A stretch of DNA of 64,000 bases from Hippea alviniae EP5-r (GTDB lineage Bacteria > Campylobacterota_A > Desulfurellia > Desulfurellales > Hippeaceae), in NCBI RefSeq assembly GCF_000420385.1, contig NZ_ATUV01000001.1, positions 992,001-1,056,000 of the forward strand. The letters run 5' to 3'. Positions within the stretch are counted from its first letter, which is position 1; the number at the start of each line of letters is the position of its first letter. The notes under the pieces were generated by a model, which saw nothing but the letters and a program-made list of their open reading frames with translations, was not told the DNA's origin and searched no databases. Shown here one piece after another: positions 1 to 64,000 of this stretch. Both the position numbers and the translations under genes were made by a program.

Positions 1-439
1 CGTTTCTCTGCTTGGAACAGACAAAACAAAAAAATGGCTGAATATCCTGTATATCTCTAAACTTGCAGAAAACAAACCAGAAGAGCTTGTAATACTCTCA
101 ACCGTAAGGGCAAAATTTGCATCTCTGCTTGCAAAAAACTTCTCTATAGATGAAGAAGATGCCTATATGCTTGGCATGTACTCTTTAATAGACTCACTCC
201 TTGGCGTAACCATGGAAAAGGCTTTGAGCGAATTTGAGTATTTAGAAGAAGAGATAAAAGAAGCCCTGCTTGGCAAAGATAACAGATTTAGAGAACTCTT
301 AAACTTTATCGAGCTTTACGAGAAAGGCGACTTCGACAAGGCAAAAGAGATTATGGATAAATTCGACCTAATCCCGCAGAATATAAACCTTAACTATTTT
401 GAAGCTGTAGAGTTTGCAGATAGCATATACTTGTTGTAA
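1..439 (+). CDS. EAL/HDOD-type signalling protein, C-terminal part (partial)
   Basis: The reading frame is open from base 2, so the gene starts upstream of the window; about 145 C-terminal residues are visible. The stretch LLGTDKTKKWLNIL followed by an all-helical region with ILSTVRAKFASLLAK resembles the HDOD half of YuxH-type EAL-HDOD proteins, which are c-di-GMP related signalling proteins often with degenerate catalytic sites. Nothing of the EAL half is in view, so enzyme activity cannot be judged. The stop codon overlaps the ATG of the DUF808 gene (TAATG), so the two are probably co-transcribed. The family call rests on short motifs and is moderate. Confidence 0.6.
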   Translation, partial: VSLLGTDKTKKWLNILYISKLAENKPEELVILSTVRAKFASLLAKNFSIDEEDAYMLGMYSLIDSLLGVTMEKALSEFEYLEEEIKEALLGKDNRFRELLNFIELYEKGDFDKAKEIMDKFDLIPQNINLNYFEAVEFADSIYLL

Positions 440-1257
440 TGCCCTCTGGATTTTTTGCTCTATTGGACGATATCTCTTACCTGTTAGATGATGTCGCAAC
501 TGCAGCCAAAATAACAACAAAAAAGACGGCCGTAATCTTGGGTGACGACCTTGCCGTTGGCGCAAAGAAAACCTTAGGCGTAAGCTCAAGCAGAGAGATA
601 CCGATAATAATTGCAATCATAAAAGGTTCACTTCTAAACAAACTGATTATCTTGCCTTTAATATTTCTCCTTAAATACTTTATACCTTGGATTATAAGTC
701 CACTTTTGATAATAGGTGGAACATACCTAAGTTTTGAAGGTGTTGAGAATGTCATTGACTTTCTAAAGCATAAAGAGAAAAAATCTGCACCAAAAAGCGA
801 GAAAGAGAAGATAAAATCCGCCATTTTAACTGATTTCATACTCTCACTTGAGATTGTTATCATCTCACTTGCAAGTGTTCAGGATAAACCATTCTTAGTT
901 CAGGTTGCATCAACAACAGTAGCTGCTCTTTTTGCAACAGCAGGTGTTTACGGAACGGTTGCACTAATCATAAGAATGGACGATATAGGACTGTTTTTGG
1001 TCGAGAAGTTTGATGGATTTTTAGAAAAATTCGGCATGTTTTTAATAAAACTTCTGCCCAAAACAATAAAATTTCTCTCTGTCATAGGAACAGCCGCTAT
1101 GATTTTAGTTGGCGGTGGTATTTATCTGCATAGAATTCCCTTATTTCACAATCTAACCATGATAAATATACCACTTGTATCAGAACTTCTCCTTGGACTA
1201 ACTGCAGGATTTTTTATCTTTTTCTTAATCTCTATGATAAAACACTCAATAAAATAA
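439..1257 (+). CDS. DUF808 (YedI-like) integral membrane protein
   Basis: The 272-residue product matches the DUF808/YedI family along its length: the N-terminus FFALLDDISYLLDDV, KKTAVILGDDLAVGAKK, the glycine-rich GGTYLSFEGVENV, KSAILTDFILSLEI and VGGGIYLHRIP are family hallmarks. Several hydrophobic segments indicate an inner-membrane protein. The molecular function of the family is not known. It is about 30 residues shorter than the E. coli protein, mostly in the charged loop after the FEGVE motif. It starts on the stop of the preceding gene (1-nt overlap), implying translational coupling. No terminator is obvious before the tRNA promoter at 1275. Confidence 0.85.
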   Translation: MPSGFFALLDDISYLLDDVATAAKITTKKTAVILGDDLAVGAKKTLGVSSSREIPIIIAIIKGSLLNKLIILPLIFLLKYFIPWIISPLLIIGGTYLSFEGVENVIDFLKHKEKKSAPKSEKEKIKSAILTDFILSLEIVIISLASVQDKPFLVQVASTTVAALFATAGVYGTVALIIRMDDIGLFLVEKFDGFLEKFGMFLIKLLPKTIKFLSVIGTAAMILVGGGIYLHRIPLFHNLTMINIPLVSELLLGLTAGFFIFFLISMIKHSIK

Positions 1258-1274
1258 CTTACAAATCTGCACTC

Positions 1275-1303
1275 TTGACTTTTTAAACAGATGCTGTTAG
1301 TAT
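1275..1303 (+). promoter_or_regulatory. Promoter for the tRNA-Ser/tRNA-Arg/SRP RNA cluster
   Basis: TTGACT at 1275-1280 and TAGTAT at 1298-1303 are separated by 17 nt. The predicted start lies a few bases before the tRNA-Ser 5' end at 1318. No other promoter is evident before dnaX, so the RNAs and dnaX may share this one. Confidence 0.6.
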
Positions 1304-1317
1304 CGTAAGCGCAAAGC

Positions 1318-1412
<95 letters not shown>

Positions 1413-1434
1413 TTTTTTATGGCAAACAAAATCG

Positions 1435-1511
1435 GCGCCCATAGCTCAGCTGGATAGAGCACAAGATTGCGGTTCTTGGGGTCGGAGGTTCAAGTCCTCC
1501 TGGGCGCGCCA
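1435..1511 (+). tRNA. tRNA-Arg(GCG)
   Basis: A 77-nt cloverleaf with acceptor GCGCCCA/TGGGCGC, D-arm GCTC..GAGC, anticodon stem CAAGA/TCTTG with loop TTGCGGT (anticodon GCG), 5-nt variable loop, T-arm GGAGG/CCTCC, G discriminator and encoded CCA. A20 in the D-loop agrees with arginine identity. GCG reads CGC and CGU; most bacteria instead use an ACG anticodon edited to inosine. Confidence 0.95.
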
Positions 1512-1521
1512 AATATTTCTT

Positions 1522-1647
1522 TTAGCGATGTCCAGCGTGGTGGGCTTGTGCGACACACTCCCTACTGAACCCCGCCAGGCCCGGAAGGGAGCAACGGTAG
1601 GTAGGGTTGTGTGAGCGTGCAATGTCCTGCCCGTTGGGCATCGCTAA
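1522..1647 (+). ncRNA. ffs: Signal recognition particle RNA (bacterial small/4.5S type)
   Basis: The ends TTAGCGATG (1522-1530) and CATCGCTAA (1639-1647) are perfectly complementary, enclosing a long hairpin. The apical part carries the conserved core CCAGGCCCGGAAGGGAGCAAC with the GGAA tetraloop and the asymmetric AGCA bulge bound by Ffh. It lies directly before dnaX, a common bacterial arrangement. The RNA guides membrane-protein targeting together with Ffh/FtsY. Confidence 0.95.
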
Positions 1648-1657
1648 GGGAGATAAG

Positions 1658-2902
1658 ATGTATAAGGTTTTTGCACGAAAATATAGACCTTCCAAACTAA
1701 GCGAAGTTGTCGGCCAGCCAGTCGCCGTTCAAATCCTAAAAAATGCTATACAAACGGGTAAAGTTCATCATGCTATTTTGCTTAGCGGCCCTATGGGAAC
1801 AGGCAAAACATCGCTTGCCCGCATTATTTCAAAATCTCTAAACTGCAAAAATGGGCCTACAGTTGAACCGTGCGGAGAGTGTGAAGCATGCAAAGCCATT
1901 TCGATAGGCAAAGATGTTGATGTTATAGAGATAGACGGAGCATCAAATAGAAAGGTTGAAGATGCAAGAGCCATCATAGAAAGCGTTAAATATCCACCCT
2001 TAAAAAGACGCTTTAAGATATATATCATCGATGAAGTTCATATGCTCACCCAAGAAGCATTCAACGCTCTTCTGAAAACAATAGAAGAGCCGCCCGATTA
2101 TGTGAAATTCATATTTGCCACAACTTCCATAGAGAAGGTTCCAGATACGATACTCTCGCGCTGTCAGATATTAAACTTAAAACGCATACCAAAAGAAGAG
2201 ATAGAAAAAAAACTGAAGTATATAGCGGAACAAGAAAAAATAGATATAGAAGACGAAGCAGTTTCACTTATAGCCTATGCAAGTAACGGCTCATTAAGAG
2301 TCGCGGAAGGATACTTAGACAGATGCTTATCTTACAAACCAGAAGGAAAGATAACTAAAGAAGATGTATCAATTGTGCTTGGAGTATCAACAACAAACAC
2401 CGTTGAAGATTACCTAAGCAGTATAATGAGTGAAAATTCCAAAGAAGCGATAGAGATAATAAAGAGATTGGATAACGAGTCGAAGGATTTGGAAGTATTC
2501 TGCAGACAGATTTTAGATACCCTTATAGAAAAGGATGATATAAACACAGAAAAAAAGACAGCCCTTCTAAATATATTTTATAAAGCTATGGTTGATATAA
2601 AACAAAAGATAATAGAGCAGTTACCTTCAATGATTGTCGCAACACAAAAAGCCATAGCAACCAATAGCTTAGAACAGATAGACAGCCTAATAAAGAAACT
2701 TTCAGAAGGCAATATAAGTCAAATCAATATACCCACTGTCAAGCCACAAACAACTCAACCCAAAAAGGAAGCAGCAGAAAATACAGTAAATAAACCCTAT
2801 AGTGAAGAAGAAGTCAAAAAAACAAACAATCAATCAGCTGTTGATATATTGCTTAAAACCTTCGGTGGTAAAATAATAAATATTGAAAAATTAAAAAAAT
2901 AA
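1658..2902 (+). CDS. dnaX: DNA polymerase III subunit gamma/tau (clamp loader)
   Basis: The 414-residue protein begins MYKVFARKYRPSKLSEVVGQ, the canonical DnaX start. Walker A is GPMGTGKTS, the zinc cluster is CGECEACKAI plus an upstream Cys, Walker B is YIIDEVHML, and sensor 1/SRC is FATTSIEKVPDTILSRCQ. It loads the sliding clamp. The length is nearer to gamma than to tau, with a short lysine-rich tail and no obvious domain for DnaB or alpha binding. The open frame extends upstream into the SRP RNA, but the ATG at 1658 after GGGAGATAAG is the biologically sensible start. Neighbours ybaB and recR are its usual partners. Confidence 0.95.
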   Translation: MYKVFARKYRPSKLSEVVGQPVAVQILKNAIQTGKVHHAILLSGPMGTGKTSLARIISKSLNCKNGPTVEPCGECEACKAISIGKDVDVIEIDGASNRKVEDARAIIESVKYPPLKRRFKIYIIDEVHMLTQEAFNALLKTIEEPPDYVKFIFATTSIEKVPDTILSRCQILNLKRIPKEEIEKKLKYIAEQEKIDIEDEAVSLIAYASNGSLRVAEGYLDRCLSYKPEGKITKEDVSIVLGVSTTNTVEDYLSSIMSENSKEAIEIIKRLDNESKDLEVFCRQILDTLIEKDDINTEKKTALLNIFYKAMVDIKQKIIEQLPSMIVATQKAIATNSLEQIDSLIKKLSEGNISQINIPTVKPQTTQPKKEAAENTVNKPYSEEEVKKTNNQSAVDILLKTFGGKIINIEKLKK

Positions 2903-2938
2903 TCTATAATTAATTAAGGTTTAGAAAGGAGAGATAGT

Positions 2939-3271
2939 ATGGCAGCTAAAAACTTCGGTGGAATGGATTTAAATGCATTGATGGCTCAGGCAAAAAAGAT
3001 TCAACAGCAGATAGCAAAAACACAGGAAGAAGCTGCAAAAGAGACTGTGGAAGTAAGTGTTGGCGGTGGAATGGTAACAGTCAAAGCCAACGGCCTTGGC
3101 GAGATCGTTGGTATAAAGATTTCAAAAGAGATTGTTGACCCTGATGATATAGAGACATTGGAAGATTTAATTCTATCCGGTGTAAATGAAGCAGTAAGAA
3201 AAGCAAAAGAGAATATGGAAGCAAAAATCTCAGCTCTTACGGGTGGTTTAAACATACCAGGCATGTTTTGA
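2939..3271 (+). CDS. ebfC: YbaB/EbfC family nucleoid-associated protein
   Basis: This 110-residue protein has the family pattern: an N-terminal helix MDLNALMAQAKKIQQQIAKTQ, the central beta segment VEVSVGGGMVTVKANGLGE, and VDPDDIETLEDLILSGVNEA. It is a small DNA-binding dimer that coats the nucleoid. A strong GAAAGGAG ribosome site precedes the ATG. Its stop overlaps the recR start by one base, and the dnaX-ybaB-recR order is the standard bacterial cluster. Confidence 0.93.
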   Translation: MAAKNFGGMDLNALMAQAKKIQQQIAKTQEEAAKETVEVSVGGGMVTVKANGLGEIVGIKISKEIVDPDDIETLEDLILSGVNEAVRKAKENMEAKISALTGGLNIPGMF

Positions 3272-3870
3272 TGAAGGAGAAAAATTTAGTAGAAACGGTA
3301 GCACTATATTTATCACAAATACCGGGTATAGGCGAAAAGAATTCAAAAAGATATGCGTTGTGGCTTGCCGAACACAAAGACAACTTAAACAAACTGATAG
3401 ACTCCTTAAGTGAACTATCCAAAAATATAAATATCTGTAAAAAGTGTTTTAATATTACAACAAATCCAGATGGAATATGTGATATATGTAATGATGACAC
3501 CCGTGATAAAACAACAATATGTGTAGTAGAGACAATTGAAAATTTAGTTGAAATAGAATTGTCAGATGTGTATAATGGTTCATACTTCGTTTTGGGGGGA
3601 GTTATTTCGCCTATATACGACATAGACAATACCATAAAGAGAATAGAATATTTAGCTAAAAGGGTGCAAGAAGAAGGCATAAAGGAGCTAATTCTTGTTC
3701 TAAGTTCTACAACAGAAGGCGAATTAACCATGCAATACATTAAAGAGAAGTTAAAGGAAACAGGTGTAAAAATAACAAAGGTGGCAAGCGGCATACCCAT
3801 TGGTGCAAATATCAATTATATAGATCAAAAAACTTTAATAGAAGCATTTAAATCAAGGGTTGTTGCATAA
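3271..3870 (+). CDS. recR: Recombination mediator protein RecR
   Basis: A 199-residue RecR: N-terminal helix-hairpin-helix LSQIPGIGEKNSKRYALWL, a C4 zinc finger CKKCFN..GICDIC, a Toprim domain beginning TTICVVETIENLVEIE, and the C-terminal VASGIPIGANINYID motif. It works with RecO (and RecF where present) to load RecA at gaps. The ATG at 3271 overlaps the ybaB stop (TGATG); an in-frame TTG just before is less likely. No strong Shine-Dalgarno is visible, in keeping with coupled translation. Confidence 0.93.
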   Translation: MKEKNLVETVALYLSQIPGIGEKNSKRYALWLAEHKDNLNKLIDSLSELSKNINICKKCFNITTNPDGICDICNDDTRDKTTICVVETIENLVEIELSDVYNGSYFVLGGVISPIYDIDNTIKRIEYLAKRVQEEGIKELILVLSSTTEGELTMQYIKEKLKETGVKITKVASGIPIGANINYIDQKTLIEAFKSRVVA

Positions 3871-3903
3871 ATCTTTCACAAATTACGGTTTGGGGGTTTA
3901 AGA

Positions 3904-4479
3904 ATGTCCAAAAAGTTGGAGATTAGATGGCATGGAAGAGCTGGTCAAGGAGCAGTCACGGCTGCAAAAACACTGGCCGAATTAATTTCCCAGGAAGAAG
4001 GCATTTATGCTCAAGGATTTGCAGTTTACGGAGCAGAAAAGAGAGGAGCACCTGTCGTAGCGTTTACAAGGGTTGACGAGAAACCCATAAGAGACCACTC
4101 TGAATACATGGAACCGGATATCGTTTTACTTCTCGACCCAACACTCATGGGCCTTGTTGATGTAAAAGAAGGATTAAAAAAAGATGGAAAAGTTATAATT
4201 AATACAGCTTTTCCAAAAGATGAAGTTGTTAAGGAGTTGGGTCTTGAAGATTACGAAGTGTATGTAATAGACGCGAATAGGATAAGTATAGAAGCATTGG
4301 GTAGAGCTATACCAAATACTCCAATGATAGGAGCCTTAGCAAAAATAACAGGCTTATTTACAAAAGAACAGGTAGCAAACGGAGTAGTTGAATTACTTAA
4401 AGAAGCCGGAAAATTCCCAGAGAAAATAATAGAAGGCAACAAAAAGGCCATAGAAGAAGCATATGAGGAGGTAAAATAA
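3904..4479 (+). CDS. porG: Pyruvate:ferredoxin oxidoreductase gamma subunit
   Basis: The 191-residue protein starts KLEIRWHGRAGQGAVTAAKTLAE, the GxGGQG-like signature of the gamma domain of 2-oxoacid:acceptor oxidoreductases, followed by GFAVYGAEKRGAPVVAFTRV. It is the first gene of a four-gene operon (gamma, delta, alpha, beta) with gaps of 0, 19 and 3 bases. The complex interconverts pyruvate plus CoA with acetyl-CoA, CO2 and reduced ferredoxin in the cytoplasm. Pyruvate is the likeliest substrate by layout, but a branched-chain 2-oxoacid cannot be excluded from sequence alone. Confidence 0.9.
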   Translation: MSKKLEIRWHGRAGQGAVTAAKTLAELISQEEGIYAQGFAVYGAEKRGAPVVAFTRVDEKPIRDHSEYMEPDIVLLLDPTLMGLVDVKEGLKKDGKVIINTAFPKDEVVKELGLEDYEVYVIDANRISIEALGRAIPNTPMIGALAKITGLFTKEQVANGVVELLKEAGKFPEKIIEGNKKAIEEAYEEVK

Positions 4480-4824
4480 ATGAGCGAAAAATTGCTTAAT
4501 TGGGATGAAGTCTTAATTGGCGGTGCAATAAAAGACCCCGGCAATTCAAAAAATTACGAGACAGGCTCATGGAGAGTTGAAAGACCCGTATGGAATCCTG
4601 ATACATGTATTCAATGCATGTTCTGTTGGGTTTATTGTCCAGATAGCTCAATTTTAACAAACGAAGAAGGTAAAATGATTGGAATAGACTATGACCACTG
4701 CAAAGGTTGCGGCATTTGCGTTGAGCAGTGTCCAAGCAAACCAAAATCTTTAAAAATGGTTTTAGAAGCAGAAGCAAAAGGTAAAACAGAAGAAGAATTA
4801 AGAAAGGAAGTTTTTTCCAAGTAA
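4480..4824 (+). CDS. porD: Pyruvate:ferredoxin oxidoreductase delta subunit (2[4Fe-4S] ferredoxin)
   Basis: The 114-residue protein carries two cluster motifs, CIQCMFCWVYCPDS and CKGCGICVEQCPSKP, and the conserved N-terminal SWRVERPVWNPDTC typical of PorD. It relays electrons from the thiamine-diphosphate site to soluble ferredoxin. Its ATG follows the gamma stop directly, with GAGGTAAAATAA as ribosome site overlapping the end of porG. Confidence 0.93.
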   Translation: MSEKLLNWDEVLIGGAIKDPGNSKNYETGSWRVERPVWNPDTCIQCMFCWVYCPDSSILTNEEGKMIGIDYDHCKGCGICVEQCPSKPKSLKMVLEAEAKGKTEEELRKEVFSK

Positions 4825-4843
4825 AAGCGTTAGGAGGAAATAA

Positions 4844-6034
4844 ATGGGTAAAAAAGTAGCATTGACAGGAAACGAGGCTGCAGCTCACGCTATAAGACAG
4901 ATAGAGCCAGATGTAATTGCAGCCTTTCCAATAACGCCTTCAACTCCAATTCCACAGGCAGTAGCTCAATTTATAGCTGACGGCGAAATGGATACGGAGC
5001 TTGTTACGGTCGAAAGCGAACACTCTGCAATGAGTGCGTGTATTGGTGCTGCAGCAGCAGGCGGTAGGGTTATGACTGCAACAAGTGCAAACGGATACGC
5101 TTTAATGTGGGAGATGCTTTACATCGCAAGCGGTATGAGATTACCAATAGTGATGGCCGTTGTAGCAAGAGCCTTATCAGCTCCGTTAAATATTCATGGA
5201 GACCACTCAGATATAATGGGCGGAAGAGATACTGGTTGGATTCAGATAATAGCTGAGAATTCACAAGAAGCGTATGACGGTCTAATTCAAGCTGTAAAGA
5301 TAGCAGAAAATAAGGATGTAATGACCCCCGCGCTTGTTGCCATGGATGGTTTTAATATATCCCATGCGATTGAGATATGGGAAATGGAAGATGATAAAGC
5401 TGTTAAAGATTTTATAGGAGAATATAAACCTCTCTTTCCACTCTTAAATACAGATGACCCTGTAACTCATGGTGCGTGGGCTCCACCAAACTGGTACTTT
5501 GAGCATAAGATGAGCCAATTAAAAGGCTTGCTTGCAGCTAAGGATGTTGTTGCAAAAGTTGGAAAAGAGTTTGGCGAAGTGTTCGGCAGAGAATACGGAC
5601 TATATGAAGCATATAAGCTTGATGATGCTGAACTCGTAATAGTTGCAGCAGGTTCTGTATGCGGAACAACAAAAGATGTTGTCGATAAACTAAGAGAAGA
5701 AGGTCAGAAAGTTGGTTTACTAAAAATAAGACTATTCAGGCCATTCCCATACAAGGAGCTTGCAGATGCTCTTCAATCCGCTAAAGCCATAGCTATTTTG
5801 GATAGAGTATCACCTGCTGGTGCTCAGGGCGGTCCTTTATTCAACGAGATAAGAAGTGCCCTGTATGATACACCAACAAGAGCTCCAATAATAAATTACA
5901 CTTATGGTCTCGGTGGAAGAGATACGCAACCTATCCACATCAACTCAGTATTTGATAGGCTCAAAAAAATAGTTGAAACGGGTAAAATCGAAAAACAGTT
6001 TGACTGCCTGAACCTTAGAGGAGAGTGGAGGTAA
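4844..6034 (+). CDS. porA: Pyruvate:ferredoxin oxidoreductase alpha subunit
   Basis: The 396-residue subunit has ALTGNEAAAHAIRQI at the N-terminus, PITPSTPIPQ, the TVESEHSAMSACIGAAAAGG segment and TATSANGYALMWEMLYIASG, all typical of the pyrimidine-binding domain. The transketolase C-terminal-like domain follows (IVAAGSVCGTTKDVV, KIRLFRPFPY). It binds thiamine diphosphate at the interface with the beta subunit. A GGAGGAAATAA ribosome site is present. Length and order match archaeal-type four-subunit PORs. Confidence 0.93.
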   Translation: MGKKVALTGNEAAAHAIRQIEPDVIAAFPITPSTPIPQAVAQFIADGEMDTELVTVESEHSAMSACIGAAAAGGRVMTATSANGYALMWEMLYIASGMRLPIVMAVVARALSAPLNIHGDHSDIMGGRDTGWIQIIAENSQEAYDGLIQAVKIAENKDVMTPALVAMDGFNISHAIEIWEMEDDKAVKDFIGEYKPLFPLLNTDDPVTHGAWAPPNWYFEHKMSQLKGLLAAKDVVAKVGKEFGEVFGREYGLYEAYKLDDAELVIVAAGSVCGTTKDVVDKLREEGQKVGLLKIRLFRPFPYKELADALQSAKAIAILDRVSPAGAQGGPLFNEIRSALYDTPTRAPIINYTYGLGGRDTQPIHINSVFDRLKKIVETGKIEKQFDCLNLRGEWR

Positions 6035-6037
6035 TAA

Positions 6038-6973
6038 ATGGCTCTGTTAAATGAACTTGCAAAGAAAAAAGAAGGACTTGTTAGCGGACATAGATTGTGC
6101 CCTGGTTGTACTCACTCTGTTATAATGAGACAAGTGTTTGCAGCAGCAGATACAGACAAATATGACATAGTTATAGCTGCAGCAACTGGGTGCTTTGAAG
6201 TTTCAACAGGACTTTATCCTTACACAAGCTGGAATGTGCCATGGATTCATACGGCATTTGAAAATGCGGCAAGCACAATAGCTGGTGTAGAGACAATGTA
6301 TAGAGTTTTGAAAAGAAAAGGAAAAGTAAAAAAAGATATAAGGTTTATAGCTATCGCAAGTGATGGTGGAACATACGACATTGGTTTACAAGCTCTTTCG
6401 GGTGCAATAGAAAGAGGTCATCAATTCTTATACATCTGTAATGACAACAACGCTTATCAGAACACAGGAAATCAAAGGTCGAGCGCAACACCGTTTGGTG
6501 GTTCAACAACGACTTCGCCAAATGGTAAAGTAAAATTTGGAAAAGAGCAACCAAGAAAAGACATAATGAGTATAATTGAAGGACATCACCTGCCTTATGC
6601 TGCACAGGCTTCTCCATCAAACTGGAGAGACTTAATGAACAAGGTAAAGAAAGCTTTGGATGTGAACGGCCCAACATACATCAATGTTATAGAGCCGTGC
6701 ACCACAGGTTGGGGATTCCCACCAGAAAAAGCAATCGAGATAGCTCAACTTGCCGTTGATACATGCGTATGGCCGCTATACGAAGTTGAGAACGGCAAGA
6801 TAAAGATAAACTACAAGCCACAAAAGAAATTACCCGTCGTTGAATATCTAAAACCACAGAGAAGATTCGCTCACCTGTTCAAAAAAGGCAATGAGCATGT
6901 AATAGAAGAGTTCCAGAGACAGGTTGACGAACAGTGGGAGTGGCTCTTAAAAAGAGAAGAGTGCGGATTGTAA
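6038..6973 (+). CDS. porB: Pyruvate:ferredoxin oxidoreductase beta subunit
   Basis: The 311-residue subunit has the N-terminal cluster ligand motif RLCPGCTHSVIMRQV with further cysteines (TGCFEVS, and a C-terminal EPCTTGW). The thiamine-diphosphate/Mg motif reads SDGGTYDIGLQALSGAIERG..YICNDNNAYQNTG. It completes the oxidoreductase and starts 3 bases after porA, on GGAGGTAATAA. A hairpin terminator follows, so the four genes form a closed transcription unit. Expected to be highly expressed in central metabolism. Confidence 0.94.
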   Translation: MALLNELAKKKEGLVSGHRLCPGCTHSVIMRQVFAAADTDKYDIVIAAATGCFEVSTGLYPYTSWNVPWIHTAFENAASTIAGVETMYRVLKRKGKVKKDIRFIAIASDGGTYDIGLQALSGAIERGHQFLYICNDNNAYQNTGNQRSSATPFGGSTTTSPNGKVKFGKEQPRKDIMSIIEGHHLPYAAQASPSNWRDLMNKVKKALDVNGPTYINVIEPCTTGWGFPPEKAIEIAQLAVDTCVWPLYEVENGKIKINYKPQKKLPVVEYLKPQRRFAHLFKKGNEHVIEEFQRQVDEQWEWLLKREECGL

Positions 6974-6980
6974 AAAACAA

Positions 6981-7012
6981 GGGCTGGCTTTATGCCAGCT
7001 CTTACATTTTTA
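6981..7012 (+). terminator. Rho-independent terminator after the por operon
   Basis: GGGCTGGC (6981-6988) pairs with GCCAGCTC (6994-7001) with one G-U pair and a TTTAT loop, then a T-rich tail. Confidence 0.75.
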
Positions 7013-7071
7013 TCTCATTACCAACACATCAAAAAACTCAAATCCTTAATTCAAAATTCAGAATCCAAAAT

Positions 7072-8154
7072 TCATAATTCCAACTTCTCCATCCCTTTCT
7101 CATAAATCCTGCTATTTCCTTTAACTTCCAATGTAAGCGGGTCAAAGAAGAGTATCTCTTTTTCTGCCCACTTGGAGATGACTTCTAAGTATTTTGAATC
7201 TCTGTCTTTTGAAAGAACAAATGAGCCATTGTTTAAAATCTCTTTGCAAATATTCTCAAATATTTCTATCTCTTCTTTTGGAAACTTACCTTGATGATAG
7301 AACATTACTATCTGCGAATAAGCCAAAAACGCCTGGTGTTCTAAATACTCTTTTAATGTCTTAAACTCTTTTCTAAACATCATGAGTCTTTGTATCTGTG
7401 GAATGCTGCCGCCGAGATAGTCCCATATTAAGTTTATCTCATCATCTTTAAACCCTTCAGAGCTCAACCACTCAACGGTTATATCCTTAGGCAGATGGTC
7501 AACCTTATAAAATCTGCTTGTTTCTTTCAATCTTGCATCATTATAAATCCTATCTATAAACACAGTGTTTGAGCTTAGGATAACAACATGAGACAGATGT
7601 GTCTCTTTTGTTAAAGAGACACAGAAGTTTAGGAACTCTTTGAGTAGTTCTCTATCTCCATTTATGTATATATCTTCAAGTGTTTGGATTTCGTCTATGA
7701 TGATTATAGGTTGTCTGTTTTTCTTTGTTCTGTTTTGTATCTCTTCCATTAGAACTTTGAATAAGTCTTTCTCTTTGTTTTTTACTTCATTTAGCAGTTC
7801 TGCTTTTATGTTGAATACTCCAATATTGAAGCTTGCTGAGAGTTTCTCTTCTTTCTTGCCTTTGTCATCTTTCTCTGGTGTTAGTATTGCTTCTATAAAA
7901 CTTGAGTAATTGCTTATTAGATATCTTCTTAAGTTTATATACTTCACCCACCAATTACCTTTGGGTTTTAAGTTCTCAAAATCTTCAAATAACTCTTTTT
8001 CAACAACATACTCAATGAGTGTTGTTTTGCCTGAAGATTTTGGGCCATAAACCCAAAGGATTAGTTTGGGTAAACTTCTAAACCAATCAAGGAAGAAGTT
8101 TATTTCGTTGTCTCTGTCTATGAGTTTTTCGTTTCTGAAGGTTCTTGTGTTCAT
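7072..8154 (-). CDS. Archaeal-type P-loop ATPase (ATPase_2 family), copy 1
   Basis: The 360-residue protein has Walker A GPKSSGKTT (residues 37-45), Walker B IIIIDEIQTLED (150-161) and a sensor-like VVILSSN (190-196), followed by a winged-helix/C-terminal region. Family members are STAND-like ATPases of unknown cellular role. Residues 9-207 are identical, down to every base, with the gene at 34577-35653, while residues 208-360 have diverged. It has its own promoter (8184-8213) and an AAAAGGAGCAAC ribosome site shared with the other copy. The gene stands alone between the por operon and a secreted protein. Function unknown. Confidence 0.85.
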   Translation of the reverse strand: MNTRTFRNEKLIDRDNEINFFLDWFRSLPKLILWVYGPKSSGKTTLIEYVVEKELFEDFENLKPKGNWWVKYINLRRYLISNYSSFIEAILTPEKDDKGKKEEKLSASFNIGVFNIKAELLNEVKNKEKDLFKVLMEEIQNRTKKNRQPIIIIDEIQTLEDIYINGDRELLKEFLNFCVSLTKETHLSHVVILSSNTVFIDRIYNDARLKETSRFYKVDHLPKDITVEWLSSEGFKDDEINLIWDYLGGSIPQIQRLMMFRKEFKTLKEYLEHQAFLAYSQIVMFYHQGKFPKEEIEIFENICKEILNNGSFVLSKDRDSKYLEVISKWAEKEILFFDPLTLEVKGNSRIYEKGMEKLEL

Positions 8155-8183
8155 GAGTTGCTCCTTTTAGTCAGTTTGTGTTT

Positions 8184-8213
8184 ATTATACAGAGAGTTTA
8201 AAAGAGTTTGCAA
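8184..8213 (-). promoter_or_regulatory. Promoter of ATPase copy 1
   Basis: On the minus strand TTGCAA (8213-8208) and a perfect TATAAT (8189-8184) are 18 nt apart, about 30 nt upstream of the start codon. Confidence 0.6.
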
Positions 8214-8299
8214 GAAAAATCCCTAAACCAACAATTTTCCCTTGACATCACCCCCCGAGTTAGAATGCCAAAAAATAATTAAGGGAGAAGGAGAGAAAG

Positions 8300-8930
8300 A
8301 TGAAAAAGGAAAGGAGAAGTTCTTTTTCATTTGCAGGGAAGAAGTTGTTGTTTTCTGTCTCTGTTGTTGCAGTGTTAGGAATTGGTGTATCAAAGGCTAA
8401 TGCAGGAGACATTTATGCAGTTTTTCCTAATGGAAAAAAGGTAGATGTTTCTAAAATTGTTAAAAATTACACAGCAGAAGTAGATATGCCAACTTTTGTT
8501 TACATGGCAAATTATGATGGTAAAGATATTAGAAAATTTAATGAAAAGTATGGACATTTAGGAAATCCATTTATTTTTGGTATAGATTCATACTTTGGTG
8601 GTGTAACTTACAACCAAAATGCAATTAATAAGATTGTATTCTGTGGTGGTGCAAATTGTTACTTTGTAAAAGATGGAAAAGTTATAAATAAAAATTACCC
8701 AAGAATGTTTGAGAATTCTGTTTTAGGTTACATTATAGACAATGGTAATAAAGACATGAACTTAAAACCATTAACAGATGTATTATTTAGATTTGTTCAA
8801 AACCACCAATACGGCGGTGGAGGAGTAGGTACTAATAAGTTCCTCTTCTTCCGCAAGTTCCTCCTCTGGTTCTGCTGGCGGAAGTAGTGGCGGAAGTTCT
8901 GGTGGAGGAGTATCTGGTGGTCATGAATAA
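8300..8930 (+). pseudogene. Secreted protein of unknown function with frameshifted Ser/Gly-rich tail
   Basis: A start at 8300 behind GGGAGAAGGAGAG opens a signal peptide (charged MKKERR, hydrophobic LLFSVSVVAVLGIGV, cleavage near SKANA/GD). The first frame ends at 8887 in KFLFFRKFLLWFCWRK, an implausible tail. From about 8838 the +1 frame instead reads a low-complexity chain of Ser, Ala and Gly (SSSSSASSSSGSAGG, then GSSGGGVSGGHE) to a TAA at 8930. The frames change inside GGTACTAATAAG (about 8827-8839), after HQYGGGGVG. This looks like a one-base insertion in a gene meant to end at 8930, or a switchable or programmed site. I recognise no family; the mature domain has two cysteines (FCGGANCYF) that could pair. 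An extracellular role is likely. Confidence 0.65.
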
Positions 8931-8953
8931 ATTTTATATATTTTTATTCTTAT

Positions 8954-8987
8954 ATTATGTATTTACTTTTATTATGTATTTACTTTT
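8954..8987. repeat. Tandem 17-bp direct repeat
   Basis: The unit ATTATGTATTTACTTTT occurs twice without interruption, just downstream of the secreted-protein gene. Confidence 0.9.
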
Positions 8988-9018
8988 TAATAGTTATAAA
9001 ATATGTCGTCTTTCCAAT

Positions 9019-9066
9019 GCGGGAGTGTGAAGGTGAGTATCCAAGCTCACCACTCCTGCTTTTTTA
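9019..9066 (+). terminator. Terminator after the secreted-protein gene
   Basis: GCGGGAGT pairs with ACTCCTGC, enclosing an inner stem GGTGAG/CTCACC, and is followed by TTTTTT. A short internal bulge (GTGAA) sits on the 5' side. Confidence 0.75.
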
Positions 9067-9131
9067 ACCTATCTTCTTGGTCACTTATTCATTTGTTTTT
9101 CACTTTATAGTTTTAATTTTTCATTTTTTTC

Positions 9132-9329
9132 TCATAAATTCTGATGCTCACTAAAAACTTCGTAATGTATCACCTTCTCTTCAAACTCAAGCAAAAAATC
9201 TTTATCTTCTGGATAATACTTAGCCTTTTCGTAATCTTCGCCGGCGAATTTTTTGATAGCATCCAAACTCTCCCAAAATGTGATGAGAGTAAAGTGAGCT
9301 TCTTGCTTTCTAAAGCACTTAATCTCCAT
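9132..9329 (-). pseudogene. Antibiotic-biosynthesis-monooxygenase-like protein, 5'-truncated
   Basis: The 65 residues contain FTLITFWESLDAIKKFAGEDYEKAKYYPEDKDFL, the very recognisable second half of small ABM-fold proteins, which are normally about 95-105 residues. The first two beta strands (usually MIARIWHG..) are missing: the frame starts MEIKCFRKQEAHF only two bases after the folC stop. It is therefore either a remnant left by a deletion fused behind folC or a shortened relative. ABM-fold proteins are dimeric, so half a domain is unlikely to work. The family is recognised with good confidence; the truncation is seen directly. Confidence 0.65.
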
Positions 9330-9331
9330 TA

Positions 9332-10534
9332 TTAACTTTCCAGATTAAGATTACATGCCAATATCTCACCCACAAGATACAAAGACCCGGCTATCACAAC
9401 TGACTTAAAATTCGAATCCAAAGCACTTTCCAGAGCTTGATTTACGCTTTCAAATATCTCAACACTGGTTTTATAGCTTGAATTTTCTAAAAACTCTTTT
9501 ATACTCTCTGGCTTTTCTGCAAGTCTGTACTTCAACATAGGAAGCTTTATGTTTTTAAATCTGTCCGCTAATAGAGAGATATTGCTTTTCCAATCCTTAC
9601 TCTTTAAGGTCGCAAAAATCAAGCATGAGTTTTCAAAGTCAATTTTCCCTTCAAGCAATTTTAAAAGATTTTCAACCCCTGCCCTGTTGTGTGCACCATC
9701 AACGATTACCGTTTTACCTTCAACGCTGAAAACATCAAACCTTCCACGCCAATAGCTCTTCTTTACACTGCTTTTATTAAGCTTGATGCCGTAATGTTTA
9801 TTTAGCACATCGCATGCAAGCAGGAAACAGGCAACGTTGTTCGGATTTACGGCATCCGGTTTTAAAGCTTTGGCTTCTTTCAAATACTCATCGTCAACAA
9901 AATACAAAGGCACACTTACACTATCTTTAATCGTATCAATTACTTCCTTCGGATTTTTGCCAACAACTCCAACCTTTTTTATTATTTTCGACTTTGTCAG
10001 AGCTATCTTTTCAAGCGTATCACCTAAATGTTCCGTATGGTCTAATGAAACAGAAGTCAAAATGCTCAACATAGGATTTACCACATTCGTTGCGTCAAAC
10101 TCACCACCCATTCCAACTTCCAAAACAGCCACATCGATACCAAAATCCTTAAAAATCAAAAAAGCCATTACCGTCAAAAATTCAAAATAGGTTAAACCTT
10201 CAAAATTTACACTCTCAATAAACTTGGCATAATCAAGCAGCGTCGAGTAATCAATCTCTTTTGAGTTAATCCTGAAACGCTCGTTTAACTGAATAAGGTG
10301 TGGTGATGTATATGTTCCGCACAGATAGCCTTTGTCGACAAAAGCATCCGTCAAATACTGACAGACACTGCCTTTGCCGTTTGTTCCGCCAATCAGAACA
10401 GACTCAAACGCTTTTTGCGGGTTGCCTATCTTTTTTAAAAAAGACTCCACCCTTTCAAGCCCGAGTTTCATCGAGTATGGATTTAAAGAATTCAGTATAT
10501 CGTTTAGCTTTTTATACGCTTCTATCTCACTCAT
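9332..10534 (-). CDS. folC: Dihydrofolate synthase / folylpolyglutamate synthase
   Basis: The 400-residue Mur-ligase-family protein has the ATP loop GGTNGKGSVCQYL (P-loop at residues 50-56), the folate-type SPHLIQLNERFRINSKEI, a metal/ATP segment EVGMGGEFDATNVV, SLDHTEHLGDTLEKIALTKSKII and VDGAHNRAGVENL. It adds glutamate to dihydropteroate and folates. Its start overlaps the acpS end by 8 bases in a pdxJ-acpS-folC operon. Confidence 0.92.
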   Translation of the reverse strand: MSEIEAYKKLNDILNSLNPYSMKLGLERVESFLKKIGNPQKAFESVLIGGTNGKGSVCQYLTDAFVDKGYLCGTYTSPHLIQLNERFRINSKEIDYSTLLDYAKFIESVNFEGLTYFEFLTVMAFLIFKDFGIDVAVLEVGMGGEFDATNVVNPMLSILTSVSLDHTEHLGDTLEKIALTKSKIIKKVGVVGKNPKEVIDTIKDSVSVPLYFVDDEYLKEAKALKPDAVNPNNVACFLLACDVLNKHYGIKLNKSSVKKSYWRGRFDVFSVEGKTVIVDGAHNRAGVENLLKLLEGKIDFENSCLIFATLKSKDWKSNISLLADRFKNIKLPMLKYRLAEKPESIKEFLENSSYKTSVEIFESVNQALESALDSNFKSVVIAGSLYLVGEILACNLNLES

Positions 10535-10862
10535 TTAAAACGGCAACGGCAACTGCATAATTTTTCGTATGGCTTATAGAGATTTTTATGTTATCTGCAA
10601 CTTTGCCCTTTATCTTGGCATACGGCTTTCCATCTTTGTTGTTTAATATCTCTATCTCGTTAAAACTCAGATTACCACCAACAACTTTTATTATTGACTC
10701 TTTTGCTGAAAACCTGCCGCACAGAGATAGATAAGGGTTCGACTTTGAAAAGCAGTAATCTATCTCTGACTTACTGAAAATACGAGCTAAAAATCTATTG
10801 CCCCATTTTTCATAAGCTTTTTTTATCCTTGAAACTTCTTCTATGTCTATACCGACTTCCAT
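10527..10862 (-). CDS. acpS: Holo-[acyl-carrier-protein] synthase
   Basis: The 111-residue protein begins [16 protein letters not shown] (metal-binding Asp6) and has the second signature [16 protein letters not shown] and the C-terminal [15 protein letters not shown]. It transfers phosphopantetheine from CoA to ACP. It overlaps pdxJ by 16 bases, an arrangement found in many proteobacteria. Confidence 0.94.
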
Positions 10863-11578
10863 CTTGCCTCATAAATCAACTGTCTCATAAGCCTTACGGC
10901 TTCCTTTATGCCGACAAACACGCTCTTTGCAATTATGCTGTGGCCTATGTTTAGCTCTTCTATCTCTTCAATTGCAGCAACGGGCTTTACATTCTCATAA
11001 GTTAGACCGTGTCCTGCATGCACATGTAAACCCAACTTTTTGCCGTATTTTGCCGCATTTATGAGCTTTTCGAGTTCAAGCTCTCTTTCTCTTTCATTTT
11101 TGGCATTTGCATAACTTCCCGTATGAAGCTCAATAGCGTCTGCACCCGTCTCTTTTGATGCTTCAACCTGCCACTCTTCTGGGTCTATAAACAGACTCAC
11201 TAAAATACCCTTATCGTGCAATCTTTTGACAACATCCTTAACCCTATCAAAATTAGACTGAACATCCAGCCCGCCTTCGGTTGTTATCTCTTCCCTTTTT
11301 TCTGGCACAAGCGTTGCCTGATGTGGAACAACATCCAAAGCGATATTAACTATCTCTTCGTTTAAACTCATCTCAAGGTTCAACGGTATCTTTATAATAT
11401 TCTTCACCTGATACACATCGCTATCCTGAATATGCCGCCTATCTTCCCTTAAATGCATCGTAATGCCGTCGGCCAAAGCTTCCTGAACAAGCAAAGCAGC
11501 ATAGATAAGCTCTGGTTCTGTTGTTCTTCTTGCCTGCCTTATTGTTGCCACATGGTCTATGTTAACTCCCAGCCTCAT
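10847..11578 (-). CDS. pdxJ: Pyridoxine 5'-phosphate synthase
   Basis: The 243-residue TIM-barrel protein shows the PdxJ landmarks [63 protein letters not shown] and [13 protein letters not shown]. It condenses 3-amino-2-oxopropyl phosphate with 1-deoxyxylulose 5-phosphate in the DXP-dependent vitamin B6 route, in keeping with the MEP-pathway gene ispE elsewhere in the window. It overlaps the upstream kinase gene by 4 bases. Confidence 0.96.
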
Positions 11579-13062
11579 TTATAACACCCCCCTATAAAAC
11601 TTACAATTTTCTCAACACTCCAATTTGCATTTACAGTAATCGCATTTTCGGGTTTTTCAAGTATCTCTTTCTGTTTTAGGTATATTTCAAACCTGCCATC
11701 TGAGACAGACTCTTCTTTCTCCCTCTTCTCAAAGTGCTTTTTTGCTGTCTTGTCATCTATATCAAAAAACACAATTACAGGTTTTATACCAAGCCTTTTA
11801 AAAAGCTTCTCAACTGCTTTTCTTGACGAACTTCTTAAAAAAGTCGCATCAAGAATAACGCTTTTCCCAATCCTTACAAGCTGATAGGCATCTTCAAACA
11901 TCTTCGAGTATGTTTTCCTTGTCATCTCCATTGAGTAAATTCCTTCGCCAAACGAAACCATCTCCTTATCATCCAAAGACAGACCGGCAAGCCTTTTTCT
12001 TATCACATCGCTTGATAAAACGACAAAGCCGTATCTCTTTGATAACTCCAAAACCACCGTGCTTTTGCCAGAGCCACTCAAACCGCTAAAAACAAGCACC
12101 TTTGGTTTATACTCATCAGGCAGATAACCAAAAGCAAGGTCAAAATACCTGTTTGCTTCTTCTTTATTGTTTTGAAAAAATGCAATCTTTCCCCTGACAT
12201 AAGCCCTGTAAATCTTGTAAAAATCAAGAATATCATTTAAAGAGCTATCCTTTGAATACTCAAGGTAAAACTTCAAAAATTTATCCGATAAATCCCATCT
12301 TCCTAAATTTTCAAGGTCCATAAGCAGAAAAGCCACATCGCTTGCAACATCGGAATATCTAAAACGCTCGTTAAACTCAATGCAGTCGTAGATAAAAATC
12401 CTCTGTTTATCAACAATGCAGATATTTCTCGAATACATATCGCCATGACAATCCCTGATTTTTGTCTCTTTTATGCGCTTATCAAACAACTCTTTATTCT
12501 TTTTATAAAACTCGTCAGTAAACTTTTTCAAACTCTCATACTGAAATCGGGTTATAAACTCGCCAACAGCATCTTCAGTCTGCTGAAAATTCTCATCGGT
12601 ATTAAACTTATTCGTCTTTATGCTGCCAAATGAAGATATATAATCGTTTGTCTCTGCTTTTTTATGGAATTCGGCAATCTTTTTTGCCAAAGCTTCTATC
12701 TCTTCGTCCGTTATAAGGTCGCTCTCAATCAGAACATCCATCATCCTATCCTGTGGCATTCTCTTCATCCTGACGGCATAATCTACAACCTTACCGTCTC
12801 CGTCTATAAAAAGCTCTCCGTTTTCTTCGTTTATCGTGCTTACACCTTCATAAATTTCTTCTGCCAATCTTCTGTTTAGCTCCACTTCCTTTTTGCAAAA
12901 CTCAAGCCTTTTATCAATCGTTGTATAGTTCAAAAACCCAAAATCAACAGGTTTTTTAATTTTGTAAACCTTACTTTTGCCTAAAAGCACCCAAGATATA
13001 TGAGTCTGGATAATCTCAAAACCGTATCTTTTTGCAAGTTTATCAATCTGCTCTTCTGTCAT
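11575..13062 (-). CDS. Aminoglycoside-phosphotransferase-like domain fused to P-loop kinase
   Basis: The 495-residue protein joins two domains. Residues 1-310 resemble the APH/choline-kinase fold, with the catalytic loop [14 protein letters not shown] and the metal motif FIYDCIEF. Residues 325-495 form an AAA_33-type nucleoside/polynucleotide-kinase-like domain, with Walker [14 protein letters not shown] and [16 protein letters not shown]. This COG2187/COG0645 fusion is widespread but its substrate is unknown; antibiotic resistance should not be inferred. It opens the pdxJ-acpS-folC operon. Confidence 0.85.
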
Positions 13063-13077
13063 ATTCTCCTCCCCGCA

Positions 13078-14238
13078 TTAATAAACAAAACCCAAAACCC
13101 ACATCGGAATCTTGTTCTTCACCGGTAGGTCTATCTCGTCACTTATTACAAAATCTGCACCCTTAAGCTTTTTACCTTTCCCACCAACTTCAATTTTAAT
13201 GCCGTCAACAATAAAATCGCATTCCCTTTCATTCTTGCTCGCAAAAATAGAGTATCGCTCTTTCAAACTCATAACAACAAAAGCCTCTCTCATACTACCT
13301 TTATTTCCATTAAAACACGCATACACGGAAGGGTCTGATAGAAAAATTTTTGCTCCTTTTGTATAAGTTGTCTTACTCTTTTTTTTAACTATATTAAGCA
13401 ATTCTGAATGCTCAGCAACATATAGCAAATCATAAAGCTTCTCTTTACCAATTCCCCACTGACTGCACATGGAAGATATATTTAAAGTAGGAGATGGAGA
13501 GCTAACTAAATATCCAACAATGGCGTTCATAACTCTTAGATGATTGTCCTGTATGGTATTTACATAAAATGGAATGTCGTGATATATAGATTTTTCAAGA
13601 AGAGCTTTTAATCTTAGGCAATATTCACCTTCCAAAAATATGGGCCTTATACCTAATCTTATATACTCAGAAAACAGTTTCAGAACATTTAAACCTTTCA
13701 GCTCCACAAAAATTCTTCTGTTTAGGTTAAAAGGGTCAATCTTATCAAATAATTTTCCCGTCAAAAGAAATAGATACTCTCTAAAAGACAGCAAAGGTAT
13801 ACGAAATTGAACAAATCTTCTTGACAAATCAGATACTGCTCTTTTTAAAATCAAATTGCTACTATCACTTATCCAAATAAAATTCGCAGGAAAATCGTCA
13901 TAAAGAGCCTTTATATGCTCACTCCACCTATTTGCATAGTGAATTTCATCTATCACAACTCCATCATAACCCTTTTTAAAAATGGCACTTACAAGGTCGT
14001 AAAGTGGAATATGCGATATAGTAGGGTTATCAGCGCTCATATAAAGAAAATTTAACTCAGAATCCGCAATTTTACTAATAAGAAAAGTTGTTTTACCTAC
14101 GCCACGCAAACCATATACGAGAGCACCTCTTATATTGTTTATCTTTATTGTATCAAAATAAGGCCTTTTTCTTTCTGGTAAATATGTCTTTAAGCGTTCT
14201 AATGTGAGTTCAAATCGCTCAATAATTTCACTTATCAT
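13078..14238 (-). CDS. AAA_14/DUF4143-type ATPase with PD-(D/E)XK-like C-terminus
   Basis: The 386-residue protein has Walker A YGLRGVGKTTFL (near residue 45), Walker B DGVVIDEIHYANRWS and sensor FIWISDSSN, then a helical/winged-helix region. The C-terminus ERECDFIVDGIKIEVGGKGK resembles the nuclease-like motif of DUF4143 proteins. The cellular role of the family is unsettled. The start codon sits inside a partial copy of a palindromic sequence that occurs twice more just upstream, and no Shine-Dalgarno is visible, so transcription may be leaderless and tightly controlled, perhaps by the protein itself. Flanking genes are unrelated housekeeping genes, suggesting an inserted accessory gene. 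Confidence 0.8.
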   Translation of the reverse strand: MISEIIERFELTLERLKTYLPERKRPYFDTIKINNIRGALVYGLRGVGKTTFLISKIADSELNFLYMSADNPTISHIPLYDLVSAIFKKGYDGVVIDEIHYANRWSEHIKALYDDFPANFIWISDSSNLILKRAVSDLSRRFVQFRIPLLSFREYLFLLTGKLFDKIDPFNLNRRIFVELKGLNVLKLFSEYIRLGIRPIFLEGEYCLRLKALLEKSIYHDIPFYVNTIQDNHLRVMNAIVGYLVSSPSPTLNISSMCSQWGIGKEKLYDLLYVAEHSELLNIVKKKSKTTYTKGAKIFLSDPSVYACFNGNKGSMREAFVVMSLKERYSIFASKNERECDFIVDGIKIEVGGKGKKLKGADFVISDEIDLPVKNKIPMWVLGFVY

Positions 14239-14332
14239 AGTTCTAATTTAAAACATTTTCTTAATAAAATCAACAATTTAGTTCTATATTAGAACTATTT
14301 TTTACTCCAACAGTTCTACTTTAGAACTGTTA
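14239..14332 (-). promoter_or_regulatory. Cluster of palindromic operator-like sites before the AAA_14 gene
   Basis: AGTTCTATATTAGAACT (14280-14296) and AACAGTTCTACTTTAGAACTGTT (14309-14331) share the dyad AGTTCTA-N3-TAGAACT. A half-matching copy, TAGTTCTAATTTAAAAC, begins at 14239, adjoining the start codon. Spacing and symmetry suggest dimer binding sites that would cover the promoter and translation start. Confidence 0.65.
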
Positions 14333-14340
14333 AATAAAAC

Positions 14341-15483
14341 TTAAGTACAGCCCTTTTTAGATTTTCTCTTCCTTCTCGCTTCAAGGTTTGAATAGACACA
14401 TCCGCAGTAATCCTGCCTGTAAAAACCAAACTGTCTTGATAATTCAGAAGAGCGCTTAAAACCATCTCTCTTTTTAAAATCCGTATCTTCAAATTTTATA
14501 TTGTATTTTTTTGACAAACTCTCGCCTATTTTCTTTATTACATCGTATTTTTTTAAAGGGCTAACAGAAAGTGTCGTTGTAAAATAGTCAAATCCAAGCT
14601 CTTTTGCCAGCTTAACCGTCTTTTTCATTCTATCGGCATAGCAGAGCACACATCTTTTGCCGCCTTCTGGCTCATTTTTGTAAACCTTAAGCATATCAAC
14701 CCACTTCTTTGGCTCATATTCGCCTATATGCAGCTTCAATTTATGATAATCACACAATCTTTTTATCTCATTTAGTCTGATTTCATACTCTCTTTTAGGG
14801 TGTATGTTGGGATTATAAAAGAATATCTCAAGCTCGTAATTCTCTTTTAACCTTTCTATTACGCTTGTTGCACACGGAGCACAGCAGGCATGAAGAAGCA
14901 GCTTTGGTTTTTTGTTTCTTTCTTCAACAATCTTCTTAATCGGCTTAAAAGAGAATCTATGAATCTCGCAAGGCCCATACTCCTTCAGTGCTTCTATGTG
15001 AGCCTTTGTGCCGTATCCTTTATGCTTTTCAAATCCGTAAACAGGATAGATGTCGGCAACAAGTTTCATGTATCTGTCTCGCCACACCTTGGCAATAATT
15101 GATGCTGCAGCAATCATTTTAACCTTCTCATCGCCGTCAATTATGCTTTTATAAGGAATAGGCAAATCAAACTTATCCCTTCCGTCTATAAGCAGAAAAG
15201 AAGGCTTTTGGCTCATCACATTTATCGCCCTTTTTATGGCAAGCTCAACGGCCTTTACTATGCCATATTTATCTATCTCTTTGTTTGATGCAACGCCTAT
15301 GCCATATATGGAGTTTTTCTTGATAATTTCGTATAACTCTTCTCTTTTTGCTTCCGTGAGTTTTTTGGAGTCGTTTATCTCGTCAAGCTGTGGGATATCC
15401 TTGTTTAGAATAACACATGCAGCAACGACAGGCCCAGCCCAGGGACCCCTTCCCGCTTCATCTACACCCGCAGTTTTTCCCAT
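14341..15483 (-). CDS. rnhB: Fusion of ribonuclease HII and epoxyqueuosine reductase QueH
   Basis: The 380-residue protein is one uninterrupted frame. Residues 1-190 are RNase HII: GVDEAGRGPWAGPVVAA (catalytic Asp/Glu), DSKKLT, IDGDEKVKMIAAASIIAKVWRD and GYGTKAHIEAL. It removes ribonucleotides and RNA from DNA hybrids. Residues about 193-380 are QueH (DUF208): LLHACCAPCATSVIE, FYNPNIHPKREYE, KRCVLCYADRM, TTLSVSPLKKYD and RQDYCGCVYS, with the Cys pairs needed for the iron-sulfur and metal sites that reduce epoxyqueuosine in tRNA. Both halves look complete, joined by KIVEERNKKPK. The start overlaps the DUF89 gene by 22 bases. This fusion is unusual. Confidence 0.92.
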   Translation of the reverse strand: MGKTAGVDEAGRGPWAGPVVAACVILNKDIPQLDEINDSKKLTEAKREELYEIIKKNSIYGIGVASNKEIDKYGIVKAVELAIKRAINVMSQKPSFLLIDGRDKFDLPIPYKSIIDGDEKVKMIAAASIIAKVWRDRYMKLVADIYPVYGFEKHKGYGTKAHIEALKEYGPCEIHRFSFKPIKKIVEERNKKPKLLLHACCAPCATSVIERLKENYELEIFFYNPNIHPKREYEIRLNEIKRLCDYHKLKLHIGEYEPKKWVDMLKVYKNEPEGGKRCVLCYADRMKKTVKLAKELGFDYFTTTLSVSPLKKYDVIKKIGESLSKKYNIKFEDTDFKKRDGFKRSSELSRQFGFYRQDYCGCVYSNLEARRKRKSKKGCT

Positions 15484-16349
15484 CGTGAGTCGTTTCTGAT
15501 AAATATCTTAGAAAACTTCTTCAATCCGAGATAACTCGCCACAACACCACACTTCACAAGAAATAGAAAATATACGCGGCTATCTTCAAACTCGCTTAAT
15601 GTTTCAAAGTTGCCCTGCCCTTTTGAGATGATTATATCGGCTTCATCATAAACTTTTCTGCACTCTGGTTTTGCCATATCAGGCCAGAATCCGGGTATAA
15701 TCTCTCCCGAATCGACAACTTTAGCCACCTTATCCATTCCAACATAGATTGCATCTTCTTTCGTAACATCATTGATTATTGGGCCGCCCCTGACTATCAC
15801 ATAAAGCTTTTTATCCGGATACAGTTTATTTATCGTTTCAAGCAGAATCCTATCAAATACGATTTCGCCTGCATTATCGGCAAGCAGAACAATATTTTTG
15901 GCATTTTTTAAGTTCTTCTCAAAAAGCGAAAAATCCGTAAGGTCAAGCGGATTATGGACAACATCATCTATTGTTTTCTCAAGGTTAATCGTTCCGACTT
16001 CGCTCCCAAAATCTATGATATTGCCAGCTAAAGCAAGTCTGATAGCAAAAAGCAAAGGGTTTTCTGAAGTTTCTATCTCCTTTTTTGCAAAATTCTCGTA
16101 TTTTAAGGCTATATCGTTATACTTTCTCTTTATCTCCTTATAAGGGTCGTCTATTCCCAAAGTTTCTCTTATCGTTCCATAAACCTTTTCGCTAATAATA
16201 GGCGGTGGCAGATTGACATCTATATCCTGCAAAACCTTAACAACTTCCATAGCAGGCTTTAGAAGATGCTCTCTATCTGCATAAAACAATCTTGCCGTTC
16301 TTGTAGCCTGCGATATAAAGCAGTGATAACACTCAGCATGAACCTTCAT
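15462..16349 (-). CDS. DUF89 family metal-dependent phosphatase-like protein
   Basis: The 295-residue protein has the prokaryotic DUF89 hallmarks: N-terminal MKVHAECYHCFISQATRTARL, AGNIIDFG, VLLADNAGEIVFDRILLETI, VIVRGGPIINDVT and IISKGQGNFETLSE. Family members are metal-dependent phosphatases thought to remove damaged or surplus sugar phosphates. The N-terminal Cys-x-x-Cys is conserved in the bacterial and archaeal branch. It is the promoter-proximal gene of a unit with the RNase HII-QueH fusion. Confidence 0.85.
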   Translation of the reverse strand: MKVHAECYHCFISQATRTARLFYADREHLLKPAMEVVKVLQDIDVNLPPPIISEKVYGTIRETLGIDDPYKEIKRKYNDIALKYENFAKKEIETSENPLLFAIRLALAGNIIDFGSEVGTINLEKTIDDVVHNPLDLTDFSLFEKNLKNAKNIVLLADNAGEIVFDRILLETINKLYPDKKLYVIVRGGPIINDVTKEDAIYVGMDKVAKVVDSGEIIPGFWPDMAKPECRKVYDEADIIISKGQGNFETLSEFEDSRVYFLFLVKCGVVASYLGLKKFSKIFIRNDSRWEKLRV

Positions 16350-16465
16350 ACTGACAAATTATAGATAAGAGCCCTATCCAATGCAACAAAAATAAAAGCT
16401 CATTTGGGTGCTATGATGGAATAAATAATCCGTTTTTTTGTTTACTATTCTATCAAACCAAATAA

Positions 16466-16496
16466 TTGGACTAAACTTTTCAAAATTTAGTATAAT
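16466..16496 (+). promoter_or_regulatory. Promoter of the potassium channel gene
   Basis: TTGGAC (16466-16471) and a perfect TATAAT (16491-16496) are 19 nt apart. The ATG at 16506 lies only 9 nt after the -10, implying a leaderless or near-leaderless mRNA. Confidence 0.55.
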
Positions 16497-16505
16497 GTTT
16501 TTCCC

Positions 16506-17948
16506 ATGAAGCTGGATGTAAAAATAAGCATAAGAAAAACATTTTTTGCTGAAACCATATCATCGTCATTTTACCGCTTTTTTATGATGTTTGTTGTTGC
16601 TTTATCACTCATTGCTATCGTTGGATATGACAAGGCAATACCCATATACTTAGGTTCTCCAACCCTTTACAGATACATAGAGATATTCACAATCTTGGTA
16701 TTTGCATTTGATTTATTCATAAGGACATTGATGGTTGTTGAAGAGAGAAAGCAGAAAAACGCAATAAGCATACTAAAATATCTCACTCTTCCATCAACAA
16801 TAGCAGACATAATCGCTCTCATACCTTACACCAGCCTGCCTTACCCCTACAGAATTCTCATAATAATCTCAAGGGTTATAAAAGGCGCCCGTTTTAGCCG
16901 AAGTTTTCAGGGCGTTATGGAAGGCATCAGCGAAAGGGCATTTGAAATATCAACAGTCTTTATAATCTTCACATTTTTAATCATAGCATCGTCAATTATC
17001 ATATTTGTCGCAGAAGGCGGTCATAATCCGAAAATTCATAATCTATTCGACGCAATTTGGTGGAGCATAGTTACATTTACAACCGTCGGATATGGAGACA
17101 TTGTTCCAACAACTCCAACAGGAAGAATAGTTGCATCGTTTTTAATGATTATGGGTATCTCAGGCATAGCTTTACTTACAGGTATTGTCTCCAGCGCATT
17201 TACGGATAAAATTATAAACATGAAACTCAATGTGGAGGAAATCATGGAAAAAAAGATAAAAAAGTTGGAAAATCACTTCATAATCTGCGGATATGGAAGG
17301 GTCGGCAAAGTTGTAGCAAAGGAAATGGAAAGATTTAAAAAACCTTTTGTAATAATAGAAGAAGACTCAGAAAAAGCCCATGAAGCAATAAATGAAGGAT
17401 ATCTAACAATAATAGGCAGCGCAACAGAAGAAGAGATATTAAAAAAAGCACGGGTTGACAAGGCTCAGGGTATAGCTTTAGTAATGGATTCAGACGCAGA
17501 CAACTTATATACACTAATCACGGCAAAAGATGAGAACAGAAACATCTTAGCTGTTGCACGAGCAAACTCAGAAGATTCAGTTAAAAAATTCATAAAATTG
17601 GGCGCAAAAACCATATCACCATATCAATCAAGCGGATACGACATATCCCGAATGCTTATTTCACCCAGAACAGCCGAATTCGTTTCTATAGTAATGCAAT
17701 CAGATAGAACCATTGAGATGGGTGAGTTCTATATAGGCAAAAATTCGCCCTATGCAGGCAAAAAAATTAAAGATACAGATATAAGAAGCAATTACAATAT
17801 CATAATAATTGCCATGATAACAAAAAACAAAGAGACTATTTTTAACCCGAAAGCAAATTGCGTAATAGAAGAAGGCTCAACCCTAATCTGCGTTGGCACA
17901 AAAGAAGATATGGAAAAATTCGAAAGTAAACTCACTAATGAGACTTAA
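16506..17948 (+). CDS. Voltage-gated-like potassium channel with RCK (TrkA-N/TrkA-C) domains
   Basis: The 480-residue protein has about six membrane segments in the first 240 residues, a selectivity filter TFTTVGYGDIVPTT, then an RCK-N Rossmann domain (FIICGYGRVGKVVAKEM) and a TrkA-C domain (FYIGKNSPYAGKKIKDTDI). It is a tetrameric K+ channel gated by a cytoplasmic ligand. The S4 region RILIIISRVIKGARFSR has only a few positive charges, so voltage sensing may be weak. There is no ribosome site at the ATG; the promoter is immediately upstream. Its 3' end overlaps the convergent DUF364 gene by 14 bases. Confidence 0.9.
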   Translation: MKLDVKISIRKTFFAETISSSFYRFFMMFVVALSLIAIVGYDKAIPIYLGSPTLYRYIEIFTILVFAFDLFIRTLMVVEERKQKNAISILKYLTLPSTIADIIALIPYTSLPYPYRILIIISRVIKGARFSRSFQGVMEGISERAFEISTVFIIFTFLIIASSIIIFVAEGGHNPKIHNLFDAIWWSIVTFTTVGYGDIVPTTPTGRIVASFLMIMGISGIALLTGIVSSAFTDKIINMKLNVEEIMEKKIKKLENHFIICGYGRVGKVVAKEMERFKKPFVIIEEDSEKAHEAINEGYLTIIGSATEEEILKKARVDKAQGIALVMDSDADNLYTLITAKDENRNILAVARANSEDSVKKFIKLGAKTISPYQSSGYDISRMLISPRTAEFVSIVMQSDRTIEMGEFYIGKNSPYAGKKIKDTDIRSNYNIIIIAMITKNKETIFNPKANCVIEEGSTLICVGTKEDMEKFESKLTNET

Positions 17949-18693
17949 AGCAGAGCCTGTTTAAATTAAGCAAACTTGCAACGCCTGCTATTGTCGTTCC
18001 ATAAAATATAACGATTCTGTTTTTGTTGTCCATTTTAGATACTCCTATTAACTCATCAATCGTGCCGTTTACTACACTTGAGCCTGTGATTAAAGCAACG
18101 AAGCTCTCTGCAACAACCTTTTTTGAAAATTCCCTGCCGTCTAAAATTTTCACACCATTAAAATCCTTTCCAATATTATCTTCGTCTAAATCGGCTATTT
18201 TTACATTATTAGCTGAGAAAACAGTTATCATGGAAGCCGCAAGGGCAGGCTGAAGTCCAACCATACCTATAGTTGTATTTTTACCCCATCTCCTGTAAAA
18301 TCTCTCTGCCATTTCAGCTGCACATTGAGACGGCTCTTCATCCTTGCAGTGAATAGTTCCCCATGTCATATTCAAATGCCTTAAAACAGCGTTAATAGTG
18401 GCAACAACAACGGCTCTATTTCTGTTCGTTGAAAGTGAAAGCTTTAATACATCTTCAATATAACCTTCAAAATCGCTCGGCTCGTCGGTAAATGCCTGTC
18501 CTTTAGCAGATAAGAAATCAGCTTCTATAAGCACTTCTTTACCTTTAAGAAGAGGAAAATCGTCCCTTTCTGGTTTACCTATGGCTTCTTCTGGCTTTAA
18601 AGGTCTCATTTTAATCTGTATTTTCTTATTCAACAATCCATGATTCTCGACAATTTCCTTAAATTTAAAAAGAGCTTCTTCCAAAATACTCAT
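17935..18693 (-). CDS. DUF4213/DUF364 putative metal-chelating protein under Moco-type riboswitch
   Basis: The 252-residue protein has an N-terminal enolase-like DUF4213 part (KGQAFTDEPSDFEGYIEDVL) and a DUF364 part (TTIGMVGLQPALAASM, VKILDGREFSKKVV, ALITGSSVVNGTIDELI), ending IVIFYGTTIAGVASLLNLNRLCFKSH. DUF364 is described as a putative heavy-metal chelation domain of unknown function. The leader holds a clear molybdenum-cofactor-type riboswitch, so a role in molybdenum or tungsten handling is a good inference. Its last bases overlap the convergent potassium-channel gene. Confidence 0.85.
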   Translation of the reverse strand: MSILEEALFKFKEIVENHGLLNKKIQIKMRPLKPEEAIGKPERDDFPLLKGKEVLIEADFLSAKGQAFTDEPSDFEGYIEDVLKLSLSTNRNRAVVVATINAVLRHLNMTWGTIHCKDEEPSQCAAEMAERFYRRWGKNTTIGMVGLQPALAASMITVFSANNVKIADLDEDNIGKDFNGVKILDGREFSKKVVAESFVALITGSSVVNGTIDELIGVSKMDNKNRIVIFYGTTIAGVASLLNLNRLCFKSH

Positions 18694-18744
18694 TTTTTGA
18701 TTCTCCCTTCTATAGTTAACAAGATTTCTAAATTCAAGGGCACT

Positions 18745-18838
18745 CTCCTTTCCAAAAAATCGGGAGGCATAAGCGTTTCCACTTATACCCTATCGGCCTT
18801 TAGCCATAGCTTCTTGCCTTAGGCTAAAAGGCTCGGAG
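18745..18838 (-). promoter_or_regulatory. Moco (molybdenum/tungsten cofactor) riboswitch
   Basis: Read on the minus strand from 18838, the RNA begins CTCCGAGCC, forms a stem CCTTTTAGCC/GGCTAAAGG, has a further stem GTATAAG/CTTATGC with loop TGGAAACG, then GCCTCCCGA and closes with TTTGGAAAGGAG. CTCCGAGCC, GCCTCCCG and GGAAAGGAG are the conserved elements of the Moco motif, and CTCC pairs with GGAG to close it. It sits about 50 nt before the DUF364 start. The extra stem argues for the Moco rather than the shortened Tuco subclass. Confidence 0.8.
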
Positions 18839-18957
18839 ATACCTATACTATACTGTTATACTTCCAATAATTCAAGGCTAATTTTAATTTATCAACCTGC
18901 TTGACTTAAAAAATATTTTATCCTAAAAACAAAAAAAGAAAAAGAAGGAGGTGCAAA

Positions 18958-19398
18958 ATGAAAAAATTTTTAGTCTTAATTGCAGCAATATTTCTAAGCG
19001 TCCCTGCTTTTGGAAAATCGAAACAACCTGAATTCCTCGTAAAAAATGCCCTTAAATGCCCGCAGAAGGTTTATGGTGGTGGATTCTTGGTAAGAGAAGT
19101 GATACATCCAAAAAACGATGGAGTAAACCCTGGTTTTTCAACCTCTTACATAACCTTAAAACCACACTCAAAAACAGAACCGCATAAACTCACAAAAAGC
19201 GCTCAAGTGTATTACATTCTAAAAGGCGAAGCCATATTGCATATTGGCAACAAAACAGTTAAAGCAAAGCCAAACATGGCAATCTACATAGCACCAAATG
19301 TAATCCAATGGGCAGAGAATAAAAGCAACAGAGACTTTGTATTTCTATGCATAGTTTCTCCACCCTGGTATAAAAGTGAAGAGAAGGTGTTGAAGTAG
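18958..19398 (+). CDS. Secreted cupin-domain protein
   Basis: The 146-residue protein has a clear signal peptide (MKKFLVLIAAIFLSVPAFG) followed by a single cupin barrel: PHSKTEPHKLTKSAQVYYILKGEAILHIGNKTVKAKPNMAIYIAPNVIQW. The first motif has His-x-x-x-x-His-like ligands (PHS..EPHK), and the second lacks an obvious histidine, so metal binding is uncertain. The substrate is unknown. It starts behind a strong AAGGAGGTGC site and appears to be a single gene, divergent from the riboswitch-controlled DUF364 gene. Confidence 0.75.
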   Translation: MKKFLVLIAAIFLSVPAFGKSKQPEFLVKNALKCPQKVYGGGFLVREVIHPKNDGVNPGFSTSYITLKPHSKTEPHKLTKSAQVYYILKGEAILHIGNKTVKAKPNMAIYIAPNVIQWAENKSNRDFVFLCIVSPPWYKSEEKVLK

Positions 19399-19525
19399 GG
19401 ATTCCTGAAGAGAGTTAAAACTTCTTGATATAAAATCACATTTAATTTATATTTATAAGTGAAATGGTTTTTCAAAAATCTATTAAGGTTATCATGTCAA
19501 ACCACCAAAACAAAGAAAGGAGTAT

Positions 19526-20152
19526 ATGCCAATGGAGACACTAACTATCTGCGTGCCATTTTTTGCTCTTCCGGGATTAAAGGAAGAGTGCAACGAAGTT
19601 GTTGGCAATCAAAATCTTATTTTGAGAGACATTCTTGGATTAAACCCACTAAGAAAAGGTGAATACGAAAACGGCCCTTACCTTGAAGGATTCAACGCCG
19701 ACGGAAAATTGGACTATGTATTTTACTTCGAAGAAGTTGAGAAAATCTTAGAGAAACAGCTCTACGACCAGATATACATTCTCTTTAGAGCAATTTATAA
19801 ACCCTATCAAAAAGATGTTCAACATATCGTTGTTGGTTATTATAAGGTCGAAAACACTCAGGGCGTTGAGATAGCACCCGGTGTCTATTCAATAACAGGC
19901 ACAGAAGCATACTTCGTTGATTACAATGATACACTTGACATTACTGACATCATTGTCGGATACAACCTGCAAGACTCAATAATGAAAAGCAATAGCCAGA
20001 ATCACCCAGAATATAAAGATTGGGTCAACTCATGGCTTGAACATATAAAATCAAAAGAGAACAAACTTGAAGAGTATAAAGAGAGAAGCCTAAAACTCAG
20101 AGCATTAAAAACAGAAGAAAATTACAAAGATAAGATAAAGGATTGTCTATAA
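19526..20152 (+). CDS. Protein of unknown function, upstream partner of the EF-G-like GTPase
   Basis: I do not recognise this 208-residue protein. It begins MPMETLTICVPFFALPGLKEECNEVVG behind AAAGAAAGGAGT, has alternating hydrophobic segments (YDQIYILFRAIYKPYQ, HIVVGYYKVE) and a charged helical C-terminus (HIKSKENKLEEYKERSLKLRA). There is no signal peptide or membrane segment, so it should be cytoplasmic. It ends 21 bases before the EF-G-like gene and is probably co-transcribed. It may be a dedicated partner of that factor, but this is inference from position only. Confidence 0.75.
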   Translation: MPMETLTICVPFFALPGLKEECNEVVGNQNLILRDILGLNPLRKGEYENGPYLEGFNADGKLDYVFYFEEVEKILEKQLYDQIYILFRAIYKPYQKDVQHIVVGYYKVENTQGVEIAPGVYSITGTEAYFVDYNDTLDITDIIVGYNLQDSIMKSNSQNHPEYKDWVNSWLEHIKSKENKLEEYKERSLKLRALKTEENYKDKIKDCL

Positions 20153-20173
20153 AAACAAGGAGGTAAAACTCAA

Positions 20174-22189
20174 ATGGCTGTTGATATCTCCAAAAAGAGA
20201 ACCGTCGCAATATGTGGCTCAGGTGGTTGTGGCAAGACAACCCTATGCGAAGATATCCTATTTCAGACGAAAAAGATAACAAGAAAAGGCTCAACAGACA
20301 AAGGCAATACAGTAATGGATTTTGATTCAGAAGAGATCGAAAGAAAAATCTCACTTCAGCTTGCAGTCGGATATACAGACCACAAAAAACACAGAATATA
20401 TCTAATAGACACACCAGGGTATCATAATTTCATAGCGGATGCACTGTGCGGCATAAAGGCAGCAGACAGCACTGTAATGTTAATAGACATAAAAGATGGT
20501 CCTGATGCTCAGAACGAAAGACTGCTTGATGAAATAAAGAGAGAGAAAAAACCAACACTATTCTTCTTAAACGGCATAGACAAAGAAGACATACACCTTG
20601 ACAAAACACTTCAATCAATCAAAGAAAACCTTTCAGAAAAAGCATTTCTTCTTCATCTGCCAATCTTTAAAGATAACAGCATCACAGGATATATCGATAT
20701 TCTATCTAAGAAGGCATTTGACTTCGAAGGCAAAGAGATTGACATACCGTCAGACTTAGAAGACCAGCTTGAAGAGAAGTATATGGAATTGGTTGAAGAG
20801 ATTTCAACCTATGATGATGAGTTGATGGAGAAGTATTTAGAAGGTGAAGAGTTAGACAAAAAAACCATCAACGAAACACTCAAAAAAGCTGTAAAAGAAG
20901 GCTCTTTATATCCGATGCTTATCGGTTCTGCTCTAAAAGGTTACGGAACAATGCAGCTGCTTGATGAGATAGTGGAACTCTTGCCAGCACCAGAAGAAGC
21001 ATTCGATGAAGATGCAGCTTTGGTCTTTAAAACATACAACGACCCACAGATGGGCAAAATCAGTCTGATTAAAGTCTGCTCAGGCACATTTAAGGCAGAT
21101 ACAACATATTACAACACGACAAAAGACCAAGAAGAGAGACTTGGCACGATAAACCTTATGCAGGGTAAAACTCTCTCCAAAATAGAAGAAGCAACAACAG
21201 GCGACATATTCGCTGTTGCAAAACTAAAAATAACCCAGACAGGCGATACACTTGCAAACAAGGGTTCAAAAGTAAAATGCGACTTTGTTGAGATGCCGTT
21301 AAGATACATATCTGCAGCAATTTACGGCTCAAGCAAGGGAGACGAAGAAAAAATTGGTGCAGCAATAAGCAAGATTATAGAGTCAGACCCAACATTATCA
21401 TTTACAAGAAACAACGAGACGGGTGAGTTTATACTAACAGGAATGGGTAAATTGCACCTTGAGACGGTTGTATCAAGGCTAAAGAAAAAATACGGCGTTG
21501 AAGTTGAATTGAAGAAACCAAAAGTTGCATACAAAGAGACAATAAAAGGCAAAACAACATCTCACGGAAGATACAAAAAGCAGACAGGTGGTCATGGTCA
21601 GTTTGGCGACTGCACAATCGAAATAGAACCACTCCCAAGAGGCAAAGGTTTCGAGTTTGAAGATTTAATCGTTGGTGGTGCAATACCAAAACAGTTTATA
21701 CCATCAGTAGAAAAAGGCATCAAAAATGCAATGGAACAGGGAATATTGGCTGGCTATCCGATGATAGACATCAAAATCAGACTAATAGACGGTAAATATC
21801 ACCCTGTTGACTCGAGCGATTTGGCATTCCAAATGGCAGGTTCAATAGCATTCAAGGAAGGTGTAGTAAAATGCAAACCCGTCTTGCTTGAACCAATTGT
21901 TGAGATGGAAGTGTATGTGCCTGACGAGACGATGGGCGATGTTATAGGTGATTTAAACTCAAGGCGCGGCAGAGTTTTGGGTATGGAACCATATGAAGAG
22001 AAAAAGGGATATCAACGCATAAGAGCTCTTGTGCCAGAAGCAGAAATTTTAGAGTATGCACCATCTTTAAGGTCTTTAACTGGCGGTCGTGGTTTCTTCA
22101 AGTATCAGTTCTCAACCTATGAAGAAGTGCCACCACAGATAGCAGAGAAAATTATTGAAGAGTCAAAGAAAGAAGAAGAGAAAAAATAA
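20174..22189 (+). CDS. Elongation factor G-like GTPase (EF-G paralogue)
   Basis: The 671-residue protein has all EF-G domains but departs from the canonical factor in the G domain. The P-loop is CGSGGCGKTT (residues 14-23) rather than the usual GHVDAGKTT type, the switch I region reads VMDFDSEEIERKISL, G3 is DTPGYHNF, and G4 is NGID where EF-G has NKMD. Domain IV (HGRYKKQTGGHGQFGDC) and the C-terminal domain (RRGRVLGMEPYEEKKGYQ) are well conserved. It is an EF-G-like protein of the EFG-II type and may act in ribosome recycling or a stress role rather than routine translocation. A GGAGGTAAAACT site precedes it. Confidence 0.88.
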   Translation: MAVDISKKRTVAICGSGGCGKTTLCEDILFQTKKITRKGSTDKGNTVMDFDSEEIERKISLQLAVGYTDHKKHRIYLIDTPGYHNFIADALCGIKAADSTVMLIDIKDGPDAQNERLLDEIKREKKPTLFFLNGIDKEDIHLDKTLQSIKENLSEKAFLLHLPIFKDNSITGYIDILSKKAFDFEGKEIDIPSDLEDQLEEKYMELVEEISTYDDELMEKYLEGEELDKKTINETLKKAVKEGSLYPMLIGSALKGYGTMQLLDEIVELLPAPEEAFDEDAALVFKTYNDPQMGKISLIKVCSGTFKADTTYYNTTKDQEERLGTINLMQGKTLSKIEEATTGDIFAVAKLKITQTGDTLANKGSKVKCDFVEMPLRYISAAIYGSSKGDEEKIGAAISKIIESDPTLSFTRNNETGEFILTGMGKLHLETVVSRLKKKYGVEVELKKPKVAYKETIKGKTTSHGRYKKQTGGHGQFGDCTIEIEPLPRGKGFEFEDLIVGGAIPKQFIPSVEKGIKNAMEQGILAGYPMIDIKIRLIDGKYHPVDSSDLAFQMAGSIAFKEGVVKCKPVLLEPIVEMEVYVPDETMGDVIGDLNSRRGRVLGMEPYEEKKGYQRIRALVPEAEILEYAPSLRSLTGGRGFFKYQFSTYEEVPPQIAEKIIEESKKEEEKK

Positions 22190-22193
22190 AGAA

Positions 22194-22219
22194 GGGGGCT
22201 TAAGCCCCCCCTAATTTTA
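22194..22219 (+). terminator. Terminator after the EF-G-like gene
   Basis: A perfect palindrome GGGGGCTTAAGCCCCC (22194-22209) is followed by CCTAATTTTAT. It ends just before the convergent usp stop codon. Confidence 0.8.
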
Positions 22220-22666
22220 TTAGTGTGGAGCTTTTACTTCTAAAACGGGAATATCGCTTGTTCTCATCACCTTCTCTGTGACAGAGCCAAACATAAATCT
22301 CTCTATGCCACTCTTACCGTGAGCTCCAATTACGATTAAATCTATCTCGTTATGCTTTGCAAACTCAACAATCCTTTTTGCAGCATCGCCTATTTCTATC
22401 ACATCTTCGACATTTTTAAGGTTATATCTGTTTCTCAAATGCTCCATCTGTCTTATAGCATCTTCTCTTAAACCTTTTATCACTTCTTCGGAAGGAAAAG
22501 ATGGCACATAACCTACATAGCTGTTTATGTCCGTTATACAGTGATACAGATACAACTTTGCATCAAACTTCTCAGCTATAGCCTTTGCATAGGTTAAAGC
22601 ATATACTGAAGCTTCCGAAAAATCCGTCGGAGCGAGAATCTTCTTAATTGAAACACTACCGTTCAT
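22220..22666 (-). CDS. Universal stress protein (UspA family)
   Basis: The 148-residue single Usp domain starts SIKKILAPTDFSEASVYALTYA and ends with the ATP-binding signature VIGAHGKSGIERFMFGSVTEKVMRTSDIPVLEV (G-x2-G-x9-GS). It is therefore of the ATP-binding class. It is last in a minus-strand unit prs-rplY-pth-asd-usp, with a 9-base gap to asd and a GGAGGCGTT ribosome site. Confidence 0.92.
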   Translation of the reverse strand: MNGSVSIKKILAPTDFSEASVYALTYAKAIAEKFDAKLYLYHCITDINSYVGYVPSFPSEEVIKGLREDAIRQMEHLRNRYNLKNVEDVIEIGDAAKRIVEFAKHNEIDLIVIGAHGKSGIERFMFGSVTEKVMRTSDIPVLEVKAPH

Positions 22667-22675
22667 AACGCCTCC

Positions 22676-23698
22676 TTATAAATACTCTTTAATCAAAATC
22701 TCAGCAATCTGAACAGCATTCAAAGCAGCACCTTTTCTTAGATTATCAGATACAACCCACAAATTCAAACCGTTCTCAACAGATTCATCCCTTCTGATTC
22801 TACCTATAAATGTCTCGTCTTTACCTGCTGCGTCTATAGGTGTAGGATACTCCAACTCCTTAGGATTGTCCACAACTTTACAACCAGGTGCACTATCGAG
22901 CAACTTTCTCACTTCATCTAAATCAAAAGGCTTTTCTGTCTCAACATTTACAGATTCAGAATGTCCCCTAAATACTGGAACTCTTACGCATGTTGCCGTA
23001 ACAGGCAATTCCGGTTTATGGAATATCTTTCTTGTTTCGTTTATCATCTTCATCTCTTCTTTTGTGTATCCGTTGTCAAAGAAAACATCTATGTGCGGAA
23101 CGCAGTTAAATGCTATCTTTTTTGGAATCTTATTTGGTTTGCACTCATCATATCTAAACTCAAACCAGGCGCGCGTCTGTTCAACAAGCTCTTCCATCGC
23201 TGCTCTTCCTGCTCCAGATGTCGCCTGATATGTTGAAACAACAATTCTTTTAATGCCGTAATTGTCAAGAATTGGTTTTAGCGCAACAACCATTTGAATT
23301 GTTGAACAGTTCGGGTTGGCTATAATTCCTCTGTTTTTGTATTGAGCTATATCTTCTGGGTTAACTTCTGGAACAACCAAAGGAACATCCTTCTCCATTC
23401 TGAAATAGCTCGTGTTATCAACAACAATTGCGCCACTCTCTGCTGCAATCGGAGCAAACTTACCACTAACACTTCCACCGGCAGAGAACAGAGCTATATC
23501 TATTCCCTTAAAAGAGTCCTTATCAAGCACTTCAACGGGTATCTCTTCTCCTTTAAATTTTACAGTTTTTCCTAACGACCTATCAGAAGCCAATGGCTTT
23601 AAACTTTTAACAGGAAAATCCCTTTGCTCCAAAGTCAAAATCATCTCTTCACCTACAGCACCTGTGGCTCCAACAACTGCAACATTATACTCTTTCAC
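22676..23698 (-). CDS. asd: Aspartate-semialdehyde dehydrogenase
   Basis: The 340-residue enzyme has the NADP loop VVGATGAVGEEMI, LFSAGGSVSGKFAP, the catalytic cysteine in NPNCSTIQMV, STYQATSGAGRAAMEE and the RVPVFRGHSESV histidine segment. It reduces aspartyl phosphate to the semialdehyde for lysine, methionine and threonine synthesis. It starts one base after the pth stop. Confidence 0.95.
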   Translation of the reverse strand: MKEYNVAVVGATGAVGEEMILTLEQRDFPVKSLKPLASDRSLGKTVKFKGEEIPVEVLDKDSFKGIDIALFSAGGSVSGKFAPIAAESGAIVVDNTSYFRMEKDVPLVVPEVNPEDIAQYKNRGIIANPNCSTIQMVVALKPILDNYGIKRIVVSTYQATSGAGRAAMEELVEQTRAWFEFRYDECKPNKIPKKIAFNCVPHIDVFFDNGYTKEEMKMINETRKIFHKPELPVTATCVRVPVFRGHSESVNVETEKPFDLDEVRKLLDSAPGCKVVDNPKELEYPTPIDAAGKDETFIGRIRRDESVENGLNLWVVSDNLRKGAALNAVQIAEILIKEYL

Positions 23699-23699
23699 T

Positions 23700-24272
23700 T
23701 TATACCTCCATACTCAAACCATTATATTTGCTCATAGAGTAATTTAATCCTTTAATTATAACATCTACTACCGCATCTGTCGATGTTAAAATCACTCTAT
23801 CCAACATTTCAAGCTTATCTTCAGAAAACCTTGAAAGAACATACCTTGCAGCATCTTTTTCTCTTCCAACACCAATTCTTACTCTAATAAAATCCTTACT
23901 GCCAACTAAATCAATGATAGATTGAACGCCCTTATGTCCACCACTTGATGAGTTCTTTTTTATTCTTATCCTGCCCAGCGGCAAATCCAAATCATCATGG
24001 ATAACAACAAGATTATCTAAGGAAATTTTAAAAAAATTAAGCGCAAGATATACACTCTCACCACTCAAATTCATATAAGTCAATGGTTTTAAAACCCTTA
24101 TATGGTTATCTTTTATTCTAAACTCCCCTAAGAGCCCTTTGAACTTTTTTTCTAAGGAAAAATCAAACTTAAAAAAAGAAGAGAGGGAATCACAAACCAT
24201 AAACCCAACATTGTGTGGGGTAAGTTCGTATTCCCTCCCTGGATTACCAAGCCCAACGACAAGCCAATCCAT
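23700..24272 (-). CDS. pth: Peptidyl-tRNA hydrolase
   Basis: The 190-residue protein has the Pth signatures VVGLGNPGREYELTPHNVGFMV (catalytic His), KPLTYMNLSGESV, VVIHDDLDLPLGRIRIKKNSSSGGHKGVQSI and FIRVRIGVGR. It recycles peptidyl-tRNA. It lies 6 bases after rplY; the rplY-pth pair is a classic order. Confidence 0.96.
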   Translation of the reverse strand: MDWLVVGLGNPGREYELTPHNVGFMVCDSLSSFFKFDFSLEKKFKGLLGEFRIKDNHIRVLKPLTYMNLSGESVYLALNFFKISLDNLVVIHDDLDLPLGRIRIKKNSSSGGHKGVQSIIDLVGSKDFIRVRIGVGREKDAARYVLSRFSEDKLEMLDRVILTSTDAVVDVIIKGLNYSMSKYNGLSMEV

Positions 24273-24278
24273 TAAAGG

Positions 24279-24869
24279 CTATTCTTCGGTTTCTTCCTCT
24301 TCTTCGGATTCTTCAGTTGTCTCTTCTAATGCTTTACCTAAGATAGCAACAACCGTGAAGTTCTTAGACGATTTAACCTTCACGCCTTCTGGCATATCAA
24401 GGTCAAAAACATGAACGACATCGCCTATCTGAAGCTCTGTAACATCAACAACTATCTCATTTGGTATGGCTTCAGGCAGTGCTTCAACCTTAATCTTCTT
24501 TCGTGGCTGATACAAATCACCACCCATCTTGACGCCTTTTGACTCACCAACAACCTTAACAGGAACATCAACAACAACAGGCCTTCCTTCAGTTAATTTG
24601 TAAAAGTCAACATGCTCAACTTCATCTTTAACCGGATGCCACTGAACTTCCTTTACTATTACTTCGTATTTCTCGCCGCCTTCAACCTGCAGTTCGAATT
24701 TATCGTTTCTGCGACTCCTTCTTATGGCAGCCATAAATTGAGACCTGTCAACAGCTATAGGCTGATTTTCAATATCAGCTCCATAAATAATAGCTGGAAT
24801 TTTACCTTCTCTTCTTAATCTTTTAGCCTTCTGCGTTCCTGCTTCCCTTTTCTCTGCCGTGATAATCAT
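24279..24869 (-). CDS. rplY: 50S ribosomal protein L25 (general stress CTC type)
   Basis: The 196-residue protein shows the L25 N-terminal domain (EKREAGTQKAKRLRREGKIPAIIYG, VQWHPVKDEVEHVDFYKL) and the C-terminal beta domain of the longer CTC form, ending in an acidic tail of glutamates. L25 binds 5S rRNA. It is 23 bases after prs. The acidic tail is common in this subfamily. Confidence 0.95.
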   Translation of the reverse strand: MIITAEKREAGTQKAKRLRREGKIPAIIYGADIENQPIAVDRSQFMAAIRRSRRNDKFELQVEGGEKYEVIVKEVQWHPVKDEVEHVDFYKLTEGRPVVVDVPVKVVGESKGVKMGGDLYQPRKKIKVEALPEAIPNEIVVDVTELQIGDVVHVFDLDMPEGVKVKSSKNFTVVAILGKALEETTEESEEEEETEE

Positions 24870-24892
24870 TTTAGCCTACCACCTCTTCTCTT

Positions 24893-25831
24893 TTATTCAA
24901 AAATTACGCTTAATGACTCTTTATGGAAAACCCTTCTTATGGCTTCACCTATAATCTCAGCCACAGAAAGAACCTTTATCTTATCTGTCGGAACGGGTTT
25001 CTTAAATGTTATCGTGTTCGTGACAACAAGTTCTTTAAGCGGTGAATTATTTACCTTTTCAATAGCATTTCCACTCAAAACAGGATGTGTTATGCAGGCA
25101 TAGACTTCTTCTGCTCCCTCTTCGCTTATAGCTTTTGCAGCGTTTGTCAGTGTGCCTGCAGTATCAACTATATCATCAACAATAATTGCCTTTTTACCCT
25201 TTACATCACCTATGATGTGCATTATCTCACTAACATTGGGCTTTGGCCTTCTTTTATCTATTATAGCTATAGAACAACCCAACTTTTTGGCGTAATACCT
25301 TGCTCTTTCAACACCACCAGCATCAGGCGATACAATCACTATATTCTCTGTTCCTATGTTTTCTCTGATATATTTAAGCATTATTGGTGCAGCATAGAGA
25401 TGGTCAACAGGTATGTCAAAAAACCCTTGAATTTGGCCTGCATGTAAATCCATAGACATTATACGGTCTGCACCTGCCGTTGTAATAAGATCAGCCAAAA
25501 GCTTTGCCGATATAGGCACCCGCGGTAAAACCTTTCTATCCTGCCTTGCATAGGCATAATATGGAACAACAACGGTTATGGAACTTGCAGACGACCTTTT
25601 TAAAGCGTCGAGCGTCACCAGAAGTTCCATAATATTGTCGTTCACAGGTGAAGAGAGCGATTGAATCAAAAATACATCAGCCCCTCTTACGCTTTCATCT
25701 ATCTGAACATATATCTCGCCATCGCTAAAACGGGAGATTTGAGCCTTTGCCAATGGAATGCCCAAGTAATTGGAAATCTCTTCGGCAAGCAGTTTATTAG
25801 CTGTTCCACTTATCAATTTAAGCTGAGACAT
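24893..25831 (-). CDS. prs: Ribose-phosphate pyrophosphokinase
   Basis: The 312-residue enzyme starts MSQLKLISGTANKLLAEEISNYLG and carries the ATP loop RFSDGEIYVQIDESVRG, the catalytic flexible-loop region IIDKRRPKP and the PRPP motif IIVDDIVDTAGTLTNAA. It makes PRPP for nucleotide, histidine and NAD synthesis; pyrE in this window is a consumer. The frame runs upstream through the tRNA-Gln region, but the ATG at 25831 fits the family start. Another ATG nine bases into MRGKKG is less likely. Confidence 0.95.
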   Translation of the reverse strand: MSQLKLISGTANKLLAEEISNYLGIPLAKAQISRFSDGEIYVQIDESVRGADVFLIQSLSSPVNDNIMELLVTLDALKRSSASSITVVVPYYAYARQDRKVLPRVPISAKLLADLITTAGADRIMSMDLHAGQIQGFFDIPVDHLYAAPIMLKYIRENIGTENIVIVSPDAGGVERARYYAKKLGCSIAIIDKRRPKPNVSEIMHIIGDVKGKKAIIVDDIVDTAGTLTNAAKAISEEGAEEVYACITHPVLSGNAIEKVNNSPLKELVVTNTITFKKPVPTDKIKVLSVAEIIGEAIRRVFHKESLSVIFE

Positions 25832-25858
25832 ACCCTTTTTACCCCTCATAAATAAAAA

Positions 25859-25932
25859 TGGCTGGGGCGGCTGGATTCGAACCAGCGATCGAGGATCCAA
25901 AGTCCTCTGCCTTACCGCTTGGCTACGCCCCA
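25859..25932 (-). tRNA. tRNA-Gln(TTG)
   Basis: On the minus strand the acceptor TGGGGCG pairs with CGCCCCA, the anticodon stem GAGGA/TCCTC holds loop CTTTGGA (anticodon TTG), the T-arm is GCTGGTTCGAATCCAGC and CCA is encoded. It sits between the spoVG terminator and prs. Confidence 0.95.
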
Positions 25933-25936
25933 GTAA

Positions 25937-25966
25937 TCAAAAAACGCCGCAAGCCTTAGCCTGCGG
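25937..25966 (-). terminator. Terminator after spoVG
   Basis: On the minus strand GCCGCAGGCTAAGGCTTGCGGC folds into a hairpin with one mismatch and is followed by GTTTTTTG. It separates the spoVG operon from tRNA-Gln. Confidence 0.75.
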
Positions 25967-25986
25967 CTAATTGATTGTTATTTAAA

Positions 25987-26268
25987 TTACTGCTGCTCTT
26001 CCTGTTGCTTTGCTTCTTTGGCCTTTTCGTACTCTTCCAAAACGGCCTTCTCAAGTCTCTGTCTCATGTCATTGTTCAATGGATGAGCAACATCCTTAAA
26101 GCTGCCATCCTTCATCTTCCTTGAAGGCATGGCAACAAACAGACCCTTCTGGCCGCTAATGATTTTTAAATCCCTTACAACGAACTCATTGTCAAAGATT
26201 ACCGTTGCAAAACCCTTCAACTTCTCATCACCCTCGATTGGGCTTACCCTTACTTCTGTGATCTCCAT
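25987..26268 (-). CDS. spoVG: SpoVG family regulatory protein
   Basis: The 93-residue protein has the SpoVG core EITEVRVSPIEGDEKLKGFATVIFDNEFVVRDLKII and GLFVAMPSRKMKDGSFKDVAHPLN. SpoVG proteins bind DNA and RNA and act as global regulators outside sporulation as well. It is the last gene of a unit after ispE (29-base gap, GGAAGG ribosome site), an arrangement seen in several bacterial lineages. Confidence 0.95.
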   Translation of the reverse strand: MEITEVRVSPIEGDEKLKGFATVIFDNEFVVRDLKIISGQKGLFVAMPSRKMKDGSFKDVAHPLNNDMRQRLEKAVLEEYEKAKEAKQQEEQQ

Positions 26269-26297
26269 AAATGCTACCTTCCTTACCTCAAGATTTC

Positions 26298-27137
26298 TTA
26301 AGCAAAATCAAAAATTTCACAGAAAAAACCCTTCTCCTTGAAAAACTCTTTCAACTCCCTACCCTTCCGCAACACCTCCGCACCGATAATTGAAAATATA
26401 CTACTGCCGCTTCCAGAAACAAGCCCATTACCGACGCTCTTAATCATCTCTTCTTTTATCTCTTTTAAAAGACCAAACTCCTTCAGCACAACGCTCTCAA
26501 GGTCGTTGTGAAGGTGTTGCTTTAGAGTGGACATCCTGCATCCACCCTTAACAGTAATTGCCATTTTATTTATGCCTTTTGGGTTTGTCAACTTGAATTT
26601 TGAATAAACATAGGCTGTGGATATCGATAAATCAGGCACAACAAGAAGAACCTTATGATTTTCATAGTCGCAGTCTATTTTTTCTATCCTTTCACCCTTA
26701 CCTTCTGCAATAGCCGAGCCGTCAACGATAAAAAACGCAACATCACTGCCAATTTTAGAAGCAAGTTCAAAAAGCTCATCAATACTCAACGGATAATCAA
26801 ACATCTCATTCAAAGCCCTAAGCGTATAGGCAGCATTCGAACTGCCACCACCCAATCCGCCACCTATAGGAATATGCTTTTTTATATAGATGGAAACCTG
26901 CGGCTCTATTGATGCCTTTTTAAAAAACAGCTCTGCAGCCTTATAGGATAAATTGCCTTTATTGTTAAGCTCTTCAATATCTGTCTCAACATAAAGCCCG
27001 CCACTGTTCTTTTCAATCTCAATCTCATCATAAAGGTTTATCTTATGCATTATACTAAATATATCGTGATATCCGTCATCTCTTTTCCTTAGAATCCCAA
27101 GAATAGAGTTTATCTTTGCAAACGATTTTACAATCAT
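26298..27137 (-). CDS. ispE: 4-diphosphocytidyl-2-C-methyl-D-erythritol kinase
   Basis: The 279-residue GHMP kinase starts IVKSFAKINSILGILRKRDDGYH, has the glycine-rich ATP loop HIPIGGGLGGGSSNAAYTLRAL, the active-site SKIGSDVAFFI and the C-terminal GNGLVSGSGSSIFSI. It phosphorylates CDP-ME in the MEP isoprenoid pathway. It overlaps the deaminase gene by 4 bases. Confidence 0.95.
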   Translation of the reverse strand: MIVKSFAKINSILGILRKRDDGYHDIFSIMHKINLYDEIEIEKNSGGLYVETDIEELNNKGNLSYKAAELFFKKASIEPQVSIYIKKHIPIGGGLGGGSSNAAYTLRALNEMFDYPLSIDELFELASKIGSDVAFFIVDGSAIAEGKGERIEKIDCDYENHKVLLVVPDLSISTAYVYSKFKLTNPKGINKMAITVKGGCRMSTLKQHLHNDLESVVLKEFGLLKEIKEEMIKSVGNGLVSGSGSSIFSIIGAEVLRKGRELKEFFKEKGFFCEIFDFA

Positions 27138-28396
27138 AATCCACCAAGCGATTTAGAAAGCTCTTTTACCCTAAACTTGACTTCTTCTTCATCTATATCA
27201 ACAAACTCTCTGTTTTTAAGTATAACTCTGCCGTTTACAATCACATCTCTAACATCCCGAGAATTCAAAGCATAAACAATAAACGAGTACGGATTGTAAA
27301 TCGGAACAGACTCTATCCCTTCAAGGCTGACAACGGCTATATCAGCCAAATTGCCTTCTTTTAGATAGCCAATACCGTCGAACAAACCGTTAAAGTTTGA
27401 TGCAAGTTTCAGTATAGTTTTTGAATCCATCGCCTTCTCGCCAAACTTAATTTTTTGGACAAGCGACGATGTTCTAATCTCTTCAATCATATCAAGATTG
27501 TTGTTGCTTGCAGGCCCATCTGTTCCTATATAAACATCAATGCCTATCTTTACCATCTTGCAGATTGGAGCAATACCGCTTGCAAGCTTAAAATTGCTCT
27601 GCGGCACATTGATTACCTTCGCATTTTTATTTTTTATAAGCTCTATCTCTTCATCGTCTGTTGCAACACAGTGAGCCATAAATGTCCTATCCGTTAGAAG
27701 TCCTGCATCATTTAACACTTCCAACGGTCTTTTGCCCTTCTGGGATTTCACAAGTTCAACTTCTCTTTCGCTCTCGTTTATGTGAATCTGGACAATATCA
27801 TTTTCATCTAAGGAATTTGCTACCATTTTAAGCGTGTCTTCAGAGAGCGTATATGTCGAATGTGGCGCATAGCTAACCTTTACAAGCTCGCTATTTTTAA
27901 ACTCTTCTTTCAAAGATTTTGTCTTTTCTACTGCTTCCTTTGGGTTTTTGCAATCCGGCGTTGGAAAGTCAATAATACCTTCACCGATTATCGCTCTAAC
28001 ACCTATCTCAATTGCAGCTCTTGCCACTTCTTCTTCAAAAAAATACATATCACCAAAGCAACCCGTTGCTGACCTTATACCTTCAAGCATGGAGAGTTTC
28101 GAGCAGATATAAACCATATCCTTATTCACATACTTAGCTTCAGCAGGGAAGATATGATTGTTTAACCAGTCCATAAGCTCTAAATCGTCCGCAAGCCCCC
28201 TAAATAGACTCATTGCAAGATGCGTATGGGCATTGCAAAATGTCGGCATAACAACACAATCTTTGGCATCTATGATCTCATCAAAACCGCCTTCTATATC
28301 CTTATCAATCTTGACTATTCTATTGCCATCAACAAGTATATCAAAATACCCTTCCTTTTCTGAATTTATGCAATAGCCGTTTTTGATTAAAAGCAT
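27134..28396 (-). CDS. mtaD: 5-methylthioadenosine/S-adenosylhomocysteine deaminase family amidohydrolase
   Basis: The 420-residue amidohydrolase has the metal motif NAHTHLAMSLFRGLADDLELMDWL, the second His in QIHINESEREV, MAHCVATDDEE and GTDGPASNNNLDM (metal Asp). These match the MTA/SAH deaminase subgroup; a general adenosine or 8-oxoguanine deaminase is a less likely alternative. It overlaps the purine nucleoside phosphorylase gene by 10 bases, so the pair probably converts MTA/SAH or adenosine to the inosine form and then to free base and sugar phosphate. Confidence 0.85.
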   Translation of the reverse strand: MLLIKNGYCINSEKEGYFDILVDGNRIVKIDKDIEGGFDEIIDAKDCVVMPTFCNAHTHLAMSLFRGLADDLELMDWLNNHIFPAEAKYVNKDMVYICSKLSMLEGIRSATGCFGDMYFFEEEVARAAIEIGVRAIIGEGIIDFPTPDCKNPKEAVEKTKSLKEEFKNSELVKVSYAPHSTYTLSEDTLKMVANSLDENDIVQIHINESEREVELVKSQKGKRPLEVLNDAGLLTDRTFMAHCVATDDEEIELIKNKNAKVINVPQSNFKLASGIAPICKMVKIGIDVYIGTDGPASNNNLDMIEEIRTSSLVQKIKFGEKAMDSKTILKLASNFNGLFDGIGYLKEGNLADIAVVSLEGIESVPIYNPYSFIVYALNSRDVRDVIVNGRVILKNREFVDIDEEEVKFRVKELSKSLGGL

Positions 28397-29199
28397 AACT
28401 CCTCCAAAAATCCGTTTATAAGCGTGCTCAGCTTTTCACTTGCACTGCTTGCGGCTTTTATCACATCATCAATCTCTGCTTTTTCCATACAGTCTGGCTT
28501 GTTTACATTCGTTATAACAGATATTGCAACCCTATCAATGTTCATGTGAGCTAAAGCTATAATCTCAGGCACCGTTGACATACCTATCGCATCACCGCCT
28601 ATCATTCTAAAGAAACGGGTTTCTGCTGGCGTCTCCATTGAAGGCCCAGCAACGCCTACATAGACACCTTCTTTTAAATCTATTCCTTTTTTTAGAGCAA
28701 TTTCCTTAAATTTTTCTATATGTTTGATGGTGTAAGGCTTGCTCATATCTGGAAACTTCTCGCCCAACTCATCAATGTTATCACCTTTTAAAGGATTGGC
28801 TCCCATCATATTTATGTGGTCTTTAACGATCATCAAATCGCCTTTTTTGAAATTTGGATTAAGCCCGCCTGCGGCATTCGTCAGTATAACGATTTTTGCA
28901 CCTGCAACACCCAAAGCTCTTACCATGAATACAACTTCCTGCATCGTGTATCTCTCATAATAGTGAAACCTGCCGTGAGCAACAACTATGCTTAAATCGT
29001 TCCTTTTAAAAAGTTCAAAATATCCCTTGTGCGACTTAGTCGAAGGCACAGGCATATAAGGAACATTCGAGTATGGCAACTCTTCAATCCTTTCAGCTTC
29101 GAGCTTTATATCAATTCCCGTCCCGCCAACTATGACAACATCAACCTTTTTAAACTTCTCTTTCAAAACATCAGCCGCAGCTTTTATCTTCTCATACAT
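28387..29199 (-). CDS. Purine nucleoside phosphorylase
   Basis: The 270-residue protein resembles trimeric PNP/MTAP enzymes: VVIVGGTGIDI near the N-terminus, phosphate site VVAHGRFHYYERYTMQEV, ILTNAAGGLNPNFKKGDLMIVKDHINMMGANPL, and GVYVGVAGPSMETPAETRFFRMIGGDAIGMSTVPE with a purine-type glutamate and an inosine/guanosine-type VITNVNKPD. I chose the ATG at 29199, six bases after GGGGAG; an in-frame TTG two codons upstream has no room for a ribosome site. Confidence 0.9.
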   Translation of the reverse strand: MYEKIKAAADVLKEKFKKVDVVIVGGTGIDIKLEAERIEELPYSNVPYMPVPSTKSHKGYFELFKRNDLSIVVAHGRFHYYERYTMQEVVFMVRALGVAGAKIVILTNAAGGLNPNFKKGDLMIVKDHINMMGANPLKGDNIDELGEKFPDMSKPYTIKHIEKFKEIALKKGIDLKEGVYVGVAGPSMETPAETRFFRMIGGDAIGMSTVPEIIALAHMNIDRVAISVITNVNKPDCMEKAEIDDVIKAASSASEKLSTLINGFLEELCF

Positions 29200-29290
29200 A
29201 ACCAACTCCCCTGCCTTGCATTTTACCCATAAACTATATACAAAATCAGGGATTTTCTCAATGGCAACAAATAATAATTTTCATTTTTTG

Positions 29291-29319
29291 TTGACTTTTT
29301 GTTAATTCTGTGATATATC
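29291..29319 (+). promoter_or_regulatory. Promoter of the glycyl-radical operon
   Basis: TTGACT (29291-29296), 17 nt, TATATC (29314-29319). The interrupted repeat GATATATCAGATATCAGA overlaps the -10 and start and could be an operator. Confidence 0.6.
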
Positions 29320-29352
29320 AGATATCAGAGAGTTAAAAGGTGAGGCAGTAAA

Positions 29353-30264
29353 ATGAAAAACCCAATAAAAGGCTTGATTTTTGATATAAAGCGATATTCG
29401 ATACACGACGGTGAAGGTATCAGAACAACGGTATTTTTCAAAGGCTGTCTGTTGAGATGTCTCTGGTGTCATAATCCCGAAAGCCAAAAGCCGTATCAGG
29501 AGATTATGTATTACGAGAATAGGTGTATAAGGTGTTTAACCTGCAGAGCCGTTTGTGAAGAGAATGCAATCGAGTTTATTGAGAATAAGATTGAGATAAA
29601 CACAAAAAGATGCACGATGTGTGGCAAATGTTGGCAGAATTGTCCGACAAATGCACTTGAAGTAATCGGAAAATTTTATGATGTTGAAGAGTTAACAAAA
29701 GAGCTTCTAAAAGATAGGGCGTTTTTTGAAGATGGTGGCGGTATAACAATTTCAGGCGGCGAACCGTTTATGCAGTATGAGTTTTTGATGGAGCTTTTAA
29801 AAAGATTGAAACAGGAAAGGTTAAATATAGCCATTGATACAACAGGTTATACACAGACCAAAAAGCTTTTATCGACGATTGAGTTCTGTGATACATACCT
29901 ATACGATTTAAAGATTATGGATTCAAAAAAACACAAAAGATACACTGGCGTTAATAACGAGCTGATACTGAAAAATTTAGAAGAACTTGATAAAAACGGT
30001 GGCAAGACGGATATAAGGATTCCTATTATTCCAACAATCAATGACGATGAAGAGAATATCAGAAGGACTATTGAGTTTTTAAAAAAGTTAAAAAACATAA
30101 AGAGTGTGAGCCTTCTTCCCTATCATTCGATGATGGTCGATAAATACAGAAGACTAAAAATACCATTTATGCTTTCAGATATAAAAAAGCCAACGGATGA
30201 ACAGATGGAAGGGCTGAAGGAAACATTCAAAAATGCAGGTTTTAATGTGAATATAGGAGGTTAG
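29353..30264 (+). CDS. Glycyl-radical enzyme activating protein (radical SAM)
   Basis: The 303-residue protein has HDGEGIRTTVFFKGCLLRCLWCHNPESQ with the radical SAM CxxxCxxC, then a ferredoxin-like insert with two clusters, CIRCLTCRAVC and CTMCGKCWQNCP, and GGGITISGGEPFMQYEFLMEL for SAM binding. It installs the glycyl radical on the next gene's product. It is typical of activases for eliminase-type glycyl-radical enzymes rather than of PflA, which lacks the ferredoxin insert. The gene ends 2 bases before its partner. Confidence 0.93.
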   Translation: MKNPIKGLIFDIKRYSIHDGEGIRTTVFFKGCLLRCLWCHNPESQKPYQEIMYYENRCIRCLTCRAVCEENAIEFIENKIEINTKRCTMCGKCWQNCPTNALEVIGKFYDVEELTKELLKDRAFFEDGGGITISGGEPFMQYEFLMELLKRLKQERLNIAIDTTGYTQTKKLLSTIEFCDTYLYDLKIMDSKKHKRYTGVNNELILKNLEELDKNGGKTDIRIPIIPTINDDEENIRRTIEFLKKLKNIKSVSLLPYHSMMVDKYRRLKIPFMLSDIKKPTDEQMEGLKETFKNAGFNVNIGG

Positions 30265-30266
30265 CT

Positions 30267-32687
30267 ATGGAAAACACAAGCTGCAAAATCATAGATTACA
30301 CAAAGATAGTAAAAGAAGAGCGTGGAATGAACGAGCGTATCAAAAAACTCAGAAGGCAGTCAATCGAAGCCGTTGAGAGAGTATCAGTTGAAAGGGCAAA
30401 ACTTTTAACAGAGTTTTACAAAAACTGCAAAGAGACTTCTATTCCTATCAAAAGGGCGAAGGCATTTGAGTATATTTTAAAGCACAAGACAATCTATATA
30501 GGCGATGGCGAACTCATAGTCGGTGAAAGAGGGGAAGCACCAAAAGCAACGCCGACATACCCAGAGATAACACTTCATAAAAGGGAAGACTTAGAAGCCC
30601 TAAACAACAGACCAAAAGTCTCATACAAGGTTTCAGACGAAGTGTTTGAAATTTATGAGAAAGAGATAATCCCTTACTGGGAAGGTAAAACAATTAGAGA
30701 GATGATATTTAAATCCGTGCCGCAGCGCTGGATTGATGCATTTGAAGTTGGTGTCTTTACGGAGTTTATGGAACAGAGGGCTCCAGGTCATACAGTTTTA
30801 GATGGGAAAATTTACAAAAAGGGTATGCTGGATTTTATAAAGGAGATTGATGAGTCAATTAAAAATCTTGACTTTGAACATGACCCTGAAGCTTTGGATA
30901 AGAAAGAAGAGCTCGAAGCAATGAAGATAGCGGCAAATGCCTTAATTGAGTTTGCAAAAAGGCATGCAGAAAAGGCAAGAGAGCTTGCAGAAGAAGAAAA
31001 AGACCCAAAAAGAAGAGAAGAGCTGCTTGAGATTGCCCGAATTTGCGAAAAAGTCCCAGCATACAAGCCAGACACATTCCACGAAGCATTGCAGTATTAC
31101 TGGTTTGTTCATCTTGGCGTTATAACGGAGCTCAACGGCTGGGATGCCTTTAGTCCCGGTAAGCTGGATAAACACCTATATCCGTTCTACAAAAAGGACA
31201 TAGAGAAAGGTAGACTAACAAAGGAAAAAGCAAAAGAGCTTTTGGAGTGTCTGTGGATTAAGTTCCATAACCACCCTGCACCTCCAAAGGTTGGCGTTAC
31301 GGCTGAAGAGAGTTCAACGTACACCGATTTTGCCCAGATAAACATAGGGGGCATAAAGGAAGATGGCTCAGATAATGTAAACGAGTTGAGCTATCTTCTG
31401 CTTGATGTTATCGAAGAGATGAGACTCGTCCAGCCCAATGCTTCAATTCATGTAAGCAAGAAAAATCCCGATGCTTTCATAAAAAGGGCGATTGACATAA
31501 TAAAAACGGGTTTCGGTCAGCCATCTGTATTTAACTCAGATGCCGTCGTGCAGGAGCTTTTAAGACAGGGCAAGGATATCATCGATGCACGATGTGGTGG
31601 CACAAGCGGATGTGTTGAATCCGGGGCGTTTGGCAAAGAGAATTATACTCTAACAGGATACTTCAACATTCCGAAAGTGCTTGAGATAACACTAAACAAC
31701 GGCAAAGACCCGCTTACAGGTAAGCAAATCGGACTAAAAACGGGCAACTTTGAAGATTTCAAAAGCTTCGATGAGCTAATGAACGCATTTAAAAAGCAAC
31801 TCAAATACTTTATTGACATAAAAATTGAAGGCAACCTGATAATCGAAAGGATTTACGCAAAGCACATGCCGGCACCGTTTTTGTCAATTTTGATAGACGA
31901 TTGCATCAAGAAGGGCAAAGATTATTACAACGGCGGTGCAAGGTATAACTCATCATACATTCAGGGCGTTGGCACAGGAACGATAACAGACTCTTTAGCC
32001 GCAATAAAGCAGACGGTATTTGAAGATAGAATATTCACTCCAAAGCAGTTTAAAGAGATGCTTGATAAAAACTTTGAAGGATACGAGATTCAAAGACAGA
32101 TTCTTCTAAACAAAACACACAAATACGGAAACGACGACGATTATGCAGATAGCTTGATGAGAGAAGTATTTGAAGAGTTCTTCAAGAACATAGACGGCAG
32201 ACCAACATACAAGGGTGGTCAGTTTAGGATAAACATGCTTCCAACAACGGTTCATGTCTATTTCGGCTCAAAAATCGGTGCGACACCCGATGGCAGGAAA
32301 GCGTTTGAACCAATCTCAGAAGGTATATCGCCCGTTCAGGGAATGGACAAAAATGGCCCGACGGCTGTTTTAAAATCCGCAGCAAAAATGGACCACATAA
32401 AAACAGGTGGAACACTTCTCAATATAAAATTCACACCAGACTTATTGAAAGACGAAAAGGGCATTAATGCAATGGTCAAGCTGATTAGAACATACTTCAC
32501 GCTTGATGGACATCATGTTCAGTTCAATGTCGTAAGCGCAGAGACTTTAAAAGATGCAAAAAAACACCCAGAAAAATACGGTGATTTGATTGTCAGGGTT
32601 GCAGGATATAGCGACTATTTCTGCCATTTAAACGAAAAACTGCAGGATGAGATAATAAGAAGAACGGAACACGAGAGTTTCGGATAA
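30267..32687 (+). CDS. hypD: Glycyl-radical enzyme, HypD-type trans-4-hydroxy-L-proline dehydratase
   Basis: The 806-residue protein has the catalytic thiyl motif GGTSGCVESGAFGKE (Cys449, Glu451) and the radical loop RVAGYSDYF with Gly780 near the C-terminus. The context around the Cys (LTGYFNIPKVLEITLNNGKDPLTGKQIG) and the active-site Cys-x-Glu are those of dehydratase-type enzymes, especially HypD, which makes pyrroline-5-carboxylate from hydroxyproline. Propanediol or glycerol dehydratase, or another eliminase, remain possible because other pocket residues cannot be aligned here. A GGAGGTTAGCT ribosome site overlaps the activase end. The first 20 residues are an extension before MNERIKKLRRQS. 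It is oxygen-sensitive, hence a strict anaerobe. Confidence 0.8.
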   Translation: MENTSCKIIDYTKIVKEERGMNERIKKLRRQSIEAVERVSVERAKLLTEFYKNCKETSIPIKRAKAFEYILKHKTIYIGDGELIVGERGEAPKATPTYPEITLHKREDLEALNNRPKVSYKVSDEVFEIYEKEIIPYWEGKTIREMIFKSVPQRWIDAFEVGVFTEFMEQRAPGHTVLDGKIYKKGMLDFIKEIDESIKNLDFEHDPEALDKKEELEAMKIAANALIEFAKRHAEKARELAEEEKDPKRREELLEIARICEKVPAYKPDTFHEALQYYWFVHLGVITELNGWDAFSPGKLDKHLYPFYKKDIEKGRLTKEKAKELLECLWIKFHNHPAPPKVGVTAEESSTYTDFAQINIGGIKEDGSDNVNELSYLLLDVIEEMRLVQPNASIHVSKKNPDAFIKRAIDIIKTGFGQPSVFNSDAVVQELLRQGKDIIDARCGGTSGCVESGAFGKENYTLTGYFNIPKVLEITLNNGKDPLTGKQIGLKTGNFEDFKSFDELMNAFKKQLKYFIDIKIEGNLIIERIYAKHMPAPFLSILIDDCIKKGKDYYNGGARYNSSYIQGVGTGTITDSLAAIKQTVFEDRIFTPKQFKEMLDKNFEGYEIQRQILLNKTHKYGNDDDYADSLMREVFEEFFKNIDGRPTYKGGQFRINMLPTTVHVYFGSKIGATPDGRKAFEPISEGISPVQGMDKNGPTAVLKSAAKMDHIKTGGTLLNIKFTPDLLKDEKGINAMVKLIRTYFTLDGHHVQFNVVSAETLKDAKKHPEKYGDLIVRVAGYSDYFCHLNEKLQDEIIRRTEHESFG

Positions 32688-32692
32688 AAAAG

Positions 32693-32716
32693 CCCGCCAA
32701 ACGGCGGGTTTATATT
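32693..32716. terminator. Bidirectional terminator between hypD and the DUF4870-like gene
   Basis: CCCGCC (32693-32698) and GGCGGG (32703-32708) form a GC stem with loop AAAC. It is followed by TTTATATTTT on the plus strand and by CTTTTTTA on the minus strand. Confidence 0.8.
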
Positions 32717-33067
32717 TTAGACAAGCCAGGTTTCAGGGTCAGGATAGGGTTGCTTCTTCTCAAGATAGGTTAAGCCCTTCACACACCTAAAGATAAACCA
32801 GATGGCAACTCCAATAAGAAGCAGATACCCAATTATAACAATGCAAAGTAGAGCAGAGACTAAACCAAAGGCAAGTCCTATCCAAAAGGTTCTAATCTGA
32901 AATCTGTAATGGGTTTTTACCCAGTCTGCTGCTTCATTTTTGTTAACATAAGCCATAATAACACCAACTATCGCCGTAATTCCAACAACCAACGATGCAA
33001 GGTATAGATAATAGACAATCCTTGCGTTTTTCTCATCAGCAGCTACATCCTTTAACTCTTCTGTCAT
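32717..33067 (-). CDS. DUF4870-like small membrane protein
   Basis: The 116-residue product starts MTEELKDVAADEKNARIVYYLYLASLVVG behind AAGGAGGACAACACT. It has three hydrophobic segments and the family-like VKTHYRFQIRTFWIGLAFGLVSALL and AIWFIFRCVKGLTYLEKKQPYPDP. Such proteins are small inner-membrane proteins of unknown function. Upstream in-frame methionines on the minus strand lie in the promoter region and are not used. The leader holds an imperfect palindrome AATATTATT..AATAATATA (33090-33113). Confidence 0.8.
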   Translation of the reverse strand: MTEELKDVAADEKNARIVYYLYLASLVVGITAIVGVIMAYVNKNEAADWVKTHYRFQIRTFWIGLAFGLVSALLCIVIIGYLLLIGVAIWFIFRCVKGLTYLEKKQPYPDPETWLV

Positions 33068-33138
33068 AGTGTTGTCCTCCTTTTTTGTAAATATTATTCT
33101 AAAAAATAATATAAAATTTAACAGTGATATGTCAAATA

Positions 33139-33166
33139 TTGACTTATTGTAAGCAAGGCTTAATAT
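33139..33166 (+). promoter_or_regulatory. Promoter of pcm
   Basis: TTGACT (33139-33144), 16 nt, TAATAT (33161-33166). The ATG at 33174 falls at the predicted transcription start, so the message is probably leaderless. Confidence 0.55.
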
Positions 33167-33173
33167 TTTAACG

Positions 33174-33779
33174 ATGATGAGCACAAATGATGAGTTGGTT
33201 GAGCACTTAAAAAGATATAGAAGGGTTTTAAAGACAAAAAGAATTATAGAAGCGTTTGAGAAGGTTGATAGGGCTGATTTTGTAAGAAAGGCATTCAAAG
33301 AGCATGCATACGAAGATAGACCCTTGCCTATAGGACATGAGCAAACTATCTCTCAGCCATATACCGTTGCATTTATGCTTGAGCTTTTGCAACCTTTGGA
33401 AGATAGCATAATCTTAGATGTTGGATGTGGAAGCTGTTATACAACAGCACTTCTTGCAAGTATAGCCAAAAAGGGCAAGGTAATAGGTGTTGAGATAATC
33501 CCAGAGCTTGTTGAGTTTTGTAAGGATAATCTAAAAAAATATAATTTTGACAATGTTGAGATTTACAATGCCGATAAACTGCCGCCAGATGAGAAAGAGT
33601 TTGATAGAATTTTAGTCTCTGCATCTGCATACAAACTGCCAAGAGAACTAACAAACGCTTTAAAAGAAGGTGGCAGAATGGTTATACCGATAGAATCGTC
33701 GATATTCCTTATAGAGAAAAAAAATGGCAACCTTCTAAAAGAAGAGTTTTATGGATTTGCCTTTGTGCCGTTGAGATAA
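33174..33779 (+). CDS. pcm: Protein-L-isoaspartate O-methyltransferase
   Basis: The 201-residue protein has the PCMT landmarks FVRKAFKEHAYEDRPLPIGHEQTISQPYTVAFMLELL, the SAM loop ILDVGCGSCYTTALLA and the C-terminal LKEGGRMVIPI. It methylates isoaspartyl residues for protein repair, useful at raised temperature. There are two consecutive ATGs; the first is used here. The last 31 bases overlap the end of the convergent SDR gene. Confidence 0.92.
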   Translation: MMSTNDELVEHLKRYRRVLKTKRIIEAFEKVDRADFVRKAFKEHAYEDRPLPIGHEQTISQPYTVAFMLELLQPLEDSIILDVGCGSCYTTALLASIAKKGKVIGVEIIPELVEFCKDNLKKYNFDNVEIYNADKLPPDEKEFDRILVSASAYKLPRELTNALKEGGRMVIPIESSIFLIEKKNGNLLKEEFYGFAFVPLR

Positions 33780-34561
33780 CCTTCCAAATGTTTAAGCCCT
33801 ATTTTGTAGCATATATCTTGATTTTTAATCTCGTAAGCAAAAAGAGTGGCTCTTGCAATTTCAAAATCTTTTAGATACTCACCGCTTACACTGTTTTGCA
33901 GGTTGTAAGCATACATTATCATTTTGTGGGCAGAAGATAAATCTAAACCACAGGCAGACCAGCCTTCAATTAAGAGCTTTGTATTTATAACACCCGGATG
34001 CAGGCAGTTTACGGAGACATTTCTATGTTTTAAAAGTCGAGCCATCTTAAACGCAAAGAGAATATTGCATAACTTGGAGCATGAGTATCCTTCATGTGAA
34101 TAGGAAAACTCTTTCTTCTCTATCTTTTCAAAATTCACACTTGAAGCATGAGCCATTGAAGAGACAATAATAATTTTAGAAGGTGCGTTTTTTATTAGGG
34201 TATCAAGTAGAATATGTGTTATTAAGAAGTGAGCAAGATGATTAACCTGATAGCTTAAACCAAATCCATCTTTTGTAATGACGCCTTTTGAGTCAAAGCA
34301 ACCAGCGTTGTTTATAAGTGTATGTATTTTTTCACTTTTGATACATTCAAAAGTGTCTTTTGTTTCACTTAGGTTTGAAAAGTCCGCCTTAAGCGTTAAA
34401 ACCTTTACCGATGGATTTAGCGAAAGCAGTCTCTCTTTTATGTTTTCAAGCTTCGTTTTACTCCTGCCATGAATGATTAAGTCTATACCGAGTTTTGCAA
34501 ACTCTTCAGCACTCTTTAATCCTATGCCGTCTGTTGCACCAGTTAAAAGAACAAAAGCCAT
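33749..34561 (-). CDS. Short-chain dehydrogenase/reductase
   Basis: The 270-residue protein has the NAD(P) motif LLTGATDGIGLKSAEEFAK, the NNAG motif (TLINNAGCFDSKG), catalytic Ser in KIIIVSSMAHA and the YSCSK form of YxxxK, and resembles retinol-dehydrogenase/WW-domain-oxidoreductase-like SDRs (HPGVINTKLL). The substrate is unknown. It overlaps pcm tail to tail by 31 bases and lies 15 bases downstream of ATPase copy 2, possibly sharing its promoter. Confidence 0.88.
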   Translation of the reverse strand: MAFVLLTGATDGIGLKSAEEFAKLGIDLIIHGRSKTKLENIKERLLSLNPSVKVLTLKADFSNLSETKDTFECIKSEKIHTLINNAGCFDSKGVITKDGFGLSYQVNHLAHFLITHILLDTLIKNAPSKIIIVSSMAHASSVNFEKIEKKEFSYSHEGYSCSKLCNILFAFKMARLLKHRNVSVNCLHPGVINTKLLIEGWSACGLDLSSAHKMIMYAYNLQNSVSGEYLKDFEIARATLFAYEIKNQDICYKIGLKHLEGYLNGTKANP

Positions 34562-34576
34562 ATTAATTCACCTATT

Positions 34577-35653
34577 TTACAACTCTAATCTCTCCATTCC
34601 CTTCTCATAAATCCTGCTGTTGCCTTTGACTTTCAAGTCAAGTGGGTCATAGAAGAGTATCTCAACTTCTGCAAACTTCTCAATAACTGTTCTGTATTTA
34701 TCGTTATCTGGCTCAAAATAGCCTTTATTAACAATTTCTCTACAAACATCATAGAACAACTTTCTCTCTTCTTTGTCTATCTTACCTGAGAAATTCAGAA
34801 AGTGCATAATCTCAGTATATGCCAAAAACGCCCTATGCTCTAAATACTCTTTCAATGTCTTAAACTCTTTCTTCTCAAACATCATTCTTTGTATATCTGG
34901 AATACAACCACCAAGATAGTCATAGATAAGATTTATCTCTTCTTCTGTGTATCCTTCAGAACTTAACCACTCTACAACTATACTCTTATCAAGATGGTCA
35001 ACCTTGAAGAATTTACTTGTCTTCTTCAATTTTGCATCATTATAAATCCTATCTATAAACACAGTGTTTGAGCTTAGGATAACAACATGAGACAGATGTG
35101 TCTCTTTTGTTAAAGAGACACAGAAGTTTAGGAACTCTTTGAGTAGTTCTCTATCTCCATTTATGTATATATCTTCAAGTGTTTGGATTTCGTCTATGAT
35201 GATTATAGGTTGTCTGTTTTTCTTTGTTCTGTTTTGTATCTCTTCCATTAGAACTTTGAATAAGTCTTTCTCTTTGTTTTTTACTTCATTTAGCAGTTCT
35301 GCTTTTATGTTGAATACTCCAATATTGAAGCTTGCTGAGAGTTTCTCTTCTTTCTTGCCTTTGTCATCTTTCTCTGGTGTTAGTATTGCTTCTATAAAAC
35401 TTGAGTAATTGCTTATTAGATATCTTCTTAAGTTTATATACTTCACCCACCAATTACCTTTGGGTTTTAAGTTCTCAAAATCTTCAAATAACTCTTTTTC
35501 AACAACATACTCAATGAGTGTTGTTTTGCCTGAAGATTTTGGGCCATAAACCCAAAGGATTAGTTTGGGTAAACTTCTAAACCAATCAAGGAAGAAGTTT
35601 ATTTCGTTGTCTCTGTCTATGAGTTTTTCGCCACGAAAATAGCGGGTTTGCAT
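34577..35653 (-). CDS. Archaeal-type P-loop ATPase (ATPase_2 family), copy 2
   Basis: The 358-residue protein is a paralogue of the gene at 7072-8154. Bases 35032-35630 equal bases 7533-8131 exactly, with no indel (constant offset 27,499), covering residues 9-207 with Walker A GPKSSGKTT, Walker B IIIIDEIQTLED and sensor VVILSSN. The first 8 residues and residues 208-358 differ (roughly half identical by eye), including the winged-helix part and the tail. It has its own TTGAAA/TATAAT promoter. The pattern points to recent gene conversion of the ATPase half; the C-terminal half probably sets the specific partner. Function unknown. Confidence 0.85.
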   Translation of the reverse strand: MQTRYFRGEKLIDRDNEINFFLDWFRSLPKLILWVYGPKSSGKTTLIEYVVEKELFEDFENLKPKGNWWVKYINLRRYLISNYSSFIEAILTPEKDDKGKKEEKLSASFNIGVFNIKAELLNEVKNKEKDLFKVLMEEIQNRTKKNRQPIIIIDEIQTLEDIYINGDRELLKEFLNFCVSLTKETHLSHVVILSSNTVFIDRIYNDAKLKKTSKFFKVDHLDKSIVVEWLSSEGYTEEEINLIYDYLGGCIPDIQRMMFEKKEFKTLKEYLEHRAFLAYTEIMHFLNFSGKIDKEERKLFYDVCREIVNKGYFEPDNDKYRTVIEKFAEVEILFYDPLDLKVKGNSRIYEKGMERLEL

Positions 35654-35674
35654 AGGTTGCTCCTTTTGGTGAAG

Positions 35675-35702
35675 ATTATACCAATCATAATTACTTTTTC
35701 AA
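35675..35702 (-). promoter_or_regulatory. Promoter of ATPase copy 2
   Basis: On the minus strand TTGAAA (35702-35697), 16 nt, TATAAT (35680-35675). The sequence differs from the copy 1 promoter apart from TATAAT and the AAAAGGAGCAAC ribosome site. Confidence 0.6.
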
Positions 35703-35720
35703 ACACTATTTACTCTGGAA

Positions 35721-35749
35721 TTGACAATTTAATCCACATTTAGTATTTT
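35721..35749 (+). promoter_or_regulatory. Promoter of the riboflavin operon
   Basis: TTGACA (35721-35726), 17 nt, TATTTT (35744-35749). The ribD ATG is at 35759, leaving about 3 nt of leader: there is no room for an FMN riboswitch and no Shine-Dalgarno. Confidence 0.6.
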
Positions 35750-35758
35750 GGTTGCAAG

Positions 35759-36853
35759 ATGAGAAAAACAGATGAATTTTTCATGAGAGAAGCCATAAAA
35801 CTGGCAAAGAAGGCAAAGGGTAAAACTTGCCCTAACCCACTGGTTGGTGCTGTAATCGTAAAAGATGACAAGATTATCGGCAAAGGATATCACAAAAAAG
35901 CAGGCTTGCCACATGCCGAAGTTGTGGCAATAAAGTCAGTAAAAAATAAAAACGATTTAAAAAATGCCACAATATATGTAAACCTTGAACCGTGCAACCA
36001 TTACGGTAGAACACCACCCTGCTCTATTGCTATAATAAACAGCGGCATAAGGCGTGTCGTCATAGGAATGAGAGACCCAAACAAACAAGCAAGTGGCGGC
36101 ATAGAGAGACTAAAACAAGCCGGTATAGAAGTAAAAGTCGGCGTTTTAGAAGAAGATGCAAAAAAACTAAACGAGATATTCATAGAAAACATAGTCAACA
36201 AAAAGCCGTTCTTTATAATGAAGGCAGCTATGCTTCTAAACGGCTCAATTGCCGTAAAAGGCGGCATATCTCAATGGATAACAGGCGAGCTTGCACGAAG
36301 GTTTACACACAGATTAAGAGGAACCCACTCCGCCGTTCTCGTTGGCATCAATACGGTTTTAATGGACGACCCACTCCTAACCTGTCGTATCCCGAGATAC
36401 AAACAACCCAAACGGGTTATATTAGATGCAAATCTAAGAATTCCTGTATCAGCAAAACTTTTGTCCGAATATCCAGAAAATGTTTATATAATCACAACAA
36501 AAGAGTCAGACAGTGCAAAAAAGAGAATACTAAAAGCGATGGATGTTAACATTATAGAATGTTCCTTAAATGAAAAAGGCGAGTTCGAACCAAAAGAACT
36601 ATCAGAAAAACTTCTAAAAAGTGAAATCTGCTCTGTTGTCGTTGAAGGTGGCAGCAGAACACACGGCTATTTTCTAAAACACAAACTTTACAATAAAGCC
36701 TATCTCTTTTATGCTCCAAAGATAGCAGGTTCATACGGTGCTTTCAATGTTGCAGGATGTGAAGCTCCATCTTCTATAGAAGATGCCATTCAGCTAAAGG
36801 ATGCACGATGCCAAAGAATCGGAAAAGATTTTCTAATTGAAGGATACTTCTAA
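35759..36853 (+). CDS. ribD: Riboflavin biosynthesis deaminase/reductase RibD
   Basis: The 364-residue bifunctional enzyme has an N-terminal zinc deaminase (PHAEVVAI and EPCNHYGRTPPC) and a C-terminal reductase domain (MLLNGSIAVKGG, GTHSAVLVGINTVLMDDPLLTCR, VVEGGSRTHGYFL). It performs the second and third steps from the GTP-derived pyrimidine. It is the first gene of ribD-ribE-ribBA-ribH-nusB-pyrF-pyrE and its stop overlaps the ribE start (TAATG). Confidence 0.95.
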   Translation: MRKTDEFFMREAIKLAKKAKGKTCPNPLVGAVIVKDDKIIGKGYHKKAGLPHAEVVAIKSVKNKNDLKNATIYVNLEPCNHYGRTPPCSIAIINSGIRRVVIGMRDPNKQASGGIERLKQAGIEVKVGVLEEDAKKLNEIFIENIVNKKPFFIMKAAMLLNGSIAVKGGISQWITGELARRFTHRLRGTHSAVLVGINTVLMDDPLLTCRIPRYKQPKRVILDANLRIPVSAKLLSEYPENVYIITTKESDSAKKRILKAMDVNIIECSLNEKGEFEPKELSEKLLKSEICSVVVEGGSRTHGYFLKHKLYNKAYLFYAPKIAGSYGAFNVAGCEAPSSIEDAIQLKDARCQRIGKDFLIEGYF

Positions 36854-37485
36854 TGTTTACTGGCATAGTTGAAGATGTTGGAGAGATAAAAAACATTCAA
36901 ACCATTCAAAACGGCATAAGATTGACAATACAATCGTTTCTGTCTTCAGAATTAAAAGAAGGCGATAGTGTCGCAACAAATGGTGCATGCCTAACGGTAA
37001 CAGATAAAACTCAGTCAACCTTTAGCGTTGATGTTAGTTTTGAAACGATAAAAAGAACAAATTTAGGAAAATTAAACATCGGCAGTAAGGTTAATCTTGA
37101 AAGGGCTCTAAAGTTAAGCGAAAGGCTAAATGGACACATTGTTTTAGGTCATGTTGACACAACAGCAACAATAGAAAATATAACAAAAGCAGGAGATTTT
37201 TATATTCTATCGATAAAAATTGATGGTTATACATTTCAGCACAGTGTTGAAAAGGGTTCAATCTGCATAGATGGAATAAGCCTAACCATAGCAGACCTAA
37301 AACCTGACAGACTAAGCGTCGCTATCATACCATTCACATTTGAGCACACAAACCTAAAGTTTAAAAAGCCTTCAGACGCAGTAAACATAGAGACAGACAT
37401 CATCGGAAAGTATGTTGAGAAGTTTGTAAAAGCAAAAAATAATCAAATATCCGAAGAGTTTCTTAAGGAGCACGGTTTTATTTAA
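36853..37485 (+). CDS. ribE: Riboflavin synthase alpha subunit
   Basis: The 210-residue protein shows the two lumazine-binding repeats, starting [15 protein letters not shown] with [14 protein letters not shown] and [12 protein letters not shown] in the first half and [31 protein letters not shown] and [11 protein letters not shown] in the second. It dismutates 6,7-dimethyl-8-ribityllumazine to riboflavin. It overlaps ribD by one base. Confidence 0.95.
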
Positions 37486-37565
37486 TCGTCTTTGCTGTTT
37501 TTATTGAAACAATCGAAAACCTTTTATAAAATGGTGCGATTTTAGAAAAAGGAAGGAGAAGCGAA

Positions 37566-38771
37566 ATGTTTGCAACTGTCGAAGAAGCCATAAACGAGAT
37601 AAGGTCTGGTAAGATGATTATAATGGTTGATGATGAAGATAGAGAAAACGAAGGCGACTTTGTAATGGCAGCCCAATTTGTAACACCAGAAGCAATAAAC
37701 TTCATGGCAAAATACGGTCGTGGATTAATCTGCCTTCCGATGGATGAGAAGCTGATAGAAAAATTAGATTTGCAACTAATGACAGTTGATGAAAATGATA
37801 AATTCAAGACGGCTTTCACCGTCTCAATAGATGCTCATCCTAAATTTGGTGTGACAACAGGCATATCCGCATTTGATAGAGCAACAACAATCCAGACCGC
37901 AATAAGGCCAGATGTAAAACCAGAAGATTTGGTAAAGCCAGGCCACATCTTCCCATTAAAAGCCAAAAAAGGCGGCGTTTTAGTCAGAGCAGGACATACA
38001 GAAGGCAGCGTTGACTTAGCAAAAATGGCAGGACTAATCCCAGCTGCTGTGATTTGTGAGATAATGAATGATGATGGAACGATGGCACGAAGGCCGCAGC
38101 TTGAAGAGATAGCCAAAAAATTCAACCTAAAGATGATAACAATTGCAAGCATAATAGAATACAGGCTAAAAAAAGAGAAACTTATCGAGAGAACAGCAGA
38201 AGCAGACCTGCCAACAAAATATGGCCACTTTAAAATTATCGTTTACAAAAGTAAGGTTGATGATTTTGAGCATGTCGCTCTTGTTAAAGGCAAAATAAAC
38301 AAAAACGAGCCGACACTTGTAAGGGTTCACTCATCTTGCCTAACCGGAGACATATTAGGTTCACTAAGGTGCGATTGTGGAGACCAGCTGCATGCAGCAA
38401 TGGAAATGGTGGAAAAAGAAGGCAAAGGCGTTGTCTTATACATGCAGCAAGAAGGAAGAGGCATAGGCCTAACAAACAAAATCAAAGCCTATGCTTTGCA
38501 AGACCAGGGATACGACACTGTTGAAGCAAATATAAAATTGGGCTTTAAACCAGACTTAAGAAATTACGGCATAGGTGCTCAGATTTTGGTTGATTTAGGC
38601 GTTGGAAAGATAAAACTCATGACAAATAACCCGAAAAAGATAATAGGACTTGAAGGGTATGGGCTTGAAATCGTTGAAAGAGTGCCAATAGAGATACCAC
38701 CCAATGCCGTTAATAAGTGTTATCTTGAGACAAAAAAGCAAAAAATGGGCCATTTATTAACAAAAGTGTAA
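37566..38771 (+). CDS. ribBA: Bifunctional DHBP synthase / GTP cyclohydrolase II
   Basis: The 401-residue protein carries the DHBP synthase motif [16 protein letters not shown] with [13 protein letters not shown], and the GTP cyclohydrolase II zinc motif [18 protein letters not shown] with [16 protein letters not shown] and [10 protein letters not shown]. Both active sites look intact. It follows ribE by 80 bases, with AAGGAAGGAGAAGCGAA as ribosome site; this gap has no clear terminator but could hold a second promoter. Confidence 0.96.
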
Positions 38772-38781
38772 GGAGAAGAAA

Positions 38782-39240
38782 ATGAATATCATTGAAGGAA
38801 AGCTTGATGCAAAAGATTTAAAAGTTGCGGTTATTGTAAGCAGATTTAACAGCTTCATAACTCAGAAACTGCTTGATGGTGCAGTCGATGCGTTTGTTAG
38901 ACACAACGGAGATGAGAAAAACCTAACTGTTTATATGGTTCCCGGTGCCTTTGAGATACCAATGCTTCTATCAAAACTTGCAGATAAGGACTTCGACGGT
39001 ATATTGTGTCTTGGTGCAGTAATAAGAGGCTCAACACCGCACTTCGATTTTGTAGCAAATGAGACGGCAAAGGGAATTGCCCAGGTTTCCTTAAGAAGCA
39101 AGATGCCGATTTCATTCGGTGTCTTAACAACAGACACAATTGAACAGGCAATAGAGAGAGCAGGCACAAAAATGGGCAACAAAGGATTTGATGCTATGGT
39201 TTCTCTGCTTGAGATGATTAACCTATACAGAAACATATAG
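38782..39240 (+). CDS. ribH: 6,7-dimethyl-8-ribityllumazine synthase
   Basis: The 152-residue protein has [58 protein letters not shown] and [27 protein letters not shown], all lumazine synthase hallmarks. It probably assembles into a 60-mer shell. GGAGAAGAAA precedes it, 10 bases after ribBA. Confidence 0.96.
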
Positions 39241-39242
39241 AC

Positions 39243-39653
39243 ATGTCTTTAAGAAAAGCAAGAGCAACGGCAGTCCACTACCTATACTCAACAGAGTTTG
39301 ACAATAAAGACGATATAGACTCATTCATAGAATTTGTTGGTCATCCAAAAAAAGAGAATGAGAAAGAGCTAACAAAAAAGCTGATAAAAGGAACATTAAA
39401 GAACCTGCTTTATATAGACTCTTTAATAAAAAAATATGCAAAATCTGGCGATGACATAATGTCTTTAATTGACAAGGCAATTCTCAGAGTTGGTATATAC
39501 GAACTTTTATTCTTAAAACAGGCACATCCTATAATTACAATCAACGAGTATGTAAATATAGCAAAAGAGTACTCAAAAGACTCATCGAAGGCTTTGGTAA
39601 ATGCAATATTAGACAGAGTTTACAAAGGAGAGTTGGAAAATGAAAGCGAATGA
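39243..39653 (+). CDS. nusB: Transcription antitermination factor NusB
   Basis: The 136-residue helical protein starts SLRKARATAVHYLYSTEF and ends with the conserved KAILRVGIYELLFLKQAHPIITINEYVNIAKEYSKDSSKALVNAILDRV. ribH-nusB is a very common pair. It overlaps pyrF by 14 bases. Confidence 0.95.
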   Translation: MSLRKARATAVHYLYSTEFDNKDDIDSFIEFVGHPKKENEKELTKKLIKGTLKNLLYIDSLIKKYAKSGDDIMSLIDKAILRVGIYELLFLKQAHPIITINEYVNIAKEYSKDSSKALVNAILDRVYKGELENESE

Positions 39654-40365
39654 GAAAATAATAACAGCATTAGATTTAAGAGGATTTAACGAAATTCTAA
39701 ACCTGATTGACTCATTAGAAAATGCTGTATGGTTTAAACTTGGTGCAGTAAACTTCACAGCATACGGAACAAAATTAATTGATGAGATAAAAAAGAGAAA
39801 CAAAAAGCTCTTTTTAGATTTAAAGTATCACGACATACCAAATACAGTCAAAGAGAGCGTTTATGCTGCAAGTGAACTCGGTGTTGATATGCTGACAATT
39901 CATGCATTTGGCGGCATTGAGATGATGCAGGCAGCCTGCGATGCAGTAAAGGAGTTTGAAGACAAACACTCAAAACAGGGTCCTTTAATCCTTGCAGTTA
40001 CCGTTCTTACAAGCTTTAACAACGACAACCTAAAGGATTACATGTTTATAAATCAAACAGTTGAAGAGACTGTGCTAAAACTTGCAGAAAACATCAAAAA
40101 AGCTGGCATAAAAGGACTTGTAGCATCAGCAAAAGAGACAAAGATGTTAAGGGACAATTTTGGCGATTACTTCACAATCGTAACACCGGGCATAAGGCCA
40201 GCTTGGGCAAGCAAGGGTGATCAGAAGAGAGTAACAACACCAAAGGACGCAATAGAGTTAGGAAGCAGCTATATGGTCATTGGAAGACCAATTTACAAAG
40301 CAGAAAATCCAAAAGAAGCATTTGAAAAAATTAGAAAGGAGATAGAAGATGTTAACACAAGATGA
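39640..40365 (+). CDS. pyrF: Orotidine 5'-phosphate decarboxylase
   Basis: The 241-residue barrel has ITALDLRGFNEILNLI, the catalytic FLDLKYHDIPNTVKESV (D-x-K-x-x-D), MLTIHAFGGIEMM and VTPGIRPAW..DQKRVTTPKDAIELG. It makes UMP. The ATG at 39640 lies inside nusB behind AAAGGAGAGTTGGAAA. It overlaps pyrE by 17 bases. Confidence 0.95.
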   Translation: MKANEKIITALDLRGFNEILNLIDSLENAVWFKLGAVNFTAYGTKLIDEIKKRNKKLFLDLKYHDIPNTVKESVYAASELGVDMLTIHAFGGIEMMQAACDAVKEFEDKHSKQGPLILAVTVLTSFNNDNLKDYMFINQTVEETVLKLAENIKKAGIKGLVASAKETKMLRDNFGDYFTIVTPGIRPAWASKGDQKRVTTPKDAIELGSSYMVIGRPIYKAENPKEAFEKIRKEIEDVNTR

Positions 40366-40936
40366 AGCACTAAATCTTTACAAAAAAAGAAACGCATATC
40401 TTCAGGGACACTTCTTATTATCGAGTGGCTTGCACAGTGAGTTTTATCTGCAGAGCGCTTTAGTTTTGCAGTATCCACACGACGCATGGCTTTTATGCTC
40501 TTCAATCGCAGAGTATTTCAAGGATAAAGAGATCGATGTCGTTATAGCACCAGCAATGGGTGGAATCTTAGTCTCTTACGATGTTGCAAGGGCTTTGGGA
40601 AACAATGTAAGAAGCATATTCGCAGAGCGTGTTGACGGCAAGCTCACCTTAAGGAGAGGCTTCACAATCGACAAAAACGAAAGGGTTTTAGTCGTTGAAG
40701 ATGTTGTAACTACAGGAAAAAGCGTAAATGAAACATTGGATGTCGTAAGGCAATACACAGACAACATCGTTGGCGTAGGCGCATTAGTTGACAGAGGCGG
40801 CAATTTCGACCCAAAAGGCATAGATTACTTCCCTTTAATTAAGCTAAAAATTGAAAATTACGAACCAGATAACTGCCCGCTGTGCAAAAAAGGTATTCCA
40901 CTTGAGAAACCGGGCAGCAGGTTTATAAAAAAATAG
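40349..40936 (+). CDS. pyrE: Orotate phosphoribosyltransferase
   Basis: The 195-residue enzyme has GHFLLSSGLHSEFYLQSALVLQ, APAMGGILVSYDVARALG and the PRPP motif RVLVVEDVVTTGKSVNETLDVV, with a C-terminal CPLCKKGIPLEKPGSR typical of the longer, thermophile-type PyrE. With pyrF it completes UMP synthesis in a tightly packed operon. Confidence 0.94.
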   Translation: MLTQDEALNLYKKRNAYLQGHFLLSSGLHSEFYLQSALVLQYPHDAWLLCSSIAEYFKDKEIDVVIAPAMGGILVSYDVARALGNNVRSIFAERVDGKLTLRRGFTIDKNERVLVVEDVVTTGKSVNETLDVVRQYTDNIVGVGALVDRGGNFDPKGIDYFPLIKLKIENYEPDNCPLCKKGIPLEKPGSRFIKK

Positions 40937-40951
40937 ATTTTTTAGATGGAC

Positions 40952-40979
40952 TTGATATTTAACTTAAACGGGATATTAT
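40952..40979 (+). promoter_or_regulatory. Promoter of the UPF0173 hydrolase gene
   Basis: TTGATA (40952-40957), 16 nt, TATTAT (40974-40979), followed by AAGGAGGTGAGCT before the ATG at 41014. Confidence 0.55.
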
Positions 40980-41013
40980 AAAGGTTAGAAAAATTAACTG
41001 AAGGAGGTGAGCT

Positions 41014-41703
41014 ATGCCAAAAATCGCATGGATAGGACACTCAACCATTTTAATCGAAGGTTCTAAAACAAAGCTAATAATCGACCCATTCATCACTGGC
41101 AACCCAGATGTAAAGGATACAAAACCAGAAGATATTAATGTAAACTACATAATCGTAACGCATGGACACGGAGATCATTTAGGCGATGCAATAGATATAG
41201 CAAAAAGAACAAAAGCAACATTAATCGCACCCTACGAGCTTGCAATGTATTGCCAGAGCAAAGGCGTTGAGAATGTTCATCCGATGCACATAGGCGGCTC
41301 TTACAAATTCGACGACTTGTGGGTAAAATTGACTATTGCACATCACGGAAGTGCTGTAATTGAAGACAACGGCAACATAATATACACGGGCAATCCTTGT
41401 GGCGTTGTTGTTGAACTTGACGGCAAAAAGATCTATCATGCAGGTGATACAGGATTATTCCTTGACATGCAACTGATAGGTGAACTTGGACTTGACCTTG
41501 CACTCTTACCTATTGGCGATAACTTCACAATGGGACCTGAAGATGCAGCAAAGGCTGTTGAGTTCTTAAAACCAAAAAAGGTTATGCCAATGCACTATCT
41601 TGCATGGCCTTTAATTAAACAAGACCCAAATAAATTCAAAGAGCTTGTTGGCAGCAAAGCAGAAGTCATCATCATAAATCCAGGCGAGTCATTCGAAATC
41701 TAA
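41014..41703 (+). CDS. UPF0173 metallo-beta-lactamase-fold hydrolase
   Basis: The 229-residue protein has GHSTILIEGSKTKLIIDPF, the metal motif VTHGHGDHLGDAIDIAK, IAHHGSAV, YHAGDTGLFLDM and a final MPMHYLAWP, the standard pattern of the UPF0173 branch of MBL-fold hydrolases. The substrate is unknown. Strong ribosome site AAGGAGGTGAGCT, own promoter and own terminator make it a single-gene unit. Confidence 0.92.
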   Translation: MPKIAWIGHSTILIEGSKTKLIIDPFITGNPDVKDTKPEDINVNYIIVTHGHGDHLGDAIDIAKRTKATLIAPYELAMYCQSKGVENVHPMHIGGSYKFDDLWVKLTIAHHGSAVIEDNGNIIYTGNPCGVVVELDGKKIYHAGDTGLFLDMQLIGELGLDLALLPIGDNFTMGPEDAAKAVEFLKPKKVMPMHYLAWPLIKQDPNKFKELVGSKAEVIIINPGESFEI

Positions 41704-41706
41704 TTA

Positions 41707-41730
41707 GGGAGCTTTAAGCTCCCTTTTTTA
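41707..41730 (+). terminator. Terminator after the UPF0173 gene
   Basis: GGGAGCTT/AAGCTCCC hairpin followed by TTTTTTA. Nearly the same hairpin recurs at 49207. Confidence 0.8.
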
Positions 41731-41982
41731 GCTAATCACAACATTCAAAATCAAGACGAGTATAAGAAGAAGAGAGAGAAGAACGGCTTTTATGTTTTTA
41801 TCCTTTGCAAATGAGTAAGCCGAAAACAGAGCCGTTAAAATAGGCGAAAGCAGAAGAACCACTATTCCAGACTTAGCAAACAGCTTAACATCATAACCTA
41901 AAACATGCATACAAAAGGATACACCGAGCAAGCTAAAGCTTGCAAAAAACACAACTTTAAATAGAAAGGATAGCTCTCTCAT
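41728..41982 (-). CDS. DUF1634 small membrane protein
   Basis: The 84-residue product starts MRELSFLFKVVFFASFSLLGVSFC, on the stop of the TSUP gene (1-base overlap), and has three hydrophobic segments with LAKSGIVVLLLSPILTALFSAYSF. DUF1634 proteins regularly follow TSUP permeases. Their role is unknown, perhaps as a helper subunit. Confidence 0.8.
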   Translation of the reverse strand: MRELSFLFKVVFFASFSLLGVSFCMHVLGYDVKLFAKSGIVVLLLSPILTALFSAYSFAKDKNIKAVLLSLLLILVLILNVVIS

Positions 41983-42773
41983 TACAACGCCCTTGCAATC
42001 ATAAAGAGTGCTATTGCTATAAGTGAAAAAGCAAAAACCTTCCTTAATAAATCCGCTTTTATCTTTGAATGCACAACAACACCGCATTTAGAACCCAACA
42101 GCGAGCCGACAAGACCCAAAAATGCAAAATATGGGTTGAGACTTCCTTTTGAGAAATAGACATAAGCAGCAGCAGATGCCGTTATACCAACCATAAAGCC
42201 ACTTGTAGCCGTTGCAACCTTGATTGGAATTTTACAAACCTTAACAAGTAGCGGCACTTTTAAAACACCACCACCTATGCCAAACATACCAGACGCCAAA
42301 CCAGCAACAGACGAAAGCAGATAGGCAGCAGGCATATTTTTAACATCATAGAATATCTCTTTTTTCTCCTTCTCATCAAAATAGGAGTATTTTCCAGCTT
42401 TGGTATCTGTCTCTTTAACCTTCCTAAACATTGAAAACGAAACAAAAAAGAGAAACAGACCAAACATCAAAGATAGAGTACGATGGGTAAGCCTTAAAGC
42501 TATCAAACTGCCACCTATTGCACCAACTGTTGTTGCAAGTTCAAGAGACAAACCCAATTCCAAATTCAATGCCTTATTTTTTATAAACTTGGAACTCACA
42601 AGTGTGCTTGTGCCAACAATCGTAAACAAACTTATAGCAACGGCATTTTGTATAGGCATTTTAACAAATAAAACAAACAGCGGCACCATTATAACGCCAC
42701 CACCTATGCCAAGCAAAGCGCCAATGCCTGATGCAAAAAACGATATCAAAACAACAAAGAGATAATCAATCAC
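41982..42773 (-). CDS. TSUP family permease (TauE/SafE, DUF81)
   Basis: The 263-residue protein has two repeats with the family motif: GIGALLGIGGGVIMVPLFVLF near the N-terminus and GLASGMFGIGGGVLKVPLLVKV in the second half, with about eight membrane segments. TSUP proteins export or import sulfur-containing or organic anions such as sulfite or sulfoacetate. In a sulfur-metabolising organism a sulfur anion is plausible, but this is inference. It overlaps the DedA gene by 8 bases. Confidence 0.9.
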   Translation of the reverse strand: MIDYLFVVLISFFASGIGALLGIGGGVIMVPLFVLFVKMPIQNAVAISLFTIVGTSTLVSSKFIKNKALNLELGLSLELATTVGAIGGSLIALRLTHRTLSLMFGLFLFFVSFSMFRKVKETDTKAGKYSYFDEKEKKEIFYDVKNMPAAYLLSSVAGLASGMFGIGGGVLKVPLLVKVCKIPIKVATATSGFMVGITASAAAYVYFSKGSLNPYFAFLGLVGSLLGSKCGVVVHSKIKADLLRKVFAFSLIAIALFMIARAL

Positions 42774-43374
42774 CCTCTCCCCTTATCAAAAGATAAACAA
42801 AAACCAACACAGAGACAGAAACAATCAAAATCAGATTAAATCTTCTAAACAGAGAGCTTATCATGTCTATATTATTACCAAAGAGAAAACCTGCGCCAAA
42901 ATAGGCAATGCCCCACAAAATGCCGCTTAAAATAGCCCAAAATGAGAAGTGCAACGGATTCATTCTGAAAATTCCAGCAACAAATGGAACAACAGGCCTT
43001 AAAGCACCAACAAACCTGCCAACAAAAACACTTACACCGCCGAACTTTTCAAAAAAATCAACACCCTTTTCGAAAGCCTGTTTATGTCTTTTTAAGAACG
43101 GTTTATCCTTTATCTCATCGTAAAACAGAAAAGCCAAATAGAAACTTGCAAAATCTGCAGCTATAGCACCCAAGGAACCAAAAACAATTAAAGCATAAAT
43201 ATTCAACAAACCTTTGCTTGCAGCATACCCACTGCCTACGGCAAAAACAGCACCCGGCACAAACTCACCAATTATAAAGAATGATTCAAAAAAAGAGACA
43301 AAAAACACAACAAGATAGACAAAAAAGCCATACTTTTCAGCTAAAGAACCAACAAAAGCCAAAATATTATCCAT
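42766..43374 (-). CDS. DedA family membrane protein
   Basis: The 202-residue protein has the VTT/SNARE-associated pattern FFESFFIIGEFVPGAVFAVGSGYAA, FEKFGGVSVFVGRFVGALRPVVPFVAGIFRM and FSFWAILSGILWGIAYFGAGFLFG. DedA proteins take part in lipid-carrier recycling (undecaprenyl phosphate flipping) and membrane homeostasis. It overlaps tlyA by 8 bases and TSUP by 8. Confidence 0.9.
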   Translation of the reverse strand: MDNILAFVGSLAEKYGFFVYLVVFFVSFFESFFIIGEFVPGAVFAVGSGYAASKGLLNIYALIVFGSLGAIAADFASFYLAFLFYDEIKDKPFLKRHKQAFEKGVDFFEKFGGVSVFVGRFVGALRPVVPFVAGIFRMNPLHFSFWAILSGILWGIAYFGAGFLFGNNIDMISSLFRRFNLILIVSVSVLVFVYLLIRGEGD

Positions 43375-44077
43375 TTTTCAGCCAGATTAAAAACTCCCTG
43401 TTGCCTTCTTTACCCTTAATGGGTGATTCAATTAACCCTTTATACTCAAAACCAATCGCTTTAGCAAAATTTTTTATATCATTAATAACGCCCTTTATTT
43501 TATCTTCATCTCTAACAATACCCTTCTTTGTTCCACCAACTCCAACTTCAAACTGTGGTTTAATCAAAGCAACAACTTCAGCACCATTTTTAAGTAAATC
43601 CTTCACAGGCTTAAGCACAAGTCTTAGCGAAATAAAGCTTACATCAATAGATGCAAAGTCAAATCTCTCATCGGGCTTAAAATAGCGAATGTCCGTCTCT
43701 TCAAACAGAACAACCCGCTCATCACTCCTTAAACTAAAATGCATCTGCTCCTTTCCAACATCAACTGCAAACACCTTCTTAGCACCATTTCTCAACATAC
43801 ATTCGGTAAAACCACCCGTTGATGAGCCAACATCAAGACAAACCTTATCCTTCAAATCAATGCCAAATTCATCAATGGCTTTTTCAAGCTTATAACCTGC
43901 CCTGCTTACATATTCTGGCAGCTTCAACACTTCAACTTCATCGCTCTCATCAACCAAAAAGGAAGGTTTTTTGATAACAATTCCGTTAACCTTAACATAG
44001 CCTTTCAAAATCAGCTCTTTTGCTTTGCTTCTCGACTCCAAAATATGTGATTTGCTTAGATAAACATCGAGTCTCAT
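43367..44077 (-). CDS. tlyA: TlyA family rRNA 2'-O-methyltransferase
   Basis: The 236-residue protein joins an N-terminal S4 RNA-binding domain (RLDVYLSKSHILESRSKAKELILKGYVKVNG) to an FtsJ-like methyltransferase (VCLDVGSSTGGFTECMLRNGAKKVFAVDVG, ALIKPQFEVG). TlyA modifies cytidines in 16S and 23S rRNA. Older haemolysin annotations should be disregarded. It lies one base after the HD-GYP gene. Confidence 0.92.
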   Translation of the reverse strand: MRLDVYLSKSHILESRSKAKELILKGYVKVNGIVIKKPSFLVDESDEVEVLKLPEYVSRAGYKLEKAIDEFGIDLKDKVCLDVGSSTGGFTECMLRNGAKKVFAVDVGKEQMHFSLRSDERVVLFEETDIRYFKPDERFDFASIDVSFISLRLVLKPVKDLLKNGAEVVALIKPQFEVGVGGTKKGIVRDEDKIKGVINDIKNFAKAIGFEYKGLIESPIKGKEGNREFLIWLKNG

Positions 44078-44078
44078 A

Positions 44079-46157
44079 TTAAATTGAGAGCATTCTCTTT
44101 CTCTTTCTCAAAATATAAATAAGCTCAATCGGTGTTTTACCTTCACTTGAATCAACAGATGCTATGGTGAACTTCACCTTAAAATCCTTATCAAGATGAT
44201 TAAGCCTTTTTGAAACTTCATCAGAAAGGCCTTTTAAGAAACCTTCAACCCTGCTTACATTATCAACCTTTTTAGAATAAGGCAGAGCAAAGATAAACGA
44301 ATCACCGCCAAATCTGCTTAAAAAGAGTGCACCGTATTTGGTAAGCTCAGACAAAACAGCGGCCGTCTTCATTAACAGCTCATCACCAAAAACCGTCGAA
44401 TGCGTCAGGTTTATAAAATCCATATCCTTAACATCAACAAGGTAAATTTTAAAGTTTTTCTTTAAAGCAAGCAGATTGTCAACATTCTTCAAAAATATAT
44501 CCCTTTTCAGAAGACCTGTCAGATAATCCACATTGCTAAACTTTTTCTTATACTCATCAAACGCTTCTGGGATTAGAGATTTTTGAGACATCTCCATAGC
44601 ATCATTAAAACTCTTCTTCAAAACATCTATCGACTCTTTAAGTAAATTCTCATCAAAATGCCACTTTTCAGAAATCATAATCTGTATAGCTTCATCAACA
44701 CTAAACGCCTTTCTGTAAGGCCTTGAAGTCGTTAAGGCATCAAACACATCAGCAATGGCAAGAATCTTTGCACCTTTTGAAAGCTTCGAACAGTCAAGTC
44801 CATCAGGATATCCACTCCCATCACAACGCTCATGATGATGCCTAACCATCTCAGCAATACTCTTCAAATCTGGCAATGTTTTAAAACGCTTAACAATTTC
44901 ATAAGATAAGACAGGATGATATTTTATAATTTCAAACTCAATTTCAGACAAAGAAGATGGTTTCAATAAAACAGAATCCGGCAAACTTATCTTGCCTATA
45001 TCGTGCAGAAGTCCGGCAATGTAAATTCTTTCAACCTGCTTACTTGTCAAACCTAAATTCTCTGCTATTCTCTTTGAATAAAACGCAACCCTTTGGGAAT
45101 GGCCTTTTGTATAAACATCCTTCATTTCAATTGTAATAATAAAGCTGTTTATTATCTCTTCTTCATTTTTGCTTATAACATTTTTAAGCTTGTGATACTC
45201 CTTTATCTCATCAAGGAACTTCAGTAGTTGCCTTGTAAGTAGTGTAGTTATATTTATATCATAGACAGAAAACATATAATCATGAACATAACCGTATCCA
45301 ACCGTCGCTATAAGTTCACCATCATCCCAGATAGGTATAATTAATATGCTATCAATAGATAAATCCTGCTTTATGTTTTTAAAACACTTAAGTCTATCCT
45401 TAGACAGTTCATACCTAAATACTGCTACACCTTTAAGTCTTCTTTCGAACATCTTATACGAAAGCATACTTTTCACTTTTTCAACCTTTTTAAAACTAAC
45501 GCAACTAAACTGAGCTGACACATCAACGAATGCATACAGATTTCTCTTTGGAAAAACCAAACTCACGGCTTTCGCTTTTGTTATATCCAATATTTTTTTT
45601 AGATTACCTTCAACCCAACTTTTAAGACAACTTAAATCACTACATTTAGGTCTTTCTACTTCAAGGTTTAAAATTTCCTGTTGAAGAAAATCCTTAAACA
45701 TTTTATTTTCCACTAACACAGTGATAAATCGTGAAAGAAAAGCAATATCTTTAATATCCTCAGATGTAAATTTTCTTGGCTTTTCAAAACTTTCAAGACC
45801 CAAAACAGCATTAAATTCTGCATCCAATCTAAAAAGCAAAACAGACTTTAAGCCAATCTCTCTCCATAAAGACGAGAATCCTTTATAATCTTGATAGTTA
45901 TTCACAACGAGATAGCCTTTTTTTATAGCTTCATATAACAACAGATTTTCTTCTTTTGTGTTATTGTAAAGCTCCACTATATCAATCTTGTTTTCCTTGA
46001 AATAAGATGACGACTCGACAAGAGTTAAATCAAAATCCTTTATACAAATAATTGTGCAACCATCTACATTAAAATAATCTGCGATTTTATCCAAAGTCTC
46101 AGAAGTTATACCTTCTCTTACTATTAAATCCGCTAATTCTTCAATCTTATTATTCAT
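44079..46157 (-). CDS. GAF-like, HD-GYP and degenerate GGDEF signalling protein
   Basis: The 692-residue cytoplasmic protein has one or two N-terminal GAF-like regions (residues about 1-330), then a full HD-GYP domain: HSQRVAFYSKRIAENLG, AGLLHDIGKISLPDSVLLKP, HHERCDGSGYPDGL. A C-terminal diguanylate-cyclase fold follows (DYLTGLLKRDIFLKNVDNLL, LSRFGGDSFIFALPYS). The A-site reads GGDSF instead of GGDEF and lacks the catalytic Glu, so the protein is likely a c-di-GMP (or cGAMP-type) phosphodiesterase with a silent or regulatory cyclase domain. The domain order, HD-GYP before GGDEF, is less common. Confidence 0.9.
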   Translation of the reverse strand: MNNKIEELADLIVREGITSETLDKIADYFNVDGCTIICIKDFDLTLVESSSYFKENKIDIVELYNNTKEENLLLYEAIKKGYLVVNNYQDYKGFSSLWREIGLKSVLLFRLDAEFNAVLGLESFEKPRKFTSEDIKDIAFLSRFITVLVENKMFKDFLQQEILNLEVERPKCSDLSCLKSWVEGNLKKILDITKAKAVSLVFPKRNLYAFVDVSAQFSCVSFKKVEKVKSMLSYKMFERRLKGVAVFRYELSKDRLKCFKNIKQDLSIDSILIIPIWDDGELIATVGYGYVHDYMFSVYDINITTLLTRQLLKFLDEIKEYHKLKNVISKNEEEIINSFIITIEMKDVYTKGHSQRVAFYSKRIAENLGLTSKQVERIYIAGLLHDIGKISLPDSVLLKPSSLSEIEFEIIKYHPVLSYEIVKRFKTLPDLKSIAEMVRHHHERCDGSGYPDGLDCSKLSKGAKILAIADVFDALTTSRPYRKAFSVDEAIQIMISEKWHFDENLLKESIDVLKKSFNDAMEMSQKSLIPEAFDEYKKKFSNVDYLTGLLKRDIFLKNVDNLLALKKNFKIYLVDVKDMDFINLTHSTVFGDELLMKTAAVLSELTKYGALFLSRFGGDSFIFALPYSKKVDNVSRVEGFLKGLSDEVSKRLNHLDKDFKVKFTIASVDSSEGKTPIELIYILRKRKRMLSI

Positions 46158-46223
46158 ATTTTAACTTTATTTTATAACTTAAAAAGTGTCAAGCAGTTGC
46201 AACTTCAGCCAAATACACTTATC

Positions 46224-46251
46224 TTGATTAACTAACAAATTTTAGTATAAT
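46224..46251 (+). promoter_or_regulatory. Promoter of the ClpP-class protease gene
   Basis: TTGATT (46224-46229), 16 nt, perfect TATAAT (46246-46251), then GTGGAGG before the ATG at 46282. Confidence 0.65.
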
Positions 46252-46281
46252 TTAGTAAATTTTTAAGTGGAGGTTTTATCT

Positions 46282-47145
46282 ATGCATTTGTTCGATACTC
46301 TGATTGGTCAGCTATTCTGGATAATCTTTTTTATCACGCTGTTTTACCCCTATTTCAAAACACACGCACTTGAAGGCAACAGATTGAAACTCATAAGACA
46401 ACTTGAAAGGAAACACTCATCAAGAGTAATAACTTTAATACACAGACAAGAGACAAAATCTCTATTTGGCTTCTTCTCTATGAAATTTTTAGACATCGAA
46501 GATTCAGAAGCAATTCTACGGGCAATTAGGATAACCCCGGATGATATGCCAATAGACATGATAGTCCACACGCCCGGTGGTGTGGCTTTGGCTGCAACTC
46601 AGATTGCAAATGCATTAGCAGACCATAAGGCAAAGGTTAGAGTTATCGTCCCACACTATGCTATGTCTGGTGGAACTTTAATAGCTTTAGCCGCAGATGA
46701 AATCTTAATGGACAACTATGCCGTTTTGGGTCCTGTTGACCCACAGTTAGGTCATGAACCAGCAGCAAGTATAAAGAGAATAAAAGAGCTAAAAGAGATA
46801 AAAGACATAAGCGATGAGATGCTGATTAAAATAGATATGAGCGAGAAAGCCCTAAGTCAAATGCATGATACTGTAAAGAGACTGCTTATGAAAAAGGGAT
46901 TCTCAGAAGACAATGCAAATAGAGTTGCAGAAGAGCTATCAAGCGGCAAATGGACACACGATTACCCAATAACCGTTGAGCATGCAAAACAGCTCGGTTT
47001 AAATGTTTCAACGGATGTTCCAGAAGAAGTATATGCTTTAATGGAGCTTTATCCACAACCAACAGCAACCCAATCAGTTAATTACATACCATTACCGTAC
47101 AACAGACCAGGCGGAACACATAACTCAACAAACGCTAAGGAATAA
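46282..47145 (+). CDS. ClpP-class serine protease (SDH_sah/DUF114 family)
   Basis: The 287-residue protein has one N-terminal membrane segment (FDTLIGQLFWIIFFITLFYPYF) and a ClpP/SppA-like core: IDMIVHTPGGVALAATQIANAL, VPHYAMSGGTLIALAADEILMD with the nucleophile Ser in the AMSGGT motif, and GPVDPQLGH. It is probably a membrane-anchored protease or signal-peptide peptidase. The frame could begin at a GTG 15 bases upstream, but that GTG is part of the GTGGAGG ribosome site, so the ATG at 46282 is used. Confidence 0.9.
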   Translation: MHLFDTLIGQLFWIIFFITLFYPYFKTHALEGNRLKLIRQLERKHSSRVITLIHRQETKSLFGFFSMKFLDIEDSEAILRAIRITPDDMPIDMIVHTPGGVALAATQIANALADHKAKVRVIVPHYAMSGGTLIALAADEILMDNYAVLGPVDPQLGHEPAASIKRIKELKEIKDISDEMLIKIDMSEKALSQMHDTVKRLLMKKGFSEDNANRVAEELSSGKWTHDYPITVEHAKQLGLNVSTDVPEEVYALMELYPQPTATQSVNYIPLPYNRPGGTHNSTNAKE

Positions 47146-47206
47146 AACTTGACTTTTTTGAATAAAGGAAAATATTTGTAAAAAAATAAATGTTCGGAGG
47201 TAGTCT

Positions 47207-49183
47207 ATGAAATTAAAAACCAAACTTTCCATCTCCATCGCTTTAGTATCCATCGCTTTACTCTTCTTTGCTGGCTCCCTGTTCATTGAGAAGTTATCAA
47301 GTTACACCAATTTATCTCGGTCAAAATCACTTGTAGTGTTATCAGTAAAAATAGGTAGCCTTGTCCACGAACTACAAAAAGAGAGAGGTGCATCAGCCGG
47401 TTTCTTAGGTGCAAAGGGCACAAAATTTCAATCCATACTTGCAAATCAGAGATTAATGACCGACAAGAAACTTAAAGAGTTGTATAATGTAGCAAAACAT
47501 GTAAATTTAGATTCAAACCCAAGATTTAAGAAATACTTTATTGCCGCCGTTCAACAGCTAAAAGGCCTACAAGCTATGAGAAATAAAGTTGATAATCTTG
47601 CGATATCCGTCCAGAAGGAAGTTGCATGGTATACACAGATAAACTCTAACTTACTTGATGCTGTTGGTGCTATAGGATATGGTATAAAAGATGCAGAATT
47701 ATCAAAAGAATTGAATGCATACACAAATTTCCTCCTTTCTAAAGAGAGAGCTGGTATTGAGAGAGCTGTCCTTTCCAACACATTTGCTCAAGGACATTTT
47801 GGTAAAGGTATGTACGAAAAATTTATAACATTGATAGCAGAACAAAAAAGTTACCTTCATTCATTTGAAATATCGGCAAACGACAGATTCCTAAATTACT
47901 TTAAAACACATTTCACAGGACCAAGCATAGAAGAAGTAAATAGAATGAGGGAGATAGCTATAACACACTTTGGTAAAGGTAATTTCGGCGTTGACCCAGA
48001 GTATTGGTTTAAAACCATCACAAAAAAGATAAACATTTTGAAAAATATAGAAGATTTCATGGAAGCATCTATACTCAACGACATGAAAAAAGAAATGAAC
48101 TCTGCAATGGCAGACTTAATACTTTATGGCATAACCTTTGGTGCTGGTGTTGTCTCAGTTTTATTGCTTGTATTTGCAATATTCAAATATGTCCTCGCAA
48201 ATATTGCTGTTCTCACAAATCAAGCCAGAAATCTTGCAAGTGGTCAGGGTGATTTAACCCAAAGAATCCAGATAGACACAAAAGACGAACTTGGAGAACT
48301 CGCAGAGTGGTTTAACAAGTTCTTAGAAAAAACACAACAGATGATAAGAGAGATAAAAGGCACGCTAACAGAGCTAAACAACCACTCATCTCATCTACAA
48401 TCTGCAGCAACAACAATGTCTGCATCTATTGAGCAAACTTCAAGAAATACTCAAGAGATAGCAAATGCAATGAACGACACATCTCAGGCTGTAAACGATA
48501 TAGCCGTTGCAACAGAAAATGTTAATAATCTCGCAAACGAAGTCGGAGAAATCAATAATCAGATGATAGTTGATATAGAAAAGAGACTTGAGAGAATGAA
48601 AAAGAACGCTCTGCTTGCAAAAGAAGCAATGGAGCAGATAAACACCGTAGGCGAATCATCAAAAGAGATAGGCCAGATTGTTGGCGTAATCAACGAGATT
48701 GCAGACCAGACAAACCTGCTTGCTCTAAATGCAGCCATTGAAGCAGCGCGCGCTGGAGAAGCTGGCCGTGGCTTTGCCGTTGTTGCAGATGAAGTAAGAA
48801 AACTTGCAGAAAAAACACAGAGTGCAACAGAAGAAATCAGAGCAATGATAACAAAGATTCAAAATGACACAAAAACAGCAGTTGAAAAGACTCGCCAAGC
48901 AAGTGAGATGATTTTAGAAGAAGAGAAAAAGGCAGAAGAAGATAAAAAGAACATTGAAGAAATTGTTGAGAAAACAAACAGGGTTGTTGAAGAAATTAAC
49001 TCAACTTCTGCCGCAACAGAAGAGCTATCAAGCACATTCTCAGAGATGGATATGCAGATAAAAGATATTGCTCAAGCAGCAGAAGAAAACATAAAAGCTG
49101 TCGAAGAAGTATCAAGGGCAGCAGAAGAGCTAAACAGAATTACAGTCCAAGTGGAAAACATGGTAAACAGATTCAAAGTCTAA
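47207..49183 (+). CDS. Methyl-accepting chemotaxis protein with NIT sensor domain
   Basis: The 658-residue receptor has an N-terminal membrane segment, a periplasmic helical NIT domain (residues about 40-290, with [15 protein letters not shown] and a second [19 protein letters not shown]), a second membrane segment ([22 protein letters not shown]), HAMP, and a signalling domain with the tip [46 protein letters not shown] (about residues 490-535). NIT domains sense nitrate or nitrite in some proteins, but many bind other ligands. The C-terminus lacks the CheR-tethering pentapeptide. An upstream TTGACT at 47149 may be its promoter. Confidence 0.92.
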
Positions 49184-49206
49184 AAAACAACCCAAAAGCA
49201 GCTAAA

Positions 49207-49230
49207 GGGAGCTTAAAGCTCCCTTTTTTT
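49207..49230 (+). terminator. Terminator after the chemoreceptor gene
   Basis: GGGAGCTT/AAGCTCCC hairpin followed by seven T. Confidence 0.85.
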
Positions 49231-49248
49231 ATTTACAAATTTTTTTGG

Positions 49249-49278
49249 TTGACCAGAAGAAAGTATATTGGTAAAAAT
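49249..49278 (+). promoter_or_regulatory. Promoter of the BMP transporter operon
   Basis: TTGACC (49249-49254), 18 nt, TAAAAA (49273-49278), then GGGAGGGAAGAG before the ATG at 49305. Confidence 0.55.
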
Positions 49279-49304
49279 CTCCAAAACAGGAAGGGAGGGA
49301 AGAG

Positions 49305-50384
49305 ATGAAGAGAACTTTCCTATTCGTTTTAATCTTGGCTCTTCTGATGTCTATGCAGTTGCCCAACAGTCTTGCTAAAGAAAATGGCAAGATAAAGGTA
49401 GCGTTTCTCTACATTGGTCCACATAATGATGGTGGTTGGAGCCAGGCCCATGATGAAGGCAGGCAGTATCTACAAAAACATCTACCTTATGTAATCACAT
49501 CATATTCAGAGAATGTGCCCGAAGGTGCACCTTGTGAGAAAGTCATTAGAGACTACATTCACAAAGGATACAAGGTCATTTTTGGAACGAGTTTTGGCTT
49601 TATGAACTCCATGTATAATGTCGCAAAGGATTATCCAAATGTCATATTTGAACACTGTTCTGGATACAAAATAAGAAAGAATATGGGAACATATTTCGGT
49701 AGAATGTACCAGGTCGATTATTTAGCTGGTTTAGTTGCCGGAATGATGACAAAGTCAAATTATATAGGATTTGTAGCTCCATTTCCTATTCCTGAAGTCG
49801 TAAGAGAAATAGATGCATTTACAATTGGTGCGAGAGAAGTCAATCCAAAAGCAAAAGTTCACGTAATTTGGACAAACTCCTGGTTTAACCCAGTAAAAGA
49901 GAGAAGCGCAGCAGAAACTTTTATAGCAAATGGTGCAGATATTATAGCAAGTGGCTGCGATTCACCAGCTTCAATTGAAGCAGCCAAAAAGGCAGGCATA
50001 TACGCCATAGCATACGATAGGGATATTCATGACAAATTCCCAAAGACAGTTTTGACATCAAGAGCGTGGAATTGGGGAGTTTTTTATGTGAAAGTCTTAA
50101 AAGAAGTAAAGAATGGCACATGGAAAGCAACCCGATATTGGGGTGGTATAGAAACGGGTATAGTAAAACTTGGCAAATTCGGAGATACAGTGCCTGAAAA
50201 GGTCAAAAAGTATGTTCTAAAAAGAGAGCAAGAGTTAAAAGAAGGCAAATTTAAGGTATTTGCAGGCCCAATCTATGACCAGCATGGAAAACTAATGGTT
50301 AAAAAAGGCCAAGAGCTACCGGATAAAGAAAAACTCTCACTCCAATGGTTCGTTGAAGGTGTTGTTGGCTCTATTCCGCATTAA
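49305..50384 (+). CDS. BMP family nucleoside-binding protein (ABC importer)
   Basis: The 359-residue protein has a signal peptide (MKRTFLFVLILALLMSMQLPNSLA) and the BMP/PnrA fold: KVAFLYIGPHNDGGWSQAHDEGR, IFGTSFGFMNSMYNVAKDYPNVIFEHCSGYK, NMGTYFGRMYQVDYLAGLVAG and GADIIASGCDSPASIEAAK. Family members bind purine nucleosides, though some bind autoinducer or sugar-like ligands. The lipoprotein Cys of Gram-positive relatives is missing, as expected for a periplasmic protein of a Gram-negative. It heads a four-gene importer. Confidence 0.9.
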   Translation: MKRTFLFVLILALLMSMQLPNSLAKENGKIKVAFLYIGPHNDGGWSQAHDEGRQYLQKHLPYVITSYSENVPEGAPCEKVIRDYIHKGYKVIFGTSFGFMNSMYNVAKDYPNVIFEHCSGYKIRKNMGTYFGRMYQVDYLAGLVAGMMTKSNYIGFVAPFPIPEVVREIDAFTIGAREVNPKAKVHVIWTNSWFNPVKERSAAETFIANGADIIASGCDSPASIEAAKKAGIYAIAYDRDIHDKFPKTVLTSRAWNWGVFYVKVLKEVKNGTWKATRYWGGIETGIVKLGKFGDTVPEKVKKYVLKREQELKEGKFKVFAGPIYDQHGKLMVKKGQELPDKEKLSLQWFVEGVVGSIPH

Positions 50385-50402
50385 AAATGCCAACCCAAAT
50401 CA

Positions 50403-50440
50403 GGGAGACTGGGAAAAAATCTCGGTCTCCCTTTTAATTT
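50403..50440 (+). terminator. Attenuator-like hairpin between binding protein and ABC ATPase
   Basis: GGGAGACTGGGA pairs with TCTCGGTCTCCC (a G-U and one mismatch) with an AAAAA loop and is followed by TTTTAATTTT. Placed inside the operon, it would let most transcripts stop after the binding protein. Confidence 0.7.
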
Positions 50441-50444
50441 TCTT

Positions 50445-51965
50445 ATGGAAGAAATTGTTTTAGAAACTAAAAACATAACAAAAGAGTTCCCAGAAACTAT
50501 AGCCAACAAAAACATAAGTTTTACATTAAAAAAGGGTGAAGTGCACGCTTTGCTTGGCGAAAACGGAGCGGGAAAAACAACACTTATGAATATACTCTAT
50601 GGCATATACATGCCTACATCAGGCGATATATTTATAAACGGTAAAAAAGTTCTGATAAAATCTCCATCAGATGCTATATCGCTTGGTATAGGCATGATTC
50701 ACCAACATTTTATGCTGGTTGATACATTGACCGTTCTCGAAAATATTGTGCTTGGATTGAAAGAGTATGGTATAGTAATAAATAGAAAGGCTGCAGAAAA
50801 AAAGCTAAAAGAGATAGAGAAGCTCTACTCACTAAAGGTAAATCCTTACGAAAAGATATGGCAGATAAGCGTTGGTCAACAGCAGAAGGTTGAAATAATA
50901 AAAGTCTTATTCAGAGGGGCAAACATACTAATTCTTGATGAGCCGACAGCCGTTCTAAGGCCGCAGGAGACAGAAAGTCTGTTCAAAATTATTGAAAAAA
51001 TGAAAGAAAACGGCAAGTCTATTATATTTATTACACACAAGTTAGACGAAGTAATGAGAGTCGCAGATAGAATATCGGTTTTAAGAAAAGGTGAACTTAT
51101 AAAAACATTCTCAAAAAATGAAACAGATAAAAAAACACTTGCAAAATTCATGATGGGAGAATCACCAATAGAGATACTCAAAAAGGATAAAACAGCATCG
51201 GATGAGATAATACTGAAGGTTGAGAATTTAGAAGCAGAAAGTGATAAGGGAACAAAAGCCCTAAATAGCGTAAGTTTTGAATTAAAAAAAGGTGAAATAT
51301 TAGGAATAGCCGGAGTATCCGGCAACGGCCAAAAGGAGCTTGTCCAAACAATAGCAGGGCTTAGAAGAGCAACCAAGGGTAAGATAATATTTGACGGTGT
51401 CGATATAACAAACAAAACACCAAAGTTTATAACGAAACAGGGAATTAATTATGTCCCTGCCGATAGACTCGCAATGGGTGTTGCACCAAATTTATCAAGC
51501 ATAGATAATGCTATCCTAAGGAGATACGACAGATATCCACTTTCAAAAAACGGCATAATGAATTATAAAGAAGCTTTAAGATTCACCAGAGAGATAGTTA
51601 ACTCTTACAATGTAAAGTTAGACAATCCCTTCTCTCCTATAAAACTCCTATCAGGCGGCAATATGCAAAAGTTAATATTAGCCAGAGAACTCCTTGAAAA
51701 TCCAAAACTCCTTATAGCTTCGTATCCTACTCGTGGACTTGACCTTGCATCAACGCAATTCTTCAGACAAAAACTCATAGAGATAACAAAAAAGGGCAAA
51801 TCTGTAATACTCGTATCGGAAGATTTAGAAGAGATATTGACGCTATCTGACAGAATAGCTGTCATACATGCAGGCAAGATTATGGGAATTCTAAATAGAG
51901 ACGAAGCAACAATAAACAAAATCGGACTCATGATGGCAGGAGAAACACTCGATGCTATACTTTGA
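50445..51965 (+). CDS. Nucleoside ABC transporter ATP-binding protein (double ATPase)
   Basis: The 506-residue protein has two ABC domains. The first is canonical, with Walker A GENGAGKTT, signature ISVGQQQKVEIIKVL and Walker B ILILDEPTAVL. The second shows the usual degenerate P-loop (GVSGNGQKELVQTIAG), signature LLSGGNMQKLILAREL and LLIASYPTRGLD. This is the pattern of BMP-linked nucleoside importers such as YufO/NupA and the rbsA family. It overlaps the first permease by 14 bases. Confidence 0.92.
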   Translation: MEEIVLETKNITKEFPETIANKNISFTLKKGEVHALLGENGAGKTTLMNILYGIYMPTSGDIFINGKKVLIKSPSDAISLGIGMIHQHFMLVDTLTVLENIVLGLKEYGIVINRKAAEKKLKEIEKLYSLKVNPYEKIWQISVGQQQKVEIIKVLFRGANILILDEPTAVLRPQETESLFKIIEKMKENGKSIIFITHKLDEVMRVADRISVLRKGELIKTFSKNETDKKTLAKFMMGESPIEILKKDKTASDEIILKVENLEAESDKGTKALNSVSFELKKGEILGIAGVSGNGQKELVQTIAGLRRATKGKIIFDGVDITNKTPKFITKQGINYVPADRLAMGVAPNLSSIDNAILRRYDRYPLSKNGIMNYKEALRFTREIVNSYNVKLDNPFSPIKLLSGGNMQKLILARELLENPKLLIASYPTRGLDLASTQFFRQKLIEITKKGKSVILVSEDLEEILTLSDRIAVIHAGKIMGILNRDEATINKIGLMMAGETLDAIL

Positions 51966-53019
51966 AAAGAGACCTTCTGTGCCACTCTATTTAAAAATAC
52001 TCATGCCCATAATATCACTCGCTATCGGACTTATCATAGGAGCTATAGCCATTTACATAACTGGCGTTGATGCAATGGAAGTATATAAACAGTTATTCCT
52101 AAACGCCTTTGGCAGCTGGTATGCATTCTCAGAAACCATTGTCGCTGCAACGCCATTAATACTCATAACGGCTGGATTGATACTTGTCTTCAAGATGAAC
52201 ATCTGGAATATCGGTGCATACGGTCAATACATTATGGGCGCTATTTTTGGCTCTTATTTTGCTCTCTTTATGTCTGCAGGTTTGAGTAAACCAGTTATGC
52301 TCTCTTTAATGGTTATAGCAAGTATGGTTGGTGGTGCGATATGGGCATTAATACCGACACTCTTAAGAATATTTTGGGAAGTCAATGAAGTTATAACAAC
52401 ACTGCTTCTAAACTACATAGCGCTTTATATTTTAAAATTTCTCATGTATGGACCTTGGAAAAATCCTACAAGCTATGGATTTCCACTATCCAAGACATTT
52501 CCACAAACAGCTCAATTGCCTATAATCTTTGAAGGCACAAGGATAACCATTGGCATAATATTTGCACTCATAGCTGTATTTATCGTCTGGTTTCTTCTTA
52601 AAAAAACACGTTTTGGGTATGAAGTTAAAGTCATTGGAGACAATCCCTTAGCTGCAAGATACGCAGGTATAAATGTCAATAGAAACATAATGATAAGCAT
52701 GGCTATAAGCGGCGCTTTAGCCGGCCTTGCAGGGATAGTTGAAGTCTCTGGTATTATTCACTTCCTTCAAGTTAAAATAAGCGCAGATTATGGATATACT
52801 TCAATAATAGTTGCATGGATAGCCTATCTCGACCCAATCCTAACAATTATAGCATCCCTGTTATTTGGCGGTCTTTCAAGCGGCGGATACTCCATTCAAA
52901 TCTCAATGAGAGTATCATACGGCATAGTCGGGCTAATAGAGAGTATAACGCTGTTTAGCCTTGTTGGTGCTCAAATATTTTTACATTACAGGATAAGGTG
53001 GAAAAAGTATGGCACATGA
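51952..53019 (+). CDS. Nucleoside ABC transporter permease 1
   Basis: The 355-residue BPD_transp_2 permease has about nine membrane segments. Markers are AATPLILITAGLILVFKMNIWNIGAYGQY, INEVITTLLLNYIALY-like NEVITTLLLNYIALY, and GDNPLAARYAGINVNRNIM with AGLAGIVEVSG. It forms the channel with the second permease. Its ATG lies inside the ATPase gene and its end overlaps the next gene by 11 bases. Confidence 0.9.
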   Translation: MLYFEKRPSVPLYLKILMPIISLAIGLIIGAIAIYITGVDAMEVYKQLFLNAFGSWYAFSETIVAATPLILITAGLILVFKMNIWNIGAYGQYIMGAIFGSYFALFMSAGLSKPVMLSLMVIASMVGGAIWALIPTLLRIFWEVNEVITTLLLNYIALYILKFLMYGPWKNPTSYGFPLSKTFPQTAQLPIIFEGTRITIGIIFALIAVFIVWFLLKKTRFGYEVKVIGDNPLAARYAGINVNRNIMISMAISGALAGLAGIVEVSGIIHFLQVKISADYGYTSIIVAWIAYLDPILTIIASLLFGGLSSGGYSIQISMRVSYGIVGLIESITLFSLVGAQIFLHYRIRWKKYGT

Positions 53020-53941
53020 TATATACACGACACTATTTGCAAATACAGTAAAAGCAGGCACGATACTTCTATTTCCAACATTGGGAGAGATATTCGCAGA
53101 AAGGTCTGGCATATTAAACTTAGGTGTTGAAGGCATGATGCTAATCGGTGCCTTTTTTGGTTTCATAGCAGCACACTCAACGGGTAATCCCTACATAGGT
53201 TTCATCGTTGGAACAGTGGCAGGTGGTATTTCAGCCTTAATTCATGCATTTATCTCTATAACCCTGCGCGGTAATCAGATAGTTAGTGGACTTGCTTTAA
53301 CAATTTTCGGCTCTGGATTTACAACATTTTATGGCCAAAAGTGGATAAACATGTCTATAAACAACACAATCCCACAGGTGAGCATACCAATTTTATCAAA
53401 TATCCCATTTATAGGGCCCATATTTTTCAAACAAGATTTAATCGTGTATTTATCGTATTTGTTGGTGTTCGTTATGTGGTTTATACTCTATAAAACAAGT
53501 ATAGGATTAAACCTAAGGGCTGTTGGAGAGAACGCAAAGGCATCAAACGCTATGGGAATAAGTGTTTATAAGGTTAGATACACATGGACATTTTTTGGTG
53601 GTCTGCTTGCTGGTGCAGGTGGAGCTTATCTGACAACAGCCTATGCACCATTTTGGCTTGACGGCATAACAGCAGGAAGAGGCTGGATAGCCATAGCATT
53701 AGTCATATTCGCAATGTGGGACCCAATTAAAGCCCTACTTGGAGCTTATCTATTTGGCGGTATAAACGCCCTTCAGTTTCAACTTCAAGCATCAGGCACA
53801 ACAATCCCATCGGCAATTCTAAACATGCTTCCATACATCGTAACATTCATTGTCATAGTTATAAGCTCGATTATCGTTAAGACACGCCATATAAAGCCAC
53901 CAAAGGAACTTGGTATCCCTTATGTAAGAGAAGAGAAATAA
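53009..53941 (+). CDS. Nucleoside ABC transporter permease 2
   Basis: The 310-residue permease has LFPTLGEIFAERSGILNLGVEGMMLIGAFFGF, LRGNQIVSGLALTIFGSG, LRAVGENAKASNAMGISVYKVRYTWTFFGG and AGRGWIAIALVIFAMWDP, all typical of the YufQ/NupC-type subunit. It completes a BMP-ATPase-permease-permease importer. Its stop codon directly abuts the stop of the convergent TRAP gene, with no intergenic base. Confidence 0.9.
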   Translation: MAHDIYTTLFANTVKAGTILLFPTLGEIFAERSGILNLGVEGMMLIGAFFGFIAAHSTGNPYIGFIVGTVAGGISALIHAFISITLRGNQIVSGLALTIFGSGFTTFYGQKWINMSINNTIPQVSIPILSNIPFIGPIFFKQDLIVYLSYLLVFVMWFILYKTSIGLNLRAVGENAKASNAMGISVYKVRYTWTFFGGLLAGAGGAYLTTAYAPFWLDGITAGRGWIAIALVIFAMWDPIKALLGAYLFGGINALQFQLQASGTTIPSAILNMLPYIVTFIVIVISSIIVKTRHIKPPKELGIPYVREEK

Positions 53942-55879
53942 TCAGCTCTTTAGCTTCTTGGAAGCAAGCCAGTAATAGACAAAAAGGGTTATCTCCAAAC
54001 CAACACCAATCGCATCTGTTTCATAGTTCGGATAGTATGCAAGCAAACCAGCAATAAGAAACAGGCTTCTCTCAAATATATTTAGATGCTTGCCCCAATA
54101 CCCTTCAAGAAAAATCGTAAAGCCAAACAGACCAAACAGACCACTTATCATAGGAATTAATGCATGCACATTAAATCCAGCAAGTAAATCAGTATAAAGA
54201 AAGAGTATTGGAATTAAAAGCAATCCTTTGGCAAGTTTAAAGCCTTCAACAGCTGTTGGAACAGGTTTTGAGCCAGCTATACCACTTGCAGCAAAGGCAG
54301 CCAAAGCTATAGGTGGCGTAACATTTGCAGTCTCTGCCAACCAGAATACAACCATATTGGCAGCTAAGATTCCCACTCCAAGCATCTTAAAAGCAGGTGC
54401 AATCAAAATGGCAAGAACAATATATGAAGCTGTAACAGGCAGACCCATACCTAAAAACAGAGCAGCCAACGCCGTAAACAGATAAAGCAAAAATATACTG
54501 TTCGAAGTCAAAGATGTTACCATTATAGACAGCGTTATTCCTAAACCGGTAAGCGTAATTATACCCACTATTATTCCTGCAACAAGCAGAAGTATGCCCG
54601 TTCCAACCATATTCCTTGTGCCGAGTATCATCGCATCTATTATCTCTTTTGGCCCCATTCTTGTTTCTTTTCTTATCCAACTTGAAACAACAACGGCAAC
54701 TATACTGATAATCGCAGCATAGGTTGGCGTATATCCACTGACAAGCAAAAATACAAGAACTGCCAAAGGAATGAGAAAATGCCATCCTTTTTTAAGAACT
54801 TCTTTCACAGATGGTATATCTTCACTATCCAACGGCTTAAGGTTACTCTTTTTAGCCCTTATATGAACATTTAAAAGTACACCCAAATAATACATCAGAG
54901 CCGGAATAAATGCCTTACCTATGATTGTTGTGTAAGGAATTTGAGTCCACTGAGCCATGATAAAAGCACCTGCACCCATTATCGGCGGCATCATCTGACC
55001 ACCAACACTTGCAGCCGTTTCAACGCCACCTGCAAACTCTGGTTTAAATCCTATCTTTTTCATCAAAGGTATCGTTATTGAACCTGTTCCAACAACATTT
55101 GCGACAGAACTCCCTGTTATTGAGCCCATAAGACCACTTGCCAAAACAGCAACCTTAGCAGGCCCACCAACGCTCCTTCCAAGCAGAGCCTTTGCTATAT
55201 CGATGATAAAATCCCCTGCCCCACTCTTCAAAAAGAAAGCAGCAAACAGAATAAACAGATACACATAGGTTGAAGCTATCGTCGCAATATATCCAAATAT
55301 ACCGTCATTTGTAAAATACATGCGATAGATGTATGTTGAGTAGAATATCCCCCTAAAACTGAGCATACCGGGCGGCATCAATTTGCCCAAAAACAGGGCA
55401 TAGGCAGAAAACAGAATGGCAAGCAGTGGTATTACTATACCAGCAGCCCTTCTTGAAAGTTCAATAAGTAAAACAACAGCAATACTGCCAATGATTATGT
55501 CCCTTAAGATTAGCACTTCATTCCTTGCATGTATCGTATTTTCAAAGAACACAATATACAAACCACTTACAAGAACAAGAAATGCCAAAAATGTATCAAT
55601 AGGCAGCGTCTGTTTTGCTCTCTTTTTGGAGAGTGGATACAGAATAAATCCTACAAACCCAATAATTGAGAAGAATATAGCATTTTGATGAAGCTCTGAA
55701 ATAACACCAAAGCTGTTATACCATAATGCAAAAACAGCTAAAAACACGCTTGCTACTTTAATAAGCAAACCTAAGAAACCCAGATTATCCGGGTTTCTTA
55801 GGCGAATGGAAGAGCCAGCTTCTGATTCTATAAGCTCAAGGTTCTCTTCTTTCTTCTTTTTTTCCATATTATTTTGCAA
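53942..55879 (-). CDS. TRAP transporter fused permease (4TM plus 12TM)
   Basis: The 645-residue protein has an N-terminal 4-helix small-subunit-like part fused to the large DctM-type part. Landmarks are GDFIIDIAKALLGRSVGGPAKVAVLASGLMGSITGSSVANVVGTGSITIPLMKK, ASVGGQMMPPIMGAGAFIMA and GMGLPVTASYIVLAILIAPA. It imports a carboxylate-like substrate using an ion gradient. The substrate is unknown; TAXI systems have been linked to glutamate and 2-oxoglutarate. It overlaps the TAXI gene by 11 bases. Confidence 0.93.
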   Translation of the reverse strand: MQNNMEKKKKEENLELIESEAGSSIRLRNPDNLGFLGLLIKVASVFLAVFALWYNSFGVISELHQNAIFFSIIGFVGFILYPLSKKRAKQTLPIDTFLAFLVLVSGLYIVFFENTIHARNEVLILRDIIIGSIAVVLLIELSRRAAGIVIPLLAILFSAYALFLGKLMPPGMLSFRGIFYSTYIYRMYFTNDGIFGYIATIASTYVYLFILFAAFFLKSGAGDFIIDIAKALLGRSVGGPAKVAVLASGLMGSITGSSVANVVGTGSITIPLMKKIGFKPEFAGGVETAASVGGQMMPPIMGAGAFIMAQWTQIPYTTIIGKAFIPALMYYLGVLLNVHIRAKKSNLKPLDSEDIPSVKEVLKKGWHFLIPLAVLVFLLVSGYTPTYAAIISIVAVVVSSWIRKETRMGPKEIIDAMILGTRNMVGTGILLLVAGIIVGIITLTGLGITLSIMVTSLTSNSIFLLYLFTALAALFLGMGLPVTASYIVLAILIAPAFKMLGVGILAANMVVFWLAETANVTPPIALAAFAASGIAGSKPVPTAVEGFKLAKGLLLIPILFLYTDLLAGFNVHALIPMISGLFGLFGFTIFLEGYWGKHLNIFERSLFLIAGLLAYYPNYETDAIGVGLEITLFVYYWLASKKLKS

Positions 55880-56882
55880 TGAGTTTCTTTGGTATCTTCA
55901 AGCCCTTCTCTTCATAATATTTTGCAGCACCTTCAGCCAAAGGAACAGGAAGACCTTTGATAGCATTATCCAAGCTCATATAGTATGTTGCTTTATGAAT
56001 ATTTCTTAAGAAAGGCAGGTTTTCATAAATTGTCTTTACTATAAGATAAACATCTTCCTGTGGAATACCTTTTCTCACTGCCAAAAAGTTCGGCTGAGCT
56101 ATTGTGTAAATGGGTTTATTCTGACCAGGATATGTTCCAGGCCTTATAACATACCTAAACCAAACATCGTATTTTGAATCTATCTTTTTAAGTTGCTCGT
56201 CTGTAAAATTGAGTATAGCAACTTTATCCGCACCCATTTTGGCAAATAGTCTTGTTATAGCAGCAACAGGTGGCCCTGCTGGTGTATTTGCACCGGCAAT
56301 TCTACCGTTTATCATTGCATCTATGCTTGCATTATAGCCAAGATAAACAGGATAGATATCCTTGCCAACCCTTATACCCAAAGCAGAAAGAATTGTTTTT
56401 CCTGAACCTTCTGTTCCTGAACCCCTTTTTCCTATTGAGAATCTCTCATGCAAACCTTTTAAATCCATAATATTGCCAGTTTTTACATACTTCTTAAGAA
56501 GTGAGAAATGCTCAACATTTGGCCAAAGAGCTGTTACAGCATAGAAAAACCTTTGCGGTTTTCCTTTATACAAACCCTTACCGTTGTAAGCCATAGAGCC
56601 AAACAGACCTTGAAGAATAGCAAAATCTGCTTCTTTGTTCTTTAGAAGCTGAATATTTTCACCACTTCCTGCAGATGTAATTGCCGTTGCTGTTATGCCC
56701 TTCTTGGCAAGCTTAATATTTATCAATGTTGCAATGGCAACACCCACAGGATAATAAGTCCCACCTGGCGTTGCTGTGGCTATGATGTAATTACGATATT
56801 TTTTAGCGAATACTTTGTTGGGAAGCCCAAAACCAATCAAAAACGCCACCAAACTCACAAAGACCACGACTCTTTTAAACAT
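55869..56882 (-). CDS. TAXI family TRAP transporter solute-binding protein
   Basis: The 337-residue periplasmic protein has a signal peptide (MFKRVVVFVSLVAFLIGFGLPNKVFA) and the TAXI core IIATATPGGTYYPVGVAIATLIN, TAITSAGSGENIQLLKNKEADFAILQG and the eponymous RFSIGKRGSGTEGSGKTILSALG. It supplies substrate to the fused permease. A TTGACT/TAAAAT promoter and GGAGGTGAACC ribosome site lie upstream. Confidence 0.93.
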   Translation of the reverse strand: MFKRVVVFVSLVAFLIGFGLPNKVFAKKYRNYIIATATPGGTYYPVGVAIATLINIKLAKKGITATAITSAGSGENIQLLKNKEADFAILQGLFGSMAYNGKGLYKGKPQRFFYAVTALWPNVEHFSLLKKYVKTGNIMDLKGLHERFSIGKRGSGTEGSGKTILSALGIRVGKDIYPVYLGYNASIDAMINGRIAGANTPAGPPVAAITRLFAKMGADKVAILNFTDEQLKKIDSKYDVWFRYVIRPGTYPGQNKPIYTIAQPNFLAVRKGIPQEDVYLIVKTIYENLPFLRNIHKATYYMSLDNAIKGLPVPLAEGAAKYYEEKGLKIPKKLIAK

Positions 56883-56914
56883 GGTTCACCTCCATAATTT
56901 AATTTCTAACTAAA

Positions 56915-56942
56915 ATTTTATTTAAACAGGAAAAGAAGTCAA
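56915..56942 (-). promoter_or_regulatory. Promoter of the TRAP-TAXI operon
   Basis: On the minus strand TTGACT (56942-56937), 16 nt, TAAAAT (56920-56915). Confidence 0.6.
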
Positions 56943-56975
56943 GAAAATAAAAGAAGATTTAGTAAAAATTAAAAA

Positions 56976-57503
56976 TTACTTACATCCTTCTTTCGCAAGT
57001 CTATCAGCAAATCTATTCTTCTCTCGTGGAACATGAGTAATAGAGAACTCATCAAACTTGGATTTTAAGTCTTCAATTTCAGACTTGAGCTTTTTCAATC
57101 TCTCATTGTTAACACGATAAATACCGTTTACCTGCTTCACAACAAGCTCAGAATCACTGTAAACAGAAACTTTTTTTATTCCTAAATCCAATACTTCTTT
57201 CAAACCAACAATAAGAGCTGTGTACTCTGCCACATTATTCGTTGTTTTACCTATGGATTTAGACAAGCTCTTCAAAACCCTATCACCACTTTTGATTACA
57301 ACTCCTATGCCAGCACTCCCAGGATTTCCAGACGATGCACCATCAACATACAACTCAACCTTATCTTCATCATCAAACCTGTTTATAACTTCTTCAAAAA
57401 ACGATTTTACATCATCAAAGGTGAGTTCGGGGTACTTTTTAAGCACCCCGTCTATTGAGCCTTCTTTAAAAAGCTCTTCAAAAAACCCTTTAATCTTCAT
57501 CAA
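56976..57503 (-). CDS. RNase HI-like protein
   Basis: The 175-residue protein has an N-terminal helical region of about 50 residues followed by an RNase HI fold with all four acidic residues in place: VELYVDGASSGNPGSAGIGVV (Asp), NNVAEYTALIVGLKEV (Glu), VSVYSDSELVVKQVNG (Asp) and ENRFADRLAKEG (Asp). It resembles the RnhA/YpdQ type. With the RNase HII fusion it gives the organism both RNase H classes. It overlaps the zinc-ribbon gene by 14 bases. Confidence 0.9.
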   Translation of the reverse strand: MMKIKGFFEELFKEGSIDGVLKKYPELTFDDVKSFFEEVINRFDDEDKVELYVDGASSGNPGSAGIGVVIKSGDRVLKSLSKSIGKTTNNVAEYTALIVGLKEVLDLGIKKVSVYSDSELVVKQVNGIYRVNNERLKKLKSEIEDLKSKFDEFSITHVPREKNRFADRLAKEGCK

Positions 57504-58212
57504 GCTCTATCTCTTCCAAATAGAGCATTCTTCCACAGTTTGGACAATAGACTATCTCATCAGTCTCTTCAAGCAGTGCCAAAACCTGTGGTGTAAGCTT
57601 CATAAAACAGCCATAACAGGCTTCCTGCCTTACTGGAACAATAGCCGTTCCTTTAGCCCATCTATTGATTCTCTCATATTTTTTAAATACTTTCTTATCA
57701 ATAGTTGGCAACAATTCTTCTTTTGTTTTGTTTATTTCTTTTATCTTTTCATTAATTTCCTCTCTCCTTTTATCAAACTTGTTCCTATACTCATCAAGTG
57801 TTTTAAGAAGTTGCTCATACCTATCTTCAAGTTCCTTAAGCCCCTTTTCTTTCAAAGAAAGCTCTTCTTTTAAGGTTTCTAACTTCTCTTCCAACACAGT
57901 TTTATTGGTCTTTGCTATATCTATCTCAGTATTTACAGCTTGCATCTGCTTTTCAGTTGACACGCCACTCAGTTTTATCTCCAACTTTTTAAGATTTTCA
58001 ATCGTTTCTTCGAGAAGGTTCTCTTTTTCTTCTATGTCTTTCTTTACTTCCTCAATCTCTTCTCTTGCATCAGCTATTTGAACCTTCTTCGTTTCAACAA
58101 CTTCTACAATCTTATCCTCTTTAGACTCAAGCCTTTTTAATTCGGCTTCTAAGGACGCTATCTCCTTATCGTACTGTTGAATATCAAGTAATTTTTTCAA
58201 GTCTGGATTCAA
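57490..58212 (-). CDS. Coiled-coil zinc-ribbon protein (DUF164/CdsZ-like)
   Basis: The 240-residue protein is almost wholly coiled coil from residue 10 to 180, with GVSTEKQMQAVNTEI in the middle, and ends in a C4 zinc ribbon CYGCFMKLTPQ..CPNCGRMLY. This is the COG1579 family, proposed to bind nucleic acid or to act in cell processes; its role is not settled. The Nif3-CdsZ-RnhA order is common in delta- and epsilon-type bacteria. Confidence 0.88.
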   Translation of the reverse strand: MNPDLKKLLDIQQYDKEIASLEAELKRLESKEDKIVEVVETKKVQIADAREEIEEVKKDIEEKENLLEETIENLKKLEIKLSGVSTEKQMQAVNTEIDIAKTNKTVLEEKLETLKEELSLKEKGLKELEDRYEQLLKTLDEYRNKFDKRREEINEKIKEINKTKEELLPTIDKKVFKKYERINRWAKGTAIVPVRQEACYGCFMKLTPQVLALLEETDEIVYCPNCGRMLYLEEIELDED

Positions 58213-58224
58213 ATTGACACCTCC

Positions 58225-58992
58225 TTATAAGTATTTCCACGGCAATTCATCCCTTTTTGATATAAAAATTCTAAGATTTTCAAATTTATCTTTAAGCAAC
58301 TTGAATAAAATCTCTTTTGAGAATTTCTCTGTATGAAAATGCGTTGCATCAATTACATTTATACCCGTCTCTTTAGCAAAAATGGCAATATGATGTTTTA
58401 AATCCCCACTCAAAAACAGGTCAAAATCAAGCTCTTTTATATCATTAAGCAAATCCATACAACTACCAGAACATACTGCAACTTTTCTTATAGGTTTATC
58501 ATCAGCTTCTATAACCTTCAGCGTATCAACGCCGAGTTTCTCCTTAACAAAATTAGCGAACTCATCAAGTGTATAATCCCTATCCAAAACACCAACTCTT
58601 AAAGGCTTATGCTCCTGAAGTACCTGAACATCTCTCAAATCAAGCAAATCACACAGATAATCGTTTAAGCCGCCCTCTGCGATATCAAGATTGGTATGAA
58701 AGGCATAAATCCCTATACCGTTCTCAACGGCTTTATAAACCACATTGAACGGATAGAAGTGGTTAAATATCTTCTTTGTTGATGAGAAAATCAATGGATG
58801 ATGGGCAATTATAAGATTACAACCAAACTCAACAGCTTCATCTATCGTGCCTGTTGTTATATCTAACGCTAACAGTATGCCTTTTATGGAATTATCCTTA
58901 GGGGAAACTTGAAGGCCAGAGTTATCCCAGCCTTCCTGAAGGCTTAAAGGGAAGTATGCTTCTAAGTAACCTACTACCTCTTCTACTCTCAT
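58225..58992 (-). CDS. Nif3-like dinuclear metal-centre protein (YbgI/YqfO)
   Basis: The 255-residue protein starts MRVEEVVGYLEAYFPLSLQEGWDNSGLQV and has the metal motif LIIAHHPLIFSS, AFHTNLDIAEGGLNDYL, AVCSGSCMDLL, FLSGDLKHHIAI and the C-terminal INVIDATHFHTEKF. Such proteins form hexameric toroids with a dimetal site and are sometimes annotated as GTP cyclohydrolase I type 2. The frame extends upstream into the tRNA, so the ATG at 58992 is used. Confidence 0.93.
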   Translation of the reverse strand: MRVEEVVGYLEAYFPLSLQEGWDNSGLQVSPKDNSIKGILLALDITTGTIDEAVEFGCNLIIAHHPLIFSSTKKIFNHFYPFNVVYKAVENGIGIYAFHTNLDIAEGGLNDYLCDLLDLRDVQVLQEHKPLRVGVLDRDYTLDEFANFVKEKLGVDTLKVIEADDKPIRKVAVCSGSCMDLLNDIKELDFDLFLSGDLKHHIAIFAKETGINVIDATHFHTEKFSKEILFKLLKDKFENLRIFISKRDELPWKYL

Positions 58993-59001
58993 TAAATAAG
59001 T

Positions 59002-59078
59002 TGGTGGGCCCACCAGGACTCGAACCTGGGACCAACCGGTTATGAGCCGGTGGCTCTAGCCAACTGAGCTATGGGCCC
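59002..59078 (-). tRNA. tRNA with CAT anticodon, probably elongator Met
   Basis: On the minus strand the acceptor GGGCCCA pairs with TGGGCCC, the anticodon stem CCGGC/ACCGG region holds CTCATAA (anticodon CAT), the T-arm is CCAGGTTCGAGTCCTGG, the discriminator is A and CCA is encoded. The first base pair is a normal G-C pair, so this is not the initiator. A lysidine-modified tRNA-Ile2 cannot be excluded. Confidence 0.9.
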
Positions 59079-59152
59079 CTTCAAGCTAAAAGCAAGATTA
59101 ACTATACAAATTCTTTAGCTTTTGTCAACCAAAAATTTGTTTTATGCTTCTG

Positions 59153-59181
59153 TTGATTTTTTCTTTTCTCTTTTATATTAT
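59153..59181 (+). promoter_or_regulatory. Promoter of the fluoride-riboswitch/dynamin unit
   Basis: TTGATT (59153-59158), 17 nt, TATTAT (59176-59181). The predicted start (about 59188) is just before the aptamer. Confidence 0.65.
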
Positions 59182-59190
59182 CAGCACTAA

Positions 59191-59262
59191 AAGGCTATGA
59201 GGTCAGCCTTAAAAGCCCACCTTCGGGATGATGACCTCTACCTAAAACTAAGTGGTAGGGGG
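59191..59262 (+). promoter_or_regulatory. Fluoride riboswitch (crcB motif) with translational expression platform
   Basis: Stem AAGGCT/AGCCTT (59191-59196 with 59205-59210) carries the loop ATGAGGTC, whose GAGGTC pairs with GACCTC at 59233-59238 to form the pseudoknot. Between them lie AAAA and a second stem GCCC..GGG, then GATGATGACCTCTAC. ATGAGG, TGATG and CCTCTAC are the conserved elements of fluoride aptamers. CCTCTACC (59235-59242) can alternatively pair with GGTAGGGG (59254-59261), which contains the ribosome site. Fluoride should thus free the ribosome site and switch the gene on. Confidence 0.85.
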
Positions 59263-59269
59263 TGTATTC

Positions 59270-61009
59270 ATGCAGAATATAAAAGATATACTCAAAAAAG
59301 AGATAAATTCTCTTAAAGAGATAACACCTAAAAGCACTGCTTTGGATAAAGCTTTAAATAAGCTTGAGTCTGAACAGTTCAATCTTGTTGTTGTAGGCCA
59401 GTTTAAAAGAGGTAAATCAACTTTTATAAACGCTCTACTCGGTGATAATATCGTTCCATCTTCTATTTTACCTTTAACTTCAATTGTAACGATAATCTCA
59501 TATTCTCCAACAAAAAAAGCCAAAGTTAAATTTTTAGACAACAGCGAAAGGGAAATAGATATAAAAGAGATAGAGAAGTATGTTACAGAGAAGCACAACC
59601 CAAAAAACAAGCTCAATGTTAAAGAAGTATATGTATTTCACCCGTCGGAGTATTTGAAAAAAGGCGTAAGGATAATAGACACGCCGGGTATAGGAAGCGT
59701 GTTTAAACATAATACCGATGTTGCCTTGAGTTTTTTGCCCTATTGCGATGCTGCTGTATTTGTTATGAGTCCAGACCCACCATTAACTGAAGCAGAGATT
59801 GAATTCTTAAAAAATGTAAGGGTTTACACTGAAAAGTTTTTCTTTGTCTTGAATAAGATAGACATAGTTTCCGAAGACGAACTCGACGAAGTAGTTGAAT
59901 TCAACAAATCTTTATTAAAAGAGCGCACACAAAACGATAATATAAGAATTTACCCTATATCTGCCAAAACCGCATTAAAGGCAAAAATCAACAAAGACTC
60001 TCACCTTTTGAAGCAGTCAAAAATAAAGGCGATTGAAGAGTCATTGGAAGAGTTTATAGCAAAAGAGAGAATGAATATAATAGCTATCAGCGTAATAAAT
60101 GCTCTTCTAAGACACATAAACAACGAGCTTACAGCCTATAAGCTTCAAAAAGAGACTCAAAAGCTCTCCATTGAAGAGTTAACAGAGAAGGTTAAAAAGT
60201 TTGATGGGTTCATAAAAACAGTAAAAGATGAAGCAGAAGAGTATGAGTATATTTTAGATAAACGAATAGACAAAATCTATAAAGAGTTAGACGAAGAGAT
60301 AGAGAAACTAAAGGAAGCTCAACTACCTCCACTTATAGAGAAAATGCAAAAACACTTTGAAGAAAAATCAAAAGAAAAACTAAGCACTGAAGAGTTTGAA
60401 AACTATATGACGCAAAAAATGAATGGATACATCATGGAGATATTCTCAGAATGGAGAAAAGAGCAGTCAGATATAATCTCGGATAAGGTTGAAAGAATTT
60501 ACGAAGATTTAGCAAAGAGAATAAATGCAAAAATAGAAGAGATTATAAATACGGCATCTTCCATCTTTGATGTTAAATTAAACGCCTATGTTGATACGGA
60601 AAAATTAACACAGAAAAGCGATTTTTACTTTATGCTGGAAGACCAGATGGGCATTTTAAACATATTTGCAACAACTTTCAGAACAAAATTGCCGTTTTTT
60701 ATAGGCAAAAAGATAGCTCAGAAACATATCAAAAATACAACCATTGAGTTGTTCGATAGGCATTGCGGAAGGGTTAGATACGATTTAACAAAAAGGGTTA
60801 GAGAAACAACATTTAAGTTCAAAGACCAGCTCAAAGACAAACTTGACTTAACAATAGAAGCTATACAGGATGCTCTCAACAAAGCCATAAAGCTCAAACA
60901 GGAAAACGAAAAACAGGTTGAAGATAAACTAAAAGAGATAGAGAAAAACACAAAGCTTTTGCTCGAAAAGAAACGGGAGCTTGAAGAACTGAAGGCAAAG
61001 ATAGGATAA
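59270..61009 (+). CDS. Dynamin-family GTPase controlled by a fluoride riboswitch
   Basis: The 579-residue protein has P-loop GQFKRGKST (residues 43-51), a switch region PLTSIVTII, G3 DTPGIGSV (near residue 137) and G4 LNKIDIVS (near 195). A long helical/coiled-coil stalk follows and a short hydrophobic stretch (GILNIFATTFRTKLPFFIGKK, near residues 460-480) that could be a membrane paddle. It ends in a coiled coil KQENEKQVEDKLKEIEKNTK. Bacterial dynamin-like proteins remodel or repair membranes. I chose the ATG after TAGGGGGTGTATTC; an upstream GTG would bury the ribosome site in the coding region. It is a single-gene unit. Confidence 0.9.
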   Translation: MQNIKDILKKEINSLKEITPKSTALDKALNKLESEQFNLVVVGQFKRGKSTFINALLGDNIVPSSILPLTSIVTIISYSPTKKAKVKFLDNSEREIDIKEIEKYVTEKHNPKNKLNVKEVYVFHPSEYLKKGVRIIDTPGIGSVFKHNTDVALSFLPYCDAAVFVMSPDPPLTEAEIEFLKNVRVYTEKFFFVLNKIDIVSEDELDEVVEFNKSLLKERTQNDNIRIYPISAKTALKAKINKDSHLLKQSKIKAIEESLEEFIAKERMNIIAISVINALLRHINNELTAYKLQKETQKLSIEELTEKVKKFDGFIKTVKDEAEEYEYILDKRIDKIYKELDEEIEKLKEAQLPPLIEKMQKHFEEKSKEKLSTEEFENYMTQKMNGYIMEIFSEWRKEQSDIISDKVERIYEDLAKRINAKIEEIINTASSIFDVKLNAYVDTEKLTQKSDFYFMLEDQMGILNIFATTFRTKLPFFIGKKIAQKHIKNTTIELFDRHCGRVRYDLTKRVRETTFKFKDQLKDKLDLTIEAIQDALNKAIKLKQENEKQVEDKLKEIEKNTKLLLEKKRELEELKAKIG

Positions 61010-61019
61010 GGTAATTTTG

Positions 61020-61448
61020 GACTAAGGAACTTTTTGATTATCCCATATGGAATTCGATTTAGAAAATTTTTCAAAGAAGAGAGGGTTGTTATTAGTTTTC
61101 TCTAACTATGGTAGGTCCGATATTGTCTACGGTTAAACAATCAAACCTACTAAATTTACAACCTCAAGAATTTTTTATCAGCATCACCGGGTATTTTTAT
61201 ATTAGCTATACAACGACAAATTCTTCTTCCACTTAGAAAAGCGAATCAACTAACTCTCTTTTTCAAATTCAATTTTATTCCTAAGAAAAATATTTCTATG
61301 CTCGTCGAGTTTTGTTGTTATAAAAAACCTTTACTTCTCTTAAAATAAGTTAATTATTGTGGCTGGCTTGTCGTCGCAGTATTTATAAGTTTACACAAAT
61401 AGGTTTACAAACCCAAACTAAAATATTGGTGTCTATAACAATCCTCAT
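61020..61448 (-). pseudogene. Decayed PIN-domain toxin gene
   Basis: On the minus strand an ATG at 61448 opens MRIVIDTNILVWV, the classic start of PIN-domain ribonucleases with the first catalytic Asp and Asn. Stops and frame changes follow, but pieces of the family remain in mixed frames: FFITTKLDEHRNIFLRNKIEFEKE (compare the usual ISEEILEEYxxVL region) and NIKIPGDADKKFLRL (the DPDDNKFL region). It looks like a toxin-antitoxin toxin inactivated by several frameshifts. The evidence is short motifs only. Confidence 0.45.
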
Positions 61449-61606
61449 CCGTTTTCTTGTCTGCTCTTCCTTTTTGCTGCCATCTACTTACAAGTTCTCA
61501 TTGTTCCTGTGAAAAGAGAGTCTCTTCTAAATTAAGTCGCTTGTAGGAATTATCAAAGAATGAACTTATCATTGTTGTTTTAGGAATAATTTTATCTAAT
61601 TTTTCC

Positions 61607-61634
61607 TTGCTTTAATGAGTTTTAAATATACAAT
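61607..61634 (+). promoter_or_regulatory. Possible promoter of the two-component operon
   Basis: TTGCTT (61607-61612), 16 nt, TACAAT (61629-61634). Confidence 0.35.
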
Positions 61635-61681
61635 TTGCCTGCAGGGAGAATCAATAAGGTGTTCTAAGCGTAAACAAATTT

Positions 61682-62371
61682 ATGAGTGATTTTAGGATTT
61701 TGATTGTAGAGGATGAACAAACCATAGTGGAGTTTTTGAGGATAGGATTAAGATACGAAGGGTTTGACACGGTAAGTGTGGACAGCGGGGAAAAATGTTT
61801 GGAATTTCTGAAAAGAGATAAGGTTGACCTTGTAATTCTTGATATTATGTTACCCGACATTGACGGTTTTGAGGTGTGTAGGAGAGTAAGGAGCTTGGGA
61901 ATCGATACTCCCATTTTAATGCTTACAGCCAAGAAGGATGTTGAAGACAGGGTTGAAGGGCTCAATGCTGGTGCGGATGATTATGTTACAAAGCCTTTTA
62001 GTTTCGATGAGTTGTTGGCACGTATAAGAGCCATACTGAGGCGGTTTGGCGGGTTAGGTAAAACAAATGAGGTTGCTGGTGGGGGCATTGTTCTAAATAT
62101 GGAAACGAGAGATGTTTTTGTTCATGGAGAGCGTATTTATCTTACTCCCAAAGAGTTCTCGTTGCTTGAAATGCTTATGAAACATCCAAGGAGGGTTTTT
62201 ACGAGGGAAGAACTTCTGGAAAGTGTGTTTGGGTATAATTATTCTGGTGGCACGAACATAGTGGATGTCCATATAAGCCATTTAAGGGATAAGATAGGTG
62301 ATAAACCGCCTAAATTGATAAAGACGCATTATGGGGTAGGTTACGCCTTTCATCCTGAGGAGGAGGTGTGA
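61682..62371 (+). CDS. OmpR/PhoB family response regulator
   Basis: The 229-residue protein has a receiver domain with acidic pocket VEDEQ, phosphoacceptor Asp54 in LVILDIMLPDIDGFEVCRR, TAKKDVEDR and YVTKPFSFDELLARI, and a winged-helix output (LTPKEFSLLEMLMKHPRRVFTREELLESVFG, NIVDVHISHLRDKIG, IKTHYGVGYAF). It has no clear ribosome site at the ATG. Its stop overlaps the kinase GTG start by 4 bases. Base composition is visibly richer in G than in the genes before 61000. Confidence 0.93.
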   Translation: MSDFRILIVEDEQTIVEFLRIGLRYEGFDTVSVDSGEKCLEFLKRDKVDLVILDIMLPDIDGFEVCRRVRSLGIDTPILMLTAKKDVEDRVEGLNAGADDYVTKPFSFDELLARIRAILRRFGGLGKTNEVAGGGIVLNMETRDVFVHGERIYLTPKEFSLLEMLMKHPRRVFTREELLESVFGYNYSGGTNIVDVHISHLRDKIGDKPPKLIKTHYGVGYAFHPEEEV

Positions 62372-63765
62372 GGGGCCTGGAAAGACTTTCCTTGAAAGCC
62401 CGTCTTGTTGTTTTTTATTCGTTTTTGCTCGCTCTGATAGCCGGTATACTTGGTATTAGTTTTTTTATGGACACAAAAGCTTTATTGATAGAGCGTGTTG
62501 CAGCGGATATGAGGGCGAGGGCAAAACCCGTGATTCAACATTGGTTATACAGCAAAAAAGGTGGGGTAGAACTCAGGAGTATTGCTTTCCCGCTTGCAAG
62601 GGATTTGACTTCCAGGAATGCCGTTGCTTTGATTCTTGATAAAAACGGCAAACCTATAGCTAACGGCAAGGTTCTGCCTGAAGAACCTGTACCTCCCGAA
62701 CCTGTTTCTTTCTACTACAAAAAGGCTCTTTCTGGTGATAACGATGTTACTTATATAGTGAAACACAGAGGACATGAAGTCTTGGTGGATTTAATTCCGT
62801 TGAGAAAGTCTCCCAGTGGAAAGGATATTGTAGGCGTCGTTCAATTAAGTTCTTCTCTTAAGGATATAAACAATATCCTGATGACTCACGCTCTCTATCT
62901 GGGCGTTGGTGTTGTAATAACTTTAATTATGGGTGTGGTTCTCGGAGCGGTGATGATATCGTCAGCTCTCAGTGGACTAAACAGGGTTATTGACACATGC
63001 AAGGAAATCTCAGAAGGTAACCTTGACAGAAGGGTTCATCTTCCGAAAAGGGGTGATGAGATAGGAAGGCTTGCCAGTGTGTTTGATGAGATGGTTGAGA
63101 GGATGAATACTGTTTTTACTGCCCAGAAGAGGTTTGTGGCGAATGCCGCCCATGAGCTTAAAACTCCATTGACGGCTCTAAAGGGGTCAGCCGAGGTGCT
63201 TTTAAGAAGCTCACTCAAGAGGCCCGAGGAGGTTAAAAGCCTGTCAAGGGGCATATTGAAGGAGACAGAGAGACTTGCCAATGTGTGTGATAGGTTGCTT
63301 GATATAGCCAAATTGGATGGGGCAATTCATCTTAAGAAAACCAGAGTAGATGTTGGGAGTCTCGTTCGGGAGTGTGTGACTGGTTTTCCAAATTCGGGCA
63401 GGAAAATTGTTTTGAGGGAAGGCCCATTTGTTGAGGTTTTTGCTGACAGGGATATGCTGATGCAAGCTCTGTTCAACCTTATTCATAACGCTGTTAAGTA
63501 TACAGATGAAGGTGGTGTTATTGAAGTTGGTTGGCAGCTTGTTGAGAACGGTGTTGTTATTGGCGTTAAGGATAATGGAGTTGGTGTATCCCCGGATGTT
63601 TTATCTCATATATTTGAACCGTTTTACAGAGATGGAAAGTCTTCTGGAGCGGGTCTTGGACTTACGCTCGTTAGATCTGTAGTGGAGGCGCACGGCGGTA
63701 GGGTAGAGGTTGAAAGTGAGCCCGGGAGAGGTTCTTTTTTCAGGTTGTTTGTTCCCGTTGAGTAA
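62368..63765 (+). CDS. Sensor histidine kinase
   Basis: The 465-residue protein has a membrane segment (LVVFYSFLLALIAGILGISFFM), a periplasmic sensor of about 150 residues, a second segment (LYLGVGVVITLIMGVVLGAVMI), HAMP, the H-box FVANAAHELKTPLTAL (His262), N-box LFNLIHNAVKYT, G1 VKDNGVGVS, F-box HIFEPFYR and G2 GAGLGLTLV. It starts at a GTG within GTGA, overlapping the regulator stop, behind GAGGAGGAGGT. The ligand is unknown; the closely following lipoprotein gene may belong to its regulon. Confidence 0.93.
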   Translation: MRGLERLSLKARLVVFYSFLLALIAGILGISFFMDTKALLIERVAADMRARAKPVIQHWLYSKKGGVELRSIAFPLARDLTSRNAVALILDKNGKPIANGKVLPEEPVPPEPVSFYYKKALSGDNDVTYIVKHRGHEVLVDLIPLRKSPSGKDIVGVVQLSSSLKDINNILMTHALYLGVGVVITLIMGVVLGAVMISSALSGLNRVIDTCKEISEGNLDRRVHLPKRGDEIGRLASVFDEMVERMNTVFTAQKRFVANAAHELKTPLTALKGSAEVLLRSSLKRPEEVKSLSRGILKETERLANVCDRLLDIAKLDGAIHLKKTRVDVGSLVRECVTGFPNSGRKIVLREGPFVEVFADRDMLMQALFNLIHNAVKYTDEGGVIEVGWQLVENGVVIGVKDNGVGVSPDVLSHIFEPFYRDGKSSGAGLGLTLVRSVVEAHGGRVEVESEPGRGSFFRLFVPVE

Positions 63766-63826
63766 AAATTTAATACTTTTTTAATGTTTCCTTTGTGACT
63801 TCTTAATAAAATATATTTAAACTATA

Positions 63827-63854
63827 CATTAACATTAAGACATTAACATTAAGG
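63827..63854. repeat. Tandem 14-bp repeat before the lipoprotein gene
   Basis: CATTAACATTAAGA is followed directly by CATTAACATTAAGG. Each unit contains CATTAA and a further ATTAA. Direct repeats of this kind are typical targets of OmpR-family regulators, and the regulator gene is immediately upstream. Confidence 0.7.
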
Positions 63855-63871
63855 AAATAAGGAGGTGTCGT

Positions 63872-64000
63872 ATGAGATATATCATTTGGGTGTTTTTTTT
63901 GCTTCTCTTTGCAATTTACGGATGTGCACCCGGGCCTCCAGGTCCACCTCCACCCCTGCTGGGTGGTCCCGGGGTTATGGCAATAGGGTGGCTTATTCTG
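63872..64000 (+). CDS. Putative lipoprotein, N-terminal part (partial)
   Basis: An ATG at 63872 behind AAGGAGGTGTCGT opens MRYIIWVFFLLLFAIYGCAPGPPGPPPP, a lipoprotein signal peptide with the lipobox AIYGC (Cys18) and a Pro/Gly-rich linker, then LLGGPGVMAIGWLIL. The frame is open to the end of the window, so at least 43 residues are encoded. The family cannot be told. Confidence 0.7.
   Translation, partial: MRYIIWVFFLLLFAIYGCAPGPPGPPPPLLGGPGVMAIGWLIL

Follow-up and report, generated by a model that had tools for sequence, protein, structure and literature searches.

A fluoride riboswitch predicted to control the translation of a dynamin-like GTPase in Hippea alviniae, and recurrence of the pairing in other phyla

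The window analysed here, a stretch of 64,000 nucleotides from Hippea alviniae EP5-r, carries a fluoride riboswitch directly upstream of a gene for a dynamin-like GTPase (Table 1). Taken as a whole, it is highly probable that this riboswitch, in response to fluoride, turns on the translation of a soluble dynamin-like GTPase of a fluoride-tolerance regulon, a reading that leaves aside any role at the membrane. Fluoride control of the dynamin is very well supported by sequence comparison; the pairing recurs in distantly related bacteria, and dynamin-like proteins seem to have been missed so far as a component of bacterial fluoride tolerance.

Table 1. Features of the riboswitch-dynamin locus, in window coordinates.
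Feature	Position	Strand	Basis
Promoter-like site TTGATT-17-TATTAT	59153..59181	+	Consensus match 9/12; similar boxes in 8 other genomes of the genus
Fluoride (crcB-type) riboswitch aptamer	59184..59247	+	RF01734, 37.1 bits, cut-off 34; pseudoknot covariation
Predicted expression platform: CCUCUACC (3' strand of the aptamer) can pair with GGUAGGGG (ribosome site) as the alternative to the pseudoknot	59234..59260	+	Duplex -14.5 kcal/mol
Putative ribosome-binding segment GGTAGGGGG	59252..59260	+	Sequence; position fits ATG 59270 and lines up with the relatives
Dynamin-like GTPase, 579 aa	59270..61009	+	Dynamin_N 1.5e-30; G motifs intact; fold like IniA/BDLP

An earlier note, made from the letters of the window, had described a complete crcB-type aptamer and had proposed a covariance-model search as a check, and the Rfam fluoride riboswitch model (RF01734) bears the description out. 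The match (E 1.2e-6 for the whole window) covers the model completely, from position 1 to 64, its score exceeds the gathering score, and all named parts were found, namely P1 (AAGGCU/AGCCUU), the loop AUGAGGUC, its pseudoknot partner GACCUC, and GAUGAUGACCUCUAC. Across 25 aligned aptamers the pseudoknot between loop and partner covaries, with both sides changed and pairing kept in three of its six pairs; RNAalifold, run on a MAFFT alignment of diverse aptamers, returned the pseudoknot pairs only, because the second hairpin is misaligned in that alignment. We regard it as practically certain that the aptamer is real, and infer from the known biology of the riboswitch class that it binds fluoride.

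The promoter-like site that the earlier note had placed before the aptamer exists, and would start a transcript just upstream of it. As a consensus match it is weak alone, being one of 10 such matches against 6.7 in shuffled sequences; a TTGA-type box and a TA-rich -10 box stand at the same place in the eight relatives listed in Table 1. The start codon is ATG 59270; the GTG at 59252 was set aside, since it shares nucleotides with the ribosome site. Behind the dynamin gene, a tRNA gene and a NIF3 gene run in the opposite direction, and a two-component system begins about 670 nt after it; the dynamin therefore appears to be transcribed alone. Elsewhere in the window, a molybdenum/tungsten cofactor riboswitch (18729-18850, minus strand, 75.7 bits) lies directly upstream of a gene (17935-18693, minus strand) whose product has a DUF364 domain, of putative function in heavy-metal chelation.

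Between the end of the aptamer and the ATG there are 22 nt, into which no terminator fits, and the switch is therefore predicted to be translational. Here, CCUCUACC and GGUAGGGG can form an 8-bp helix over the ribosome site; 1.2% of shuffled sequences gave a duplex as good, and the helix is part of the leader's minimum-energy fold. Without fluoride, CCUCUACC would pair with the ribosome site and block translation, while fluoride with Mg2+ would stabilise the pseudoknot, so that CCUCUACC stays within the aptamer, leaving the ribosome site open for synthesis of the GTPase. The pairing over the ribosome site had been proposed before, as a simple translational ON switch, and it stands up to comparison: each of the 13 leaders of the class allows the aptamer's 3' strand to base-pair with its own ribosome site (-7.8 to -16.1 kcal/mol). 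When the leaders are folded without the pseudoknot, nearly all show this helix in the minimum-energy structure, with G004 as the exception. The helix sequence differs by clade, with CCUCUACC x GGUAGGGG in the window, CCUCUAU x AUAGGGG in G004 and AACUCCU x AGGAGUU in a third family. Some complementarity to the ribosome site is expected, because the pairing strand of the aptamer is pyrimidine-rich; the observed pairing energy was matched by 0-2% of shuffles for eight leaders and by 4-18% for five, and the shuffle test exceeded 0.05 in four of the 13.

For other phyla, the partner segment of this strand has a T run behind it in about 27 of 46 leaders (for example ACTCCTAC...GTAGGAGTTTTTT), a count that takes in two leaders of the window's genus which are really ribosome sites followed by TTTT; in some leaders of these phyla a further hairpin relays the choice. 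There the strand would mostly serve as the 5' half of an intrinsic terminator and the switch would follow the same logic at the level of transcription, and the platform thus appears to be the ribosome site in the window's class and mostly a terminator elsewhere. By sequence and folding, the platform is exclusive with the aptamer and would be ON with ligand. Both types predict expression with fluoride, a direction taken from the biology of the riboswitch class and in our view highly likely to be right. In aptamer, pseudoknot and ON logic the window's riboswitch resembles the described fluoride riboswitch (crcB motif, RF01734), for which terminators overlapping the aptamer have been described (PMC2864571); it differs from the described class in its target, a dynamin-like GTPase, and in its translational platform.

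The arrangement is conserved among near relatives, where the earlier note had suggested looking for aptamers before orthologous dynamin genes. In all eight other genomes of the genus (nine of nine with the window's), each of which has two fluoride aptamers, the dynamin orthologue is closely preceded by an aptamer, the proteins being 72-81% identical and two of the aptamers scoring slightly below the cut-off, at 32.8 and 33.5 bits. An aptamer also precedes the dynamin in G018, from another family (protein 44% identical), and in G020, G022 and G024, from the third family (31-38% identical), with quite different aptamer and leader sequences. The link is not obligatory, because two members of the window's own family (G010, G014) and a Syntrophobacteraceae clade keep the dynamin without an aptamer.

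To go beyond this class, a genome collection was scanned with the dynamin protein alignment alone, and the best 80 homologues were retained, 78 of them with usable upstream sequence. An aptamer (Rfam) was found on the same strand within 600 nt upstream, counted from the homologous stretch, in 48 of these 78 best homologues, including one (L071) that scores 33.5 bits, slightly below the cut-off; about 0.02 would be expected by chance, an estimate of ours from 1-6 aptamers per genome of 1-8 Mb. The enrichment is not circular, because the homologues were picked on protein alone. For eight further homologues the aptamer lies farther upstream, in several cases in front of a run of genes to which the dynamin belongs. 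By record title, which may be wrong for metagenome bins, the linked cases belong to Campylobacterota, Thermodesulfobacteriota, Nitrospirota, Bacillota, Planctomycetota and an Acidobacteriota-type bin. Among 99 related and random genomes there were about 27 strong dynamins, 13 of them with an aptamer directly upstream (nine from the window's genus) and that of G036 connected to its aptamer via a DUF6062 gene; a riboswitch sample from the phylum of G036, drawn without regard to dynamins, yielded three further pairs of aptamer and dynamin (L182-L184). In a tree of the proteins, the aptamer label needs 12 changes, against 23.9 after shuffling, and the link is therefore, by this reconstruction, clustered and yet was gained or lost repeatedly.

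These comparisons bear on two ways in which the locus might mislead. A chance neighbourhood, in which the riboswitch would act on something other than the dynamin, is extremely improbable, given the 48 linked homologues, the conservation across the genus, the short distance from aptamer to start codon and the opposite direction of the tRNA and NIF3 genes behind; we are very confident that the aptamer controls the dynamin gene. It is also very improbable, if less remotely so, that the aptamer is a drifted copy in this genus which has lost fluoride binding or responds to another ligand. Its modest score of 37.1 bits, the two orthologous aptamers that score lower still, and the second hairpin, in which CCC/GGG is kept and the closing position is G...A instead of the usual G-C, would be in keeping with drift; against it, there are compensatory changes, and the pseudoknot, P1 and the conserved AUG/GAUGAUGA residues all persist; the same G...A, common to the whole genus, occurs in some Syntrophobacterales (L074, L076, L104), whose aptamers reach 48-53 bits and retain a terminator.

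The genes found repeatedly beside the dynamins encode CrcB, DUF190, enolase, Na+/H+ exchangers, a membrane H+-pyrophosphatase and a universal stress protein (UspA), as well as MFS transporters, DUF6062 proteins and a MutS domain V protein. In four loci (L095, L106, L110, L126) the order is aptamer, exchanger, Usp, aptamer, dynamin, with one gene more in L095 and L110. Several of these neighbours are published targets of fluoride riboswitches, which include Fluc, CLC-F, Na+/H+ antiporters, pyrophosphatase, enolase, formate hydrogenlyase and mutS (sources include PMC2864571 and PMC11139923). Several lineages thus show the dynamin next to a fluoride riboswitch or to genes already known from fluoride biology. 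The earlier note had proposed a dynamin-like protein as part of the fluoride response; the widespread aptamer link and the fluoride genes nearby support this, and we consider it highly probable that the dynamin belongs to fluoride tolerance.

Some further genes were observed after fluoride riboswitches. DUF6062-type genes lie downstream of them in L015, L134 and L188, in the first two between aptamer and dynamin. MFS transporters related to those beside dynamins directly follow fluoride riboswitches in L027, L187 and L194. In L087 (2309-4912), a gene with a weak match to the prenyltransferase alpha-alpha toroid stands between the fluoride aptamer and the dynamin, and a gene after the fluoride aptamer of L023, judged by eye, resembles it.

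The protein retains the GTPase motifs G1 to G5, including the P-loop, the switch Thr, DTPG and NKxD. An AlphaFold2 model (pLDDT 80.5, pTM 0.58) consists of a GTPase head and long helices (neck and trunk), with the tip segment 441-472 modelled at low confidence. Its best matches among solved structures (Foldseek) are IniA and BDLP, with TM-scores near 0.5 and high rmsd, so that the model indicates the dynamin-like family clearly and the conformation less so; the sequence matches, to BDLP, the Campylobacter dynamin pair and IniA, agree with the fold matches. The closest solved fold is that of IniA of mycobacteria (Foldseek 4.6e-20, about 16-18% identity), a bacterial dynamin-like protein that is induced by stress from envelope drugs (isoniazid) and for which we know of no riboswitch. 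BDLP1 of Nostoc (2j68) is the best sequence match in the PDB (1.2e-25) and shares the BDLP-type GTPase and the helical trunk with a tip; unlike BDLP1, the window protein has no clear membrane-spanning paddle in a hydropathy scan and does have a link to fluoride. DynA of Bacillus subtilis, a bacterial dynamin of membrane surveillance (PMC8844932), has a similar GTPase domain and consists of two fused dynamin units (about 1190 aa), whereas the window protein is a single unit. LeoA/LeoBC show weak profile similarity across most of the length; their partner genes and context are absent here and the fold match is weaker (4aur). Membership in an anti-phage system, raised by these profile hits, was rejected in view of the fluoride neighbours and with no Leo partners seen, and a phage origin of the dynamin was rejected in view of no match in PHROGs.

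The genome of the window (1.75 Mb) contains two fluoride aptamers over the cut-off. The second (46.2 bits; L154, G000 contig 2, from about 6542 down to 4 on the minus strand) precedes a membrane complex operon whose first gene belongs to the NADH dehydrogenase subunit 1 family and which contains antiporter-like and 49-kDa-like subunits. Such complex I-like/hydrogenase-type operons are a recurrent riboswitch target across the family and the order, and a formate hydrogenlyase-type target has already been reported (PMC2864571, PMC11139923). CrcB (PF02537) was not found in 23 genomes of the class, the window's among them, by a search that was positive in 10 of 14 controls. The window's genome has five CLC genes, four with GREGP in a motif scan and the fifth with GREGP in its sequence; the GREGT/GNNLI motif, with a riboswitch-linked CLC as yardstick, was found in none of the five, which is a motif test and not a transport assay. 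The class would thus apparently have fluoride sensing and no recognised exporter, CLC-F having been judged by motif in the window's genome only.

For what the GTPase does under fluoride, we favour an action on the cell membrane, as for IniA and DynA under envelope stress, by which the membrane would stay sealed and energised even as protons and fluoride cross it in the form of HF. This analogy gives a membrane-protective role, as opposed to dosage compensation, about an even chance. Dosage compensation is the main rival, less probable and still a serious one: the cell would make more of a GTPase that fluoride poisons, so that the dynamin would do its ordinary job and not itself be protective. 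Metal fluorides trap GTPases, and fluoride with Mg2+ or Al3+ would act on dynamin-like GTPases as a mimic of the gamma-phosphate, with enolase thought to be a similar case. Enolase and pyrophosphatase, known to be fluoride-sensitive, share the regulon and the neighbourhood, and making more enzyme under fluoride is the accepted reading for the enolase gene (PMC11139923). On the other side, many bacteria have no dynamin gene, so that it is hardly a core function needing upkeep, and relatives retain the dynamin without the switch. Nor, to our knowledge, are other GTPases of these cells (EF-Tu, Era, Der) riboswitch targets. It is a good deal less probable again that the dynamin serves other members of the regulon, for instance by placing or clustering fluoride exporters, antiporters and proton pumps in the membrane. 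In other phyla it does adjoin CrcB, Na+/H+ exchangers and H+-pyrophosphatase, but the partners differ between loci, and in the window's class CrcB is missing and the dynamin gene stands alone.

That there had been no described link of this kind, as the earlier note supposed, agrees with a literature search in which no paper connecting fluoride riboswitches or fluoride resistance with dynamins was found, supplementary gene tables and the 2012 discovery paper lying outside its scope. Bacterial dynamins are widespread and few have a known trigger or purpose; here the riboswitch names the trigger, fluoride, by which their purpose becomes directly testable. The link would add membrane remodelling to export and metabolism as a means of fluoride tolerance, and it draws attention to bacteria in which fluoride is sensed and no exporter is recognised. 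Tentatively, and with rather less confidence than in the membrane role itself, this widespread and previously unnamed branch of bacterial dynamins may be a dedicated fluoride-tolerance factor which, in Desulfurella-type bacteria (without CrcB and apparently without CLC-F), would replace the exporter, together with a riboswitch-controlled complex I-like/hydrogenase-type complex, by protecting the membrane and its energisation.
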